A DNA stretch of 64,000 nucleotides from Limisphaerales bacterium (GTDB lineage: Bacteria; Verrucomicrobiota; Verrucomicrobiia; Limisphaerales; AAA164-E04), in NCBI GenBank assembly GCA_024761205.1, contig JAMASS010000005.1:62001-126000 (forward strand). Reading direction: 5' to 3'. The notes beneath the pieces were generated by a model. That model saw only the letters and a program-made list of their open reading frames with translations, had not been told where the DNA came from and searched no databases. Below, one piece after another: positions 1-64,000 of the stretch. The position numbers and the translations under genes are program-made. Within the stretch, counting starts at the first letter, position 1, and each line of letters starts with the position of its first letter.

Positions 1-2
1 CC

Positions 3-971
3 GGAGATTTCAACAATGACGGACGCATGGATTTGGTGGCGTCCAACTGGGGGCATAATCACAAGTATGAGCTCGCAGCGTCACAGCCGCTTCGTCTCTA
101 CTATGGCGATCTCAACAACGACGGACAATGGGATCTCGTCGAGTCCTATTACCACCAATTGCTAGATCAAGAACTTCCAGTGCGGTCTCTGAGAACAGTG
201 GGACTGGCGCTGCCCTCAATTCGTCAGCGACTTCGCACGTTTCAGAACTACGCGGACAAAACAATCCTATCCATCTACGGCGCCCTGCTAGATAGCGCCA
301 ACAGCCTCAGCGTGAATCATTTGGCACATACCGTCTTTCTCAATCAAGGCCAACATTTCACCGCTGAGCCCCTGCCGACTCTGGCCCAAACGACGCCCGC
401 CTTCGGAATTGCTGTCGCTGACTTTGACTGTGACGGAAATGAAGATCTATTCCTCTGCCAAAACTTCTTCGCCACCGCCCCCGGCACTCATCGCTACGAC
501 GCCGGGCGCGGCCTCCTCCTCCTGGGTGATGGATCCGGTGAATTCGCCCCCATACCCGGCCACCTCAGCGGGATCAGCGTTTACGGCGAACAACGGTCGA
601 CAGCCACCGCTGATGTGAACCACGATGGTCGCACGGACTTGGTGATTTCGCAGAATGGTGCGGCAACCAAATTGTTCTTAAATCAATCGCCCAAACAAGG
701 GCTCCGCATCCGCCTGAAGGGACCCCGCAATAACCCGAACGCCATCGGATCGCACCTTCGGCTTGTTAGCCAAACCCATAGCGGACCAACGCGGGAACTC
801 CACCGTGGTTCAGGCTGGCTAGCGGTCAACAGTCCCTGCCAAGTTCTCGCTCGAACAGCCAATGAGTCCGAAGTTTGGGTGCGTTGGCCGGACGGCCACG
901 AGACAATCACACCCCTCCCAGACGAAGTATCGGTCATCACGATCGATTCCTCCGGCCAGATCCTACCCTAG
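3..971 (+). CDS. FG-GAP/ASPIC (CRTAC1-like) secreted protein, 5' truncated by window edge
   Basis: The reading frame is open from base 3 and the first visible codons give a calcium-binding-type repeat (GDFNNDGRMDLV), so the gene starts outside the window. Further VCBS/FG-GAP repeats follow (DFDCDGNEDLFL, DVNHDGRTDLVI). The C-terminus is an ASPIC/UnbV domain (RIRLKGPRNNPNAIGSHLRL) ending in a WVRWPDGHE strand. The visible part aligns end to end with the last third of the next gene, including SNWG, LYYGD, AGRGLLL and YGEQRS segments, so the two are tandem paralogues. Such proteins are usually exported beta-propellers; substrate or partner is unknown. Only about 10 bases separate it from the next gene, suggesting co-transcription. 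Confidence 0.9.
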   Translation, partial: GDFNNDGRMDLVASNWGHNHKYELAASQPLRLYYGDLNNDGQWDLVESYYHQLLDQELPVRSLRTVGLALPSIRQRLRTFQNYADKTILSIYGALLDSANSLSVNHLAHTVFLNQGQHFTAEPLPTLAQTTPAFGIAVADFDCDGNEDLFLCQNFFATAPGTHRYDAGRGLLLLGDGSGEFAPIPGHLSGISVYGEQRSTATADVNHDGRTDLVISQNGAATKLFLNQSPKQGLRIRLKGPRNNPNAIGSHLRLVSQTHSGPTRELHRGSGWLAVNSPCQVLARTANESEVWVRWPDGHETITPLPDEVSVITIDSSGQILP

Positions 972-980
972 CAGCTTTTC

Positions 981-3900
981 ATGCATGCGCCCTCCAAACA
1001 ACGATCCAAAACCTTCGCATCATTGACTCATCTCGCCGCAACTTCACTGGGACTTGGGTTAATTGTGGTCGAGCCCCGCTCTGAGGGACTGAACTGGAAG
1101 AACATTGGTGAACATCGGGTGGCTCGACTTGATGTCGACGCCACCGGCAAGACCGGCTTTGAATCATTAGGCTCAGAAACAACCGGAATTACCTTTCGCA
1201 ATCAGCTGACCGATCAACAAGTCGCCGAAAACCGCATCAGGGAAAACGGGTCTGGCGTCGCCTTAGGCGATATCAATGCAGACGGCAGAACAGATATATA
1301 CTTTTGCTGTTTAGACGGACCCAACGTGCTGTACCGGAACGATGGCGACTGGGCGTTCACGGATATCACCGCAGGCTCCGGCGTGGCCTGCCCGAATCAG
1401 TATTCGACCGGCGCCGCCTTCGCCGATTTCGACGGTGATGGCGACCTTGACCTCACCGTCACCAGCATCGGTGGTGGCGTGCGCGTTTATCATAACAACG
1501 GTGAAGGTCGGTTTCGCCTCGATACTGTCTCCACCTTGATCCCTCAATACGGTGCGACCTCGATCGCAATCGCCGACATTAACAATGACGGAGACCTTGA
1601 TCTCTACGTCACCAACTATCGAACCTCCACCGTCCGTGATGGCCAAGATGACGTCACTGCCGAGATCAAACGCATCAACGGTGAAATCGTCGTGACGCCA
1701 GAAAATCGTTTCGAGGGCCGCACCGCACCGGGCGGCAGCGTCACGATCATCGAGCGGGGCGAACCAGATATTCTGTACATCAACCGCGGAAAGGGAGTCT
1801 TCATCCCCGTCCCTTGGAATAGCGGTGCTTTCATTGACATCCGCCAGCAAAAGCTATCCCAGGCACCACGAAACTGGGGACTCAGCGCCCTCTTCCACGA
1901 CCTCAACGACGATCAACATCCGGAGCTCTACGTCTGCAACGATTTTTTCTTCTCGCTGGACCAAGCGTATTTCAGTCGCGGCGGAAAACAATTCCAGCAG
2001 TACTCCCCCTACAGTCTTCGCAACATGAGCCTCTCGGCCATGGCAGTCGACGCTGCGGACATCGACCGTGACGGGGATCAAGATCTCTTCGTAGTCGACA
2101 TGCTGAGCCGCAACCCCGCTTACCGAAAACGCCAGCGAGCCAACGCCGCTCGACTCCGCGAAATGCCGCCGCCAATCGCAAACCCTGAATTCGCCCCCGA
2201 AGTCCTCCGGAACACCTTGTTCCTGAATCGTGGCGATAATACCTTCGCTGAGGTCGCCCACTATGCGGGCCTTGAAGCCACTGAATGGTCTTGGGGCGTC
2301 GCTTTCATGGATGTTGATCTGGATGGCTGGGAAGATTGCCTCATCACCAACGGAAACTATCGCGATGCCCTTGACGCCGACGCCCTCCAACGCGTTCGGG
2401 AAACAGAAGAAAGCCGATCGCTCAATGAAGGCCTCAAAAACCTCCAACGATTTCCGCGGCTTGAAACGGCCAACCTTGCTTTCCGTAATTTGGGCAATCT
2501 GCAATTCACAGAAACTGGCGGCGAATGGGGCTTTGACACCGTTGCCGTCTCTCATGGAATCGCACTCGGTGATCTGGATAACGACGGTGATCTGGATGTC
2601 GTCGTCAATCATCTGAACCAACCTGCCGGCATCTATCAAAACACCACACCAGCTCCAAGAATCGCGATCCGTCTCAAGGGAGCCGACCAGAATACGCACG
2701 CTATCGGAGCCAAGCTTGAACTTAGCGGCAACACCCTCCCTCAAACCCTATCGATGACCGCCGGAGGCCGCTACCTTTCGAGCGATGCCCCAATCCAAAC
2801 CTTCGCGGCAACCGGATCTGAGACGACGCTCACAGTCACTTGGCGGAACAATACACAGACCATTATCAGAAACCCTCTCTCCAATCATATTTACGAGATC
2901 CACGAAACTGCTGCAGTCCGACCTCCTTCTCCAGATACCAAGCCCTCCACCAATCCACTCTTCCGACTCACGCGATCGACTATCCGAGGACGACACCGTG
3001 ATGAGCCCTTCAACGATCTCGAGCGACAGCCGCTGCTTGCGCGTCAATACAATCGCCTCGGTCCCGGCATCGCCTGGTTTGACCTCAATGACGACGGCTG
3101 GGAAGACTTGATCGTTGGTTCCGGCCGCGGTGGCCGTCTAGCCGTTTACCACAACGAGGCAGGAAAACGGTTCGTCGAGCGGACCACGCCACCGATCACA
3201 ACGCCGATCGCTCGAGATTTGACTTCCGTACTCGGATGGCATCGTGGAAACGGTGATCCCGTCATCCTCGCCGGCTCCAGTCACTACGAAGACGGCGTGG
3301 CCACAGGCGCCGCAACCTTTGAATACGACCTGACACTAAAAAGACGTCTCGACAGCATCCCGATCGATGCCTCGTCGGCAGGCCCCTTGGCTCTGGCTGA
3401 TATTGACCGTGACGGAGATCTCGATCTCTTCATCGGTGGTCGCATAATCTCGGGCAAGTTCCCGCAGCCTGCGGATTCCAGGATCTTTCGCCACGAATCC
3501 GGCCAATGGATCGCAGATGAGATGAATCAAATTGTCCTGGAAAAACTGGGGCTCGTAAGCGCGGCAACCTTCAGCGACCTGAACCAAGATGGGTTTCCAG
3601 ACCTGATCCTCGCCTTAGAGTGGGGTTCGATCAAGGTATTCCTCAATCGACAAGGCACATTCACGGATGCCACAGTCACCATGGGCCTGTCACCGCACAC
3701 CGGCTGGTGGAACGGCGTGGCCACTGGTGATTTCAACGGCGATGGAAAGATCGATCTTGTTGCCTCGAACTGGGGCCAGAATACAAAATACCAATCATTT
3801 CGGGAAAAACCCCTTCAACTCTACTATGGCGACTTTAGTCGCAACGGTGGCATCATTGGCATTGAATCCTTCTTCGACGAATCCTCAGGTCGCAACCACC

Positions 3901-4697
3901 CCTGGGCCGATCTCGATACATTGGCAACCGTGCTTCCCGAAGTTCGCCGACGATTTCCCACCTATCGGGCCTATTCCGAAGCCAGCACGGAAGCAGTGAT
4001 TGCGCCCTACCGAGCTCAGGCCCTTCAACTCCGGGCTGCTACCCTGGAATCCATGATCTTCCTCAACCAAGGCGGCCACTTCAGCGCCCAGCCACTGCCA
4101 CCAGAAGCCCAACTTGCCCCCGCCTTTGGAATCGGCGTCGCCGATTTCGACGGGGACGGATATCAGGACATCGCACTTGCTCAGAACTTCTTCGACGTCG
4201 AACCGACGACTTCACGGTACGATGCCGGCAGAGGTCTCCTGCTAACCGGTGACGGCTCAGGACAATTTCAGGCTCTCACTGCCAAAGAAAGCGGCATCCG
4301 TCTCTATGGCGAACAACGCTCGCTCGCCCTAGCCGACTATAATCACGATGGCCGAACTGATCTCGTGATCACCGAAAACCACGGCCCCATTCGGCTCTAC
4401 ACCAACACCCAAGCTCAGCCGGCATTGCGAGTGAAGCTTCTCGGCGCTGCCCCAAACCCAAGAGCCATTGGCGCCCAACTGCGGCTCGGCGACAACCAGG
4501 CGCTAGGCCCTCTCTACGAGATCAAATCAGGCACCGGCTACTGGTCCCAAGACAGCGACCAGATTGTTCTCTCCGGCCCGGCAAGACAGAAACTTTGGGT
4601 TCGCTGGCCTGACGGCAAGGAATCGACTTTCAACATTCCAGATGACGCCGGATTCGCCACCTTCAAACAGGCATTCGGAGCGTCGGAAGGCGAGTGA
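981..4697 (+). CDS. Giant FG-GAP/VCBS repeat protein with two ASPIC/UnbV domains (CRTAC1 family)
   Basis: This 1238-residue protein begins at an ATG followed by a basic N-terminus and a hydrophobic stretch (about residues 18-30) that could be a signal peptide. It contains two propeller-plus-ASPIC modules. Module 1 has repeats such as DINADGRTDIYF (about 96), DFDGDGDLDLTV, DINNDGDLDLYV and DLDNDGDLDVVV, then an ASPIC domain near 560-645. Module 2 restarts near 700 (DLNDDGWEDLIVG), continues with DIDRDGDLDLFIGG, DFNGDGKIDLVA (about 916) and DYNHDGRTDLVI, and ends with a second ASPIC domain near 1149-1220. The D-x-D/N-x-D-G loops are the family's usual Ca2+ sites. Role inferred: extracellular or periplasmic adhesion/scaffold. 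It is a tandem paralogue of the preceding truncated gene. No frameshift is visible over 3.7 kb. Confidence 0.92.
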   Translation: MHAPSKQRSKTFASLTHLAATSLGLGLIVVEPRSEGLNWKNIGEHRVARLDVDATGKTGFESLGSETTGITFRNQLTDQQVAENRIRENGSGVALGDINADGRTDIYFCCLDGPNVLYRNDGDWAFTDITAGSGVACPNQYSTGAAFADFDGDGDLDLTVTSIGGGVRVYHNNGEGRFRLDTVSTLIPQYGATSIAIADINNDGDLDLYVTNYRTSTVRDGQDDVTAEIKRINGEIVVTPENRFEGRTAPGGSVTIIERGEPDILYINRGKGVFIPVPWNSGAFIDIRQQKLSQAPRNWGLSALFHDLNDDQHPELYVCNDFFFSLDQAYFSRGGKQFQQYSPYSLRNMSLSAMAVDAADIDRDGDQDLFVVDMLSRNPAYRKRQRANAARLREMPPPIANPEFAPEVLRNTLFLNRGDNTFAEVAHYAGLEATEWSWGVAFMDVDLDGWEDCLITNGNYRDALDADALQRVRETEESRSLNEGLKNLQRFPRLETANLAFRNLGNLQFTETGGEWGFDTVAVSHGIALGDLDNDGDLDVVVNHLNQPAGIYQNTTPAPRIAIRLKGADQNTHAIGAKLELSGNTLPQTLSMTAGGRYLSSDAPIQTFAATGSETTLTVTWRNNTQTIIRNPLSNHIYEIHETAAVRPPSPDTKPSTNPLFRLTRSTIRGRHRDEPFNDLERQPLLARQYNRLGPGIAWFDLNDDGWEDLIVGSGRGGRLAVYHNEAGKRFVERTTPPITTPIARDLTSVLGWHRGNGDPVILAGSSHYEDGVATGAATFEYDLTLKRRLDSIPIDASSAGPLALADIDRDGDLDLFIGGRIISGKFPQPADSRIFRHESGQWIADEMNQIVLEKLGLVSAATFSDLNQDGFPDLILALEWGSIKVFLNRQGTFTDATVTMGLSPHTGWWNGVATGDFNGDGKIDLVASNWGQNTKYQSFREKPLQLYYGDFSRNGGIIGIESFFDESSGRNHPWADLDTLATVLPEVRRRFPTYRAYSEASTEAVIAPYRAQALQLRAATLESMIFLNQGGHFSAQPLPPEAQLAPAFGIGVADFDGDGYQDIALAQNFFDVEPTTSRYDAGRGLLLTGDGSGQFQALTAKESGIRLYGEQRSLALADYNHDGRTDLVITENHGPIRLYTNTQAQPALRVKLLGAAPNPRAIGAQLRLGDNQALGPLYEIKSGTGYWSQDSDQIVLSGPARQKLWVRWPDGKESTFNIPDDAGFATFKQAFGASEGE

Positions 4698-5765
4698 AAA
4701 ACCACCGAGCAAATGAATCCGCTCCGAGATTTTTTCCTGTAGAGCCGCATGTCCCAGCCTACGGAACAGGAGCGTCATCGCGTTGGCAGCCGGCGATCGT
4801 TGGAATAAACTTCGAGCGCTCTAATACACAAATGAGCCGCCCACCGTCATACAGTGAGCGACTCATTGAACACCTCTCAAGACCCAGGCGACTCGAACGG
4901 GCAACCTACGATTCCGATCTCCTTCGGCGCCCCGTATCTCCACCCGCTCCTGCCGAGTCACGACTACCACATGGTACCTCTTCACTCGCACGGGTAGGCT
5001 TTATCGCTCGTTTTGCGCGACGTTTTGCCATCTCATAGAGCAAAAGCGCTCGTGGTGAAAGCCGATGATAACCGCTGTCCATTTCTGTTTTCATTTTGAA
5101 GCCCTTTCGCTTTCGGGGTCTAACTTCGGTTCCAATTCCACCCCTAGGGATCCCTCCCACCTGCTAGGGTCTGACCAGTGGTGAATTTCGTTGTCTATCA
5201 TCTCACCCTAAATCACAGCATAATCAGTACCAATATTATCAAACTCAAGATACTTTCCGCCTGCCGACCAATCAAACAATAGAATCGGAAAACCACCTAA
5301 CTCCAAGCTTTCCTCTACCACTCACTTTCGCTAAACCTTCTTCTAACCTCGTCCAAATGCTCGATAACAACGATGACGCGATTCGCTACCGGGCGGCAAG
5401 CAACCTCGGGCCAAAGCGTCAGCAGCAACGGCAACCCTCAAACAATCCGCCAACACACCGTCACTCCCGGTTCGCCTGGCGATTAACTACGCACCCACCC
5501 GAGTCGATAAAGCAGTATCCTGGTTCGTTACTCTCAACCAAAGAGTGCAATCCCGGCAACGCAGCTTGGCCTGAGCTGCCGCCGATTTCTTTACTCGCAC
5601 AGGGCCCTCAGCAAAAGCGGCTTTGCCTCCTGCAATTTGCTTCACGCGATCAAAGATAAAGGCCCATTGGAAGCATCATGTCCGCCCGCGAGCGGCACCT
5701 ACCGACTCCCCCAATTTCGGCCCGGTAAAAGCACCAAACCTAGAAGCAGGGCCGAAGCCGCAAAA
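4698..5765. other. About 1.07 kb without a recognised gene
   Basis: No recognisable family appears in any frame. One minus-strand reading frame, 5094 to 4906 (62 residues, ATG, AAAGGG about 10 bases upstream, very basic), is the only candidate and may be chance. Near 4890-4920 a stretch on the minus strand resembles a tRNA T-arm (GTTCGAGTC) but no cloverleaf forms around it. The region leads into the sulfatase remnant and is probably decayed sequence. Confidence 0.4.
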
Positions 5766-6091
5766 CGCCCCGACATCCTGTGGATCAGCTGTGAGGACAT
5801 CAGCCCGAACCCTGGCTGTTACGGCGACGCCTGCGCCTCCACTCCCAATCTCGATCGTCTCGCCGAACAAGGCGTCCGTTATACCCGCGCCTTCACCCCG
5901 TCCGGCGTTTGCACCATTAACCGCACTGGCATCATCGGCATGTCGCCGGTTGCCTACGGCGGGACAACACATGCGCATCGTCATCCCATTCCCGAAGGGT
6001 GTTCGCTGCTTTCCCTTTGTATCTTTGAGCCGCTGGTTACTTCTGCACCAACAAGTCCAAGACCGATTCCACGAATGCTCGCCGCGGTTGA
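5766..6091 (+). pseudogene. N-terminal sulfatase remnant (frameshifted, truncated)
   Basis: From 5766 one frame gives RPDILWISCEDISPNPGCYG and TPNLDRLAEQGVRYTRAF, the usual start of a verrucomicrobial/planctomycete sulfatase. The active-site signature C-x-P-S-R is degraded to CTINR and one residue is missing after GII. After about 5985 the family sequence resumes in another frame (IPEG/KGVRCFP), and then in a third frame as AGYFCTNKSKTD before a stop at 6089-6091. The remaining roughly 350 residues are absent. At least two frameshifts plus C-terminal loss make this a dead gene. Upstream, frames stay open but no clear signal peptide is visible. Confidence 0.85.
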
Positions 6092-6918
6092 AGCCCGGCA
6101 AGCTAAGATCGGCAACTTATAAGCCTCGTCCCGGAACCAATCATGCTCGAGCGACTCACCGCCCCAGTGATGAAAGAGGCACAAAAACAAACAGCTCCCA
6201 TACCCAATCCAATTCTTATACCTAGCGATCTGCATATCGAATCTCGATGACCTTGACCTCGTTCACTACATGATCCACTCAGAAGATCAGCGTGTACTTT
6301 TCCAAGGACCACACCTTTGAGAGAGCGGCCAATAGTATCTCGCTCCTGAAAGCCAATCCCTCCGTATAAGGATTGCCTGCCAAGTATTCCAACAACCGCT
6401 AAAGTCCGGCCCGATCCCTGTGGGATAGGTCACTGAGAAAATCCAGTAACTCGCGACGTAAAAAAAGGCTGTAATTCTGAGTCCGTAAAACCGCAGATTC
6501 CAGTTACCAAAAGAACATCAAAGAACGTTTAGCGCCGGATAAACTGCGCCCCTTGAGGACTTCTCACCGTTCAACCGACATGATAATTCTTGTAGAATTG
6601 ACGGATCCCCTCAAGACGCAGTTCCGTGAGATAGGCTGCTAACTGCCTTGTTGAACATCGGATAGCTCCGTTACGGCTTCCTGGATATCCGCTAATCCAA
6701 AACGAAGATCTGAACAAGTGCCGGCACCGGTTTCAAAGTCCAAGGAGTGATTAAATCCATGAAGAGCGCCCAAGGACAGGGATTGGAACAAACGCACTAA
6801 ACTCCGAGATACTGATTACTCCGGTGCCTTTGCCGCACTGCACCCCAACTCCGCATATTCGGAGCATTCCACAGGCTCCCTATTCTTCAACCGCTTACGC
6901 CAAAATCCCTAAGCTCGC
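6092..6918. other. About 0.83 kb without a recognised gene
   Basis: No coding family is recognised on either strand. It holds the imperfect inverted repeat at 6542-6623 listed separately. It is probably decayed sequence between the sulfatase remnant and the 3' end of the minus-strand operon. Confidence 0.4.
6542..6623. repeat. Imperfect inverted repeat, two 7-bp paired blocks per arm
   Basis: AACTGCG (6542-6548) pairs with CGCAGTT (6617-6623), and CTTGAGG (6552-6558) pairs with CCTCAAG (6609-6615). There is a 3:1 internal bulge and a central spacer of about 50 bases. It could be a remnant of a mobile-element end or an RNA hairpin; there is no transposase between the arms. Confidence 0.4.
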
Positions 6919-8382
6919 TCACACAAGCAACGCTTCCACCGGGCCATGCTCCTCAACACCCGTCAAACGCACATCGAGTCCCTGGAATTTGTAGCTCAAT
7001 CGTTCGTGATCAATGCCCAACCGATTCAGAATCGTAGCGTTCAGATCGTGGATATGCACCGGATTTTCCACGATGTTGTAGCTGAAATCATCCGTCTTGC
7101 CGTAGACCATACCCGGCTTGATGCCACCTCCGGCCATCCAAGCCGGGAAACAGCGGGGGTGATGATCCCGCCCATAATTCTCTCGCGTGAGCTTACCCTG
7201 GCAATAGACTGTCCTGCCAAATTCACCGCCCCAAATCACCAAGGTATCATCAAGCAACCCCCGGGCCTTCAGATCCTGCACCAAGGCCCAAGAAGGTTGA
7301 TCGATATCGCGACATTGTCCCGGCAGATCTTCAGCTATATTTCCATGCTGGTCCCATCCCCGATGAAAGATCTGCACGAATCGCACATCGCGCTCGATCA
7401 TTCGGCGAGCCAACAAACAGCTGACGGCATAGGTTCCGGGTTTTCTCACATCGGGCCCATACATCTCCAAAATATGCTTCGGCTCATTTGAAATATCCGT
7501 TAGCCCCGGAACGGAAGACTGCATGCGGAAAGCCATTTCGTACTGCTCAATCCGAGCCCGAGTCTCCGGATCTCCATAGGTCTGCTCAGCCCGCTGATTG
7601 AACCACATCAAGCGATCGAGCAATCGCCGACGCCTCGCAGTGCTCACCCCTTTCGGATTCGACAGATAAAGCACCGGATCCCCCTTAGCCCGTAAGGCAA
7701 CCCCCTGATGCTTACTAGGAAGAAAACCGGATCCCCACAATCGATTGTAGAGCGCCTGCGCCATCTTTCGACCGGACCAAGTCGGCGTCATCACCACAAA
7801 GCTGGGCAAATCGTCATTCAATGAACCCAAACCATAGCTGAGCCACGCACCCAAACTTGCCCGCCCAGGAAGTTGGTGCCCCGTGCAAATGTAGGTGATC
7901 GCAGGATCATGGTTGATCGCTTCGGTGTGGACCGATCGAACCAGAGCCAAATCATCGACCATCTTCGACGTGTAGGGGAGCAGTTCGCTAACCCACATCC
8001 CCCCCTGGCCATGCGGCGAAAAGCGATACTTCGAGGGCGCTATCGGAAAACGTTTCTGACCGGATGTCATGGTCGTGAGCCGCTGACCTTGCCGGATCGA
8101 ATCCGGTAGATCGGTATCAAAAAGCCGTTCCAACTGCGGTTTATAGTCGAGCAAATCAATCTGACTCGGAGCACCGGCCATGAACATATAAATCGCTCGC
8201 TTCGCCTTTGCCGGAAAATGAGTCCCGACTGAAACGCCTAAGGAAGACTGTTCGCCCAAAAGCCGTTTGGGGAGCAAAGTCGCCAGCGCGGCCGTGCCCA
8301 AACCCATCGCCCCCTGGCGAAAGAAATGCCGGCGAGTGATTGTTTGATAGTAGGCTTCCAACGGATTCATCATACGCACCAT
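6919..8382 (-). CDS. DUF1501 family protein (Tat-exported sulfatase-fold protein)
   Basis: This is a 487-residue protein with a twin-arginine signal ([14 protein letters not shown], about residues 16-29). It then has the DUF1501 pattern: [18 protein letters not shown] near the start, [34 protein letters not shown] (split here as [11 protein letters not shown] and [14 protein letters not shown]), a central [14 protein letters not shown], and the terminal WGGEFGRT with [17 protein letters not shown]1501 proteins are distant alkaline-phosphatase/sulfatase relatives of unknown substrate. They are almost always encoded beside DUF1549/DUF1553 cytochromes, as here, about 86 bases downstream of one. 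It is the last gene of the 16.0-6.9 kb minus-strand run. ATG starts at 8382 and, in frame, at 8373/8370; the first is chosen. Confidence 0.93.
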
Positions 8383-8468
8383 TCTAAGCTCGATCAGCTA
8401 GGGAAACTCGGCTTTTCTCCGGAAAAACCACCGAAAACAGCAAATTCAGGGATTAAATCAAAGTTTCT

Positions 8469-11400
8469 CTAGTTCTTTGTAAGGACTTCATCCAAATTGA
8501 GGAGAAGGCTGCCAACCAATGTCCAGGCCGCCAATTGCACTCGATCGAGTGCCGTATCCGGCCCGGAATCGCCAATGCCGGTAAGCTTTTCAGCCGCCTC
8601 CGGATTCTGCTGAAAATGTGCCCATTCCTCTTGATAGGCAGCGACCAACTCATCCAACTCCTCTGGCGAGGCATAGCGTCCGGTGCACCGCCGGAACATT
8701 CGTGCAGATCGTTCTCGATCTGAAGCAGCCCATTCTCGCATTGTTCGCTCAGCCAATCCACAGGCAGCCTCCACAAATTGCGGATCATTCAACAGGAGCA
8801 ATGCTTGCAACGGCGTGTTCGTCCGCTCTCGACGCATCACACAGGCCTCCCGCGACGGCCCATCGAAAGTGCTCATCTGCGGCGGTGGCGAAGTGCGCTT
8901 AATAAAGGTATAGAGCGAACGACGATGCACTTTGTCCGGTCCCTTGTCCGCCTTGAAACGCACCGTATTCGATCCGCTATATCCCACAGCGAACCAAAGA
9001 CCGTCCGGCTGCGGCGGTTTCACACTGCCACCGCCGATCTGCTCCACCAGCAGACCACTGACGAACAAAGCCTGATCGCGAAGCATCTCAGCATCCAACC
9101 GAAATCTTGGACCGCGTCCCAACAGACGATTCCCAGGATCCTTCTCAATGAGATCAGGCGTCAGTCGTGACGACTGCCGATAAGTCGCGGACATGACCAT
9201 GGTTTTCATCAATGCCTTAACATCCCAATCGCTCTCACGGAAGGTCGCCGCCAACCAATCGAGAAGTTCGGGATGACTGGGTGGCTCGCCTTGAGATCCA
9301 AAATCTTCGGAGGTCTTCACCAAACCCACACCAAAGAGCTGCTGCCAAAATCGGTTCACCGCCACTCGGGCTGTTAGGGGATGACTCTGATCCGTGAGCC
9401 ACAACCCCAATCCGAGACGATCATTCGGTGCCCCCTCGGGCATCGGGGGAAGGACAGCAGGCGTTTTGCGAGTTACCACCTCATCTCTCTGACTATACTC
9501 ACCTCGCCTCAAGAGGTAGGCGGTTCTCGGTTCTGCTCTTTCCTTCCAAACCAAAGTCATGGGAATCGCTCGCTTCACCGCTGCCCGCCCCTCGCGAGCC
9601 CGTTTTAAGGCGGCCTTCGCCGCCACCAATTCAGGGTGCTCAGAGACCTTGTTGCGATAGTGCTCCTGCAAAAGTGCCCGTTGGTTATCGGACCGTTCAT
9701 CTTCAGCCAGTGAGATCGCTTCGAGGACTTTTTTCGGTAGATCACTCACACTATCGATCAAACGAAAGTAAAATCCGGTGGATCCACCATAGTTGACGAG
9801 CTTCAGCAACAATTCATTGTCTCCCTCCTTTAAAGGCAACTCGAGTGTCTCCTGATCCGCTGCAACTTCTCGGGAGACGTCCTTTGAAAAAAGCTCTTTC
9901 TGATTCAAATAAACCTTGATGCCATCCCCACTACCAAGCGAGATCTTCACCCTCTGGTCCTTGGGACTTTGGATCTTCCGATAAAGAAAATTCGCTGCCG
10001 TATCCCCAGGCAGGTCCGTGTGGACCATTCCATCCTTCCAGGTCGGCCGATGTCTCCAAGCCACGGTTTCCTCCGTGACCAACTTAAAGGCGTCTTCCAG
10101 AGCCACCGGCTTTCCTTCAGGACCATACTTTCTCGGCAGGAGATAGAGCCGAACATCATTGAACGGTCCGACGGTGTACCAATCGTTTAAAACAACGGAA
10201 CTAGTTTCTCCATCCTCCGCCCGCTGCAAGCGAACCACCTGAACCTCCGCCTCCCAACGCCGCTGCGCCTCATCCACAGCCGACCAAGGCTTTAAGACAA
10301 TCTGTTGTAAAGCAACGATCTGCTGATCATAGTCTTCAAGTTGCTCCGTCTGAAAATCACTCGGCAGCCGCAATATCGGCGCATGTTCCTTCTTGTTTCC
10401 ATCGAGCGGTTTGCCGTCCAGGCTATTGAAGTAGGCAAAAAACGAATAGAAATCCTTCATTGTCAACGGATCAAACTTGTGGTTGTGACAACGCATGCAC
10501 TCGAAGGTCAACCCCATGAAAACCGTTGAAGTGGTCACGACTCGATCGACCACGTTGCGAACAAAAACCTCTTCGGTGATCGAGCCGCCTTCCCCCGTGG
10601 TCACATTGCAGCGATTGAAACCTGTGGCAACGAGCTGATCCCGAGTCGCATTGGGCAGAAGATCCCCCGCCAACTGTTCGATGATAAACTCACGATACGA
10701 AAGATTGCGATTGAAGGCGTTCACCACCCAATCCCGATAAGGCCATATCTCGCGATAGTTATCGAGATGAAGCCCGTGCGTATCCCCATACCGCACCGCA
10801 TCCAACCAATAACGGGCCATATGCTCCCCATAACGACTGGAACACAGCAACCGATCCACTACTTTCTCGTAGGCATCGACCGATGGATCATTGAGAAACG
10901 CATCCGTCTCTTCCAGCGTCGGCGGCAAACCCGTGAGATCGAAAGTCACACGCCGAATCAGAACCTCCGGCGCAGCCTCAAGGGGAGAATCCAAGTCTGC
11001 TTCGTCCAGCCGCGCGCGAATAAAATGATCCACCGGGTTGCGCGACCAGAAGTCATCAGCATTCACCGGTACCACCGGACGCTGTATCGGCTCGAAAGAC
11101 CAATGATCCGCCCATGTCGCCCCCTCAGAAATCCACTGCCGAAGTTGCTCAATCTGCTTACCCGATAGGGCCTTCTTAAATTGCGGTGGCGGCATCCGTT
11201 CGTCCTCATCCGTACTCAGGACGCGATCCAATAAAACACTCTTTTCCGGATGCCCCGGAACAATGGCCGAGTATCCGCCTAAATCCCCCTTTGCGGAGTC
11301 CTCCATATCAAACCGCAAATCCGCCTTCCGTTTGCTGGCATCCGGTCCATGACAAGCGTAACAATGATCTGAAAGAATCGGCCGAATATCCCAATTGAAA

Positions 11401-11510
11401 TCGACTGCCTGTCGACGCAAAACGGAATCACCCACTGCTGAATCCCGACCGGCAATCCAATAGATACCGACAAGCAGAAATAAACGCAGGAGAACAATAC
11501 GAACACTCAT
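8469..11510 (-). CDS. PSD1-type protein: Planctomycete cytochrome c + DUF1549 + DUF1553
   Basis: The ATG at 11510 gives a 1013-residue protein that opens with a signal-peptide-like segment ([15 protein letters not shown]) and has GGGGG five bases upstream. A longer frame to a TTG at 11561 exists but is less likely. A haem-binding C-x-x-C-H (CYACH, about residues 50-54) lies in the PSCyt1 domain, with the typical MPPP motif following. DUF1549 follows ([34 protein letters not shown]). A beta-rich insertion (about residues 440-600) resembles a carbohydrate-binding fold. DUF1553 occupies the C-terminal third ([38 protein letters not shown]). Family members are exported and associated with glycan breakdown; the redox reaction is unknown. 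Confidence 0.95.
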   Translation of the reverse strand: [1013 protein letters not shown]

Positions 11511-11675
11511 CAAGACCCCCAATATGGCCGGCAATGCGAGCTGAAGCAAGCCCAGGAACAACGAACCTTAATCGAGGAAAAACTATGCCATTGAGCAGCG
11601 CCACTTTCCCGGAGGCCAGGGAAAGTCAGCACCTGTTAGAACAGTCAGCCGAACATTCCCATCGACCATCCGGAG

Positions 11676-13166
11676 CTACAGAGACTTCTTGATCTGTTTG
11701 AGTTGCTGAAACTCTGGCCGCTCGCCGTAGAATTTGTCCAACGGATAGCAGCCACTCACCAAACCGTTGCGCGGTGCCGTAGTACAATCGCTAAAGGTTC
11801 GGCAAATCAACTTTGGGTTGAGTTCACCTTTGGTCGTGGCATCCGCTAATATCTCCGGATAACTCAAGACCATCCGACCTAGGCCCACAATGTCGACCCA
11901 ACCTTCGCGAACCACACGCTGCGCCACCTGTGGCAAGAAGTCCTGAAGATAACTATAACCGGATCCAACGACGACAATCCCATCCGGCGCCTTCTCCTTT
12001 ATCTGCCGCACCACGTCAATCTGCCGCGCCACATCAACCAAGGGATCACAAACCGGCTGATAACCGTCCGATGGCGGATAAGACGCCGGTCGTTGTATGT
12101 GCGGATTATAGTAGGGCGAGCCAGCACTTACATTGAGGATTTTTACGCCCAATTCATGACACAGCCGCACAAACCCATGCGTCTCGTTGAGTTCGTAGGC
12201 GATGGGATTCTCCTGCTGCGTCGAAAAGGCGTAGCGGTAAGGAAGGCAATCTTGAAAACGCTCAGGAATCCCTATCCCCAGTTTCCCGGAAACCGAACGC
12301 TCAGGATCCGGCCGGAAAGGCACAAAATCGAACGCGCTCAGCCGCACACCAATATCAATCTCATTCCCCGAATCCCGAATCCCTTGAACTATTTCCCGCA
12401 AGATCCGCGTCCGATTCTCAAATGATCCTCCGTACTTTCCGGGCCGCGTGAATGCACTCAAAAACTCATGAAGGAGATAACCATGGCAGTGTTTGATATC
12501 CACAAAGTCCGCCCCTGCATTCGCCGCCACCTGAGCGGCTTCGATATAAGATTCGATTGATCCCTCAACTTCGCTATCCGAAAACACCTGCTCATCGCTC
12601 TCAACGTGAAATCGCCGATCCAGAATCGGGTGCCGATAAGCAACTCTCGGCTCCCATCGACTTTTATCATGCGGGCGGCAGAATCTCCCAGAGTGAGTTA
12701 ACTGAAAACCGATCACAAGATCATCCGCACTGCCGTAGCACTCAACATGAGCTTTCACCAAGGCCTTGCGCAGTTCCTCTAATGGCGCCTGATTGCTAGG
12801 GCGGATGATCAATTGATTCGGATTGGCTCGACCGTCCGGACAAACCGCCATAGCCTCACCCCCACAAATCAGCTTCGCCCCACTCAAACCAAAGCGCCGC
12901 CACCGCCGAAACACCTCCTTTGTCGGTCGCCCAGTTGTTGTGCCATCCCAGCCCTCCATCGGATGGACCGCCCAGCGATTGCCAATGGTCTTTCCATTGA
13001 TCTCCACCCCATTAACCGGTTGCACCAAAGGTGACGCATCACCCGTCTCGATCCGATCAGCACAGGGAATCCTCACCCCAAGATCGATAACGTGTTCACG
13101 AAAACGATCAACCGTTCTCAACGAAGGCACTCGAACCAGTTTAAACTTCTTTGAATCAGCACTCAT
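11676..13166 (-). CDS. NADH:flavin oxidoreductase, old yellow enzyme-like TIM barrel
   Basis: This 496-residue protein starts at ATG 13166. It shows the FMN-dependent OYE pattern: GNRWAVHPMEGWDGT near residues 60-75, FQLTHSGRF (substrate/flavin region), AGADFVDIKHCHGYLLHEFLS with the conserved H-x-x-H-like HCHGYL, the TRPGKYGGSFENRTRIL signature, and a C-terminal VVVGSGYSYLQ/GWVDIVGLGRM phosphate-binding segment. The tail keeps cysteines (ICRTFSDC, then SGC) that recall the Fe-S motif of 2,4-dienoyl-CoA reductase-type members, but the full four-cysteine set is not obvious. Substrate unknown; the neighbouring GH88 and cytochrome genes suggest oxidation or reduction of a sugar-derived compound. 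It follows the unknown gene by only 23 bases. Confidence 0.9.
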   Translation of the reverse strand: MSADSKKFKLVRVPSLRTVDRFREHVIDLGVRIPCADRIETGDASPLVQPVNGVEINGKTIGNRWAVHPMEGWDGTTTGRPTKEVFRRWRRFGLSGAKLICGGEAMAVCPDGRANPNQLIIRPSNQAPLEELRKALVKAHVECYGSADDLVIGFQLTHSGRFCRPHDKSRWEPRVAYRHPILDRRFHVESDEQVFSDSEVEGSIESYIEAAQVAANAGADFVDIKHCHGYLLHEFLSAFTRPGKYGGSFENRTRILREIVQGIRDSGNEIDIGVRLSAFDFVPFRPDPERSVSGKLGIGIPERFQDCLPYRYAFSTQQENPIAYELNETHGFVRLCHELGVKILNVSAGSPYYNPHIQRPASYPPSDGYQPVCDPLVDVARQIDVVRQIKEKAPDGIVVVGSGYSYLQDFLPQVAQRVVREGWVDIVGLGRMVLSYPEILADATTKGELNPKLICRTFSDCTTAPRNGLVSGCYPLDKFYGERPEFQQLKQIKKSL

Positions 13167-13189
13167 GAAGAAGAGATACGAAACCCAGG

Positions 13190-14608
13190 TCAGTTTGACT
13201 GCGGCGGCTGTGCAAGCAAATCTGCCGAGTTGACAAAAAATCCGACGCTGAGACCCCTATTGACTATACACTCGACATCCAACCGTTCAGAATCCTCACC
13301 TAGTTCCAAAGCAATCGTATAGCGCCGACCATACGGAGCTCGGAAGGTAGCGCCCCCATGCCAGTTGCTTTCATCCACCGGCCAAATCCGCCGCCCCTCC
13401 TGATCGATGAAGCGAAACAAGAATTCGACATCTTCACCCGGATCCTCGGTTTCAATCACAATCAAATGATCCTTGGATTCCCATTCTGCATAGAATCCGG
13501 ATGAGGAAGAACCACTATGCCATTCCGAATCCGAAGCCATGGGCTGTTGCAACTTCTTGAGGGGCCTCTCCGGGAGCTCAAGGCGGCGGCGGGGATGCCA
13601 TTCCGAATCCGAAGTCATGGGCTGTTGCAACGCCTCAGCGTGGAACTCCACGCCATTGCTGGTGGTAATGGACCCAGGTCCGGAAAAGAACAGCAGCCGG
13701 AAACTAAGATCATCAACCACCATCGCCGGCCTGTGCAGCTCTATCTCGCCGGAATCCGGCACGCGAAGTCCGGCAAATCGACCTTTGCTCTTCGAATCGA
13801 ACTCACCGTCGATGGGGCGGTACAATTTCAATTCAGAGAGCCACACCGGTTCACTTGGCGACAACTCGAAACCTTGGTTGCCAGTAGGATCAATAAATTG
13901 ATAGCGACGAAGTCGCATCTGCGTGGGCTCGCCATCTAGGCGGGAGAGAACCAAGCGAGGCCGCCAATAAGAACTGTAAGCGCCTGTGTTACGGCTGAAA
14001 CCGCTCAGCACGATCTGTAGATCCTGCACGACATTGGTCACAGGCAAAGGACTTGCCGTCCACTGCGGAAAGTTCCGAGGTAGCGGATTATTGACCAGCA
14101 AACGAGCCGCCAGCTCATCCCTGTGATTGTAAATCAGCAATGGGAATTGACCCTGTCGGCGGGGAAACTGTCTCAGATTCAGGCCCAGTAATGTCAAGTT
14201 ACCGTTTAGATGGCTCCAGCATGAAGCTGAAACATTCTTGTACACAAACCCGCCCTCATCAACGGCTTCCACCCTGACCGGGCTCCTAAACGTCCAGTGA
14301 TCACCAGCCGAGTACTTGCGCACCCAATCGAAATATACCGAGATCCCATTAGGCGGTCCACAGGACATTGTTCGTGACGGGGGAATCCAACGGAGCCATC
14401 TGGCTGGAAGGTGCTCTCGGAGAAATTGATGCCATGGCTTCTCATTAGTAAAGGGTGCCCCACCTGGTACGGCGCCAACAAATCGTACTAAAGAGCCGTC
14501 CTCAAGCACGACCGCGCGTTGCTGCTCCCTTCGCCCGAACCAAAAGATGACCGCCGCAGCCAACGCCAACAAAATTGCCCCGATAGCTATTCGGCACCGC
14601 AAGTACAT
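13190..14608 (-). CDS. Hypothetical membrane-anchored protein
   Basis: The 472-residue product starts at ATG 14608 (AGAGAAAG just upstream). It has one N-terminal transmembrane helix or uncleaved signal (residues about 8-25, AIGAILLALAAAVIFWFG), then a long probable periplasmic region with no family I recognise. It contains repeated short segments QQPMTSDSEWH and QQPMASDSEWH, caused by a 37-bp direct repeat in the DNA. It sits between GH88 (12-base gap) and the OYE-like gene (23-base gap), so it is very probably co-transcribed with them. No active-site motif is visible; a structural or carbohydrate-binding role is only a guess. Confidence 0.8.
   Translation of the reverse strand: MYLRCRIAIGAILLALAAAVIFWFGRREQQRAVVLEDGSLVRFVGAVPGGAPFTNEKPWHQFLREHLPARWLRWIPPSRTMSCGPPNGISVYFDWVRKYSAGDHWTFRSPVRVEAVDEGGFVYKNVSASCWSHLNGNLTLLGLNLRQFPRRQGQFPLLIYNHRDELAARLLVNNPLPRNFPQWTASPLPVTNVVQDLQIVLSGFSRNTGAYSSYWRPRLVLSRLDGEPTQMRLRRYQFIDPTGNQGFELSPSEPVWLSELKLYRPIDGEFDSKSKGRFAGLRVPDSGEIELHRPAMVVDDLSFRLLFFSGPGSITTSNGVEFHAEALQQPMTSDSEWHPRRRLELPERPLKKLQQPMASDSEWHSGSSSSGFYAEWESKDHLIVIETEDPGEDVEFLFRFIDQEGRRIWPVDESNWHGGATFRAPYGRRYTIALELGEDSERLDVECIVNRGLSVGFFVNSADLLAQPPQSN
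13517..13631. repeat. 37-bp direct repeat inside the hypothetical gene, 78-bp period
   Basis: The 37 bases at 13517-13553 recur at 13595-13631 with a single mismatch (C versus T at the 21st base). The period is 78 bp, so both copies are in the same reading frame and encode the same QQPM(T/A)SDSEWH peptide. This looks like a recent in-frame duplication of a 26-codon unit whose spacer has since diverged. Confidence 0.9.
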
Positions 14609-14620
14609 ATCTTTCTCTGC

Positions 14621-16015
14621 CTAACCAACACAATCGTAGAAATGGTACGGAGTCTGTCGAGTCCCTTCCCGCCAAATCATCAACGCCAGTTCGCGAGCAT
14701 GGTAATCGCCCCACATCGAACTCTCACCGCAGGGCACCTTGTGACCTGGAGGCACATAGTCCCAGGCGTTGGGACGATGATAAACAGAATGCAGAATCAA
14801 CCCCTGGTGTTTCTCATTCGTTGAGAGATACGGTTCGTCAAACAAAGTGCCGGCCACCGTGAGCCCAGCTTGTTTATACCGTTTGCCCGCCTTCGCCTGC
14901 TTGCCACCAGACCGCTTCAGATAATTCCCCAGTCGAATCAACCCCTGAGCGGCAATCGCTGCGGCCGAGCTGTCCATGGGCTCCCACAAATTGCACGGAT
15001 CAGATGCTCTCGACAAATAGTCCCCCATGTGAGCCACGCCAGGTGCGCCTGTATCCCATAGTGGAATGCCGTCGCAACACGATTTGTCGATATAGAAATC
15101 CGAGGTCGCCAGAGCCGCCTTGTGCATCATCTTGACGATCGCGCTTCGCCCCCCGAGCGGCTTCAATTCATCATCCTTGAGCACAGTCAAAAATTCGAGT
15201 TGCTCCGCATAGCCACAAACCGCCCAGGCCAATCCCCTGGTCCACGTTGAGAACGGAGAGTAGCCTTGCTGCGAATTCGGGCATCGATAACTTCCATCAT
15301 TCAAATTGAACACGCTTTCGTGAGCCGTGCGCCCCTTCACATCATAAGCATCACGACCAGTTCCGTAATACACGCCGTAAGTCGCAGTTGAACGAGCATG
15401 CTCGACCATGCACCGCAGCAATGAGATTGGACGATCCATCTCTCCCATCAAGACATGCCCCAACCGATGCGCAAGGGCGAGGACACGGAGCGATCGGATA
15501 GTATCAATGAACAACGAATGCGGTCCGTTGAAGGAGTAAATATACCCCTCCCCATTGGCGATCGTCGTCCAGCGCGCCGCTTGAGTCGCACCGGATACCT
15601 TCAATGCCAATTCATAAAAAGCCCGCTCAAACTCATTCTCCGGAATGCGCCCCTCCCGCATCAATCTCAGGAGATTGCCATAGGTGGAGACATTGTTGAA
15701 CCCGTGGTCATGAACGCCTATGTGGGAAACATGGGAAGCCATATGACGGACGGACGCCTCTCGCCCAATCTCCAAAAATCCCGCCTCACCGGTAACATCA
15801 AATTGCAACACAGCAGACCCAAACTGAAATCCCTGAGTCCACTCCGTCCATCCTCGACTTGTATAGTGCCCCTTGACGGTAAAAACCGGCGTTCCTTTCG
15901 ATGGATTCCAAGCCCGCTGAATCGAACGGATTTTCTTTGCTGAAAACTCGAAAAGACGCTCAACTCTCGGCAGAAGCTTCCGCGCCGTAACCCGCTGATC
16001 AATCCTTATCGCCAT
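14621..16015 (-). CDS. Glycoside hydrolase family 88 (unsaturated glucuronyl hydrolase-like)
   Basis: ATG at 16015 gives 464 residues; the frame extends two codons further to a TTG. The family fingerprint is clear: YSFNGPHSLFIDTIRSLR, HARSTATYGVYYG, GRTAHESVFNLNDGSYRCPN, the GYSPFSTWTRGLAWAVCGYAEQ helix, and the C-terminal HSVYHRPNAWDYVPPG with GESSMWGDYHARELAL. These enzymes hydrate the 4,5-unsaturated uronic acid at the end of oligosaccharides released by polysaccharide lyases. No signal peptide is evident, so it may act in the cytoplasm. It is the first gene of a minus-strand run that ends with the DUF1549/1553-DUF1501 pair, suggesting breakdown of an acidic, possibly sulfated, glycan. Confidence 0.9.
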   Translation of the reverse strand: MAIRIDQRVTARKLLPRVERLFEFSAKKIRSIQRAWNPSKGTPVFTVKGHYTSRGWTEWTQGFQFGSAVLQFDVTGEAGFLEIGREASVRHMASHVSHIGVHDHGFNNVSTYGNLLRLMREGRIPENEFERAFYELALKVSGATQAARWTTIANGEGYIYSFNGPHSLFIDTIRSLRVLALAHRLGHVLMGEMDRPISLLRCMVEHARSTATYGVYYGTGRDAYDVKGRTAHESVFNLNDGSYRCPNSQQGYSPFSTWTRGLAWAVCGYAEQLEFLTVLKDDELKPLGGRSAIVKMMHKAALATSDFYIDKSCCDGIPLWDTGAPGVAHMGDYLSRASDPCNLWEPMDSSAAAIAAQGLIRLGNYLKRSGGKQAKAGKRYKQAGLTVAGTLFDEPYLSTNEKHQGLILHSVYHRPNAWDYVPPGHKVPCGESSMWGDYHARELALMIWREGTRQTPYHFYDCVG

Positions 16016-16366
16016 AGCCAACGAACCGTCCCCAGCACTCGAGACGCCTCACTTCCCTCCCTCAAATCTCCATCTCAGACAACCCATAAACCACGGCGTC
16101 TGTCTGCACCCCAGAATTCCATAAGAACCAACGCCAACAGGAACCCGCCGGTCACCGCCATAAAAGCCCCAATCGTTAACGAAGGCACTCTCAACCTTCC
16201 CCGCTGAGAAGACACCCACCCAAAATGAGCAGCCCCCCGGCAATCCCGCCCCGAAGGTCCCGTCAGCGAAGTTTATCTTTCGGCGCCCTGCCGTTGGATA
16301 ATCCTGGCCACCCGAGTCTGGAGAATTCACCTGCTGTCATGAAAATGCTTCTGGAAAAATTTTTCT
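16016..16366. other. Leader of the GH88 operon; possible 28-residue hydrophobic ORF
   Basis: No family is recognised. On the minus strand an ATG at 16161 opens a 28-codon frame ending at 16075 with a hydrophobic core (TGGFLLALVLMEFW) and a basic end. It could be a small membrane peptide or the tail of a lost gene. The operon promoter should lie here, but no clear -35/-10 pair stands out. Confidence 0.3.
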
Positions 16367-16846
16367 CTAGGGGCTGACTTCCAACCGCTCCGGATCTTCG
16401 TCCTGCAACATCAACACCCCATGCTCCTTGTAAGGCCGCAGCATGAAGTGGGTGGAGGTCGACACCACACCCCGCAATGTGGCAAGTTTCTCGGCAACGA
16501 ACGTCGCTACCTCGTGAAGGCTGCTCCCTTCCACAATCACCAAAAGGTCATAAGCGCCTGACATCAGGTAACAAGTCCGCACCTCCTGATGCTTGGCGAT
16601 CCGTGCGGCAATCCGATTAAACCCACCATCCCGCTCCGGCGTGGTACGAACCTCAATCACCGCTCGAACCCGGCTTTCCCCCAGCAGATCTTCATTCACC
16701 AAGGTTCGATACCCAAGAATCACGTGCCGAGATACATAGTCTTTGATTGCCTGAGCAACCTCTTCCTCTGGTTTGTCCAAACGCCTCGCCAACTCACCTG
16801 CGCTGAGGGAGGCATCTTCTCGTAATAGCTTTAAGATCGGATCCAT
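16367..16846 (-). CDS. Lrp/AsnC family transcriptional regulator
   Basis: This 159-residue protein starts at ATG 16846. The N-terminal helix-turn-helix (LLREDASLSAGELARRLD, about residues 6-23) and the C-terminal RAM/effector domain (VEVATFVAEKL, GVVSTSTHFMLRPYKEHG) are complete. The size matches the family. Lrp/AsnC proteins bind amino acids and control amino-acid or sulfur metabolism genes. It lies 74 bases downstream of a cysteine desulfurase on the same strand and may be co-transcribed with it. The acidic tail LQDEDPERLEVSP is slightly longer than usual. Confidence 0.92.
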   Translation of the reverse strand: MDPILKLLREDASLSAGELARRLDKPEEEVAQAIKDYVSRHVILGYRTLVNEDLLGESRVRAVIEVRTTPERDGGFNRIAARIAKHQEVRTCYLMSGAYDLLVIVEGSSLHEVATFVAEKLATLRGVVSTSTHFMLRPYKEHGVLMLQDEDPERLEVSP

Positions 16847-16920
16847 GTCGTGCGTGAATTGTCAGGCCCCACCGCCACAGAATCAATCGTTTTAAGGCAA
16901 GGATGATGCCTGCCCTAAAA

Positions 16921-18066
16921 TCACATCTTAGGACTTACTCCCCGGAGTCGCTCCGCTAGCCTAGGAACCACAGACACCAAGTGATCGACCTCGGCATCGG
17001 TCGACATCCGCCCCAGACTAAATCGCACACTCCCCATAGCTAAGGACCTCGGAACCCCCATTGCAGTCAACACATGCGATGGCTCCAACAAGCCCGTGGA
17101 GCATGCCGAACCGCTCGAAGCACACACGCCCTCCTTTTCCAGCAAAAGCAGCAAGGCTTCCGATTCGATTCCGCTGAATCCAAGATTAGTCGTATTGGGG
17201 AGCCTTGCATCAGCGTCTCCATTCCGACAAACAAACGGTAACTTCAAGAGACCACCTTCAAGCCGATCACGGAGAATTCGAAGCCGATTGATCTCTGCAT
17301 CCAGATTCCGCGCAGCAAGTCGCGCAGCCTCCCCCATCGCCACGATCGAGGCGACATTCTGAGTGCCCGCCCGCCGCCCTTTCTCTTGGCCACCGCCCAA
17401 AATCAAGCTTTGATAAGGAGCCTTGTCCCGGACAAACAAAACGCCAACCCCCTTGGGCGCATAGATCTTGTGCCCCGACAACGAAAGGTAATCGACTGAA
17501 GCTGTCCGCACATCAATCGGAATTTTGCCCGCCGCCTGCACCGCATCCGTATGAAACAGCACCCCTCGCTCCCGACACAGTGCCCCAATTTCGACAATGG
17601 GAAACACGACCCCAGTTTCATTATTGGCCCACATCAAAGAAACCATCGCCGTATCCGTCATGATCGTTGCCTCCAATTGATCCAACTCAATCAAGCCATC
17701 CGGCTGCACCGGCAAATAACTCACCCGGAATCCCAGTGACTCAAGATAAGCCCCAGTCTTCAAGTTGGCCGAATGCTCAACACCAGACATGATGAGATGC
17801 CGCCTTTCCGGATGGGCATTCAACCCACAGCATAAAGCAGTATTGCTGCTTTCCGTCCCGCAACTAGTAAAGACCACCTCCCCGGCATCTGCCTGAATCA
17901 ACGCAGCGACCGATTCCCGGGCACTCTCAATCACACCTTTCAGCGCGTGACCAAAAGCATACATACTCGACGGATTGCCCCATCTGTCCCTCAGATAAGG
18001 AACCATCGCGTCAAAAACTTCCGGCGCAACCGGCGTCGTCGCATTGTAATCAAAGTAGTACACCAC
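16921..18066 (-). CDS. Cysteine desulfurase (NifS/IscS class)
   Basis: The 381-residue protein starts at GTG 18066 (a second GTG follows immediately; an in-frame TGA lies two codons upstream). It is a PLP-dependent class V aminotransferase-fold enzyme that removes sulfur from L-cysteine as an enzyme persulfide for Fe-S cluster or thio-cofactor synthesis. The PLP lysine is K200 in SGHKIYAPKG, the H-T-D-A-V-Q motif is at about 172-177, and the catalytic cysteine is C322 in CASSGSACSTG, followed by LEPSHVLTAMG. The loop length fits the group I (IscS/NifS) type. No iscU or nifU partner is next to it; the downstream neighbour is an Lrp/AsnC regulator. Confidence 0.93.
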   Translation of the reverse strand: MVYYFDYNATTPVAPEVFDAMVPYLRDRWGNPSSMYAFGHALKGVIESARESVAALIQADAGEVVFTSCGTESSNTALCCGLNAHPERRHLIMSGVEHSANLKTGAYLESLGFRVSYLPVQPDGLIELDQLEATIMTDTAMVSLMWANNETGVVFPIVEIGALCRERGVLFHTDAVQAAGKIPIDVRTASVDYLSLSGHKIYAPKGVGVLFVRDKAPYQSLILGGGQEKGRRAGTQNVASIVAMGEAARLAARNLDAEINRLRILRDRLEGGLLKLPFVCRNGDADARLPNTTNLGFSGIESEALLLLLEKEGVCASSGSACSTGLLEPSHVLTAMGVPRSLAMGSVRFSLGRMSTDAEVDHLVSVVPRLAERLRGVSPKM

Positions 18067-18299
18067 GAATCACTCTCGAACGCCAATGCTGACGCCACCG
18101 AAACACAAGATCAACCCTGACATTGCCTGTGACTGAAAACCAAGCAAACACCACCGGAACAAAAACTCCGTATTGCCGGATGGTTTCCACGAAACGAATA
18201 AGTGGAAAGCACTTCAACCTTCTTTCTCCCAAGGCCGCAGCGGGTTACACTTGGAGACAAATCGGCAGCCTACTCCCGCATTCCCGGAGCATCCGGCCG

Positions 18300-21200
18300 A
18301 ACCGCCAGCCGATGCCATCCAAGCATATCCTTCAACCCCTGCTTTCTCACCGGCTTAGCAGTCATCCATGCCCGCCTCGCAGCAACCAGTCCTTGCCCTT
18401 CCATCACATAAGCCGTCATCGCAATGACCACGCGACACAACAACCAATCCTTCTTTTCCTAGGTTCGAATCCACCGGATAGCCTCAACACCATCCATCTC
18501 CGGCACCTCACAATCCATGAAAATGATGCGATAATTACCCGCTCGCCGAGCAGCCAGGGCCGCCATCCGCAAAATCGACTAGCACTCCGAGCGACTCAAA
18601 TAACGCCTTCACTACCTTACGATTGATCGGGCCGTCATCGACAATCAGGATATACCGGAGGCACATTCAACGCTCATCGACCACGATGAGAGATACTCGC
18701 GCAAGACCATGCGGTTCGTTTCGCTACCGTCCACAACCAATGCACGGCACCCCTCCAATACCTGATTGGAAACCACCTCCTCCAGTGTCCCTGTCTTAGC
18801 CAATGGCAGCGTCGCGACAAACCACAACATCCCCCCTTCGCCATGAATGCTGTTAACCCCCAGTTATCCATCCATCATTTCCACCAGGCTCTTGCAGATC
18901 GCCAACCCCAAACCCGTGCCTCCATGCTTACGGATCACACCGACACACCCGCCTAGGTAAACGGCTTAAAAAGACTACCTTTGGCCTCGTCCGGAATACC
19001 CAGTCCGGTATCACTCACCAAACAACCTCACCCAATCCCCTGCTAACTCCTTCTGTTCGACCTTGTTAATCATCATCTCACCTCTCTAGCGAAATTCACC
19101 GCGTTGCTAACAGATTGAGAACCACCTGACGCAATCGATGTGCCCCCAAAGACCTGTCGTTATTTTATCCGGCATAAAAACCGTCATTCGATCCTCTTGC
19201 ACTGCGCTCGCTCGGCCATGATCTCCAATAAATCGCAAACCACAGTACTCAGATCAAAATCCTCCTCCTCGAACGCCACCTTACCCGCCTTGACCTTTGA
19301 GAAATCGAGGATGTCGCTAATTGATGGTCAACAAGTGAATCCACGCTCGTTTTTGCAGCGCCTCCGCCAAGGGCACACCGCCGTAACGAGGTCTCCGCCA
19401 AAAGCCCGAAGCCCCCCCAATATCCCATTCATCGGCGGGCGGCTCTCATGGCCTATGCTCGCCAAAAAAGCACTCTTTGCCTCGGCTCCCTGGAGAGTAC
19501 GATTCGCGAGATCCTTCATTCATCCATTGGCCGAGTGCAGCTTCTCATTCGCCACGTGGAACTCCCCTGAGTACACTCGGCCGCCAGGGATTTCAAATCC
19601 GCCATCTTCAACCGGGCTTGCTGTCCCAGCTTCCATTTCTCACTCAACGCCTTGGCCAACTACAGCACCTCAACCATGTCGAAGGACTTCTTAAAAATGA
19701 GCAGGCAACCCGAACCGCCTAGCTGAGTCTGAATATCCTTCCCAGAATAGTCCGAATACGCCGTGCAAATAACAATCTGAATGCTTCGACCCCAGCCCCA
19801 AAAATGGGTGATGGTCTCAACGCCATCCCAGCCGGGCGGCATCCGCATGTCGACAAAAGCCACGGAACACAGCTGCCCAGCCTTGATCGACTCCTTCACT
19901 TTCTCGACCCCTTCCTAGTCTGACTCACCAAATAGACTGGTTTCAAGACCCTCCAACTCCTCCGTGTCCCCGTAACTTGCCCCAGGACCTTTTGAAAATC
20001 TCGGTGGATGGATTCACGGCCATCAATCACCAATATCCTTCAATGGTCCAGAACCGCCTTCATGCCGCCGCCGCCTGAGCGATTGGCAGGTCCAGATGAA
20101 AGTGGCTCCCTTCCCTTACCCGTCCCATCGCTTTCGACCGAGAGATCGCCCCCATCTCCTTAGCCGCCAAAGCACTCGAGTGAAGACATAGGCAAATATC
20201 TTAGTCAAGTTCTCCTTGGGGATGCCGATACCCGCATCGGCCACCGATATTCGGATCCCAAATTTGGAGGGCCCTATCTGATGAACATGACCTTCTCAGC
20301 AGTCTTAGCTTCATCACAAGCACACTTGGCATTGCGGACCAGATTAATCAGCACTTACAAGATTCGCGTTCGATCGACCGCTATTTTTGGCGTCGGCGCA
20401 AATTCTCGGACTAGCTTGACCTCGTGTCGCCTCAACACTCCGGCATTCAGCCGGCGTCTTCGACGAGTTCAGACAGCTGCAACAAATCCTTCAAGCCCCC
20501 GGTATGTGCAGAGCTTGCTGCACAGCCACAACATCCTTGGTGTGCTCAACGCTCTCCAACAGTTAATTCAGTTCGTTGCTGCAACATCCCTTGCTGCACA
20601 GCCAGATGCGCGGACAACTGCTCCAAGTACTCCGGCAGTTTTTGACCTCTCGGATCAGTATTAATGAAACCGGGCTTTTTTTGATTCTCCTTTAGCACCC
20701 CAGCTGCCACCTCCCCCATCCCTTACCTAGCCAAACGCATGGATCAATTCCTTCTAAACCTTCTCCATCTGCAACTCCGCCTGCCTCCTCTCCGTCTGAT
20801 CTCGTGAGATAGCCTCGAATCCCAGTAGATTACCACCCTCTCGAATGCTTCGAAAACGGACTTCCAAATCAATGACAATTCTCGTCTGACACAAAACACG
20901 CTTCCAGAAGGATAAATCCCCCATCCCGCCACGATCACCACAACAACAACCAGCATGCCGACCACACTCAACATGTTCTTCAGAGTCCACCACGACAGCC
21001 CGCTGATAACTCCCACATCGTCTGCCTCTGCCACCAAAACCCGAAAACCAACAAGACTCTTCGCCTCATCCACCTCAACCACACACGCCTGTCATCCTAA
21101 TAACACTTCCAACAGCCAGCTCCTTTCCATAACCCTGAAGCACTCGGCATCAAAATAAACGCCCTCGTCATGCAAGGTCATCATCGCCTTACCCTTGCCT

Positions 21201-21700
21201 CTTCCACTGACTCAAAAACCGATCAACCACTCAACCAAGACGCCCTTCGTGGCCTCCCTCCAAAGCCGTCAACGCCACAATGATCCCCGGTTGACCAGCA
21301 AATCGCCCTCGGATTAAACCCGTGCCCTTCCCGGAGCATAAAACTGAACCCCCATCCGGTTCTGGTCAAACTGCGGTGCATAATGAGCACCCTTGATGCG
21401 GAGATTGCTGCCAATCAATTCCATCAGCACGGATGCTTCATCATAACCCAGCATAGCCGCACGAAATCGCTGATTGTTCCGGATCACCTCCATCACCACA
21501 TGCACATTGTCCCAGCAAAGCAAGCGAACAGTTCCGTAAACGGCGACCCACCGGCTGCCCTAAACACCACGCGCCAAATCCTCGGACAAAGGGAATGCAA
21601 CCTCGGATAGCGCCTCGGTTTCCCCCCGTAGATTCCATAAAGGCCTCCGTGATAATCAGTGCAAAATCCTCTTGACCCGTACCTTCAGTCACCATCGCTC
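18300..21700 (-). pseudogene. Large double hybrid sensor histidine kinase, heavily frameshifted
   Basis: Read on the minus strand from about 21.7 kb, the remnants line up in a plausible order but in changing frames. First is a sensor region with a transmembrane helix near 20960-21000 (WWTLKNML then VVVVVIVAGW). A PAS end follows (GFEAISRDQTERRQAELQM, 20754-20830). The first kinase core has VLINLVRNAKCACDEAKTAE (20280-20370) and VADAGIGIPKENLTKIFA (about 20190-20260). A receiver domain follows (VAFVDMRMPPGWDG, ICTAYSDYSGKDI, 19660-19900). A second HisKA has its H box (FLASIGHESRPPMNGILG, about 19450) and its ATP-binding site (KHGGTGLGLAICKSLVEMM, about 18880-18940). Two more receivers follow (VVDGSETNRMVLREYLSS, about 18730; FMDCEVPEMDGVEAI, about 18500). 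More than ten frameshifts or stops rule out function. Confidence 0.88.
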
Positions 21701-21749
21701 GATCCCCTGTGGCAAATCCTCCGGTCCATTACTTTAAGTTTCGGGATTT

Positions 21750-22731
21750 TAAGGAGTTGGCTATTTTGGTTGTTCATAAGCGTCGGCGGACGGGGACAAT
21801 CTTCAAGGTCAAGGAAAGACGGACGGGGTGTTTCCGTTGGTTTAGGATAGGGTCGCCCAAGAAGGTGGCGGAAACTGTTCTCAGTTAGCCAGCGGCTCTC
21901 ATCCGGGCAATGACGCCGACAAGCCTTTCCTTGAGCTTGAGATGCCCCACGTCCGGCGTGAAGCAGGGATGATGCTTGTGCCTGCGCCGGCCGCTTACTT
22001 GAACTCAGATTCTTCTCTCGCAATTCCTTCCGCACGCCGGCGCAAGGCGTTCACAAACGATGCCGTTGGTGTAACCTCCCATCACGGATGGCCGCTTTGC
22101 CGTCCGCATTTCCGGCCTTTCAAACGGAAAAATCTGTTTGTAGAGCCCGAAGGGGAAGCCCCGGCCCAAGGCATAGCTCCTTGGCGATGAATTGCTCGAG
22201 AATGATCGCTCGCAGCGCGTTCTTCTGAGGATGCACTTGGCGACCACTTCACCGCCGAGCCCGAGAACGGCAACACGAGCAAAACCCTGCGTCAAAACCT
22301 CGCGACACTTGGCTGAAGACTCCCGTTATTTCTTCAACACCCCATTTCCCGAGACTTGAGAACCGCCCCGCAAACGTCCGGCAGGGCAGCGGGGCGGGGT
22401 GCCGTGGGCAATTGCCGCCGCCAACCAGCTTTTGGCATGAAATCGGGTTGATTGAACCCCACCATCCGTCGGGCGCCAAACCACCATGCCAGAGCTTCAC
22501 CCTAATCCTGAAAACCTTCACCCTTGACTCAGTTACGCGTGTCTCCTCCTCCAAGACGCAACAGGGTATCTCGACGGCGCCGATGACCAAGGGCTCGTCA
22601 GGCGCCAGGGCGATGATGCCCAATAGCTTCCGCTCGCCCATGCCGCACCCCAACCCGCGCGTTGCACCCTCGTAGCGAAGGCGGTCTCTTTTGCGCCGTT
22701 CGCCGCAGATTGCAGCGGCAACAGAATCCAT
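21750..22731 (-). pseudogene. P63C-domain phage-type protein, frameshifted
   Basis: Minus-strand pieces match the P63C domain proteins found in phages and mobile regions: GERKLLGIIALAPDEPLVIG, EIPCCVLEEETRV (family: IPCyVLEdgTRV), then GFARVAVLGLGGEV (family: RGFARVgIiALVDEATG), FPFGLYKQIF, RPSVMGGYTNGIVCERLAP, GRRRHKHH...FTPDVGH, and finally TENSFRHLLGRPYPKPTETP. The pieces fall in at least three frames, so the gene is broken. Its presence supports a past phage or mobile-element insertion. The end abuts the histidine kinase remnant. Confidence 0.8.
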
Positions 22732-23228
22732 CCACGTGGCGTTACCGGCACCTGCGACTCACGCCGTGGAACTGACCGAACGTTCCCCGCTTGAGCAATG
22801 CCCAAGAACCCTCCAATCGAATTGGCGCGAATGATTCCCTTCCCCCGCCACTTCTGAGGTTTATGGCCTTATGGAGCAGCACTTTCTCCATCCCCAAGCA
22901 ACCCTTGTATTCATCAAATGGGCATTGTCGCTCGATATCTTCGGCAGGCCACAGTCGTGGCAAACATTCAATCGGAATCCGACACCCGTTATGATGGGTC
23001 AATCTCCTGCCCTTCCTCCAAGGCCGCCGCGGCGACCGTCCACATGAGGGATTGTTCTAGCGGCAAGGAGCCCTCACCGAGGATTGGAAAGTTCTGAGCA
23101 ATCCACGGCACAGGCAAGGCAACGAAGCAACTGATTAGCTAGACTGCCCCATAAACATTGAAGCTTCCGGCCATGTGTTCTCATGCGCTTTGACCTTCAC
23201 CCGCCGTCAATTCTCAACACAAATCGTG
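22732..23228. other. About 0.5 kb of unrecognised, probably decayed coding sequence
   Basis: A minus-strand frame from a TTG at 23002 to 22742 (FDEYKGCLGMEKVLLHKA) is open for 86 codons, but it has no ATG and no recognised family. Another frame reads MWTVAAAALEEGQEIDPS before a stop. This suggests a frameshifted gene upstream of the P63C remnant. Confidence 0.3.
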
Positions 23229-23555
23229 TCAACACTCGGATCGGCCCAGTGACCTCTCCAGCGATCCCTGATCGTGGCTCTTGGCGGCACAGAAACCATC
23301 ACTCATCCAGTCTTCTTTAGTGAGCAGTCTGTCCCCGAATCGGTTCAATGATTTTCCGAGCCCCGGTTCGTCGTAGCGTAAGTCCAACAGGTCAAAATCA
23401 ATGGCCAACAATACGTCGATGAGATCCGGTTTGGAAATGCCGCTGAGCGCACGCAGTTGTTTAGTGACTCCGCCATGTCTGTATCCTTGATCCCGTATCC
23501 ATCTCGCCGATCCCGGCTTGGGGTCAGACTCAATGGCATAATTGCTCCAACTCTA
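23229..23555 (-). pseudogene. Unrecognised ORF fragment, start lost
   Basis: A continuous frame runs from an in-frame TAG near 23555 to the stop at 23229. It reads SWSNYAIESDPKPGSARWI, GVTKQLRALSGISKPDLIDV, LLAIDFDLLDLRYDEPG and GDRLLTKEDWMSDGF. The composition looks like real protein, but there is no ATG near the N-terminus and I do not recognise the family. It begins where the preceding ORF (23763-23530) ends in a different frame, so the two may once have been one gene. Confidence 0.45.
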
Positions 23556-24007
23556 TGATAGCCGGGATGTTGCTCACTATCAGAGCGAACACAACCCCTT
23601 GCCATCCCTCGACGCCGTAGCCATGCTCAAGCAATAACTTCATGATTTCTCGAAACACGGGGTCATCGCGCCTCGTGGAAAACGTATAGGACTTCACAGC
23701 TTCATGATAGGCATAGTTCGCCAGGTATTCATCATCCTCGTTTCGGGGGGTTATAATAAGCATGGGGGTGTTCCCTGACTAAGCATTCCCTTTCCGCCAC
23801 CACCTCGGAGATATGACGTGGGGGCGGAGGTTTAATCCACAAAGCTTGGGTTGTGTGTTCCCGTGATTCGCTTTCGGCGTTTCCGACAGAGAGCCTTTCC
23901 TCCACCAATCCGACATTCCTGTAATCCGCATCCCGGCATCCGATCCAGACCAACACGACGATGACGATTAGGGGAAGAAAGAACGCAAAAACAGTTCTGG
24001 GGTTCAT
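23530..24007 (-). pseudogene. Membrane-anchored hypothetical protein, frameshifted at a C-run
   Basis: An ATG at 24007 starts a 91-residue frame with a hydrophobic N-terminal helix (VFAFFLPLIVIVVLVWIGC) and ends at 23732. An overlapping frame with its own ATG at 23763 continues for 77 residues (EYLANYAYHEAVKSYTFSTR, IMKLLLEHGYGVEGWQGV) and ends at 23530. The overlap contains a run of six C bases, where a one-base indel would fuse the frames into a single protein of about 160 residues. Alternatively they are two overlapping small genes. Family not recognised. The gene lies 17 bases downstream of the broken gene at 24025-24456, so it looks like part of one small operon. Confidence 0.5.
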
Positions 24008-24024
24008 AACAAATTAACAATGAA

Positions 24025-24456
24025 TTAACACCGGCAGGGTTTTCCCACTCGGTTGCAAATTTTGTAATGCGACCTCCGTTGCGAGCCCCACGGCGGAGAG
24101 AGAGTCAGTCTGCCCGGCGATGCGACGACCCCTTTACCAAAGGCTCCCAGAGATCCGCCATTGTCCTTTTTGTGACCGGCGGCCACGAGGTAGTCGCCGG
24201 AGGAATCGAGCTTGTAATAGTCGATCTTCAACTCAAGATACCGTCCTTTGTAGCCTTTTTGGACGCCAATCCATCGCTGATGTGGCCCTCTCGCGCGTAT
24301 TTGTGTCGCTTCGTAACCAAATTGTGGCGGTACGTCTAGTTTCTTCAGGAAACTCGCCTGCAGACTGGTTCGCCACTAGGCGTATGGCTGGTTATCGATG
24401 TAATCGTGGCGTTTGCCATCCTCGATGATGACGAGCCTGCGATAATACCCGGTCAT
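24025..24456 (-). pseudogene. Hypothetical protein gene with one in-frame amber stop
   Basis: ATG at 24456 is preceded by a very strong ribosome site (GGAAGGAAGGGA) and overlaps the stop of the upstream lipoprotein gene (ATGA). The frame reads MTGYYRRLVIIEDGKRHDYI, then DNQPYA, a TAG at 24376-24378, then WRTSLQASFLKKLD and continues in the same frame (QRWIGVQKGYKGRYLELKID, YYKLDSSGDYLVAAGHKK) to a stop at 24025. Without the amber codon it would be an intact protein of about 143 residues. Family not recognised. Either a nonsense mutant or a 26-residue peptide is made. Confidence 0.6.
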
Positions 24457-24653
24457 TCCCTTCCTTCCCGACGACGGTTTGCTGGCTTCCGAATATATAT
24501 ATATTCGGAACTATACTTATTAAATTGCAAACTGTAATAGATAATGCGGCTATAGTAGTGTGAAGCGAATACGTAGGGATAAGATATCTTAACATGGCAT
24601 GCCGAAAGCGGAGTACAAGCGATGAGAACGAGATAGTAATATTTAGGCTTCAT
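24453..24653 (-). CDS. Small predicted lipoprotein
   Basis: The 66-residue product from ATG 24653 has a textbook lipoprotein signal: MKPK, a hydrophobic stretch (YYYLVLIACTP) and a lipobox LSAC with the acylated cysteine at residue 19. The mature part is rich in Tyr, Ser and basic residues and ends RRREGRE. The coding sequence is markedly AT-rich compared with neighbours, suggesting foreign origin. Its stop codon overlaps the next gene's ATG, so it is probably translationally coupled to it. The frame also extends 20 codons upstream without a good start. Confidence 0.55.
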   Translation of the reverse strand: MKPKYYYLVLIACTPLSACHVKISYPYVFASHYYSRIIYYSLQFNKYSSEYIYIRKPANRRREGRE

Positions 24654-24689
24654 CTTTATTGTATACTTATTTGGTTTTGGATTTTCAGA

Positions 24690-25052
24690 CTGTACGAGAA
24701 ATGAGGCCCTCAAAGATCGGGATACATCAGGAATTCAGTGGGAGACGACCAATAAACGATTGATCTCCTCGAAAGCTCGTCGCTGGCAACCGATATCATT
24801 TAAGCTAAGGCTAAAGCGGTCGCCAACGTGGCTTGACTGCGTTGGGATTGGTTCAACGACAAGCCAACCGCCACGGCCAGACAGGCCAAATCAGCGGTGA
24901 ACAAGCCGAACAGCTGCCGCGAATCAAATCGCGGACCAGAGACTGGCATCGTTTTTTAAGACCGCGGTAAAGTCAGGATCTTCAGCGCATCTTCTTTTCT
25001 TTGAGCCGCTCAAACAATCGCCGAATGGTCTCGTCTTGCGTATTTGTAGCGA
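24690..25052 (-). pseudogene. Anti-sigma-factor-like membrane protein remnant
   Basis: Directly after the sigma-factor remnant, the frame reads NTQDETIRRLFERLKEK, then shifts by one base to AEDPDFTAVLKNDASLWSAI before a stop. Another frame gives LFTADLACLAVAVGLSLNQS, which looks like the transmembrane segment of such proteins, and then WSSPTEFLMYPDL. The short acidic head, one membrane helix and a C-terminal PTxFL segment resemble small anti-sigma/regulator proteins that follow ECF sigma genes. There are multiple frameshifts, and the start codon is no longer visible. Confidence 0.55.
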
Positions 25053-25287
25053 TCACCTGAACCATGTAGGATGCGACCGCATGTGCAAGGTTGTCTTGGC
25101 CCGCGCATAGTGTCTCCACGCCGTGCCCAATGAAACCCGCATGACCTCGGCCGCCTTGCCGCTGAGAATCTTGAAATAGGCGTTCTGCAACACGCCGCTC
25201 GCTTGATCCGGATGACCAACGTAACGCCCAGCGATAACTCGCTGCGTGGTGCGTTTCCAACTGCGCTTGCAACTCAAATGGATCCAT
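25053..25287 (-). pseudogene. ECF sigma factor with internal deletion
   Basis: From ATG 25287 the protein starts MDPFELQAQLETHHAASYRW, a normal ECF sigma-2 beginning. After a frameshift it continues ASGVLQNAYFKILSGK (the end of sigma-2, family pattern DVLQ.aYLKvl.Gka). This is joined directly to AAEVMRVSLGTAWRHYARAK, the recognition helix of sigma-4. The DNA between the two domains, normally some 80 codons, is missing. Together with the frameshift, this gene cannot give a working sigma factor. Confidence 0.75.
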
Positions 25288-25551
25288 TTCTGTCTCAATT
25301 GTGTATGAGTGACTCAATGTCACGGCATAGATGACACGAGCCTGTGATTTTTTCACCACAAACGAAACCTCGAGAAAAGTGGAGCGAAAATCTCTTGAGC
25401 TGCCATCCTCCTTTGCTAAAGCTAACGGAGGACGAAAGACCGCTGCGTTGCTTGACTGAATATCCCGGTAATTCTTTTCCTGGGATTAAGGCAGAGGCGG
25501 CTTGGCGAGTTCTTTATGGACCAAACACCTCTACTCTATTATAGTTGAGCA

Positions 25552-28053
25552 ATGCATTGGATCGTTTTAAGCGAACGATATTCACAGAGAATCCCAATAT
25601 CTCTCAGCGTCAGCATGATACTCTTCCTGTCGACGGTGGTAATCAGCCTAGTTCACGCGGGATTCCAAGAAGCCAACCCGACCGTTCAACCAGACTATCA
25701 GGGAGCCCGCATCTACCAAAAAAACTGCGCCAAGTGCCACGGTGCCGGCGGACAAGGCACGAAAGAAGAGTACGATGAACCTCTCTATGGCGACCGCTCA
25801 ATCAAATCACTAGCCAGACTCATCGAACGGACAATGCCGGAAAACGATCCGGAATCTATCGTTGGAAACGAAGCACGCCAAGTGGCGGAATTCATCTACC
25901 ATGAATTCTATTCGCTCAAAGCCCGTGAAAACAAACTCCCGCCGCCTCGCATTGGCCTCACACGTTTGACGGTTGCTCAGTACCAAAACGCCATCGCCGA
26001 TCTCATCGGCTGTTTTTCCATACCCCAAACCGACACGGCATCAGAACAGAAGACCTCCGAAGGTGAACCTGAAGCCGTCCCCGGCCTGCGGGCAGAGTAT
26101 TTCCAGTCCAAGGGGATGAATAAAGCGGACAAACTACAGATCCGACGAATCGATCACGTCATCGACTTCAACTTTGGCGAAGGCAGCCCGGCAGAAGAGA
26201 TCACTCCCGACCAGTTTGCAGCGATTTGGGAGGGCGCTCTGATCGCGAACGATACCGGCCACTACGAGTTCCGCATTTGGACGCAGAACGGCGCTCGTCT
26301 CTACCTAAATACCGAGAATACCGGCAAACGCCGTAAGATGCGGGACGATAGCTCTCTCGCCGGACAAGCCGCCCTCATTGATGGCTGGGTAAGCTCAGGC
26401 AAGATGCGAGAATTGACCGGCCGGATGTTTTTGATTGGCGGACGTCAATACCCTATCCGACTTGAGTTCTTCAAATACAAAGAAAAAGATGCCTCAATTC
26501 GTTTTGAATGGAAGACGCCGCACAATCCATGGGCGCTACTCGACAAACGACACCTCACCACGGCACAGAGTCCGCGCACTTTTGTAGTCAAGGCAGCGTT
26601 TCCCGCCGATGATCACAGCTTGGGTTATGAGCGAGGCAGCTCCGTGTCTCCCGGATGGCACGCCGCCACGACCCAGGGGGCTTTGGCCACCACTGCGGAA
26701 GTGATCGCTCGCCTGCCGATTCTAGCTCGATTCAACAGCGACGTCTCCGACCACAAAGTGCTGCTGCAGGATTTCGTCGCCCGCTTTGCTTCCATCGCCT
26801 TCCGTCGGCCTCTGACCGATGAAGAGCGTCATCTCTATCGAGAGATATTGTTTCAGGGCGTAGACAGCCCGGAGGTAGCAGTCCGCCGCGCTGTCCTGTT
26901 GACCCTTAAGTCCCCCCACTTCCTCTATCCGAACCAGCCCGCCCCAAACCAAAACCTCAGCCAGCACACCGTGGCAGCGCGTCTCGCCCTCGCACTCTGG
27001 GATTCGATTCCGGATCGGGCGCTCCGAACGGCGGCGAATCAGGGTCAGCTTGAAACTCCCGAACAGATAGAGGCGCACGTCCGCATCATGCTAAGAGACC
27101 CACGCGCTCGCGCCAAGGTACGTCGGTTCTTCCATCATTGGCTCGAGATCGAAGAAAGGGACCTCACCAAAGACGAAACCCTGTTTCCGCAATTTGACGC
27201 TGGCATTGCCGCGGACCTACGCTATTCGCTGGAACTCTTTGTGGATCAAGTCGTCTGGAGCGAAACCTCCGACTACCGCCAACTGTTACTGTCCAATAGC
27301 CTGCTGCTCAATAATCGACTGGCATCCCTATACGTCACCTCGGAGGCCGATCATAAATCCGACGACACACCCACCTCGCAGCGGTCCGTCTCTGACTTTC
27401 AACCGGTGTCATTCCCCCCTCAAGAACGGGCTGGAATCCTGACGCATCCGTTTCTCCTCAGTGCCTTTGCCTACCACAACACAACCTCACCCATTCATCG
27501 CGGGGTATTCCTCACGCGAAACATCATGGGCCGTCACCTTAAACCGCCTCCAGAAGCGGTCGCCTTCAAAAACGAAGCGTTTCCCCAAGATCTCACCATG
27601 CGGGAGAAGATCACGGAACTGACCCGCGATACCGCCTGCATGACCTGTCATTCCATCATCAATCCCCTCGGTTTCGCTCTGGAAAATTTTGACGCTGTGG
27701 GTCGCTGGCGAATCACCGACAACAATCATCCGGTAGATAGTAAAAGCAAGTACGTCACCCTCGATGGAGACACTCTCGAGGTCGAGAACGCCCGCGATCT
27801 CGCCTTGGTGGCCGCCGCAAGTCCGTCCGCACATCAAGCCTTTGTGGTCAAGCTGTTCCAACACCTCATCAATCAAGCGCCCGCTGCCTACGGACGCAAC
27901 ACGACTGAACACCTAAGGTTGCACTTCGAACGGGAAGACTATAATATTCAGAAATTGATCGCTAGAATCGCCGTTGTGGCCGCGATTCACGACCGAACTC
28001 AAACTCAACACTATGAACAAAATCGACTACCGCCGCCGACAATTTCTCCGTGA
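25552..28053 (+). CDS. DUF1592-type cytochrome c protein with PA14-like domain (DUF1587/1592/1588/1585)
   Basis: This 833-residue protein starts at ATG 25552; an in-frame ATG at 25615 would place the signal-peptide-like segment MILFLSTVVISLVHAG at the extreme N-terminus and is a good alternative. A haem site C-x-x-C-H (CAKCHG, about residues 59-64) is followed by LTVAQYQNAIADLIG (DUF1587-like). A PA14-like carbohydrate-binding insertion spans about residues 180-340 (LRAEYFQSKGMNKADK, GHYEFRIWTQNGARLYLN). The DUF1592/1588/1585 parts follow: RPLTDEERHLYREIL, LALALWDSIPDRALRTAA, GILTHPFLLSAFAYHN, RGVFLTRNIMGRHLKPPP and the CMTCHSIINPLGFALENFDA region, which has a second CxxCH. Exported multi-domain redox-type protein; reaction unknown. 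It pairs with the DUF1552 gene, with a 41-base overlap. Confidence 0.93.
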   Translation: MHWIVLSERYSQRIPISLSVSMILFLSTVVISLVHAGFQEANPTVQPDYQGARIYQKNCAKCHGAGGQGTKEEYDEPLYGDRSIKSLARLIERTMPENDPESIVGNEARQVAEFIYHEFYSLKARENKLPPPRIGLTRLTVAQYQNAIADLIGCFSIPQTDTASEQKTSEGEPEAVPGLRAEYFQSKGMNKADKLQIRRIDHVIDFNFGEGSPAEEITPDQFAAIWEGALIANDTGHYEFRIWTQNGARLYLNTENTGKRRKMRDDSSLAGQAALIDGWVSSGKMRELTGRMFLIGGRQYPIRLEFFKYKEKDASIRFEWKTPHNPWALLDKRHLTTAQSPRTFVVKAAFPADDHSLGYERGSSVSPGWHAATTQGALATTAEVIARLPILARFNSDVSDHKVLLQDFVARFASIAFRRPLTDEERHLYREILFQGVDSPEVAVRRAVLLTLKSPHFLYPNQPAPNQNLSQHTVAARLALALWDSIPDRALRTAANQGQLETPEQIEAHVRIMLRDPRARAKVRRFFHHWLEIEERDLTKDETLFPQFDAGIAADLRYSLELFVDQVVWSETSDYRQLLLSNSLLLNNRLASLYVTSEADHKSDDTPTSQRSVSDFQPVSFPPQERAGILTHPFLLSAFAYHNTTSPIHRGVFLTRNIMGRHLKPPPEAVAFKNEAFPQDLTMREKITELTRDTACMTCHSIINPLGFALENFDAVGRWRITDNNHPVDSKSKYVTLDGDTLEVENARDLALVAAASPSAHQAFVVKLFQHLINQAPAAYGRNTTEHLRLHFEREDYNIQKLIARIAVVAAIHDRTQTQHYEQNRLPPPTISP

Positions 28054-29356
28054 CTTGGGTCTGGGCGTCAGTGCGCTCCCCTTCGTGGCCGGGCTCCCTA
28101 GCCTTAACGCAGTTCCAAAAGGCCACGCCACATTTCCCCGGAAACGTTTGGTTATCATGTTCTCCCCCAACGGAACATTGCCCAACGAATTCTGGCCCGA
28201 CACCTTTGGCCCTGAGACCCCACTTCAACTGAAACCGATTCTGAAGCCGCTAGATCCCTATCGCAAACAGATGCTCATGTTGAAGGGGGTTGACAACAAA
28301 ATTCGCGGCGATGGTGACGGGCACATGCGCGGGATGTCCTGCCTCCTCACTGCAACTGAACTCAATCCCGGAAACATTCAAGGTGGTTCGGATACACCGG
28401 CCGGTTGGGCCAGCGGCATCTCGATTGACCAGCAGGTGCGCAACCATTTCCAATCCCAAGAACACACCCGCACTCGTTTCGGTTCCCTGGAATTTGGCGT
28501 CGCGGTCCCGAACCGCGCCGACCCCTGGACCCGCATGTGCTACGCCGGCAACGACAAACCCATCGCCCCCATCGATGATCCCGGACAAATGTTCGACAAA
28601 CTCTACGGCAGTGTCCAAGACCACGAGAATATATCCAGTGTGTTGGACTACATCCGCGACGATCTGCGCCGTCTTTCCCAACGCATCAGTCCCGAAGATC
28701 GCAACCTCCTTGATGAACATCTGCAACTTGTCTGGCAACTGGAGCAAGATATCGAGGCGACCAGAGAGCAAAGTGAATTGGCCTACCCAGAACCCGATAT
28801 CGACCCCAACATCGAGATCGTCAACGACAACGCCCCGGCTATCAGTCGCATGCAAATCGATCTCCTTGTCAATGCGCTCGCCAACAATATGACCCGCGTC
28901 GCTTCGCTCCAATACATGCGCTCCGTAGGCCAGGCGCGCATGCGTTGGCTGGATGTTCAAGAGGGACACCACTCCTTGTCCCATGAGCCGGATGACAACG
29001 AAGAAGCCTACCAAAAACTAAAACGCATCAACGTTTGGTTCGCGACCGAACTCGCCTACTTGATCCAACGACTCGCCGAAACCCCTGAACCCGGTGGCAT
29101 CGGCGGAAACCTGCTCGATTATACCCAAATCATTTGGGTGAACGAACTCGGCAAAGGCAACTCACACACCCTATCCAATATTCCCTTCGTCCTCATCGGC
29201 GGCGGTGCCGGATTCAAAACCAATCGAGCCCTCGACTTTGACGGAGTGCCCCACAATCGGCTCTGGCTTGCCCTAGCTCACGCCATGGGACAGAAAGAAC
29301 TGACCACCTTTGGAACCGAGAAATTCGCCTTGGATGGCCCCCTCGATCTCAGCTAG
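28013..29356 (+). CDS. DUF1552 family protein (Tat-exported)
   Basis: ATG 28013 gives 447 residues and a twin-arginine signal (YRRRQFLRDLGLGVSALPF). The longer frame from a GTG at 27974 is rejected because it would bury that signal. Family features include RLVIMFSPNGTLPNEFWP, MLMLKGVDNKIRGDGDGH, GGSDTPAGWASGISIDQQV and the terminal NEL-GKGNSHTLSNIPFVLIGG region. The function of DUF1552 is unknown; members are exported and nearly always follow DUF1592-type cytochromes. Here the start lies inside the last codons of that gene, implying translational coupling. Confidence 0.93.
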   Translation: MNKIDYRRRQFLRDLGLGVSALPFVAGLPSLNAVPKGHATFPRKRLVIMFSPNGTLPNEFWPDTFGPETPLQLKPILKPLDPYRKQMLMLKGVDNKIRGDGDGHMRGMSCLLTATELNPGNIQGGSDTPAGWASGISIDQQVRNHFQSQEHTRTRFGSLEFGVAVPNRADPWTRMCYAGNDKPIAPIDDPGQMFDKLYGSVQDHENISSVLDYIRDDLRRLSQRISPEDRNLLDEHLQLVWQLEQDIEATREQSELAYPEPDIDPNIEIVNDNAPAISRMQIDLLVNALANNMTRVASLQYMRSVGQARMRWLDVQEGHHSLSHEPDDNEEAYQKLKRINVWFATELAYLIQRLAETPEPGGIGGNLLDYTQIIWVNELGKGNSHTLSNIPFVLIGGGAGFKTNRALDFDGVPHNRLWLALAHAMGQKELTTFGTEKFALDGPLDLS

Positions 29357-29811
29357 CTCTAGAGAGGTTACAGGCCGCGCCGGGAGAGTAGTTAGGACTG
29401 ACTTGAGCCGAAATGACAAGCGGATGATCCAGCGGGTTCTGATCTGATTTTCCCTCGACAGTAAAAAGCCACTGTCCCGGCGACGCATCAAACAATGACC
29501 AATCGTTCGGAAACGGCAGCATTGCCCCCCCGGCAGACTCTTGATCCGTTTCCAGCATGTCTCCGCGAAAGTTTGTGGTCATGGCCGCATTCCGATGCCG
29601 GTAGTCCAGCAACTAAGCGCTCGACGTCAACAGATTCTCGGCATCAAACCCGGGCTCTTGATAGACTAAAAGTCAAGCAGTCCCTTCAGGGTCAATCTAG
29701 CGACCGCCAACAGAGTCGAACACGGTCTGACTCGCCACAAAACCACGCCTCAGTCGAGTCGAGCCAATCCGCCGCCAGTGGAACGCACACTCGACTGATT
29801 CAGTCGCTTAT
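29357..29811. other. About 0.45 kb without a confidently recognised gene
   Basis: A minus-strand frame ending at 29349 (LPFPNDWSLFDASPGQWLFT, VEGKSDQNPLDHPLV) looks like the C-terminus of some protein, but the family is not recognised and the upstream part is disrupted. The rest shows nothing recognisable. Confidence 0.35.
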
Positions 29812-31111
29812 TCAAGTCAGGCGGGGCGTCTGAAAAGCCATCGAGAGCAAAGCTTCCAGGAGCTTCACCCCCACAATAAGCCAAGAGAAAAGACTCAAAA
29901 CGCCACTGAGCAAGCTCAGCAACGGACTTTCGGTAAGCAGCTGCCGCATCAAACGGAACCGACTATATCCCAACGCGATTGATTGCCACCTCTTTCTGGC
30001 GGCTAACGGATCGGACGATGATGCACCCCGCCACGTGACGCTAGCGGTTAAAAGAACCAATGCCAAAACCATCAGCCACATCAGCGGTTGTAATTCGTTT
30101 CCGATCCAGCGGCGAAGCGGAATGACACTAGCACTAGCATCGCAGTTGACCTCCGGGAATTCCTGTTCCAACTGCCAGGGAACGGGCTTCATTTCAGCTT
30201 GGACCTGCTCCATTGTAAGGTCGTCTTTCAACCGCCCGACGACTAACTTCCAGCGCTCCCCGAGGTCCGTCGATCATCCGATCTCATGGATTCCCATAGG
30301 CACCCACAATTCAGCCGCCCGTGGAAACCGGAAAAATTCGGGCATGATGCCAACCACCGCAGAGTGACGATCATTAAGTTTGATTGAAGATCTCTTTATT
30401 CTCGCCGAGGCGGCCACTACAAAGCTGATGACTTAAGACGGCGACCGGTTGACTTTCTGGCCGATCATCCTCTGGCAAAAAAGAACGTCCGAACAACGGC
30501 GCCACACCCAAAGTTTGAAACAGATATCCAGACACAACAGAACCGCTGACTCATACCGGGCGTTCCGACCGGTTAGATCGAATCCGGTCCGCCATGCGTA
30601 ACAACGACATAGATTCGAATGATTGGCATGGAGATTTCCAATCCTCAAACTCCGGCACGGAAACCCTAGTCAGCGAAGTGCCCGTTTGCCGATTGGTCGC
30701 TCTAGGGATAACCAGCTGATCCGTGTCAGCATAGGGGATCTCCTTGTGAATCGACCTGAGGAGGGCTGCAGAAATAACCGTCACGCCTCCAATTCCAACG
30801 GCCAGAATTAGCGCGCTGGTTGCGGTGAATGCCCAATTCTTAAGCATCATCCGGCATCTGCGCGTGGACATCCTGCTCAAGCGTCTCCACACTCCTCAAA
30901 CCAACAACCTCGCGACAGGTTCCCTTGACCTGCTCCACACCATCGAAACTCAGAGGCCTTCCTCAAGAGACATGCCACACGTAGTGTTTTCTTCCGTCTC
31001 CATCTCCAGATGGAAACGCACCTCTTCTTCCATTTCGTGATTCCACTTGGCCTTCATTTCAGGCAGAAGTGTTCGCAGTCGCTGGGGAAGCTGTCGGAAT
31101 ATCCTCCCCAT
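29812..31111 (-). pseudogene. ADOP-type ABC transporter permease (MacB/FtsX-like), truncated and frameshifted
   Basis: The start at 31111 reads MGRIFRQLPQRLRTLLPEMK and then EMEEEVRFHLEMETEENTT, the permease-prefix domain of the acidobacterial/verrucomicrobial ADOP family. After a frameshift come MLKNWAFTATSALILAVGIG and GVTVISAALLRSIHKEIPYA (first transmembrane helix; family: LaLGIGanTAIFSvvnavLLRPLPY). The region near 29812-30231 gives MEQVQAEMKPVPWQLEQEFP and SPLLSLLSGVLSLFSWLIVG from the C-terminal FtsX part. Much of the roughly 800-residue protein is missing. It follows a PadR regulator remnant, the usual partner. Confidence 0.82.
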
Positions 31112-31124
31112 GAGCACCGATGGC

Positions 31125-31458
31125 TCATGCCGATTTCAAAACCAGGTTAATGGCTTTGGAAAGGCGTTCCCAGTTGGTAGTTTCCTCATTGAGTTGTCGA
31201 CGACCAGCCGGTGTCAGTTTGTAGAATTTCGCCTTGCGATTATCTTCCGAAACTCCTCATTCCGAACCTGATCCATTCCTACTTCTCCAAGCGATACAGC
31301 GCCGGATAAAGCGAACCCTGTTCCACTCGAAGCACGTCTTCTGACATCTGACGAATGAGCATCGAAATACCATAACCGTGCATCAGCCCCAGTTTCAGCG
31401 CCCGCAAAATCAGCATGTCCAAGGTACCCTGCAAGAGACCGCGTTTGTCTTTTCCCAT
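31125..31458 (-). pseudogene. PadR-family transcriptional regulator, stop after codon 59 plus frameshift
   Basis: ATG 31458 is preceded by AGGAAAGGG. The frame reads MGKDKRGLLQGTLDMLILRA, LKLGLMHGYGISMLIRQMS and VEQGSLYPALYRLEK, then hits TAG at 31279-31281 where family members usually have Gln. The following WI continues in frame, then after a shift comes DNRKAKFYKLTPAGRRQLNE and ERLSKAINLVLKSA to 31125. Without the lesions it would be a normal PadR of about 110 residues. It sits just upstream of the ADOP permease remnant, the standard PadR-ADOP arrangement, so the whole unit is dead. Confidence 0.85.
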
Positions 31459-31466
31459 ACCCTTTC

Positions 31467-31479
31467 CTAGATATTCTAG
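31467..31479. promoter_or_regulatory. Candidate PadR operator: CTAGA-TAT-TCTAG palindrome
   Basis: A perfect 5-bp inverted repeat with a 3-bp centre lies 9 bases upstream of the padR start codon and overlaps its ribosome site. PadR proteins commonly autoregulate through such palindromes. A related AT-rich motif (CTATAGATTATC) occurs about 20 bases further out. Confidence 0.4.
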
Positions 31480-31693
31480 AGGAACTTGACAAAACTCCTA
31501 TAGATTATCAAGGAGAGGCAGGTTCGTCGGTGTGGCACCGGTACGTTTCGACGCAGTGCGTCCGTATCTCGCCCCATCACTACACATTAGACCACGCTCG
31601 GGCGACACCATATAAGCGTCCAGGTTCGTACCCCCATGAAAAGGGCCCTGCCAACGATCATATTAATTTTATGATAACCAAAGCGTTCTTGAA

Positions 31694-33720
31694 TTACCGG
31701 ACAATCTTTTTTCGGGGATCGTCCGGTTGTTGTTCTCCCATCTTGAAGCGCAAGCACATCACTTTTGATAGCGTATCACTCTCCAGAATCTCAACCAGAA
31801 TAGGGCCTCCTTCCCGAGTCTTGATGATCGAGATGTTTTCGGGATCCACGGAGACGGAGAAAGTATAAAGAGAATTCGGTTGGGCGCTGTCCTTTTGTAT
31901 CCTCTCAAACGCGTTCTCCGCAGCCTCCGCCCCAGAAACGTTTGATCGGCGGAAACTGCGTCAAAAGCGCGTGCGTTACTCAACACACCAGTTTTTTCCA
32001 CACCGATGGAAGCACCATGCACTCCCGTTTATCTCATCCATTCCTAGATATAATGCAACTCTACCAACCTACCATTGAGATGCCCTTCCGAAACCAATGA
32101 CTCGACGAGTCCTGAAGGAGCGCTGAGCACAATTCCCATATCAATGTCCAGGAATGAAGTTTACAACACTTCGTTCGCGCTGAGTTCCACCTCCTTCTGC
32201 AGCAGAAAACCTCCCTGAAAGGAATGGCTATAGTGTTAAAAGCGGACACTTCGACATCATTCACTCGAAATGAAACGTGTAAACCGTCGCCCGACCACGC
32301 GATCATCCCGCGCCCATCAAACTGGATATCCCCAAGGGACAGAAGCATATTCAACAGCCAGTTTCTCGACGAGAACAGGAGCGTCCTACACCTCGAAGAT
32401 AGCGTCGGCACAACCTTGAACACGGAATCGGTAGAATGTCGTGTCTCCGCCAAAGATTCGCATCGCATGCAAGGTTTGGGCACCCGCGCAAAGCATCTTA
32501 TCAGGGGTAGACGAGGAAAATCACCCTTCCGATCGGACGGGGACCGCTGAAAGCCAGGCCCCGATCAAAAGCACCGTTACGATGAGTCTCAAGATGCCGA
32601 AAATGACGGATTCCCAATTTCGAATGATTAGCGCGATCCCAGCCCCAAGCCCCTCAAATGACGCCCCCCGAAATCTCCTAAATTCATCCGGAGTAATGCC
32701 CTGTTTCTTGGCCCATGCAGTCGAGCAAAGGAATCTCCTCCCTCTATAGATCAAGAACGGCAGAGAAATCACCAGCACCGTTGCTTGGAGGGACACGACA
32801 AATTATATGCTTGTTCCAGGGAAAGAATATATCCATAGCAACATAGAGAAAGGTAAGTGGAACAGCCACCGGTGCAGCAGAATCCGCAATCACTGTTTCC
32901 ACGTCACCCTTCAACTAGGCCGCAGTTTGATACCGCCGCTCCGGCTCTTTCTCGATCACTCGGATGACCGCTTCATCAATGCGCACATCCCTGCTACTTT
33001 CTGAGACGGTGGCCGAAACATCACCGACGGCAGTTCCCCAGTCAACATTTCGTAGAAGACGATTCCGAGTGAATAGATGTCCGCACGATGATCCACCAGA
33101 ACGGGTTGTTCCATCTGCTCGGGTGCCATATACGACGGTGTACCGAGCTGCTCTCCCCTTGTCAGTCCATCTGGGTTGGCGGAATCCCTCGATCGAGCAT
33201 CTACAGATCGCTCACCCTTTTCGAGTATCTTGGCAATGCCGAAATCCGCAATCTTGACGCACCCTTGTTTATCGAGGAGTACGTTTTCGGGCTTGATGGC
33301 TCGATGGACCGCCCCCTGCTTATGTGCGTACGCCAAGGCCTCGCACACGGCGGGAACAATGGCCAATGCCTTTTTCGGGATCATCAGTCCCTTTTTGAGG
33401 AGCCGCCGAAGATTGAAGCCATCCACCGGCTCCATGACCAAATAATACATCTCCTCCAGTCTCCCCAAAATCATGGACCTGACTTAGACTTGCCAGGATT
33501 TTAGCCTCCCTCGAAAAGCGTTCCGCGAACTGATCATCCTTTTTCCGTTCCAGAGCGAGGATTTTCAATGCAACCAGTCGCTCCAACGACTTCTGTCTCG
33601 CCTTGTTAAACCACCCCATATCGCCCCTCGCCCCAAGAACTCAATAATCTCAAACTGCGGGAAATACTTGGCGACTTCCGAGAGCTGTAGAACATCACTA
33701 AAAGGTGGCGAATCATTTCC
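31694..33720 (-). pseudogene. Serine/threonine protein kinase, frameshifted, catalytic Asp lost
   Basis: On the minus strand the kinase can be followed through frame changes: SEVAKYFPQFEIIEFLGRGA (33620-33690), NKARQKSLERLVALKILALE (catalytic Lys segment), FSREAKILASLS, then YYLVMEPVDGFNLRRLL, AVHRAIKPENVLLDKQG, KIADFGIAKIL, GTPSYMAPEQ and HRADIYSLGIVFYEMLTGEL (33000-33450). The HRD motif is HRA, so the catalytic base is gone, and there is one residue change in the glycine loop plus several frameshifts. The C-terminal region to about 31694 contains a transmembrane-like segment and RFKMGEQQPDD. An ECF sigma remnant lies just upstream, a pairing known in this phylum. Confidence 0.85.
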
Positions 33721-33787
33721 AGTTCCTTTCGCATTCAAGACATCTTGTTTTCTTCATGCCTGTTCTTCACCGGTGCCAAGTGGTTTG

Positions 33788-34064
33788 TTACGTCAATGCT
33801 TGAGAATTTGTTGCACAAAGCATCCGTACAAGATGGCGCATCTCCTCGTCTAGATCGGTCTCCGCGGACAGCGTTTGTGAGTATTTCCTGCCGGCAGAGC
33901 TTTCGAAACCGCCTACGCATTCGGTGAATCGCCACCCGTGCCGCACCTTCGCTAACGCCCAATTCTCGGGATATCTCGCCATAGTTGATTCCTCCACATG
34001 ACACTGTCAAAAACGAATGGTCACCCCTCGGCATCAAGATACTGCTCACCGTCAAGGTTCCCAC
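33788..34064 (-). pseudogene. ECF sigma factor remnant (C-terminal half) upstream of the kinase
   Basis: The frame from 34064 gives DHSFLTVSCGGINYGEISRE and LGVSEGAARVAIHRMRRRF, the sigma-4 recognition helix (family: YaEIAaeLGmsegAvkvAiHRlRrRy), then LCRQEI. A frameshift leads to SAETDLDEEMRHLVRMLCAT and a stop at 33788, which is the normal C-terminus in this ECF subgroup. The sigma-2 half is not found upstream. It was presumably the partner of the adjacent kinase. Confidence 0.8.
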
Positions 34065-34373
34065 TCAGGCCATAGATGCTGCCCCCTACCGGCAGCCCAC
34101 CCATTGACAGTGCCTTGCACCAACAAGCCGATACCTAATGCCGCCGCACGCAACAAAAACACCCAACGGAAGGTCAAGGAACCCGAGATTACCCTGACCT
34201 ACAACTAAGGCATCTGCCTTGAACCTTGGTGCTTCTCCGCGCGAGCCCACGCCTGTTTTTCCGTCCAAAGATGAATCTGGAGGCCATCAACCACACACCA
34301 CCGGGATCGCCGATTTTCGCCATCAGAGAGATTCGATCATAAGCCGGATTTTTAAAGCGTCGTCAGCGTGCCA

Positions 34374-35103
34374 GCAATTTTGCGCCTTGAGCCCGAACGC
34401 CAGATACTGGTTCAAAATTCCCTAGTGCTTTTCGGTTGTCTTGGCGGCCTTTGCCGCCATGCCGGAGAAGTTACCACGGGGTCGCTGACTGTTACCATCC
34501 ACTATCAAGCCGATCAAACCTCACCCTGGGCTGCCAGTGGTATTGTGTGTTGCCGATGTCATAACCAGCGCACTTGCCGAAGCGCTCATTGCCCTTAAGC
34601 CAATGGAATCTTGGCCAACACAGTTTTCTGCCAAACCGTCTCCCATCGTCATCGATCAAATAAACTTTCAGTTCGTCCCGGAAACCATCGCGGTTCAGAC
34701 CGGAAACAAGATCGCTTTCACCAACGGCGACGACACCCTCCACAACATCTTCCCGGCAAGGACGGGCGACGTCTCCAACGTCAACCTTGCTAAAAACGAA
34801 ACCTACGAACATCAATTTAACGTTCCGACCGATATGAAGCGACCGCACCAACTCGGATGCGTTTATCACGGATCCATGCGGGGATAGGTCTTTGTGTTTG
34901 ATCACCCGTTCTTTTCCATCACCGCCAGAGCCGCAACATTTGCGACTCGGAAGATCCCGTCGGGCGATTATCCGCTAGAGATTCACCGCCTCGCAGGACG
35001 TCTCGTTTCGACAAGCTCAGTGACGATTGATGCAAACACAGTTCCCCAACGAAGCATTAGACTTTCACCAAAGACCTCCATAAGCAACTCACCTGCCAGA
35101 TGA
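34374..35103 (+). pseudogene. Cupredoxin/plastocyanin-like secreted protein with frameshift and Trp-to-amber
   Basis: An upstream frame contains GEVTTGSLTVTIHYQADQTS, followed near 34535 by a frame change to SALAEALIALKPMESWPTQF. It continues VIDQINFQFVPETIAVQTGN, KIAFTNGDDTLHNIFPARTG and RPHQLGCVYHGSMRG, which contains the Cys-x-x-His copper-site motif. Codon 34885-34887 is TAG where relatives read Trp (HGSMRaWVFVFDHPFF). The same frame then reads VFVFDHPFFSITARAATFAT and IPSGDYPLEIHRLAGRL to a normal stop at 35103. Apart from one frameshift and one nonsense change it is nearly intact. Role: exported, probably copper-binding domain followed by a beta-sandwich. Confidence 0.75.
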
Positions 35104-35196
35104 ATGCTGGTACCTTCTAAAGGCATACCGCGAACGAGTCCCAACCGATTAGATTAGGAATCGTTGAACGAGTAGACCAGCCCAGCTGATCAAGTC

Positions 35197-35362
35197 TTTA
35201 ACGTCCAACACTACAGAATCCCCGAGGTCGATCCTGAGAAGCTACGGATTCGAAATCACGGGTTTGTTAAGGCATCCCCTTAAACTCAAACTCTCCGAGA
35301 TTCAACAGCGGAGCCGACTTGGTGCCCTCCTACCCTAGAGTGTTCCGGCAACGGCTCTTCCA
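35197..35362 (+). pseudogene. Sulfite-oxidase-family molybdoenzyme fragment
   Basis: FNVQHYRIPEVDPEKLRIRN is followed, after frame changes, by HPLKLKLSEIQQRSRL and LECSGNGSSK. The last is the conserved segment around the molybdenum-coordinating cysteine of sulfite-oxidase-like proteins (typically LeCaGNgR). Only this short N-terminal piece survives, in three frames. It follows the cupredoxin remnant, which could once have been an electron-transfer neighbour. Confidence 0.65.
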
Positions 35363-35460
35363 AGTGAACGCACCGCGGACTCAATATCCAGGTCTCTCTC
35401 AGCCATCGACAAAACGGATACGCTGTTGAACTATGCGATACTTCTTACCGACTTGACGAA

Positions 35461-35551
35461 TGGCGGAGAGAGGGGGATTCGAACCCCCGATACCCTTTAG
35501 GGGTAATCACGCTTTCCAGGCGTGCGCCTTAAACCGCTCAGCCATCTCTCC
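35461..35551 (-). tRNA. tRNA-Ser (anticodon GGA)
   Basis: On the minus strand the acceptor arms GGAGAGA (from 35551) and TCTCTCC pair over 7 bp, followed by discriminator G and an encoded CCA (35463-35461). The D-arm GCTGAGCGGTTTAAGGC, the anticodon loop CCTGGAAAG with GGA, a long class II variable arm and the T-arm GGGGGTTCGAATCCCCC are all present. The 91-nt length fits a class II tRNA. It would read UCC and UCU. Confidence 0.97.
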
Positions 35552-35845
35552 CGAGGAACTCGACTCTTGCTAAAAGATCTTCACAAATCAACTTTTTTAA
35601 ACGACAGAACACACCCTTCTTCCTGCGAATGAATACCTGGCCGGTCACCGCTGTCATCAGGGAGAAGTGACCAAAGAATTTAGACAGGAGTCACAGAATC
35701 TGCATGATGAAAGCAAATGAAAGCCTGCATCCGACCAACGCCACGCGCGGTAGTCTCTTTCGCATCCCGTCTTGTGGATTAATCCCGGTAAAGGTTGAAA
35801 CATATCGAGATCAGTGGTGTTATATTCTGCCCCGCTTGAGAACTT

Positions 35846-36523
35846 GTGGAGACCATTAAAACGCAAGCAGTGACATTTGATGTTGGAAGAACGCTGATCG
35901 AACCGTGGCCTTCCGTGGGCGAGGTCTATGCCCAAGTCGCTCAGGAGCACGGATTCGAAATCGCAAACGCACAACAAATCGAAGCCCAATTCCAACAAGC
36001 CTGGGCCGATAAGGCCGACTTTCGGTATACCGAAGAAGGCTGGCTGGGGTTGGTGATCAAGAGCTTTGCAGGCATCCTGTCTCAGGACCAATGCGCCCAA
36101 ATTTTTCCTAGATTGTATCAACGCTTCGAACAAGCCGACGTGTGGCGCATTCACGATGATGTTCTCCCCACCCTGGATGATTTGGCGGGACGTGGGTTTC
36201 GTCTTGCGGTGGTCTCCAATTGGGACACCCGATTGCGGACCTTGCTGAATGAGTTAAAACTGATGTCCTTCTTCGAAACGGCGTCGATCTCCAGCGAAGT
36301 CGGATTTACCAAACCTTCCCCGGTCCTGTTTGAACACGTACTCAAAAAACTGGGACTCTCGGGCTCGGCAGTCGTTCACGTCGGAGATTCAACTCGGGAA
36401 GACATCGACGGCGCCGAAGGCGCCGGAATCACCGGAGTGCTAGTTCGGCGGTCGGAGGGCAACAGCATTGGTGCCATCTCCAAATTGACCGAACTGATTA
36501 CACTGCTCAGCGAAGCCTGGTAA
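35846..36523 (+). CDS. HAD-superfamily hydrolase (HDHD3/REG-2-like)
   Basis: The 225-residue protein starts at GTG 35846. HAD motif I is TFDVGRTLIEP (nucleophile Asp, with Gly in place of the usual second Asp, as in REG-2/HDHD3-like members). Motif II is LAVVSNWD, motif III is the Lys of TKPSPVLFEH, and motif IV is VVHVGDSTREDIDGA. The helical cap lies between residues about 20 and 100. This subclass acts on small phosphorylated metabolites, but the substrate cannot be told from sequence. It lies about 155 bases upstream of the succinate dehydrogenase operon and may or may not share its transcript. Confidence 0.9.
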   Translation: METIKTQAVTFDVGRTLIEPWPSVGEVYAQVAQEHGFEIANAQQIEAQFQQAWADKADFRYTEEGWLGLVIKSFAGILSQDQCAQIFPRLYQRFEQADVWRIHDDVLPTLDDLAGRGFRLAVVSNWDTRLRTLLNELKLMSFFETASISSEVGFTKPSPVLFEHVLKKLGLSGSAVVHVGDSTREDIDGAEGAGITGVLVRRSEGNSIGAISKLTELITLLSEAW

Positions 36524-36677
36524 GGTGTTTCGCTTTATCAAGCCAGTAGAAATCACTAATAGTTCACCCGTTGGATTGACGTTAAGCAGTTTCACCAATA
36601 AATAACGGGTGGGTTGTCGTTCGAGATAGCTCAAGGAACGGAGCAATCGCCAGTCTTTACGCCGCCGCCCGATACTT

Positions 36678-37370
36678 ATGAATCTTATCACCGCCATATT
36701 TCACTCCACGCTTGGGAAGAAGTACCTGATGGCGATCACGGGACTGCTGCTGATCCTGTTCGTGATCGGGCACATGCTGGGGAATCTGCAAATCTTTCTC
36801 GGGCAAGAGACCATCAACGCCTATGGCGCGATGATCAAATCAAAACCCGCCTTGCTCTGGGGCGCCAGGAGTGGTTTGTTGCTCGTGATCGCGATTCACA
36901 TCTGGTCGGCCATCACGCTCACGAAAAGAAACAACGGCGCTCGACCGGTGGGATACCGCGTCAACCGAGCAGTCGCCGCCAGCTACGCCTCCCGCACCAT
37001 GATCTGGAGCGGTCTCATCCTGCTGGCCTTCATCATCTATCACATTCTTCATTTCACAGTCGGGGCGCTGGATCCCACTTTGTTGAAACTCAAGGACGAC
37101 TCCGGACGACATGACATTTACCAAATGATTATCTCCGGGTTTTCTCAACCACTCGTTTCTGGATTTTACATTCTTTCGATGGCATTGCTGTGCATGCACC
37201 TGAGCCACGGGACAAGCAGTTTGTTTCAATCCCTCGGTTTCCGTTCGGGGCGTCAGAAGGTGTGGGCGGATTGGCTAGCGCTCGTCCTGGCTTGGGGCAT
37301 TTTCGTGGGGAACAGCTCGATTCCCTTGGCCATTCTCATGGGTTACGGAAAGGAAGTTCTGAAGCAATGA
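36678..37370 (+). CDS. sdhC: Succinate dehydrogenase cytochrome b subunit (type B)
   Basis: The 230-residue membrane protein begins at ATG 36678 and has five predicted transmembrane helices, starting with [20 protein letters not shown]. It carries histidines in positions expected for two haem b groups ([48 protein letters not shown]). This single-subunit anchor is typical of Bacteroidetes/Verrucomicrobia/epsilonproteobacterial type B enzymes, so no sdhD is expected. It docks SdhAB to the membrane and passes electrons to the quinone pool. Its stop overlaps the sdhA start (ATGA). Confidence 0.95.
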
Positions 37371-39283
37371 AGTGGGACTCAAAAATCCCTTCCGGCCCGC
37401 TAAACAAGAAGTGGGACAAACACAAGTTTGACCTGAAGCTGGTTAATCCGGCAAACAAGCGAAATTACAAGGTCATTGCTGTCGGGTCCGGACTGGCTGG
37501 AGCCTCCGCAGCGGCCACCCTGGGAGAGCTGGGGTACAACGTCAAATGCTTCTGCTATCAAGACAGCCCCCGCCGAGCGCACAGCATCGCCGCCCAAGGG
37601 GGGATCAACGCGGCGAAGAACTATCAGAACGACGGGGACAATGTGTATCGTCTCTTCTACGATACGATCAAAGGTGGCGACTTCCGAGCCCGAGAGGCGA
37701 ACGTCTACCGCCTCGCGCAGATCAGCACGAACATTATCGACCAATGCGTCGCCCAAGGCGTCCCCTTCGCCCGGGAGTACAGTGGACTCCTGGCCAACCG
37801 CTCATTTGGCGGCGCTCAGGTTTCCCGAACATTTTACGCCCGCGGCCAAACCGGCCAACAGCTGCTTCTAGGCGCATATCAGGCGCTGAGCCGCCAAATT
37901 GCAGCTGGCAAAGTGACCATGTTTCCCCGCACCGAATTCCAAGACATCGTGTTAGTCGGTGGAAAAGCCAAAGGTATTGTGGTGCGCAATCTAAGCACCG
38001 GGGAAATCAGTTCCCATTCGGCCGATGCCGTGATTCTGGCCACGGGTGGCTACGGCCCCGTGTTCTACCTGTCAACGAACGCTGTGGGCTGCAACGTAAG
38101 CGCCACATACCGCACTTACAAACGAGGCGCCGCCTTTGCCAACCCCTGCTACACGCAGATTCACCCGACCTGCATTCCCGTCAGCGGCGACCATCAGTCT
38201 AAGCTCACGCTGATGTCCGAGTCTCTGCGCAACGACGGTCGTGTATGGGTTCCGAAAATGAAGGGAGACACACGTCCGCCTCAAGCGATTCCCGAAAACG
38301 AACGCGACTATTATCTCGAACGGAAATATCCGAGCTTTGGCAATCTGGCGCCGCGCGACATCGCCTCCCGTGCCGCCAAGGAAGCCTGCGATGTCGGTAA
38401 AGGTGTCGGTTCGAGCGGACAGGGCGTCTATCTTGACTTCCAAGATGCCATCGCACGTCAAGGTGAAGCTGCCGTTCGGGAACGCTATGGCAATCTCTTT
38501 GACATGTATCAACGCATCACTGGGGAGGACGCCTACCGACAGCCGATGCGGATCTTTCCGGCGGTGCACTACACCATGGGTGGTCTCTGGGTGGACTATA
38601 ACCTAATGAGCACCATTCCCGGTTTGTTCGTTCTGGGCGAGGCCAATTTCTCCGATCATGGTGCGAATCGACTCGGAGCCAGTGCCTTGATGCAAGGCTT
38701 GGCTGACGGATATTTCGTGATTCCATACACCATCGGCAACTATCTCGCTGGTGAAAAGCCGAACGAACGTCTCAGCACAGCCGACCGCACGTTCAAGAAG
38801 GTCGAAAAAGAAGCCCAGCAACGGATCGAGACGCTGCTTTCAATCAACGGCCGCCGAACCCCAAGGTCCTTCCATCGGGAATTGGGCAAACTGATGTGGG
38901 AATATTGCGGCATGGCACGAAATCAGGCCGGACTGAACAAAGCCCTGAGACAGATCCCGGAAATGCGACAAGAATTCTGGGAGAACCTCAACGTTCCCGG
39001 CGGACCCAACGAACTGAATCCGGCGCTCGAACAAGCGAGCCGAGTCGCCGATTTCATGGAGTTTGCGGAGTTGCTCTGTTATGACGCCTTAAAGCGAAAC
39101 GAATCCTGTGGCGGACACTTTAGGACCGAGCATCAAACCCCGGACAGCGAGGCCAAGCGTGACGACAAGAACTATGCTTACATCGCTGCGTGGGAATACA
39201 AAGGCGAGAACCATAGCCCCGCCCTGCACAAAGAGCCTCTTGTCTATCAGGAAGTCAAGATGTCCCAGAGGAGCTATAAATAG
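37367..39283 (+). CDS. sdhA: Succinate dehydrogenase flavoprotein subunit
   Basis: The start is ATG 37367, overlapping the sdhC stop and preceded by GGAAAGGAAG; the open frame extending upstream lies inside sdhC and is ignored. The 638-residue protein has the FAD-binding [20 protein letters not shown], the His-flavin motif [14 protein letters not shown], the substrate region [19 protein letters not shown], active-site segments with [14 protein letters not shown]-like [13 protein letters not shown], and [20 protein letters not shown]. It oxidises succinate to fumarate in the TCA cycle on the cytoplasmic face of the membrane. The length is normal for type B SdhA/FrdA. No lesion is visible. Confidence 0.97.
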
Positions 39284-40033
39284 ATGAACCTGACACTACA
39301 TGTATGGCGGCAACGCAATGCCGACGATTCGGGCGAGTTTGTCACTTACCTAGCACGGGATGTCAACCCAGACATGTCCTTTTTGGAAATGCTCGACGTG
39401 GTCAACGAGGATCTCATCGAAAAAGATGAAGCCCCTATCGCCTTCGATTCCGATTGTCGCGAGGGCATCTGCGGCGCCTGCTCGCTCGTGATCAACGGCA
39501 TTGCGCACGGAGGCCAGAAGGCCACGACGGCTTGTCAGTTGCACATGCGCAGCTTTACCGATGGCGACACGATCACGATCGAACCATGGCGGGCACGACC
39601 CTTCCCCGTAATTCGTGACCTGATCGTCGATCGAACTGCATTCGATCGCATCATTCAGGCAGGCGGTTACATCTCGGTCACTACGGGAGGTACGCCTGAT
39701 GCCAATACCTTTCCGGTCCCGAAGTCGAATGCCGACAAAGCGATGGACGCCGCCCAATGCATCGGTTGTGGCGCCTGCGTTGCAGCCTGCAAGAACGCCT
39801 CGGCGATGCTGTTCGTTTCTGCCAAGGTCTCTCATCTGAGTCTCTTGCCCCAAGGACAGGTAGAACGGGAAAACCGGGTGCTCGACATGGTCACCCAAAT
39901 GGACAAAGAAGAATTCGGCGCCTGTACGGTGACGGGCTCTTGCGAAGCCGTCTGCCCCAAAGAGATTAGCCTTGACTTTATTGGCCATATGAATCGCGAA
40001 TACGGTGCCGCCCTCATTAAGGGACGGGCCTAG
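39284..40033 (+). CDS. sdhB: Succinate dehydrogenase iron-sulfur subunit
   Basis: The ATG immediately follows the sdhA stop (TAGATG). The 249-residue protein has the [2Fe-2S] cysteines in [15 protein letters not shown] (C58, C63, C66) with C84 in TTACQ. The [4Fe-4S] and [3Fe-4S] ligands are in [15 protein letters not shown] and [16 protein letters not shown]. It relays electrons from the SdhA flavin to the haem/quinone site of SdhC. It completes the sdhCAB operon; the next gene downstream is a pseudogene. Confidence 0.97.
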
Positions 40034-40119
40034 CTCCCCGGCCCCGGCCCCTTAACGGAATCTTATCGCTTGTGCCGATGGCACAATCCGCTCAAGCCCA
40101 AGGATCAAAGACATCTCGC

Positions 40120-40981
40120 CGGGTTTTGTGCCGTGATTATACGAGCGTCTCTCAGTATCTTTATCAGCACGACTGCTTGATGATTCTCTCGGGCAACGAG
40201 CCCCGAAGACTTAGCCCTCTCAGCATATCCTTTTGATCGGCCCATGGGCCTTTCGGTCAACCGTTCCACCTCCCTTCTCGCGACACGCCAACACATCTGG
40301 GAATTCCAAAACACCGAACAGGTTGCCAAGGCCCAAGATCATTACGACAGCACCATCTACCAACTCAAGACCGTGACCCAACCCGGTTACCTCGAGACGC
40401 CCATGCCTCGTCTCTGCCAGCGACGCCTCCATTATTGTTGACACCTGCCACAGCTGTCTCCGTCATGTGGACACTCAGGGGGTCGCTCGAACCGATCTCT
40501 AGCAACCTCACTTTGTCTTCCATCTCGCATCGGAAGGTCGCTGCTACCTCAATGGCCTGGCCACAGATGACGGCAAGCTGCGTTACGTTGCTCTGGTCGG
40601 CCAATCGAACGAAGCGGGGAGTTGGCGATTCCGCTGACAGCACGGAGGCCCCTTATTGACATCAAGAACGACGAGATTCTGCTTTGCGACCTTTCCATGC
40701 CGCACTCACCACGAATTCATCGTTGTCGGCCTCTCCCAAGCCAGACACAATCGAACCTTCGCCGCCTCCCATTAGTCGACCAGCTGGAACATCGTCACAA
40801 AGATACCATCTGCGGCCTAGCGATCATCAACATCGACACTCAAGAAGCCTGGTTCACTCTGGAATTTGTCAGTCCGATCACCGAACTCTTCGACGTTCAA
40901 CTGCTCGGAGTGTCCGCCATCCTACCCTACTCAAATGCCGAAAATGGCACTGAAAGGGAGATCGGCAATCAGACAACATAA
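40120..40981 (+). pseudogene. TIGR03032-family protein, frameshifted
   Basis: Family segments appear in order but in different frames: YTSVSQYLYQHDCLMILSGN, then GLSVNRSTSLLATRQHIWEF with QNTEQVAKAQ (family: PMGLAvdg..LalGtr.qIWeFrNvp.vA), SCLRHVDTQGVARTDL, LASEGRCYLNGLATDDGKLR with YVALVGQSNEAGSW, then LIDIKNDEILLCDLSMPHSP, and near the end CGLAIINIDTQEAW with ITELFDVQLLGV. Several domains are shortened and at least four frame changes are needed. TIGR03032 proteins are predicted beta-propellers of unknown function. Confidence 0.75.
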
Positions 40982-41038
40982 CCCCGTTGACGCGCTGTTC
41001 CGTTGGACTGCTACCGTCCCGATGCCGGGGATTCCATT

Positions 41039-41067
41039 TTGTTTTGACTTCGCAATCCAATTATAAT
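41039..41067 (+). promoter_or_regulatory. Candidate sigma-70-type promoter
   Basis: TTGTTT (41039-41044) and a perfect TATAAT (41062-41067) are separated by 17 bp, in an AT-rich stretch just upstream of the small secreted protein gene. Transcription would begin around 41074, which favours the ATG at 41086 over the one at 41071. Confidence 0.4.
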
Positions 41068-41085
41068 ATAATGTTAGCATGTTCT

Positions 41086-41649
41086 ATGAAAAAAGCATTT
41101 TTTATATTCGCAATGATCTCAGCCACGGTGCTATTCGCACTTGCGCAGACGAATTTTTCCCTCACCGTCAAAAAATTAATGACACCAGAGGAATTTAAGG
41201 CCTCTGGACTCTCAAAGCTCAGCGACGAAGAACTTGCCAAGCTGGACGCATGGGTTCAGAAGCATTCCCTTCAAGTTGCTCAAATTGCCGCTCAACAAGA
41301 AAGTGTCGGCAGCAGATACACTCGATCATTCAATCAGCTTGAGGGATGCTATATTGTTGCAGACGACGGAAAGTTTTTAGGTATTATCAGTAGCAATGTG
41401 ATTGCTGCTAAATCTATTCTGAACGATATAGGGAAGCACGGCAGTGTGATAAGCTCTGTTTCCATTTTCAACAGAATCGGAAAATACGGGAGCAATATAT
41501 CATCCCTTTCTCCATTTAATGAAATTGCCTCAAAACCTCCCAAGATTCTCAATAAGGAAGGTAAGTTTGTGGCTTACTTGACTACAAACTTACTCAAAAC
41601 ACCTAGAGTTGACCTCCATGCTCTGATAGGATGGCTGAAATCTAAGTAA
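41086..41649 (+). CDS. Small secreted protein with YGS-type short repeats
   Basis: The 187-residue product from ATG 41086 has a clear signal peptide (MKKAFFIFAMISATVLFALA). Next is an acidic helical segment (PEEFKASGLSKLSDEELAKL) and then a repeat region: ILNDIGKHGSVISSVS, IFNRIGKYGSNISSLS and PFNEIASKPPKILN, followed by GKFVAYLTTNLL. I recall this (I/Y)(S/N)xxGxYGSxxSSxSxxN pattern, ending in PPxIxxxxGxxxxYLTxN, from uncharacterised bacterial proteins; the repeats probably stack as short beta-turns. The gene is AT-rich compared with neighbours and flanked on both sides by pseudogenes, which suggests horizontal acquisition. Function unknown. Confidence 0.75.
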   Translation: MKKAFFIFAMISATVLFALAQTNFSLTVKKLMTPEEFKASGLSKLSDEELAKLDAWVQKHSLQVAQIAAQQESVGSRYTRSFNQLEGCYIVADDGKFLGIISSNVIAAKSILNDIGKHGSVISSVSIFNRIGKYGSNISSLSPFNEIASKPPKILNKEGKFVAYLTTNLLKTPRVDLHALIGWLKSK

Positions 41650-41807
41650 TCACTCGCATCTTACAAAATACACCGCAACAAACAGCTGCCGATCCTTGCG
41701 CTGATAGCATGTATATTGTCCAACCAACTCTACAGTCATGCTTCCCATCCAAGGGTAGCTAACGCTTGGCTGTTTTATAAAGGACACCCCGACAGACAGT
41801 AGGTAGT

Positions 41808-42490
41808 ATGAGCACCGCCCTCCTGTCTCCCGACCAAATCGAAACGTTTGACCGCGATGGATATCTCATCGTCCTTTGATACCGAAGAGATGGACATTGT
41901 CCGCCAAGCGGCGAAGGCGGATCAGTCATTCAAAAACCACGCCCATGGTCTGAAAGATACCGAAGGCAGCGTTGCCAAGTTGTTCCTTTGGAACCACGCA
42001 GGAAAAGATATCTTTGGCACCGTCGCCCACACACCGAGAATCGTGGACGCCATGGAGCAGCTTTTTCGTGACGAAGTATATCATTACCACTCTGAGATGA
42101 GTATCAAGGAACCTTGCACGGGTGGCGCCTGGGAATAGCACCAGGACTACGGCTACTGGTATTTCAACGGTTGCCTTTACCCAGATATGAACCCAGCCCT
42201 CGTGGCGGTGGATCCTAACACACGAGAAAACGGCTGCCTCCAGCTGCTTCGAGAATCCCACAAAATGGGACGCATCAAGCACGGGTGTTACGGCAAACAA
42301 ACCGGTGCTGATCGTGCGGAACGCGACGACACTCTCCTGGTCAGGACCGAGCAAATCGCAGTTGAATCGTATTTGGGATTGCTGTCGGACCAAACCGCGG
42401 ACCACTGGGTGATTCCGTCCGTTGGCCGGGGCTATCTTCCGAATACACCACCAATATCTTCGCCCACAAGCCCGGCCTCAGCGGGACTAT
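41808..42490 (+). pseudogene. Phytanoyl-CoA dioxygenase (PhyH) family, frameshift and Trp-to-amber
   Basis: ATG 41808 starts STALLSPDQIETFDRDGYLI, then a frameshift near 41875 leads to FDTEEMDIVRQAAKADQSFK, KLFLWNHAGKDIFGTVAHTP and EPCTGGAWE. At 42136-42138 TAG replaces the Trp of the family's GGAWEWHQDYGYWY, which contains the first Fe(II)-ligand His and Asp. The frame then reads HQDYGYWYFNGCLYPDMNPA, TRENGCLQLLRESHKMGR and TGADRAERDD. A further frame change destroys the C-terminal Fe ligand region (SDQTADHW is still visible). Members are non-haem Fe(II)/2-oxoglutarate dioxygenases. Confidence 0.85.
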
Positions 42491-42535
42491 CAAAGACGGA
42501 ACCCTCTTAATTCAACGATGCCATCAAATGACCCA

Positions 42536-43015
42536 TTGCACCGTTTGTGGGCACACTGGAAGTCGCTCCAGATCGAGAAGTCATGACTAATATTGATGAC
42601 CAGGGTGAATGGGACGGTAACCTTGATATCCGTGACCTTGCGCCGGGCAACGAGATTCATTCCCGTCTATCACCCTGGCGCCCTCCTCTACTTCGGAGAC
42701 GTCTACGCGAGCCAAGGTGACTCTGAACGTTCGGTTCATCAAGGGGCAACCAGCACCCAATGGATTTGCATCATCAAACCAGATGTGATCATCTGCGGGA
42801 ATGTCGCGTGTCCACTCAATCTCGCGGTTGAGACAGCAACGATTTATTTGATTCGTTGGTTGGTCGATGCCTATCAATTCACTCCCCAGGACGCCTATGG
42901 TCTCATCAGTATCTGCTCAGATTTCCGTGTCAATGTCTACCAGATGTGCAAATCGCAAAACTGCGTTTCGTCCCCGAGGCTGGAATGCCAAAGAAATACC
43001 TCCCCGGTTGACCGG
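42536..43015 (+). pseudogene. Acetamidase/formamidase C-terminal remnant
   Basis: Fragments in changing frames match the FmdA/AmdA family: TLEVAPDREVMTNIDDQGEW with DGNLDIRDLAPGNEIH, then PVYHPGALLYFGDVYASQGD, then AVETATIYLIRWLVDAYQFT with PQDAYGLISICSDFRVNVYQ, and finally KLRFVPEAGMPKKYLPG. The N-terminal half is absent. At least three frameshifts are present. It follows the PhyH remnant directly, which suggests a deletion brought them together. Confidence 0.82.
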
Positions 43016-43292
43016 CAAGCATCTCGGAAACCGGATGCTTTGTCTGCGCTCCGGCTTTTCGCCTCCAGTGTCATCGAATAAATCTCCGACCCTAACCATC
43101 CAAACAAGGGGCTCGCATTAAGTGAGCACCTCTCCCAATATGGAGAAACGTCCGCTAAACGGCCTAAGGTATGCTCTTTTGACCGGTATAGGGTGAAGGT
43201 AGAAGGTATGATGTAGATCGGCAATTGATCGGGGCATCTGCGATTTGGGGTCAACAACCTAACGCGAAAAGAACATCTGTATTTAACCGCCA

Positions 43293-44711
43293 ATGCAAAA
43301 AGACCAAATCCACTTACTCGTCGGCATCATCACCCCGCTGCTCTTGGTGGCCGTCCTCCTCATTCAACTCCACAACGGACAGCAGAATCTGACGAGGATC
43401 ATTGTCGATCTGCACACCGGACGAAAGGCGCCGGTGGTGTATCCGTAACCGAGCACTCCGAATCCGGTTCCGCTGACAAGCGAAACCAAAGTTGAGAGAA
43501 CACTGGAACCCGAACCGACGCCGGTCGATAAAACGCCAGAACCAACCACCGAACCGGAGCCGTCACCGAACAATACCGTCAGCAGTTCGCCCCCGGCTCA
43601 AGTCACTCCCCCGCCAGTGCAGACCATACCCGGCGAGTTTATCGAACAACCGTCACTCCCCACATCGAGATCGCTCCGAGACGGCGGGCAATTGACCTAT
43701 CAACCCACGACCGTTAACAACCAATTGCTCACCATTCTCAGGCCGTTCGGGGCCTGGTTTCATCATTCTCGACATGGGAATGTTTGGAAACCCCACGCGA
43801 GCGACCGAGACAAGCGGTGGCGGCCCTACGCCCACAACGGTCAATGGCATTACACTCAAGACGGCTGGCACTGGCACTCCAATTACCCCTGGGGTGGTGC
43901 CACGTTTCATTATGGCCGATGGTTTTGGGACGATGACTGTAACGGCTGGGTCTGGTTACCGGGCAAGGAATGGAGTCCTGCGTGGGTGAGTTGGCGCGAA
44001 GCCGGAGATGACATCGGATGGTCTCCTATCCCGCCCGTAGCCAATATCTCTAGGGCACCGACTCCGTCCTCTCGGCCGAGCGGCGCTTCCGGCGTTCACA
44101 TTGACTACGGATTAGAGAGCAACCATTTTACCTTTGTACCAAAGCAGCGCTTCCTGCAAGCCAACCCCATTCAATTCGCATTGACGGAGGAAGATGCACT
44201 GCTGGCCTTCCAGAACTCAAAATCACGGGATCGCTTGAGAGTCACCGCCCAACGCAAATGGGCGAACTTCGGCATCTCTCGCCAGGAACTTGCCCGAGCA
44301 ATTGGCAATCCAATCGATATCGTTGCAGTTGATCTCCGAAACCCCATGCAACCGCGAGTGATCACAATGCAAGACCTCGAAACCATGGCGGAACTTCAGG
44401 CAGAGGAATCCGATCTATCCGACACATCAGCAGTCCAGAATGGCATTCCCTCAATTCAACGCCCCCTCTCTGGCAATCCATTATTCGATCCCTCAAATCA
44501 AGCGTTCCGTGCCGTTCCCCAGGCATCGGCAACCCGAGCGCAAACCGTTTCGGATTTCGGCATGACACCAATCGTCATCACAGGAGCGACGCAGGAACAG
44601 GAACACCAGCGGAACCGGATTGGATCCCAGATAGTGAATCCTGCGGGAATGGGCACTAGGCAAGGTCAAGCGAGACCAAATCTCTCAGTTCGTCGCCCTC
44701 CCCAAAAATAG
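43293..44711 (+). pseudogene. DUF6600-domain membrane-anchored protein, single nonsense codon
   Basis: ATG 43293 opens a frame with an N-terminal transmembrane helix (LLVGIITPLLLVAVLLIQL) and reads to VVYP. There a TAA at 43446-43448 interrupts it; the frame then continues unbroken to 44711. The continuation has a Pro/Glu/Thr-rich linker (PEPTPVDKTPEPTTEPEPSP) and a DUF6600 domain rich in Trp: PFGAWFHHSRHGNVWKPHA, RWRPYAHNGQWHYTQDGWHW and WVSWREAGDDIGWSPIPP. A single C-to-T change (CAA to TAA) would explain the stop. Without it the protein would have 472 residues. A downstream product could start at GTG 43617, but it would lack the anchor. Confidence 0.8.
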
Positions 44712-45290
44712 GTATGCCACTAAAAATCGACTTCCCTGACATCCCAACGGATTGCCGGTAAAACACAATACTCGGCAAGTTCGTGGACTGTCGCAATGTC
44801 CCTGTCCGATCGTAACTCGGCTTTTTGATTTGAGACATGCTCTTGAAAAACTCCTCGAGAGAGCGTTAGGCTCTTGCGAACCCACTCGAAAATTCTCTCC
44901 GAACCGAAAATCTCCTGACCGTAGCAATAAGGGAGAAAGGCTCAGAGAAAATTTGGCCGAACATTCTCGGATGTACCTTGGGCCAAGAAGAAACCCTGTG
45001 AATTAAGCCTAGCAAATCGCCCTACAAGCCCCTCCCAATTGGCTACAAGTTCATTTTGCTGTCGGTCTGGAAGAAATTTTTGTCAGTTCAATGCTACGAA
45101 GAGACGACGGCAGAGTGATGTTCCGCAACCGGTTTCGTTTGCCAGAAGGTATAAATCTCTTTGGGAACTGATTCCCTAGTGGAGGGGAAAATCTTGTTAG
45201 ACGGCTCTTCGCGCGCACCCTCGCATGACAGGCCGTCCGCCGAATTGGGAAAAAATGGCCGACTCGGTTGAGTCTCCTAGAGCCGTTTCT
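44712..45290. other. About 0.58 kb intergenic, nothing recognised
   Basis: This lies between the 3' ends of the DUF6600 gene and the dynamin-like gene. Open frames on both strands are short and without recognisable content. No strong terminator hairpin with a T-run is seen. Confidence 0.4.
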
Positions 45291-47738
45291 TCAGCATCGC
45301 TCCTCCGAGTCTTCCGCTGCTGCCTTCTGCTCGCTATCTTCGCTTTCGGCTTCCGGCAACACGACGACCACCGGAGATGTCTCCGCTTCGCCTTCCGTCG
45401 ACAGTTCAGCCGTTCCTGCAGTGTTGGCAGACCCCGATGTTCCAAGGGTCAACCCTATATATTCCGCCGTCCAAACAGTAAATGCACCCGGCCTTGATGA
45501 TTCCTCGCCAGCGGTAACTTCGGACGCTTCGGAAGTCACATCGCTAGGGGGCGTCAAACCGACCCCACCTACATAGGGAGCTGTCCACAAGCTAAAGGCG
45601 CTGATAGGCGTTTCGATAATCTGAAACCCACGGGCCAAACGTGCCGCTCTCAAGAACTTATACCTTAGCTCGTCCATATTGGATTTGAGCTCCGAAACTG
45701 CGTCATCCAGCTTCTCAAAAGCGTCGGAGATGCGATCATTTGCCTGAATTCGCTCTTCCAACTTCTGTTTGTTCTCGCTGAACTCGGCCTGCCGAGCCTT
45801 CAACGCTTCACTGAAGTCCTTCTCAAACTGTTCAACATACACCTTCAAAAAGTCCCGCGAGCAACGAGTCGGAATCCCAGGAAACGTTCCTTTCAGATGA
45901 TCGGATACGACCTTTTCGAGAGCAGCCTTACCATCCGGTAGCAAGCGCTTCCGCTTTTTATTGGGTGTCACTTCATTAGTTAGCTCACCGCTAGCACCGA
46001 AGAGACGGCGACGAACCTTGGCCTGGCTCCGAAAGAATATCCGATCCCAAAACGTACGGTTTACAGGGATGTCATCCGCATCTAGATTGATGGTGCACTC
46101 ACCCACCCTGGGCGCGGTGTTCAGTGCCTTAATGGATCTGGAATAGACGTCACGGAGCGATAACCGAACTTGATCTAAAGCAATCATCAACTCAGGAGTT
46201 GGTCGCACACCACCATAACTGGTATCGAGCACATTTTTTACCGACTCAGCCATCTTCTCGCCGATTTGTTTCCGGAGATCATCCCTCCGGCTCTGCCAAG
46301 TCTTGCCAGCAAGATCCGCTAGGCATTCTGAGGTTTCAAACCAGTTCTCAATCGCGGATTGGAGAGATTTTTTCAACCCCGCCTGAACATTTTTGGAAAA
46401 ACGGATGGCTTCCTGCTGAACATCGGCGTGCGTCTCTTCGAAGGCCTTTTCCCAATCGAAATCAGCAAGACTTTTCGAGGAAACCAGCTGTTTGTCCACC
46501 TCTTCGACCTCGGCTCGCAGGCGTCGTTGCTGTGAGACAAAGTCAACGATGGAATCGGCAACTGAGTTCCGTAGCACTTCCTCGCGCAGGGCATCCCCTT
46601 GCCGGAAACTATCGTTCATCAACTCAAATAGATAGTCGCTGCTGTTTAGGTAATCGGTTAAATCTGTCAGAAAGGCGGCAAAATCACCAGGGCGTTTGGG
46701 TGTGCCTGCTTCGCTCGCTTCAACCTCCCCGTCGGCCTTGATGTCCGCCGTAGCCCCTGGTTCACTCCCCAAATCTGTCACGGTCGCCCTACCATTGCGG
46801 GCGCTACCCGCTTGAAGGTGCTGCGACGCCGCATTCAAAAGATCGATCGGGTATATCTTGAGGCGGCCGTCCTTTGAAGCCTTGCGGAGAGCGGCGCTCA
46901 TGCTCAACAACTGGAAGGCATCAATGATCTTCTGCGGATTCTCACTCTCCAAACTCGGCTGAAGGCTCCCGTCCGGACGAAGGTCACGTTTGGAGGAATC
47001 AATATTGACGACTAAGAAAACTCGACTGAAGAGGCCCAGTAGATCGTTAAAATCCTGAAAGACCTGCTCCAAAAACAAATTATCGGTCTTCACGACAAAG
47101 ACGGCGCAAGCAGCGCTATTGCGGAATTCGCGGGTCATCAGATCATAGCCAAACTTCATGTGGCTGTACAAACCTGGCGTGTCAACTAGGACGGTTCCTG
47201 CGCTGTTCAATTCCTCGGCGCTCAAATCGATGTCGATGCGGCGGATGGCTTCCGGGTAGTCGAGCCCCGGATCAAACTCGCGGCCTTGTTCTTCCACGGT
47301 GCGAATGCGGTCGGCCAGATTGGAGTGGGAATCATTGATGAGGGCTTCCATCACGTTCTTATCCTCGGTTGATGTCGCTCGCCCATTGTAACGGGTTAGC
47401 TTAACCTCGGGCTTCTCACCATGGCGGACATACACCAAACAAGGATAGGCCGGAAGCGATGTCACCTCACTCACGTAAGCGCCGCTGATCGCATTCATCA
47501 GGGTGGATTTACCACTCTTCAGCGGCCCGAAGATCAATAAGTACGCCTGCTGTCCTTCGACCTTGTCGATCAGCGACTTGAGACGATGCTTGACTTCATT
47601 CAGGCCAGCAAGATTGAGCCGCAATACATCCTCCTGAGAGTCTCGTTCGATCTGCTCAATGACCGCATCCAAGGCCGCGCCGGCGGGGATCAAAGCACTC
47701 GAGTACTCCTTACAAAAATCCGATATCTCCGTTTTCAT
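45291..47738 (-). CDS. Dynamin-like GTPase with acidic repeat-bearing C-terminal tail
   Basis: The 815-residue protein starts at ATG 47738. Its GTPase domain has Walker A GPLKSGKS (71-78) and the G3 motif DTPG (186-189) in VLVDTPGLYSHM. It has a hydrophobic strand before the P-loop (AYLLIFGPLKSGKSTLMNAI) and a G4-like VVNIDSSKRDL. Long helical regions follow (QRRLRAEVEEVDKQLVSSKS; FEKLDDAVSELKSNMDELRY), as in bacterial dynamin-like proteins that remodel membranes. The tail from about residue 710 is unusual: the motif AF(S/T)(L/V)WTA(P/E)Y(V/I)G occurs twice (714-724 and 752-762), followed by an acidic Ala/Glu/Ser-rich end. Usually encoded in pairs, but no partner is adjacent. The sequence is intact despite pseudogenes on both sides. 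Confidence 0.88.
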   Translation of the reverse strand: MKTEISDFCKEYSSALIPAGAALDAVIEQIERDSQEDVLRLNLAGLNEVKHRLKSLIDKVEGQQAYLLIFGPLKSGKSTLMNAISGAYVSEVTSLPAYPCLVYVRHGEKPEVKLTRYNGRATSTEDKNVMEALINDSHSNLADRIRTVEEQGREFDPGLDYPEAIRRIDIDLSAEELNSAGTVLVDTPGLYSHMKFGYDLMTREFRNSAACAVFVVKTDNLFLEQVFQDFNDLLGLFSRVFLVVNIDSSKRDLRPDGSLQPSLESENPQKIIDAFQLLSMSAALRKASKDGRLKIYPIDLLNAASQHLQAGSARNGRATVTDLGSEPGATADIKADGEVEASEAGTPKRPGDFAAFLTDLTDYLNSSDYLFELMNDSFRQGDALREEVLRNSVADSIVDFVSQQRRLRAEVEEVDKQLVSSKSLADFDWEKAFEETHADVQQEAIRFSKNVQAGLKKSLQSAIENWFETSECLADLAGKTWQSRRDDLRKQIGEKMAESVKNVLDTSYGGVRPTPELMIALDQVRLSLRDVYSRSIKALNTAPRVGECTINLDADDIPVNRTFWDRIFFRSQAKVRRRLFGASGELTNEVTPNKKRKRLLPDGKAALEKVVSDHLKGTFPGIPTRCSRDFLKVYVEQFEKDFSEALKARQAEFSENKQKLEERIQANDRISDAFEKLDDAVSELKSNMDELRYKFLRAARLARGFQIIETPISAFSLWTAPYVGGVGLTPPSDVTSEASEVTAGEESSRPGAFTVWTAEYIGLTLGTSGSANTAGTAELSTEGEAETSPVVVVLPEAESEDSEQKAAAEDSEERC

Positions 47739-48219
47739 CGCTTCGCTGTAGTTAAAATCACATCAAGGGCAAACTGCAATGGGAATCTGAAAAAAACAAA
47801 CCACACGCTAAACCATTACCTGAATGCCATCCACTTAAGCCAAAGACATTAGCCAAAAGCACCACTTCCACCCCTGAGAACAAGTGTTCGGCTGCATTAA
47901 CCGCTTGCGTGTTCAACCGTAATGAAAACATTTGATTCAGAAACGAACCGTCCCGTTTCTTATCTCTTTGCCATTCACACGACACCAGTCGCTGAGGCCT
48001 CGCCACTCTGGAATTCTCTTCTATTACCAACAAGGCTAGATCAGCCAACAGATGCCTGCGGACCAGAGACTACCTTTTCTGGATCGAGGAACAAGGATTC
48101 AAGAACTAAGGGCAAACGAGCACCGGCACCCATCAGCGAGCAGCCTTGATTTGGCGGATCAACCCTGTCAATACTTTGGCAGGGGCCGGCGCCCTCAAAT
48201 ACCGAATCCGCCTGGTGGA
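47739..48219. other. About 0.48 kb upstream of the dynamin-like gene
   Basis: It should hold the promoter for the minus-strand dynamin gene and possibly the lost N-terminus of the alkaline phosphatase remnant. Nothing specific is recognised. Confidence 0.35.
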
Positions 48220-49560
48220 GCAAGCACCTCACAGCATCGGCTCACAACAGCAGGCTGGCGAGTTAGAGCCTTCTCATGGGCATCACCACGATCACCGGGA
48301 CAAGGATACTCGCCAGTCAACAACTCAGCAAGCAGAGTGGAGAACATGTCCTCTCGTCTGAAAACTTTGAGCGCACTGCCCTTGCCAAAACCGACACCGT
48401 CAACCGGCAGACGCCGGATTCCGAGGGAACTATTGGCGACGATCATGACCGGCCATAAGACCCGGACCTACGTGGTGGACTATAACCAACAAGTCGAACT
48501 CAAAAATCACCAATCGAGCGAGCGCTTCAGAAGCCCCCGCCAAGCGGCTCCCACTCCTGACAGAAGAATTCAATCGCCAAGAAAAATCAACCGGCATTGT
48601 AACCACCACACTCGTTCATGCCACATCGGCCTGCTGTTACGCGCATTCGCTAAATCGGCTATGGGTCAATGACAACCACTAGCATTTCGCAAAGGACGAG
48701 AACGATGATCGTTACGTCTCCGCCATCCAAGACGGCTTCAAGGACATTGCCCGACACCTGATCGAATTCCCCTTTGGCGCCAGGTTCGTCCGAATGCAAG
48801 CGGAACTCGCCAGCATCGACCCCAGTGAAAACAAACACCTACTCGGACTCTTCCATAAAAAAACACCTCAGCTACGCCGCTGATCGCCGTGCCGCCGGAG
48901 AGAAGAATACCGAGCCTTCCTTACCGGAAATGGCACTGCAGGCGTTGCAAATACTGCGAAAAAATCCCAAAAGTTTTTCCTGATAGTTGAGACCATCCGG
49001 ATCGATTCATGCCCATCACGATTTCAACGCGCATCAAGTCCTCCACGAGAACGTTCTGCTTGCAGAAACCGTCCAACAGGCCCTGAATACGCTGACGCCT
49101 GAAGGACGATGAAGACGCTGAGCATCGTGACTGCCGGTCACAGCCATACCTTCACGCTGGCAGGCTATCCGGTTCGAGGGAATCCGATCTTTGACAAAGG
49201 GATCCACAACGACAAGGCTAGTCATCCCAAGTCGGCGCCGGCGAAGGACCTTCTTGGCCTCCCATTCACCACGCTAGAATACGCGAACAGCGGTGGCTAT
49301 ACGGGACCGATGATCCATAAAACCGATCTCGAATTCAGCCATGACGGCCAACACTTCAGCATGGAAGATGACGGACCGGAGTCAAAAAACTCCAAATGGA
49401 AAAGCAGCCGTTCCCCCTGGGCAACAAAGCCCACGACGATGAAGATGTTCCCACTATGCGACCGGCCCCGGAGCATTTCTCTCCCGTGGCACGTTCAAAC
49501 AAAAACGACATCGACATACCATGAAATTGGCCATCGAACTACCGAAGGCCAGTCGATGAT
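48220..49560 (+). pseudogene. Alkaline phosphatase, multiply frameshifted
   Basis: Pieces in order are: MGITTITGTRILASQQLSKQ, SENFERTALAKTDTVNRQTP with DSEGT (family: ALsKTYNvd.QtPDSAGTaTA), TIMTGHKTRTYVVDYNQQV, QEKSTGIVTTTLVHATSACC, ASIDPSENKHLLGLFHKK, EPSLPEMALQALQILRKNPK with SF, a degraded metal-site stretch near 48990-49060, IVTAGHSHTFTLAGYPVRGN (the TADHSHtft zinc-ligand motif with Gly replacing the metal-binding Asp), and KDLLGLPFTTLEYANSGGY. A C-terminal AHDDEDVPT is in yet another frame. The catalytic Ser appears as PDSEGT. The number of lesions rules out function. Confidence 0.88.
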
Positions 49561-49566
49561 ACGGAA

Positions 49567-50043
49567 CTACTCCTCTGTCTTTCTGATCTCACCAAACATC
49601 TGGCCACCGTATTCATCGTGTTTCCAAATCCCGGCATATTGGCCGTCATAAATCACCACTCGCGCGCTGAAGGTTCCCAATCCGGGAATCGTTGTTTCGG
49701 TCAACGTGATGATCGGCGTATCGCCCGCCCACTTCACCTCTAGTGACATCGGCAGCGTAATATCCGTACCACCATACTTTATGCGCGCCTTAAACAGCCA
49801 AAAATCCCCAGTAGGCATTTTCTTCACGCTGGAGATTGCATACTCCTCCTTCTTCCCCGTCCCGTTGACTTGCCCCTTGGTGGTAAACTGACCGACCAAT
49901 GTCGCATTAGTCAGCTGCTTTTCAAAAGCCGCAAATTTCGCCCCGGTAGACTCAGCACCCTCCAATTCCGCCGCCTGCATAAGCGGCATATTTCCCAAGA
50001 GTCCGACCAAAAGCGCCAACGAAAGTGTCCGTATCTGATGCAT
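49567..50043 (-). CDS. Hypothetical secreted protein
   Basis: The 158-residue product starts at ATG 50043 with AAGGGCA upstream. A signal peptide (TLSLALLVGLLGNMPLMQAA, cleavage near residue 25) precedes a probably beta-rich domain (NATLVGQFTTKGQVNGTGKK, DFWLFKARIKYGGTDITLPM, IWKHDEYGGQMFGEI). I have seen similar small exported proteins in Planctomycetes/Verrucomicrobia but know no function. It converges on the alkaline phosphatase remnant, with ends 6 bases apart. The sequence looks intact. Confidence 0.75.
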   Translation of the reverse strand: MHQIRTLSLALLVGLLGNMPLMQAAELEGAESTGAKFAAFEKQLTNATLVGQFTTKGQVNGTGKKEEYAISSVKKMPTGDFWLFKARIKYGGTDITLPMSLEVKWAGDTPIITLTETTIPGLGTFSARVVIYDGQYAGIWKHDEYGGQMFGEIRKTEE

Positions 50044-50215
50044 GGTAGTGCCCTTATACAGACCGTTGAACAGAAGAAAAGTAATAAATCAACCTATCTC
50101 CAATGGCGGTATGACTCAAGCAGCTTACACCCCCACTACCTAATTCACCGCACTTCACCCTTGCAGCCGTCAGGTCTCTGAAAATAACCGATAGCAGGCC
50201 CAGCCCCCGAAAATA

Positions 50216-52453
50216 CTATCGTCCCAACTCTAGACGCACTGCCTTTAATAAATAGCGACGTCTCTCCATCAAAACTTCGCCGATTCTTCCTAGCTCCCGC
50301 CGCCAATCCTGCTCGCCACCCCACCGTCGGCGATCCTCGCTGGCATCTCCAGCCATCTGCCGTTCTAATTCAGCCAAGCCGCTTTGGATCCAATCCTCAG
50401 AGAACGCCTCGTTCAGAACCTGTTGCAGCCGAGTCAAATACTCGCCACGAAAAACGGGATCCGACAAAGCAGCCTCGAAAACACGATTCCATCCCGTGAC
50501 ACCAGGATTCCCGGAAGTTCCCAACCAAATAGATAGCCGGGTCTCATCAAATAGCCAACTCCAGTGGTCTCCCAACGTCCGATCGAGATCCCAGGGCAAA
50601 AAGAACCAACGCATCGGATCTCCTGCCTCAAAGCCGATGTAGTGGTTCTTGTTAAAGCCATCCCAATTCTGAGTGATTGCAGTCCCGCAAAGATAGTTGA
50701 TAAACCGCTCGCGCACCTCGGGATCGTGAAAGAGCTGCCGCCGCGACTCGGGCGACTGCAGCGCACGGCAAAACGAGATCAGATCAGTGCAGGGGCGTTC
50801 TTCCTTGGTCTCCTTGCGATAATGAAAGGTGTATTCGAAATCGGAATCAAACCCACGTTCGTCGGATTGATTTCTCGGAGAATCCGCCTTGTATAAAGCC
50901 GCGTCCTTCAAACCCTGTTCTTCCAGGTACCGCTTGTCCGGCTGTTCCACCTCCACATAAAGCCCCCAGAATTCTCCATTTAAGTCCACTCGCACCAGTC
51001 GAGACTGCAACGTCATCGCCCCCACCAAGCCATAGATTTGATAGGCCAACACCTCTCGAATCATTCCCGGATCTCGCCATCCTGAATTTAGGTTGAGGCG
51101 GCTTCGCCGACCAAATAGTTGATCCCGATTGAAAAAGATCTTGTATGCCTTCTTAGGCCACCTGCGGGCAAAAGCACCGCGTAAACGCATACTGAGCCGA
51201 TCATACGCGACACCGTCAAAAACCAATGTCGCGGGCACCAGCTGATTACCACCGTGACCCTCGTGCAGACTTCGGATATCACCCGGCTCCATTAGCAAGC
51301 CATAGACGGGCACCAGCCCCTCGGGATCAGTTTCCGAGACGAAGCAGGCAAAGTTAGGTGTCGCCGCATGACCTCGGGGCCACCGGCCCGAGGAATCGTC
51401 CGCCTCCGCCAATTGAAACCAGTACCGGACCAAGGCCCCAACTGGCAATCGAGGGAGCTGGGCACGAACGAGGAAACCACCGTCGGTCTCCTGAATACCC
51501 CCCTCCAGCATTTCTCCCAGAGGAAAGGCATGTTCCTCTCCTCCCACCTCAATTCGTAACTGAAGCCGCTGCCCGCGAAGGTCCCCTCGGACGTTAGCAC
51601 CAATCACGACAGTATCGTCAGGCCCTGGCTTCGCTGGCTGATGTCGAACGCCAAAGACACTGAGCTTCAAATCCGCCGCCGAGGCCGATTCATGACGCCC
51701 TGGACTCGGAACCAACCCAACCCACGCCAACGGATCCGAAGCATCCAAAAGATGATCTCTCAATTGCAGCGAAGCACCTTCTCCGTCCGCTTCAATCGGC
51801 CAAGGATCTGTGTCGCGAAAGACGAAATCATCCTGAGCCTTCCCCGCATCATCCAACAATTGCAGACGCTCGCCCGAATTCCGCAAACCACCATCAAACA
51901 CCCCTATCGGTTCCGCTGCTTCAACAAAATGACGGTTGAAAGCGTCACGATCCCGACAAATGACCACACTTGCCTTGGCCGCCAAAACAACACCCTCCGG
52001 CACCAAATAACGAACACCGCCTCTTAACGCCCAACCCGCCAGAGAGACCGGCTCGGCGCCAGAGTTGGTCAGTTCAACAAATTCATCCTGACCACCGTGA
52101 GATGGGGGATGATAGTACACCTCAGTGATCCGAATTTGGGAAGGTTGGAAATCCCTCGGACGAACCTCAACGATGACAGCCTCCGGCGCAAACCCCACCA
52201 GCGACGGCACCGCCGGAGCCACGGGAAGCGGCGCGCGGCGCCCCCGGTCGTCCCGCCGCTCCCAAGCTCGAGTTCCGGGTGCCGAGCGAATTCCCTTACC
52301 AAGTTCAAAGTAAGGATCCAACCAAAAAGAACGTCCCAGCCAGCCTAGTAACCCGATCACCAACAGCAATCGAAACGCGCGAAGATTCCGCTGTGACCAC
52401 CTCATCGCCATTCCATTGTCGCTTGGCAACCCGGCCCTACGGTATCTCGACAT
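50216..52453 (-). CDS. CotH kinase-family protein with lamin-tail domain
   Basis: Starting at ATG 52453 (in-frame ATGs at 52411 and 52405 may be used instead), the 745-residue protein has an N-terminal transmembrane or signal helix ([16 protein letters not shown]). A lamin-tail domain follows ([38 protein letters not shown]; about residues 105-215). Then comes a CotH domain ([80 protein letters not shown] with [13 protein letters not shown]). CotH proteins phosphorylate spore-coat or surface proteins; bacterial lamin-tail versions are exported. If 52453 is the true start it overlaps the upstream pseudopilin gene by 17 bases, suggesting co-transcription. Confidence 0.88.
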
Positions 52454-53240
52454 TCAAGTTGGGCACATTATCCCGATGCCAATTCAGCGCCCAAAGCCCC
52501 CTCACCGATTCCCGAGAGACATGGCCATCCACAAAGGTCACGTTGATCCCGTTACCATGTCGTTCCAAGGCGAAACGCCCCATGAATTGTCCCTTGGAAT
52601 GGGGAAAGCTCCCGCCGCCGTAGCCTCCGCCCACGAAATCGCGCGGCGCCCGATCCCCGCCATCAGGCCACGACCCCACCCAAACCGAGTCTCCGTAAGC
52701 GGGCACATCGGCGGGCGCTTCGGAAAACCGGCTGTAGTATTGGTCCGCCGGAAAGTCATTCCGGTAGACCCCCAGATTATCCAACCACAAGTTCATTCCA
52801 TAGCTGCCCTCCGATTGAAGCGAACGCCAAGTTGTGTTCACCGTCCCCCACCATCGATCATTCGGCGCCGGATCTAGTTTGGGATGCTTCGTCATCGGAC
52901 AAATAAGAATGCGCATCAAGCCATCGGCTTTTTCATGTGGATTCTCCTTATATCCCTGATCCCCCATATAAGGCGCGATCTGATGAAACCAGTATTCCCC
53001 TACACTATGCGCAACCGGAGGCACATGGTCATTGTAGTCATCCGCATAAAACCGCGTGGCAAGCGACATCTGGCGCAAATTGCTGCCACAGAGAGTCTCC
53101 TTCGCTTTGCTCTTTGCCCTAGACAACGCTGGCAACAACATACCCGCCAAAATCGCAATGATGGCGATCACCACCAAAAGCTCAATCAAGGTGAAAGCAC
53201 CCAGACGTCTCTCCACTTGCGATTCACTTCGGAAACTCAT
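52437..53240 (-). CDS. Type II secretion-like pseudopilin (prepilin N-terminal methylation domain)
   Basis: The 267-residue protein starts at ATG 53240. The prepilin peptidase site is at [20 protein letters not shown], giving a long N-terminal helix, then [20 protein letters not shown] and a C-terminal FVDGHVS motif. This is the DUF1559/'prepilin-type' family greatly expanded in Verrucomicrobia and Planctomycetes. The role of individual members is unknown; they are thought to form surface or secretion-related assemblies. The gene is followed by, and overlaps, the CotH gene. Confidence 0.93.
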
Positions 53241-53627
53241 AAGGCTGTTGATACCCCAGGCTTAAATTCGCGTCAATCAAGGTGTGCGCGTGGAATCATC
53301 GACGCATGGAGTGCAAGATAGGCAATGAACTGAACACACGAAATACGCTGAACGATTTGGCATGCCAGTGACGCGTGACCCGTGTCGCGAAAGCGTCCTA
53401 GAATGCGGTGATTCTTCACCGCTTCCCCCAATTCCCTTCTAACAAATCAATCTCGAGGCTTTGGCCGATACGAATCAAAGGGACAAACACCCTAAATCAC
53501 CTTGACTTGGGTCATGAACTTCATCGGGTATTTGCCAACACCAAGGATTTTTTTAGCGAGAAACGCCTAGCAGACCAATCCCAATACACCATTGCCATCG
53601 TCCGCCACCTCCGGTTACAATATCGGG
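53241..53627. promoter_or_regulatory. Divergent intergenic region (pseudopilin / sulfatase)
   Basis: The 387-base region separates divergent genes and should hold both promoters. A small hairpin GCGGTGA-ttct-TCACCGC lies at about 53405-53422. No confident -35/-10 pair was identified. Confidence 0.35.
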
Positions 53628-55121
53628 ATGATTCGTCTCACCAAAGTCGCGCTTGCCCTCCTCCTTTTCGGCACCAACGTCCTCACCCAAGCTGCCCCTC
53701 TGAATCTTCTCTTCATCTCAGTCGACGATATGAGTTGCGACTCCGTCGGGGTCTATGGTTGCCGACTCAATGGCACAACGCCACACATAGATCGCCTGGC
53801 AGCGGGAGGCCTTCGGTTCGAATACGCACATGTTGTCGTCGGCAATTGCATGCCCGGACGAAATGCCATGTTTTCCGGGCTCTACCCCCACAACAACCAC
53901 GTCGAGGGCTTTTACCAAATCAAAGAGCCCGAATATCCCGTTCTCTGCGACCTCATGAAATCAGGCGGCTACTTTACGGCCATTCGCGGCAAAGTGGCCC
54001 ACTCGACTCCCTACACCCCCTACGCCTGGGACCTCGTCCTTGACGGAAAAGGCAAAAACAAACGACACAACAAGGACATTGAATCCTACTACACCTCCAC
54101 CAAAGAAGGCATTGCCGCGAGCCAGAAAGCCGGCAAACCCTTCTGTCTGCTCATCAATATCTCCGACCCACACAAACCATTCTACGGCGTAACCAGCAAG
54201 GGCGTCCCGATCGATGATCCCTACAAACCCTCAAGAATCTTCACCGCAGACGAAGTCCCTGTTCCCGGCTTTCTCCCGGACACCCCGAAAATTCGCGAGG
54301 AATTGGCTTACTACTATTCCAGCGTGCGCCGGGCCGATGACGCAGTCGGCAAGGTCATTCAGGCCCTCCAAGAATCCGGGCAGATCGACGACACAGTGAT
54401 CATGTTCCTTTCGGATCACGGCATGCCCCTGCCCTTTGTCAAAACAGCCGTCTATCATCACAGCACGCGAACGCCCTGGATCATCAAGTGGCCGGGAGTC
54501 ACCAAGCCCAATTCTGTCGATCGCCATCACATGATTTCCGCCATCGATCTGCTCCCAACCTTGCTCGACATCACCGGAATCCGGCACCCGGAAAATCTCG
54601 ACGGACGTTCCTTCCTGCCCTTGATCCGAGGCGGTCGGCGGTCGGGCTGGGACATGATCTTCAAAGAATATAACGAAAACTCCGGTGCCGGAAGGCATCC
54701 CATGCGAAGTGTCCAGACCAAACGATTCAGCTACATCTTCAATCCATGGTCGGATGGACGGCGAAAGTTCAAGACCGCCACCACCAGCACCGCCAGTTAC
54801 CGGGAACTGAAACGGCTGGCACAAACAGATGCAGGCATCGCCGAACGTCTGCGCGTTTTTGACCTGCGAGATCGGGAAGAGTTTTACGACTACCAGAACG
54901 ATCCGGATGCACTATACAACCTCATTGATCATCCCGACCATCAAGCCGAAATCGAACGTCTGCGCGACGCGCTAGGTCACTGGATGATGCGAACCGGAGA
55001 TCCCTTGTCAGCGGTCTTTCAGATGCGGCACAACGAAGACGTTGTTCAACGCTACATGGCCCGCGTCGAGCACGAGGCCCAAGAACGGCGCCGACAAAAG
55101 CGCCGCGAACAAAAGCTCTAG
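53628..55121 (+). CDS. Sulfatase (iduronate-2-sulfatase-like), exported
   Basis: ATG 53628 gives 497 residues and a signal peptide (MIRLTKVALALLLFGTNVLT). The longer frame from a TTG at 53592 is less likely. The family start LLFISVDDMSCDSVGVYGC carries the Ca-binding DD. The active-site signature is C74-M-P-G-R in VVGNCMPGRNAMFSGLYP, close to C-x-P-S/A-R, so C74 is the expected formylglycine residue. Further segments are LLINISDPHKPFYG, VIMFLSDHGMPL and TPWIIKWPGVTKPN. It would hydrolyse sulfate esters from sulfated glycans in the periplasm or outside. It converges on the next sulfatase, sharing the stop-codon bases. Confidence 0.92.
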   Translation: MIRLTKVALALLLFGTNVLTQAAPLNLLFISVDDMSCDSVGVYGCRLNGTTPHIDRLAAGGLRFEYAHVVVGNCMPGRNAMFSGLYPHNNHVEGFYQIKEPEYPVLCDLMKSGGYFTAIRGKVAHSTPYTPYAWDLVLDGKGKNKRHNKDIESYYTSTKEGIAASQKAGKPFCLLINISDPHKPFYGVTSKGVPIDDPYKPSRIFTADEVPVPGFLPDTPKIREELAYYYSSVRRADDAVGKVIQALQESGQIDDTVIMFLSDHGMPLPFVKTAVYHHSTRTPWIIKWPGVTKPNSVDRHHMISAIDLLPTLLDITGIRHPENLDGRSFLPLIRGGRRSGWDMIFKEYNENSGAGRHPMRSVQTKRFSYIFNPWSDGRRKFKTATTSTASYRELKRLAQTDAGIAERLRVFDLRDREEFYDYQNDPDALYNLIDHPDHQAEIERLRDALGHWMMRTGDPLSAVFQMRHNEDVVQRYMARVEHEAQERRRQKRREQKL

Positions 55122-56584
55122 GGCCGAGTTCTCCCAGACGCCAAGATCCGCTCTAATTCGGCGGTCAACCGCGCCACGATATCCGGTTCCTCCAGATAAA
55201 GATTCTTAGTCTCGCCGATATCATTTCCGAGGTGATAAAGCTGACCCGCCGGGTCGCCAGCGCTCGGTTGAATCCGCCGTGGCCGGGAAAAACCTCCCGA
55301 TCCCAGACCGGTAACCAATTTCCATGAGCCCGATCGAATCGTGGCAACGCCGCCGCCAGAATGTACCACCAAGGACTCGCGAATCGGTTCACTTTCCGGC
55401 TGCTTCCCGAGGAGTACAGGCGAAAAGTCAAAACTATCCGGCCCGGCGCCTTCGGGCAATTCGGCACCCACGACACTCGCAAAAGTTGCCATGATGTCCG
55501 TAAACCCGATCAGCTGATTACTCGTCGTTTCCGCCTTTACACGCTCCGGCCAGCGAACAATAAAGGGCATGCGATGCCCGCACTCCCAGGCATCCGCCTT
55601 CATGCCACGCAACCCTCCGGAAGAATCATGCCCCCATCGTTCAACATCGCTCGCGCGCCAAACGGGTCCGTTGTCCGAACTAAACAGGACCAAGGTATCA
55701 TCGGCCATTCCAGCGTCATTCAACGCGCCTAGCACACGCCCGATCATATCATCCACCATGACCGTGAAATCACCGTACATGCCCGCGCCACTCTTCCCGA
55801 CATACTTCGAAAGCGGCAGCCACGGCGTATGCGGTGCTGGATAAGCCAAATACATAAACAACGGCTTCCCGCTATGATGCCGCGCGTGATTCCAGATGAC
55901 ATCCACGGCTTCGTTCGTGAATCTCGGCAATACATATTTCAACTCCAACCCTGGAGATATCCCACCAGCCCGCCAGAACGCCCCTTGGATCGGCGACCAC
56001 CCGTCACTATAATTCGCCTCAATGTGAGCCGTCGGCGGCGATACCGCACGATCATCCCGGATATAGAAGTAAGGAGGAATATCCGTCGACGCCCGAATCC
56101 CGAAGTAACGATCAAATCCCCGGTCCACCGGACCACCCGGCATCGGATGCTCATACCCACGCTCATCAAATCCCAAATGCCACTTCCCCACCATCGCCGT
56201 GCGATAGCCCTCTGACTGGAGCAACTTTCCCACGGTTAGACAGTCTTCATCAATCGTCGCCCGCTTCCTCCACGCTCCCGAGTTGCCGCGAAAGGGATAA
56301 CGCCCAGTCATCAAACCATACCTCGACACATGACAGAGCGGACCCGCTGCATGCGCATCCGTAAACCGCATGCCTTCGGCCGCCAACCGATCGATATTCG
56401 GCGTTGGTATCTTCGAATTCGGATTGTAGCAACTGGGATCCCCGTAGCCCATATCATCCACCAAGATGATGACAATATTTGGGTGAACTGCGGCAGCAAT
56501 TGAATCGGCTAGACCAAAACAAAAGGCAACAAGACAGATGACACGAATCATGGCAACAAAGACTTTGGACCTGAGGCAAACCAT
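55118..56584 (-). CDS. Arylsulfatase A-like sulfatase, exported
   Basis: The 488-residue protein starts at ATG 56584; ATG 56551 is an alternative that puts the signal sequence (MIRVICLVAFCFGLADSIAA) first. The Ca-binding start is IVIILVDDMGYGDPSCYNPN. The catalytic signature reads C84-H-V-S-R in GPLCHVSRYGLMTGRYPFRG, so the usual Pro after x is Val while C84 and R88 are kept. Other markers are MVGKWHLGFDERGYEHPMPG, FMYLAYPAPHTPWLP, VLFSSDNGPVW and MPFIVRWP. Probably an exported sulfatase for sulfated polysaccharide. Whether CHVSR still permits formylglycine formation is uncertain. Confidence 0.92.
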   Translation of the reverse strand: MVCLRSKVFVAMIRVICLVAFCFGLADSIAAAVHPNIVIILVDDMGYGDPSCYNPNSKIPTPNIDRLAAEGMRFTDAHAAGPLCHVSRYGLMTGRYPFRGNSGAWRKRATIDEDCLTVGKLLQSEGYRTAMVGKWHLGFDERGYEHPMPGGPVDRGFDRYFGIRASTDIPPYFYIRDDRAVSPPTAHIEANYSDGWSPIQGAFWRAGGISPGLELKYVLPRFTNEAVDVIWNHARHHSGKPLFMYLAYPAPHTPWLPLSKYVGKSGAGMYGDFTVMVDDMIGRVLGALNDAGMADDTLVLFSSDNGPVWRASDVERWGHDSSGGLRGMKADAWECGHRMPFIVRWPERVKAETTSNQLIGFTDIMATFASVVGAELPEGAGPDSFDFSPVLLGKQPESEPIRESLVVHSGGGVATIRSGSWKLVTGLGSGGFSRPRRIQPSAGDPAGQLYHLGNDIGETKNLYLEEPDIVARLTAELERILASGRTRP

Positions 56585-56757
56585 ACGGCACTTGCCAAGC
56601 TAAATAAAGCCTGCAAATCGTAGCCGGAGCGCGAACATTCCTGTCCGTGTCGAAGACCGCCGTTTCGGGCCAAATTCGCTGGTAAGAGCGCCCGAGCTCC
56701 AGAACACAATCAAAGTGCAGGCTCGACAACTCACCAAAGATCCGAATAAATCAGACC

Positions 56758-58200
56758 ATGACCCAGCTCAAAAAGTCGGAAAAGCTCTCTCGTCGTCAAT
56801 TTGGAAACCTGACCGCAAAATCGGCTGCGGCAACGTTCGCCTTTCAGTTCATTCCGAGCCGCGCCTGGGGCCAACTCACCAAACCGGCCCTGGCCGGTAT
56901 CGGCGCTGGTGGCAGAGGCGCCGCCGACACTTCCGGCTCTAGCCGAGCCGGCTTCCACGTTGCTGCTCTCGTGGACGTTGTCGATGCCAAGAAACTGCAA
57001 AACAGTGCAGGACGCCGCTACCAATCAATGCTTAAAGTCAGGGAGGGGTTTCCTCAGGCGGAATTCTTCACTGATTACCGAGAAATGTTCGACAAGATGG
57101 GCGACAAAATCGACGCAGTCACCATCTCGACCCCGGATCACCATCACTTTCATGCCGCCGCCGCTGCCATGCAGTCGGGCAAACATGTTTACTGCCAGAA
57201 ACCCCTCACCCACGGAATCTGGGAAACGCGGATGATGGCTCAGATGGCGCGTCGAACCGGCGTGAAAACACAGATGGGAAATCAAGCCCACGCCCACGAC
57301 CATATGCGTCGCTGTGTCGAACTCATTCGTTCCAGCATCATCGGAAAGGTCACCGAAGTTCATGCCTGGACCAACCGCCCGATCTGGCCCCAAGGATTCA
57401 AAAAAGCCCCTGAGAAAGAACCCGTTCCCGTATGGCTGGATTGGGAACAATGGATCGGTCCGGCGCCTTGGCGCGATTACAACACCCGAATCGCCCCATT
57501 CTCCTGGCGCGGTTGGTGGGATTTCGGCACCGGCGCCCTGGGGGACATGGCCTGCCACATCATGGATATGCCGTATTGGGCGCTAATGCCCGGCGCCCCC
57601 AAGACCGTCCGCGCCGAACAACAAGGAGCCACAGAACTTTCGCCGCCCATTAATTCGAAAATCACGTGGGAGTTCGGCCCCAGCGAATACACCGCGGCAG
57701 ACGGCTTCAAACACTATTGGTACGACGGCTATCTCAACGCCCACTTTGATCGAGAGAAGTGGGCCCTAGTGAAGAATAGCCAGCAATACAGCCACCCGGA
57801 TGATGACGTCATGGAAGGCCTGAGCTTTAAAGAATTCGGCAGCGTCGTAATCGGCGAGAAAGGCAAGCTGTTCTTCAATCGCGGCCACAACAACTGGGTC
57901 GTCAAACCCAGCAGCCATCTTGACGGCTTCCAATGGCCGGCTCACTCCATCCCGCGAGCCAGGCGACAAGACAGCTATCGCGAATGGATGGACGCCATCA
58001 ACGGGGTCATTCCATCCTGCCAATCCAACTTCATCCACGCCGGCCCCTTTACCGAACAAATCCTCCTCGGCGTCCTGGCCCAACGCATCCCCGACACCAC
58101 GCTAGAATGGGATGCCGATACCATGTCCATCAAAGACCGCCCGGAACTGAAGCCATACATCCAACGCCCCTATCGCAAAGGCTGGGAAATCATTGTCTAA
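56758..58200 (+). CDS. Gfo/Idh/MocA family oxidoreductase, Tat-exported
   Basis: The 480-residue protein starts at ATG 56758. A twin-arginine signal (KLSRRQFGNLTAKSAAATFA) is followed by a Rossmann start (LAGIGAGGRGAADTSGS). The family motifs are DAVTISTPDHHHFHAAAAAM and the catalytic-type Lys in KHVYCQKPLTHGIWETRMM (E-K-P form here is Q-K-P). The long C-terminal half is typical of verrucomicrobial/planctomycete members (WRDYNTRIAPFSWRGWWDFG, GALGDMACHIMDMPYWAL). NAD(P)-dependent oxidation of sugars or inositols is the family role; export suggests action on glycan products. It lies beside the sulfatases, divergent from the second one. Confidence 0.93.
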   Translation: MTQLKKSEKLSRRQFGNLTAKSAAATFAFQFIPSRAWGQLTKPALAGIGAGGRGAADTSGSSRAGFHVAALVDVVDAKKLQNSAGRRYQSMLKVREGFPQAEFFTDYREMFDKMGDKIDAVTISTPDHHHFHAAAAAMQSGKHVYCQKPLTHGIWETRMMAQMARRTGVKTQMGNQAHAHDHMRRCVELIRSSIIGKVTEVHAWTNRPIWPQGFKKAPEKEPVPVWLDWEQWIGPAPWRDYNTRIAPFSWRGWWDFGTGALGDMACHIMDMPYWALMPGAPKTVRAEQQGATELSPPINSKITWEFGPSEYTAADGFKHYWYDGYLNAHFDREKWALVKNSQQYSHPDDDVMEGLSFKEFGSVVIGEKGKLFFNRGHNNWVVKPSSHLDGFQWPAHSIPRARRQDSYREWMDAINGVIPSCQSNFIHAGPFTEQILLGVLAQRIPDTTLEWDADTMSIKDRPELKPYIQRPYRKGWEIIV

Positions 58201-58632
58201 GGCTCAAGACGCAAGGTTGAAGACTTAATCAAAAAACCAAGGCGCACGAACTCCGAAAATTAAACCCTCAGCCTTACTCCAACCCTCCGCTCTCTTCCAA
58301 AGCGGCTTCAAAGGTCCAAATGGTGAAGGCAGCGTAATTGAAACCTTCTATCTACCTGTTACCGGTTTTCCTGAGATAGGGATGATTTGGTTGGCCCTCA
58401 AAGTGGGGCGTTGAAGCTCCCCGGCAAAAACTCATCAGCAAATAAATACCGTTTTTGTAGCAGCCAACTCAATTCAAGCACCGCTTCAGTCCCAAGGCTT
58501 TGATGCGGGACGCCAACGCCGCTGAGAAAAAAACTGAAAAAAAATCACATTTCCTCCTTGACGGATTCCGTCCGTGAAGGTTTGCTGAAAAACGGTCCCT
58601 CGACAAATAGCCTTGAATGAGCACGGGGGGGA
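58201..58632. other. About 0.43 kb intergenic before the PEP-CTERM gene
   Basis: AT-rich patches and a short GACGGATTCCGTC dyad at about 58559-58571 are present. It must hold the promoter of the PEP-CTERM gene. No gene is recognised. Confidence 0.35.
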
Positions 58633-59517
58633 ATGAATGAAACTTTAACCGTTTATGTTATGCGCAGAGATGATGAAACTTGGAGCCGAATTAACTTCAC
58701 CCGGACATTCGCGGAGAGTACCCCCCCCCCCCCCCGAGTTTATCGCTTGAAGACAGACCGCCCTCGGCGGACAGGCCAAGGGCTTAAACTCACCCTCGCC
58801 GCCCTCCTGACCGCCCTCGCCCTCCAACCTGACGCCGCCGCCGTCGTCGTCGTCGGCAACTTGGACCCGCGATCAAGCGGCGCCACGCTAAGGGGCGACG
58901 GCACTGCGTGGGCCACACAGTTCACCGTCGGCCCGCTTCCCAGCGATGCTTCGCCTGAACACGACAGCTGGGCGCTGGACATGATCGAGTCGCGTTTTCT
59001 GGGCAGCAGCGGCCTAGGTTTCACTCCACACAAGTTGCGGGTCAGTATTCAAAACGATGTCCCCCTAGACGATGGAGACAGCATACCGGCCCCTCTCGAT
59101 AGCCCGCTGGCGATATTGACCGGGCCGGACCCAAATACGCGGGGGGAACATGACTTCATGCCGCCCGAGGGCACTACGGTTTCCCTGCAACCGGGGTCCT
59201 CCTATTGGCTGGTCTATTATTTTCCTGGGGAGGAACAGTATCGGCATTCTTTTTACTCGCCGGCAATAACACTGTCGGATGATGAGGACGCCGGGTCTCT
59301 GCCGGGATGGTCGATCGGCGATGCGAGAAGGGCCGCTGAGGCGTCGGACGACCATGAATGGTTCCTTCCCGGCGGGCTGGCGGTTACCCACGTATTCAGA
59401 TTGAGCGCCACGCCGGTGCCGGAGCCCTCGGAATATGCGCTTTTCTTCGCTTTGGGCTTGGGCGCCTTCGCCCTTTGGCATCGCCGCCGCCAACGAGGGC
59501 AGCGAGCCGCCGCCTAG
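58633..59517 (+). CDS. PEP-CTERM sorting-domain protein with poly-C tract near the 5' end
   Basis: The 294-residue frame starts at ATG 58633, right after a run of seven G. A signal-peptide-like stretch (LTLAALLTALALQPDAAA) lies unusually far in (about residues 53-70). The C-terminus is a PEP-CTERM signal: VPEP at about 262, a membrane helix (YALFFALGLGAFALW) and a basic tail (HRRRQRGQ). The central region (GSSYWLVYYFPGEEQY) resembles other uncharacterised exosortase substrates. The 15-C run at 58721-58735 lies upstream of the signal peptide. With a TTG start just after the run (58747) it would instead lie in the leader. Exosortase itself is not in the window. A strong terminator follows. Confidence 0.82.
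   Translation: MNETLTVYVMRRDDETWSRINFTRTFAESTPPPPRVYRLKTDRPRRTGQGLKLTLAALLTALALQPDAAAVVVVGNLDPRSSGATLRGDGTAWATQFTVGPLPSDASPEHDSWALDMIESRFLGSSGLGFTPHKLRVSIQNDVPLDDGDSIPAPLDSPLAILTGPDPNTRGEHDFMPPEGTTVSLQPGSSYWLVYYFPGEEQYRHSFYSPAITLSDDEDAGSLPGWSIGDARRAAEASDDHEWFLPGGLAVTHVFRLSATPVPEPSEYALFFALGLGAFALWHRRRQRGQRAAA
58721..58735 (+). repeat. Homopolymer of 15 C (candidate phase-variation tract)
   Basis: Fifteen consecutive C bases lie in the first 30 codons of the PEP-CTERM gene. Slippage by one base would put the upstream ATG out of frame with the signal peptide and sorting domain. With 15 C the frame is as annotated (four Pro codons). Confidence 0.9.
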
Positions 59518-59556
59518 CAGTTTCCCCCCCGCACTAGAAGCATCCCCGCTCAATCA

Positions 59557-59590
59557 CGGGGCGGCCTTCAGAAAAGGCCGCCCCGTTTTT
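59557..59590 (+). terminator. Rho-independent terminator of the PEP-CTERM gene
   Basis: CGGGGCGGCCTT (59557-59568) pairs perfectly with AAGGCCGCCCCG (59574-59585) across a 5-base loop, followed by TTTTT (59586-59590). It lies 39 bases after the stop codon and insulates the riboswitch leader downstream. Confidence 0.93.
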
Positions 59591-59665
59591 CTTGCATCGG
59601 GCCTTTTGTCCGGTAGGCTGACCTCGCTCTTTGAAATGTCGCCGACCTCTGGAGTCGGCGGCGAC

Positions 59666-59811
59666 AGCGATTCAATGTCAGGGAACCCCGTGAGATTCGG
59701 GGATGGTTGCGCCACTGTGTTGGGCCACAAATTCTCATAGGCCACTGGAGAATATCCGGGAAGGCGGGAAGGCGGTCATGAGCCCTCAGTCAGGATATCG
59801 GTTGAATTGCT
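59666..59811 (+). ncRNA. Cobalamin (B12) riboswitch
   Basis: The 146-nt element contains the conserved core in order: GGGAACCCCGTGAGATTCGGGG (given here as GGGAACCCC and GTGAGATTCGGGG), TTGCGCCACTGTG, GCCACTGG, GGGAAGGCG and the B12 box region GAGCCCTCAGTCAGGATATCGG. A closing helix P1 is visible: AGCGATTCAA (59666-59675) pairs with TTGAATTGCT (59802-59811) with a single G-U pair. In this RNA family adenosyl- or other cobalamin binding lowers expression of downstream B12-uptake or synthesis genes. A separate GCCGAC/GTCGGC hairpin lies just 5' (59641-59659). The regulated genes start at 60030. Confidence 0.92.
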
Positions 59812-59919
59812 CTCGTCGGAACGGCGCCGCCGTTCACTTCTCCGTCAAAGAGAAGGATGAGGCCAGCCAAGTCTGCCGGTCGCAGCTTGGACCTGTGGAA
59901 AAGTGCTTCGATTTTATCG

Positions 59920-59963
59920 CCTTCATTCTCCGTTTGTCGTGGGAATGAAGGTTCTTTCATTTT
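59920..59963 (+). terminator. Terminator-like hairpin, possible riboswitch expression platform
   Basis: CCTTCATTC (59920-59928) pairs perfectly with GAATGAAGG (59943-59951) across a 14-base loop, followed by a pyrimidine-rich TTCTTTCATTTT. It lies about 110 bases after the riboswitch and 66 bases before the regulated start codon, in the right place for transcriptional attenuation. A second hairpin GCCATCC/GGATGGC sits at about 59993-60012. Confidence 0.55.
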
Positions 59964-60029
59964 CACCGCTGGTCTCGAAAGAAACAGAAATCGCCATCCA
60001 AAGAAGGATGGCATCAAGTAGATCAGCGT

Positions 60030-61778
60030 ATGAACCGAAACATCATCTTCGTAACACTCGCCCTCTGGGCAGTGCCGGCACTTGTCCCCCTGGCCCAACC
60101 CGATCCCTTTGCGGATCGCGTGATCGCCTACGAACCCGGAACCGACTTCGCCGTCGCGTCTGGCAGCGGCCTGGGCTACACCAACACGGTCTCGGCACTG
60201 GGCGCGCCCTCGTCCGTCACACCCGGGGACTTCGGCGGTCCTGTCACGCCCTTCGCCCCCCCGTTTCTTCGGGAGCAGCTGCTTTCCATCGGTAACGGCG
60301 GCCATCTGGTTTTGGAGTTCGACCCGCCGATCTTCAATCATCCCAATAATCCGTTCGGTCTCGACTTCATCCTTTACGGGAATGCGGGCTTCTCGATCAC
60401 GAACGGGAACTTCAGTGGGGGCGGCATTACCGATGGGGCTACTTTCGGCCATAGCACCGGTCATACCCGCGTGTCGGTGAGCGCGGACAACGAGTCCTAC
60501 TTCACGCTGGACCAAACCGTCGCGCCCATCGTCGATGCGTTCTTTCCCTCTGACGCCGCTGGAACATTCGGCATTCCCGCGGATCCGTCGCTGACACCGG
60601 CTGATTTTGCCGGCGCAGATCTTACGCGAATCCGCGAGCTGTATCAGACCAGTGCCGGAGGTGCTGGCTATGACTTGGCCTGGGCTCGAGACGACAGCGG
60701 CATGCGGGTGGCGCTTGATTTCGTCCACTATGTTCGCATTGACGTCGAGAGCGACAAAGCGGAGATTGACGCTGCCAGTGCGGTACTCCCGGCCGCCGAT
60801 CTCGCAACCACGCGCTTCGTCGAAACCTTCGACTTTGAACCGGCCGCCAACGGTTGGACGACCACAGGAGAAATCTCGCTTTACCAGTGGCTGCCAGCCG
60901 CCGGACGCCTGGCCGTGCAATGGGACTCTTCAAAGCCAAACAGTTATTTTCATCGCCCCCTAGGTGTTACGGTGGAGACAAATCAGGATTTCTCGCTCGG
61001 ATTCGATTTGGTTTTAGATTCGATCGAGTTCGGCACCACACCCGACAAACCGTTCACGTTTCCCATCGCCCTCGGCTTGATCAATCTCGCACAAGCGACC
61101 CGGGACGGTTACTTCCGCGGCACTGGCATCCATCCGGTTCACGGGCCCAAAGGCGTGGTCGAATGGAACTATTTCCCGGACTCAGGCTTCGGGGCTACAG
61201 TATCGTCCGGCTTGATCTCGCAGGACAATCAGTGGGCCTTTCAAAACACCTTCCCACTGGAGTTGGAAACCCAGACCCGCTACCGGATCGAAATGGATTA
61301 CAACGCCGCAACACAAACGCTGACCACGACCATGAGTGCCAACGGCGAGCCCTTCAGCCCGCTCAACGATGTGTCCTTATCTGAAATTTTCGGCAATCCA
61401 CTGGAGGGCGGCTTCACCACCCTGAACATCGACACGCTAGCGATCTCCAACTACAGCGACGAGGGACAAACGCCGCCAGAATTTGCGGGCTCGGTCAAAG
61501 CGGCAGGGCACGTGGATAATATCACGGTAGAGGTAAGCGCAGCGCAACCCGCCAGTCTGATCGGGCCGATCCATTTGATCGGACCGATCGAAGGTGAGCT
61601 TCGGCTCACCTTCCCCGCTCTCGCCGACTGGGACTACTGGTTGGAGCAAACCGGCGATTTCACTAACTGGATCACGGTAGGCCACCACCGAGCTCAAGAG
61701 ACCGGTCCGGCATCATTCAGCACCTCGCTCGACAGCGCACCAAAGGGTTTCTTCCGAATTCGGGGACTGGTGCAATGA
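60030..61778 (+). CDS. Secreted protein of a B12-riboswitch-controlled operon
   Basis: ATG 60030 gives 582 residues with a signal peptide (MNRNIIFVTLALWAVPALVP). Residues about 25-255 form a domain I recall as 'cell surface protein' families: FADRVIAYEPGTDF, ALGAPSSVTPGDFGGPVTPF, GGHLVLEFDPPIFNHPNNPF, GLDFILYGNAGFSITNGNFS, GAGYDLAWARDDSG and a VHYVRIDVESDKAEIDA end. A second beta-sandwich (about 270-510, laminin-G-like look) and a C-terminal region (WLEQTGDFTNWITVGHHRA, FFRIRG) follow. No anchor or enzyme motif is visible. It is the first gene after the cobalamin riboswitch and overlaps the pseudopilin start (ATGA). Role in corrinoid capture is inferred from position only. Confidence 0.85.
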   Translation: MNRNIIFVTLALWAVPALVPLAQPDPFADRVIAYEPGTDFAVASGSGLGYTNTVSALGAPSSVTPGDFGGPVTPFAPPFLREQLLSIGNGGHLVLEFDPPIFNHPNNPFGLDFILYGNAGFSITNGNFSGGGITDGATFGHSTGHTRVSVSADNESYFTLDQTVAPIVDAFFPSDAAGTFGIPADPSLTPADFAGADLTRIRELYQTSAGGAGYDLAWARDDSGMRVALDFVHYVRIDVESDKAEIDAASAVLPAADLATTRFVETFDFEPAANGWTTTGEISLYQWLPAAGRLAVQWDSSKPNSYFHRPLGVTVETNQDFSLGFDLVLDSIEFGTTPDKPFTFPIALGLINLAQATRDGYFRGTGIHPVHGPKGVVEWNYFPDSGFGATVSSGLISQDNQWAFQNTFPLELETQTRYRIEMDYNAATQTLTTTMSANGEPFSPLNDVSLSEIFGNPLEGGFTTLNIDTLAISNYSDEGQTPPEFAGSVKAAGHVDNITVEVSAAQPASLIGPIHLIGPIEGELRLTFPALADWDYWLEQTGDFTNWITVGHHRAQETGPASFSTSLDSAPKGFFRIRGLVQ

Positions 61779-62539
61779 AGAAGCCACCCACTACAGATCC
61801 CGCTTTCACGCTCGTCGAACTACTAGTCGTGATCGCGATCATCGCAATCATAGTTTCTTTGGTGTTGCCGGTCCTCGTAGGCGTCAAAGCGTCCGCCAAA
61901 CAAGCGCAGTGCCTGAGCAATATCCGGCAACTTGGCCTCGCGTCCCAATTATACTGGGACGCCAACGATCAACGGATGTTTCCCTACCTCAGTTCGCGAG
62001 AAGGCGATGGGCTCACGTATTGGTTTGGCTGGCTCCAATCCGGCAGCGAAGGCCACCGGCAATTCGATCCAGCGCAAGGCGTAATCTGGCCCTATCTGCA
62101 AAGTCGGGGAATTAAACAATGCCCTGCCTTTGACTATCGCCATCCAAAGTACAAGCCCAAAGCCACCGGCGCGGCCTACGGATACGGATACAATCTTCAC
62201 TTGTCAGCAAGTGAGGCGCGGATGCCAACCGAAAACGACACGATGAGGCTTGTTTCTCAAATCCAACGTCCCACCGATATTGCACTCTTTGCCGACGCCG
62301 CTCAAATCAATGACTTCCAAGCACCAGCAAGTTTTGACAACCCCTTGGTGGAGGAATTCTATTACGTCAGCAATGGGGGATCCGCATACGCCAATGGCCA
62401 CTTTCGCCATCGTCAAAAGGCCGCCGTTGCCTATATCGACGGACATGCCGGCAGCGTGGATCCCGCTCCCAAAAGCCGGGACCTTAGATTGCCCGCCATG
62501 AATCTTGCCCGTCTCCCGAAACACAATCTCATTCCCTAA
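61775..62539 (+). CDS. Pseudopilin translationally coupled to the B12-regulated secreted protein
   Basis: The 254-residue protein starts at ATG 61775, overlapping the previous stop. The prepilin site is [21 protein letters not shown], followed by the long helix and ASAKQAQCLSNIRQLGLASQ. The C-terminal half has YANGHFRHRQKAAVAYIDGH, the H-x9-D-G-type motif of the DUF1559-like family. Position in the same cobalamin-regulated transcript as the secreted protein, DUF6580 and BtuF genes suggests it helps assemble or export the surface component. The sequence is intact. Confidence 0.92.
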   Translation: MKKPPTTDPAFTLVELLVVIAIIAIIVSLVLPVLVGVKASAKQAQCLSNIRQLGLASQLYWDANDQRMFPYLSSREGDGLTYWFGWLQSGSEGHRQFDPAQGVIWPYLQSRGIKQCPAFDYRHPKYKPKATGAAYGYGYNLHLSASEARMPTENDTMRLVSQIQRPTDIALFADAAQINDFQAPASFDNPLVEEFYYVSNGGSAYANGHFRHRQKAAVAYIDGHAGSVDPAPKSRDLRLPAMNLARLPKHNLIP

Positions 62540-62552
62540 ACGCCGAACCGAT

Positions 62553-62702
62553 ATGAATACAAGAGCACGAACATGCTTCATTCTCTCACTCATTGCCACC
62601 TTTCTCAGATTCGCACCTCATCCGGACAACTTCACACCACTGTTCGCAGTCACCCTGTTCGCAGGGCGCATGCTCAAAAACACTTCGTTCCCTTGGGGCT
62701 AG
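62553..62702 (+). pseudogene. DUF6580-like membrane protein, truncated after about 49 residues
   Basis: ATG 62553 begins MNTRARTCFILSLIATFLRF and APHPDNFTPLFAVTLFAG, matching the N-terminus of DUF6580 proteins (LRLLPHPPNFtPvgAlaLFgG), predicted membrane proteins I recall from cobalamin gene clusters. The frame stops at 62700-62702 and the following four or five helices are missing. It starts 13 bases after the pseudopilin stop, so it belonged to the same operon. Confidence 0.7.
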
Positions 62703-62716
62703 ATTCATAGCGACTA

Positions 62717-63636
62717 CTATGTCGAATCATCTCGATGCTACCCAGTGCCACGGAGATTATGCACAGCCTAGACTTGACTCAAAACCTGGTCGGTCGCTCT
62801 CGAAAGTGTGACTACCCCATTTGTATTTCGAATCTCCCGACTGTCACCTTCGCCCATGTCCACCCAAAAGCACCGAGCCACATGATTGATCGCGATTGTC
62901 AATCACAACGCCTCCGGCAAAGCCTTTCACTCTACGGGATTCGCGAGGATCGGATCCGTGAACTTGCGCCTGACTATGTGATTACCCAGACGCAATGTAA
63001 GGTCTGCGCCGTGAGTCTGAATGACGTCAAAACCTTTCTTAAAAACGGTCTTGGTGGCACCGTCGATCTCCTGGCGCTGACGCCCAATACGTTGGATAAA
63101 GTGTGGGATAATATCTGGCGAACCAGCGCGCCTGCTTAGGGGTATCTGTGGGCACGCCAAGGTCGATGAGATCACAACCAGTCTCGCAACCATCAGGACG
63201 TGGAGCCGATCACTCTCCCCTCCCTCGGTTGTCATGATTGAATAAACCGAAGCGCTAATAATTGCCGGAAATTGAGTGCCCGAGCTAGTGGCTATTGCCG
63301 GTGAAGCCGATGGCTTCGGCAAAGTTGGTGCACATTCTGATTAGCTGGCATGATCAGCGATCCGACAAACGAATCCGAATATCATCAATCGTCGCGCCGT
63401 GCGATTCAACCTGGAACGAACCGAAAAAGAAATGGCCTCGCTTACTCGACAAAAAGGTTGGAACGAACTCAAAGCGGTTCGAAACAGACGAGTCTACGCT
63501 GTGGACAGCAATGCTTTCTTCAATCGACCAGGCCACAGATTGGCAAGAGTCCGCTGAAATCTCGGCCGAGATTTTTCATCCCGACACGTTTAACTTTGGG
63601 CATCGAGATCTAGCTTGGAGGCGCTACGCTCTCTAG
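62717..63636 (+). pseudogene. btuF: BtuF-like cobalamin-binding protein, frameshifts and four Trp-to-stop codons
   Basis: The family beginning RIISMLPSATEIMHSLDLTQ and NLVGRSRKCDYPICISNLPT is intact to IRELAPDYVITQTQCKVCAV and TPNTLDKVWDNIWRTS. After a frameshift it continues VDEITTSLATIRTWSRSLSP and VVMIE. From there the frame holds stops at 63243 (TAA), 63273 (TGA), 63342 (TAG) and 63351 (TGA), each where relatives have Trp (IEW, GNWVPELV, S.W..W). The remainder reads NLERTEKEMASLTRQKGWNE, VRNRRVYAVDSNAFFNRPGH and, after another shift, LEISAEIFHPDTFNFGHRDL. It would have been the periplasmic or surface B12-binding component of a BtuCD-type ABC importer. Confidence 0.88.
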
Positions 63637-64000
63637 CAGAGTTCGAAGAAAACACTCCGACAAAAAGGCGTCGCCAACGACGACATTACGATGTCCTCAT
63701 GCACGCCCGCCAACTATTCCACCGGCTAGATGGCTCGTGCGTGTGAATCTCGGGGAGACAACGCCAAGGCTAATGAAATCCAGAAGCAGCTGGCAACACT
63801 TAGAGTTCCCTACACTTTTACCATCAGCAAAGACAATCGACAAAAAGTAGGCGGATCCGTGCAGTGCCGAGAGGCTGCTCCAAGACGAAACAGTAGAAGG
63901 GCTTCGATCCCTTTCCCTTCAAAGTCGCAGCAGGGCTGCTCCTGAGGCAAAGCGGCAGCAGGCTGCCGCACTCAACGATGATATCCAGGTCAGGCCAATG
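63637..64000. other. Window end, no recognised gene
   Basis: A plus-strand frame 63730-63945 (ATG; RGDNAKANEIQKQLATLRVP) is open for 71 codons without recognised content. The btuCD genes expected after btuF are not visible in the remaining bases. Confidence 0.35.

Follow-up and report, generated by a model that had tools for sequence, protein, structure and literature searches.

The poly-C tract at positions 58721-58735 of the window (the whole stretch of 64,000 nucleotides analysed here) lies in one of about 18 dispersed PEP-CTERM paralogues in this genome, which have in common a leader, a poly-C site, a signal peptide and a C-terminal sorting motif. Sequence comparisons make it quite probable that these genes constitute a multigene family of exosortase substrates that is translationally phase-variable by slippage in the poly-C tract and is under diversifying selection. 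The first-pass annotation had proposed the window gene as a phase-variable candidate; its tract is confirmed, its interpretation is supported in part, and the gene is not a lone one.

The run was correctly annotated as a 15-C homopolymer: exactly 15 Cs can be counted (GAGTA-C15-GAGTTTATC), the last of which opens an arginine codon (CGA), and in a scan of the whole window every other C or G run measured 7 or less. The number of C runs of at least 15 expected in the window is between 6 × 10−4 (first-order Markov) and 1 × 10−3 (independent bases), and chance is out of the question because the genome holds about 18 copies of the site, whose tracts differ in length. General poly-C richness was considered and rejected, most C9-C10 runs of other contigs (C36 and C57) being in GC-rich DNA with no common flanks.

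The gene is on the plus strand, and its position 3′ of the tract and its PEP-CTERM character are as annotated, with a match to TIGR02595 of 21.8 bits (cut-off 16) and one to NF041539 (choice-of-anchor R) of 31.6 bits (cut-off 30); no Pfam match was found for the window protein, and a sequence search of the PDB found no solved relative. A promoter-like element at 58558-58586 (TTGACG at 58558-58563, a 17-bp spacer and TTTGCT at 58581-58586) is kept among the paralogues in an alignment of 16 leaders and is recognizable in the tractless relatives C2, C34 and C14, and we infer that it is the promoter. A role for the tract as a promoter spacer was rejected, since this element is far upstream and the tract is within the translated part. 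Two candidate starts follow the promoter-like element, a G7 run (58625-58631) with an ATG at 58633 (the whole spanning 58625-58635) and an ATGATG (MMKLGAELTSPGHSRRV...) at 58670-58675, the latter being the most likely start from the alignment of tract-bearing and tractless copies. The N-region and signal peptide common to the family (RVYRLKTDRPRRTGQGLKLTLAALLTALALQPDAAA) occupy 58735-58842, and a basic N-region with LKLTLAALLTALALQPDAAA at the N-terminus marks a signal peptide by direct reading. The mature region with its choice-of-anchor R domain runs from 58843 to 59415, the exosortase sorting signal VPEPSEYALFFALGLGAFALWHRRRQ from 59416 to 59493, and the TAG stop codon is at 59515-59517. 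A hairpin read in the sequence at 59558-59591 (GGGGCGGCC...GGCCGCCCC, then a T run) resembles an intrinsic terminator and suggests a one-gene transcript. We note that a cobalamin riboswitch (RF00174, 64.5 bits) is located a little 3′ of the PEP-CTERM gene, at 59656-59820 on the plus strand, and precedes an exported protein, a prepilin-like gene and a BtuF-like frame.

When C runs were scanned in the window's own genome, many of the tracts were found, on reading their flanks, to share flanking sequence of identical type. The 161 bp preceding the tract have 20 DNA matches in the genome and the 165 bp following it have 26, partial ones counted. After contig ends had been joined (C87 and C15, which are identical over 127 bp), the tally is about 18 tract-bearing loci, an approximate number since not every left contig end can be assigned to a right one, together with four tractless relatives (C2, C47, C34 and C14). 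The repeated unit spans approximately 190 bp before the tract to 860 bp after it, and the DNA outside it differs from copy to copy, the window gene and its duplicate of 99 % identity (C75/C80) included; the copies are therefore dispersed. All ten aligned family members match NF041539, and those tract-bearing paralogues that are complete have the motif VPEPSEY...WHRRRQ.

In eight loci the assembly runs across the tract without a break, with lengths of 15 (the window), 14, 14, 11, 13, 12, 14 and 14. Five lengths (11, 12, 13, 14 and 15) are thus represented among eight loci, although this is a comparison of paralogues in one draft assembly, in which exact lengths are uncertain, and lengths adjoining N gaps were not trusted. 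The 42-bp segment that separates ATGATGAAA from the tract, by contrast, is constant in length in all eight, and therefore the hypermutable element is probably the tract and not the region. Several contigs stop at a tract, and at many left contig edges (e.g. L099, L098, L085 and L097) the leader is followed by 25-87 Gs where intact copies have A-C(n). These edges are likely to reflect dark cycles in the two-colour Illumina sequencing of a poly-G template, and tracts longer than about 15 were therefore probably missed by the assembly. Such contig ends and edges are also what favours a sequencing or assembly artefact, but the eight loci lie in differing flanking DNA and were assembled through C11-C15 at a homologous site, which refutes that explanation for the existence of the tracts and leaves it barely conceivable overall. 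Poly-C tracts break short-read assemblies, and families of this kind will accordingly be under-counted in metagenomes.

The position of the start codon decides which tract lengths are permissive. ATGATGAAA is found 51 bp 5′ of the tract in all 16 tract copies aligned over the region, and it is kept in the tractless C2 and C47, where it is in frame across the place of the tract into the same signal peptide; in the tractless C34 and C14 the frame opens at an ATG in the corresponding place. Two left ends that diverge more, in C29 and at the end of C7, carry TTGATGAAA instead and are shorter by 2 bp, and their ON length would therefore shift. In a frame table covering n = 10-19, the window gene is full length from ATG 58670 at n = 10, 13, 16 and 19, with products of 25-39 residues at other lengths, and from ATG 58633 at n = 12, 15 and 18, so that the product depends on n from either start. 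The most informative copy is C43 (n = 11), in which a +2 insertion a few codons past the tract restores the ATGATG frame, and that frame only, to give 261 residues. This compensating insertion is the reason to think that translation most likely crosses the tract, and together with the frame table it bears out the annotated expectation that one C more or less would abolish the exported product. That a putatively hypermutable tract separates the start codon from the signal peptide is likewise supported by the varying paralogue lengths and constant flanks.

A start at ATG 58670, with the gene ON at n = 1 mod 3, is more likely than one at ATG 58633, and on that start the assembled window copy, with its 15 Cs, would be OFF. 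From ATGATG, C78 (n = 13) gives a full-length product, and it and C43 are the only contiguous copies ON from there at the assembled length, most of the others being OFF. The ATG at 58633 had been put forward with its G-rich ribosome site, and both exist as described, with a frame that runs through C15 to the PEP-CTERM motif; indeed, the ATGATG has only a weak Shine-Dalgarno sequence (GCAGAG), while ATG 58633 is behind the G7 run, and C45w (n = 15, 294 residues) and C89a (n = 12, 283 residues) are full length from it. A second start there (or at ATG 58660), used in addition and in the other frame, would leave genes ON at n = 0 and 1 mod 3, perhaps at differing strengths, and OFF only at n = 2. 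We regard this as unlikely, since only about half of the copies have the frame of ATG 58633 open as far as the tract, with an early stop or no ATG elsewhere, the codon is missing from the tractless relatives, and it is unable to rescue C43. Translation from a point after the tract, such as TTG 58747, which would make the tract neutral or an element acting at the transcript level, is very unlikely. This TTG yields a compact and plausible signal peptide (MKTDRPRRTGQGLKLTLAALL), and the N-region ahead of the hydrophobic core is unusually long (about 40 residues) if translation begins at ATGATG, but nothing resembling a Shine-Dalgarno sequence lies directly 5′ of the TTG and the upstream in-frame ATG is kept in tractless relatives. 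Moreover, the C43 insertion is 3′ of the TTG and would end a product begun there after about 25 residues, although the rest of the C43 frame is open and has an intact PEP-CTERM motif at its end.

The second line of evidence concerns the pattern of substitution along the genes. Nucleotide identity among the paralogues averages 94 % both in the 36 codons of the N-terminal block and in the PEP-CTERM block, with dN/dS of about 0.3-0.4, whereas the mature part has a mean identity of 64 % and pN exceeds pS (0.367 versus 0.322). Of the three codon positions in the mature part, the third is the best conserved (0.694, versus 0.616 and 0.640). Among close pairs of copies, which are not mutually independent, dN/dS is 2.75 for C15-C61 (bootstrap P = 0.0015), 2.35 for C89b-C53 (0.005), 2.09 for C33-C61 (0.0025), 1.93 for C33-C15 (0.0095), 1.60 for C53-C76 (0.015) and 1.51 for C89b-C5 (0.027). 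More distant pairs have non-significant values of 1.15-1.25, the exception being C89a-C15 (2.00), and in one distant pair the ratio is under 1; the counting method leaves transition bias out, which should make these ratios conservative. The conserved ends and a mature part in which dN exceeds dS point to a selective advantage of diversity in the portion that is displayed. Synonymous divergence is itself uneven, with dS of about 0.11 in the N- and C-terminal blocks and 0.42 in the mature part, a difference that suggests homogenization of the family ends by gene conversion.

These same homogenized end blocks would also fit a decaying repeat family, in which the tract expanded a single time, duplication and gene conversion distributed the copies, and the majority are pseudogenes frozen OFF. 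The prevalence of copies out of frame from ATGATG as assembled and an internal stop in the tractless C47 are in keeping with such decay, which we nevertheless hold to be highly improbable: the post-tract frames are open and the PEP-CTERM motif is intact in the examined tract copies, those truncated at a contig end left aside, and relaxed decay should give dN/dS near 1 and premature stops, not the values of 2-2.75 seen here with open frames.

In the switch that we propose, the family members would be dispersed and separately transcribed, each behind a promoter-like leader of its own. Translation would begin at ATGATG and read the tract as a run of prolines, reaching the signal peptide only at n = 1 mod 3 (13, 16 and so on) and otherwise stopping after 25-39 residues. 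Slipped-strand mispairing in replication would alter n, each gene would flip ON or OFF independently, and a population would become a mosaic of displayed proteins. Slippage in living cells, display at the surface and a selecting agent, be it phage, predator, or recognition of a host or partner, would all be parts of such a system. To a broader reading we give somewhat better than even credence, namely that the system of this environmental bacterium is antigen-like, with nearly the whole PEP-CTERM repertoire under about 18 independent poly-C switches, its exposed parts positively selected and its ends gene-converted. The genome encodes exosortase (PF09721) twice, at C78:88495-89232 (E-value, 3.6 × 10−42) and C18:331-1068 (4.9 × 10−40), and has 23 PEP-CTERM matches at E ≤ 0.01. 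Ten of the 11 best of these belong to the poly-C family, tractless members included, and much of the exosortase load of the organism is therefore likely to consist of this family. A MutS gene is present, so hypermutability is not guaranteed; MutS is also found in other phase-variable species.

The Opa genes of Neisseria have their repeat in the 5′ (signal-peptide) coding part. In the gonococcus they occupy about 11-12 dispersed loci, each with its own repeat and switching independently (PMC5953494), and the poly-C family is alike in its dispersed loci, individual repeats and variable exposed parts. Opa proteins are however beta-barrel outer membrane adhesins of a pathogen and switch by CTTCT pentamers, whereas the present family has a mononucleotide C tract in the N-region ahead of the signal peptide core, and exosortase sorting. 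Within the PVC superphylum, the PmpG proteins of Chlamydia are an expanded paralogous exported family with polyC tracts of 13-24, polyG tracts of 8-19 and frameshifts at the tract, although Pmp hotspots are reported mostly far inside genes (PMC6740158). The two systems share the superphylum, the paralogue expansion and C or G tracts of varying length at conserved sites, but the Pmps are autotransporters of obligate intracellular pathogens and involve neither PEP-CTERM nor exosortase. In a Pfam search the window protein showed no autotransporter or Opa barrel domain, and no homology to either system. Closer in taxonomy, Akkermansia muciniphila also belongs to the Verrucomicrobia and combines homopolymer tracts with a PEP-CTERM set; its genome paper describes an exosortase, 21 PEP-CTERM proteins and 17 genes with homopolymers longer than 8 bp, and proposes phase variation, with slippage in capsule genes (PMC3048395). 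The tract genes that it names are these capsule genes, with (G)8 and (C)10, and not exosortase substrates, and a tract-bearing PEP-CTERM family is not reported in the text covered. The sorting signal itself is that of the PEP-CTERM/EpsH exosortase system, with its C-terminal VPEPSEY-TM-RRR arrangement (PMC1569441), and the genome has the corresponding PF09721 exosortase. In the literature covered, which leaves out most subscription journals, no report of a slipping PEP-CTERM family or of phase variation of exosortase substrates was found, and the Akkermansia genome paper alone brings PEP-CTERM or exosortase together with phase-variable tracts.

The SdhA protein of the window is closest to those of Verrucomicrobiales/Limisphaerales MAGs (75-78 %). 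The three other species of the genus lack the leader DNA, which was not found as a family in 97 genomes either. Weak protein relatives of the family occur in genomes G002, G013, G016 and G023, where the loci examined have no C or G tract of at least 9, and no such run was found within 1.5 kb of 30 PEP-CTERM loci of relatives; the system is thus, on these comparisons, recent and local. A search of GTDB contigs with the family gave no match, its own genome having perhaps been left out of the database. The C11+ tracts of relatives were considered as members of the same family and rejected, those among the matches listed being in unrelated contexts. One same-genus genome in a single contig has a C23 near the end of a 508-residue frame (L227, G001:C1:3517902 region) and five further C11+ tracts, none of its C11+ tracts being in the poly-C PEP-CTERM family.

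Slipping-tract multigene surface families are known mostly from host-associated pathogens, and here the route would be the exosortase/PEP-CTERM pathway; if the proposal is true, surface variation in that pathway is combinatorial in the way familiar from pathogens. A family that uses this pathway and has a clear excess of nonsynonymous substitutions, in an uncultured bacterium related to the Verrucomicrobiales, offers a function-relevant way into the PEP-CTERM proteins, most of which have no known role, and allows a test of whether bacteria that live free vary their surface to counter phages, predators or neighbours.

Other tracts were also noted in the genome. At G000:C11:25021 (L041, tract at 1502-1516) there is a C15 in a prepilin leader, MKAFNANVTNHRPAPAAVYV-P(n), for which n = 1 mod 3 alone keeps the frame, so that it is OFF as assembled; this prepilin is a candidate for a second kind of phase-variable exported protein in the genome. 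Another prepilin (L088, G000:C78:46620, C on the minus strand) has a coding-strand G16 and is in frame at 16 (MRMTKTRRIDRRRGGGGGFTLIELL), and a putative lipoprotein (L050, G000:C18:65908) has a coding-strand G10 at its lipobox (LLLTLITAGGGCATITNKS). A two-copy repeat, AAAAAAGGCTTG-C(10/14)-ATAGTAGGTTAGCG, is found near 3003 of L090 (at the end of C78) and near 3002 of L091 (C79), both copies being near contig ends; its tract may separate a -35-like TTGCCC from the -10, as a possible promoter-spacing switch. Finally, G000:C28:9991-13845 (L052-L054) contains an array of a repeated unit, GTCGTGAATGAACTAAATGCCGAAAGGCAATGAAGAC, with short variable segments, several of which have a C9.
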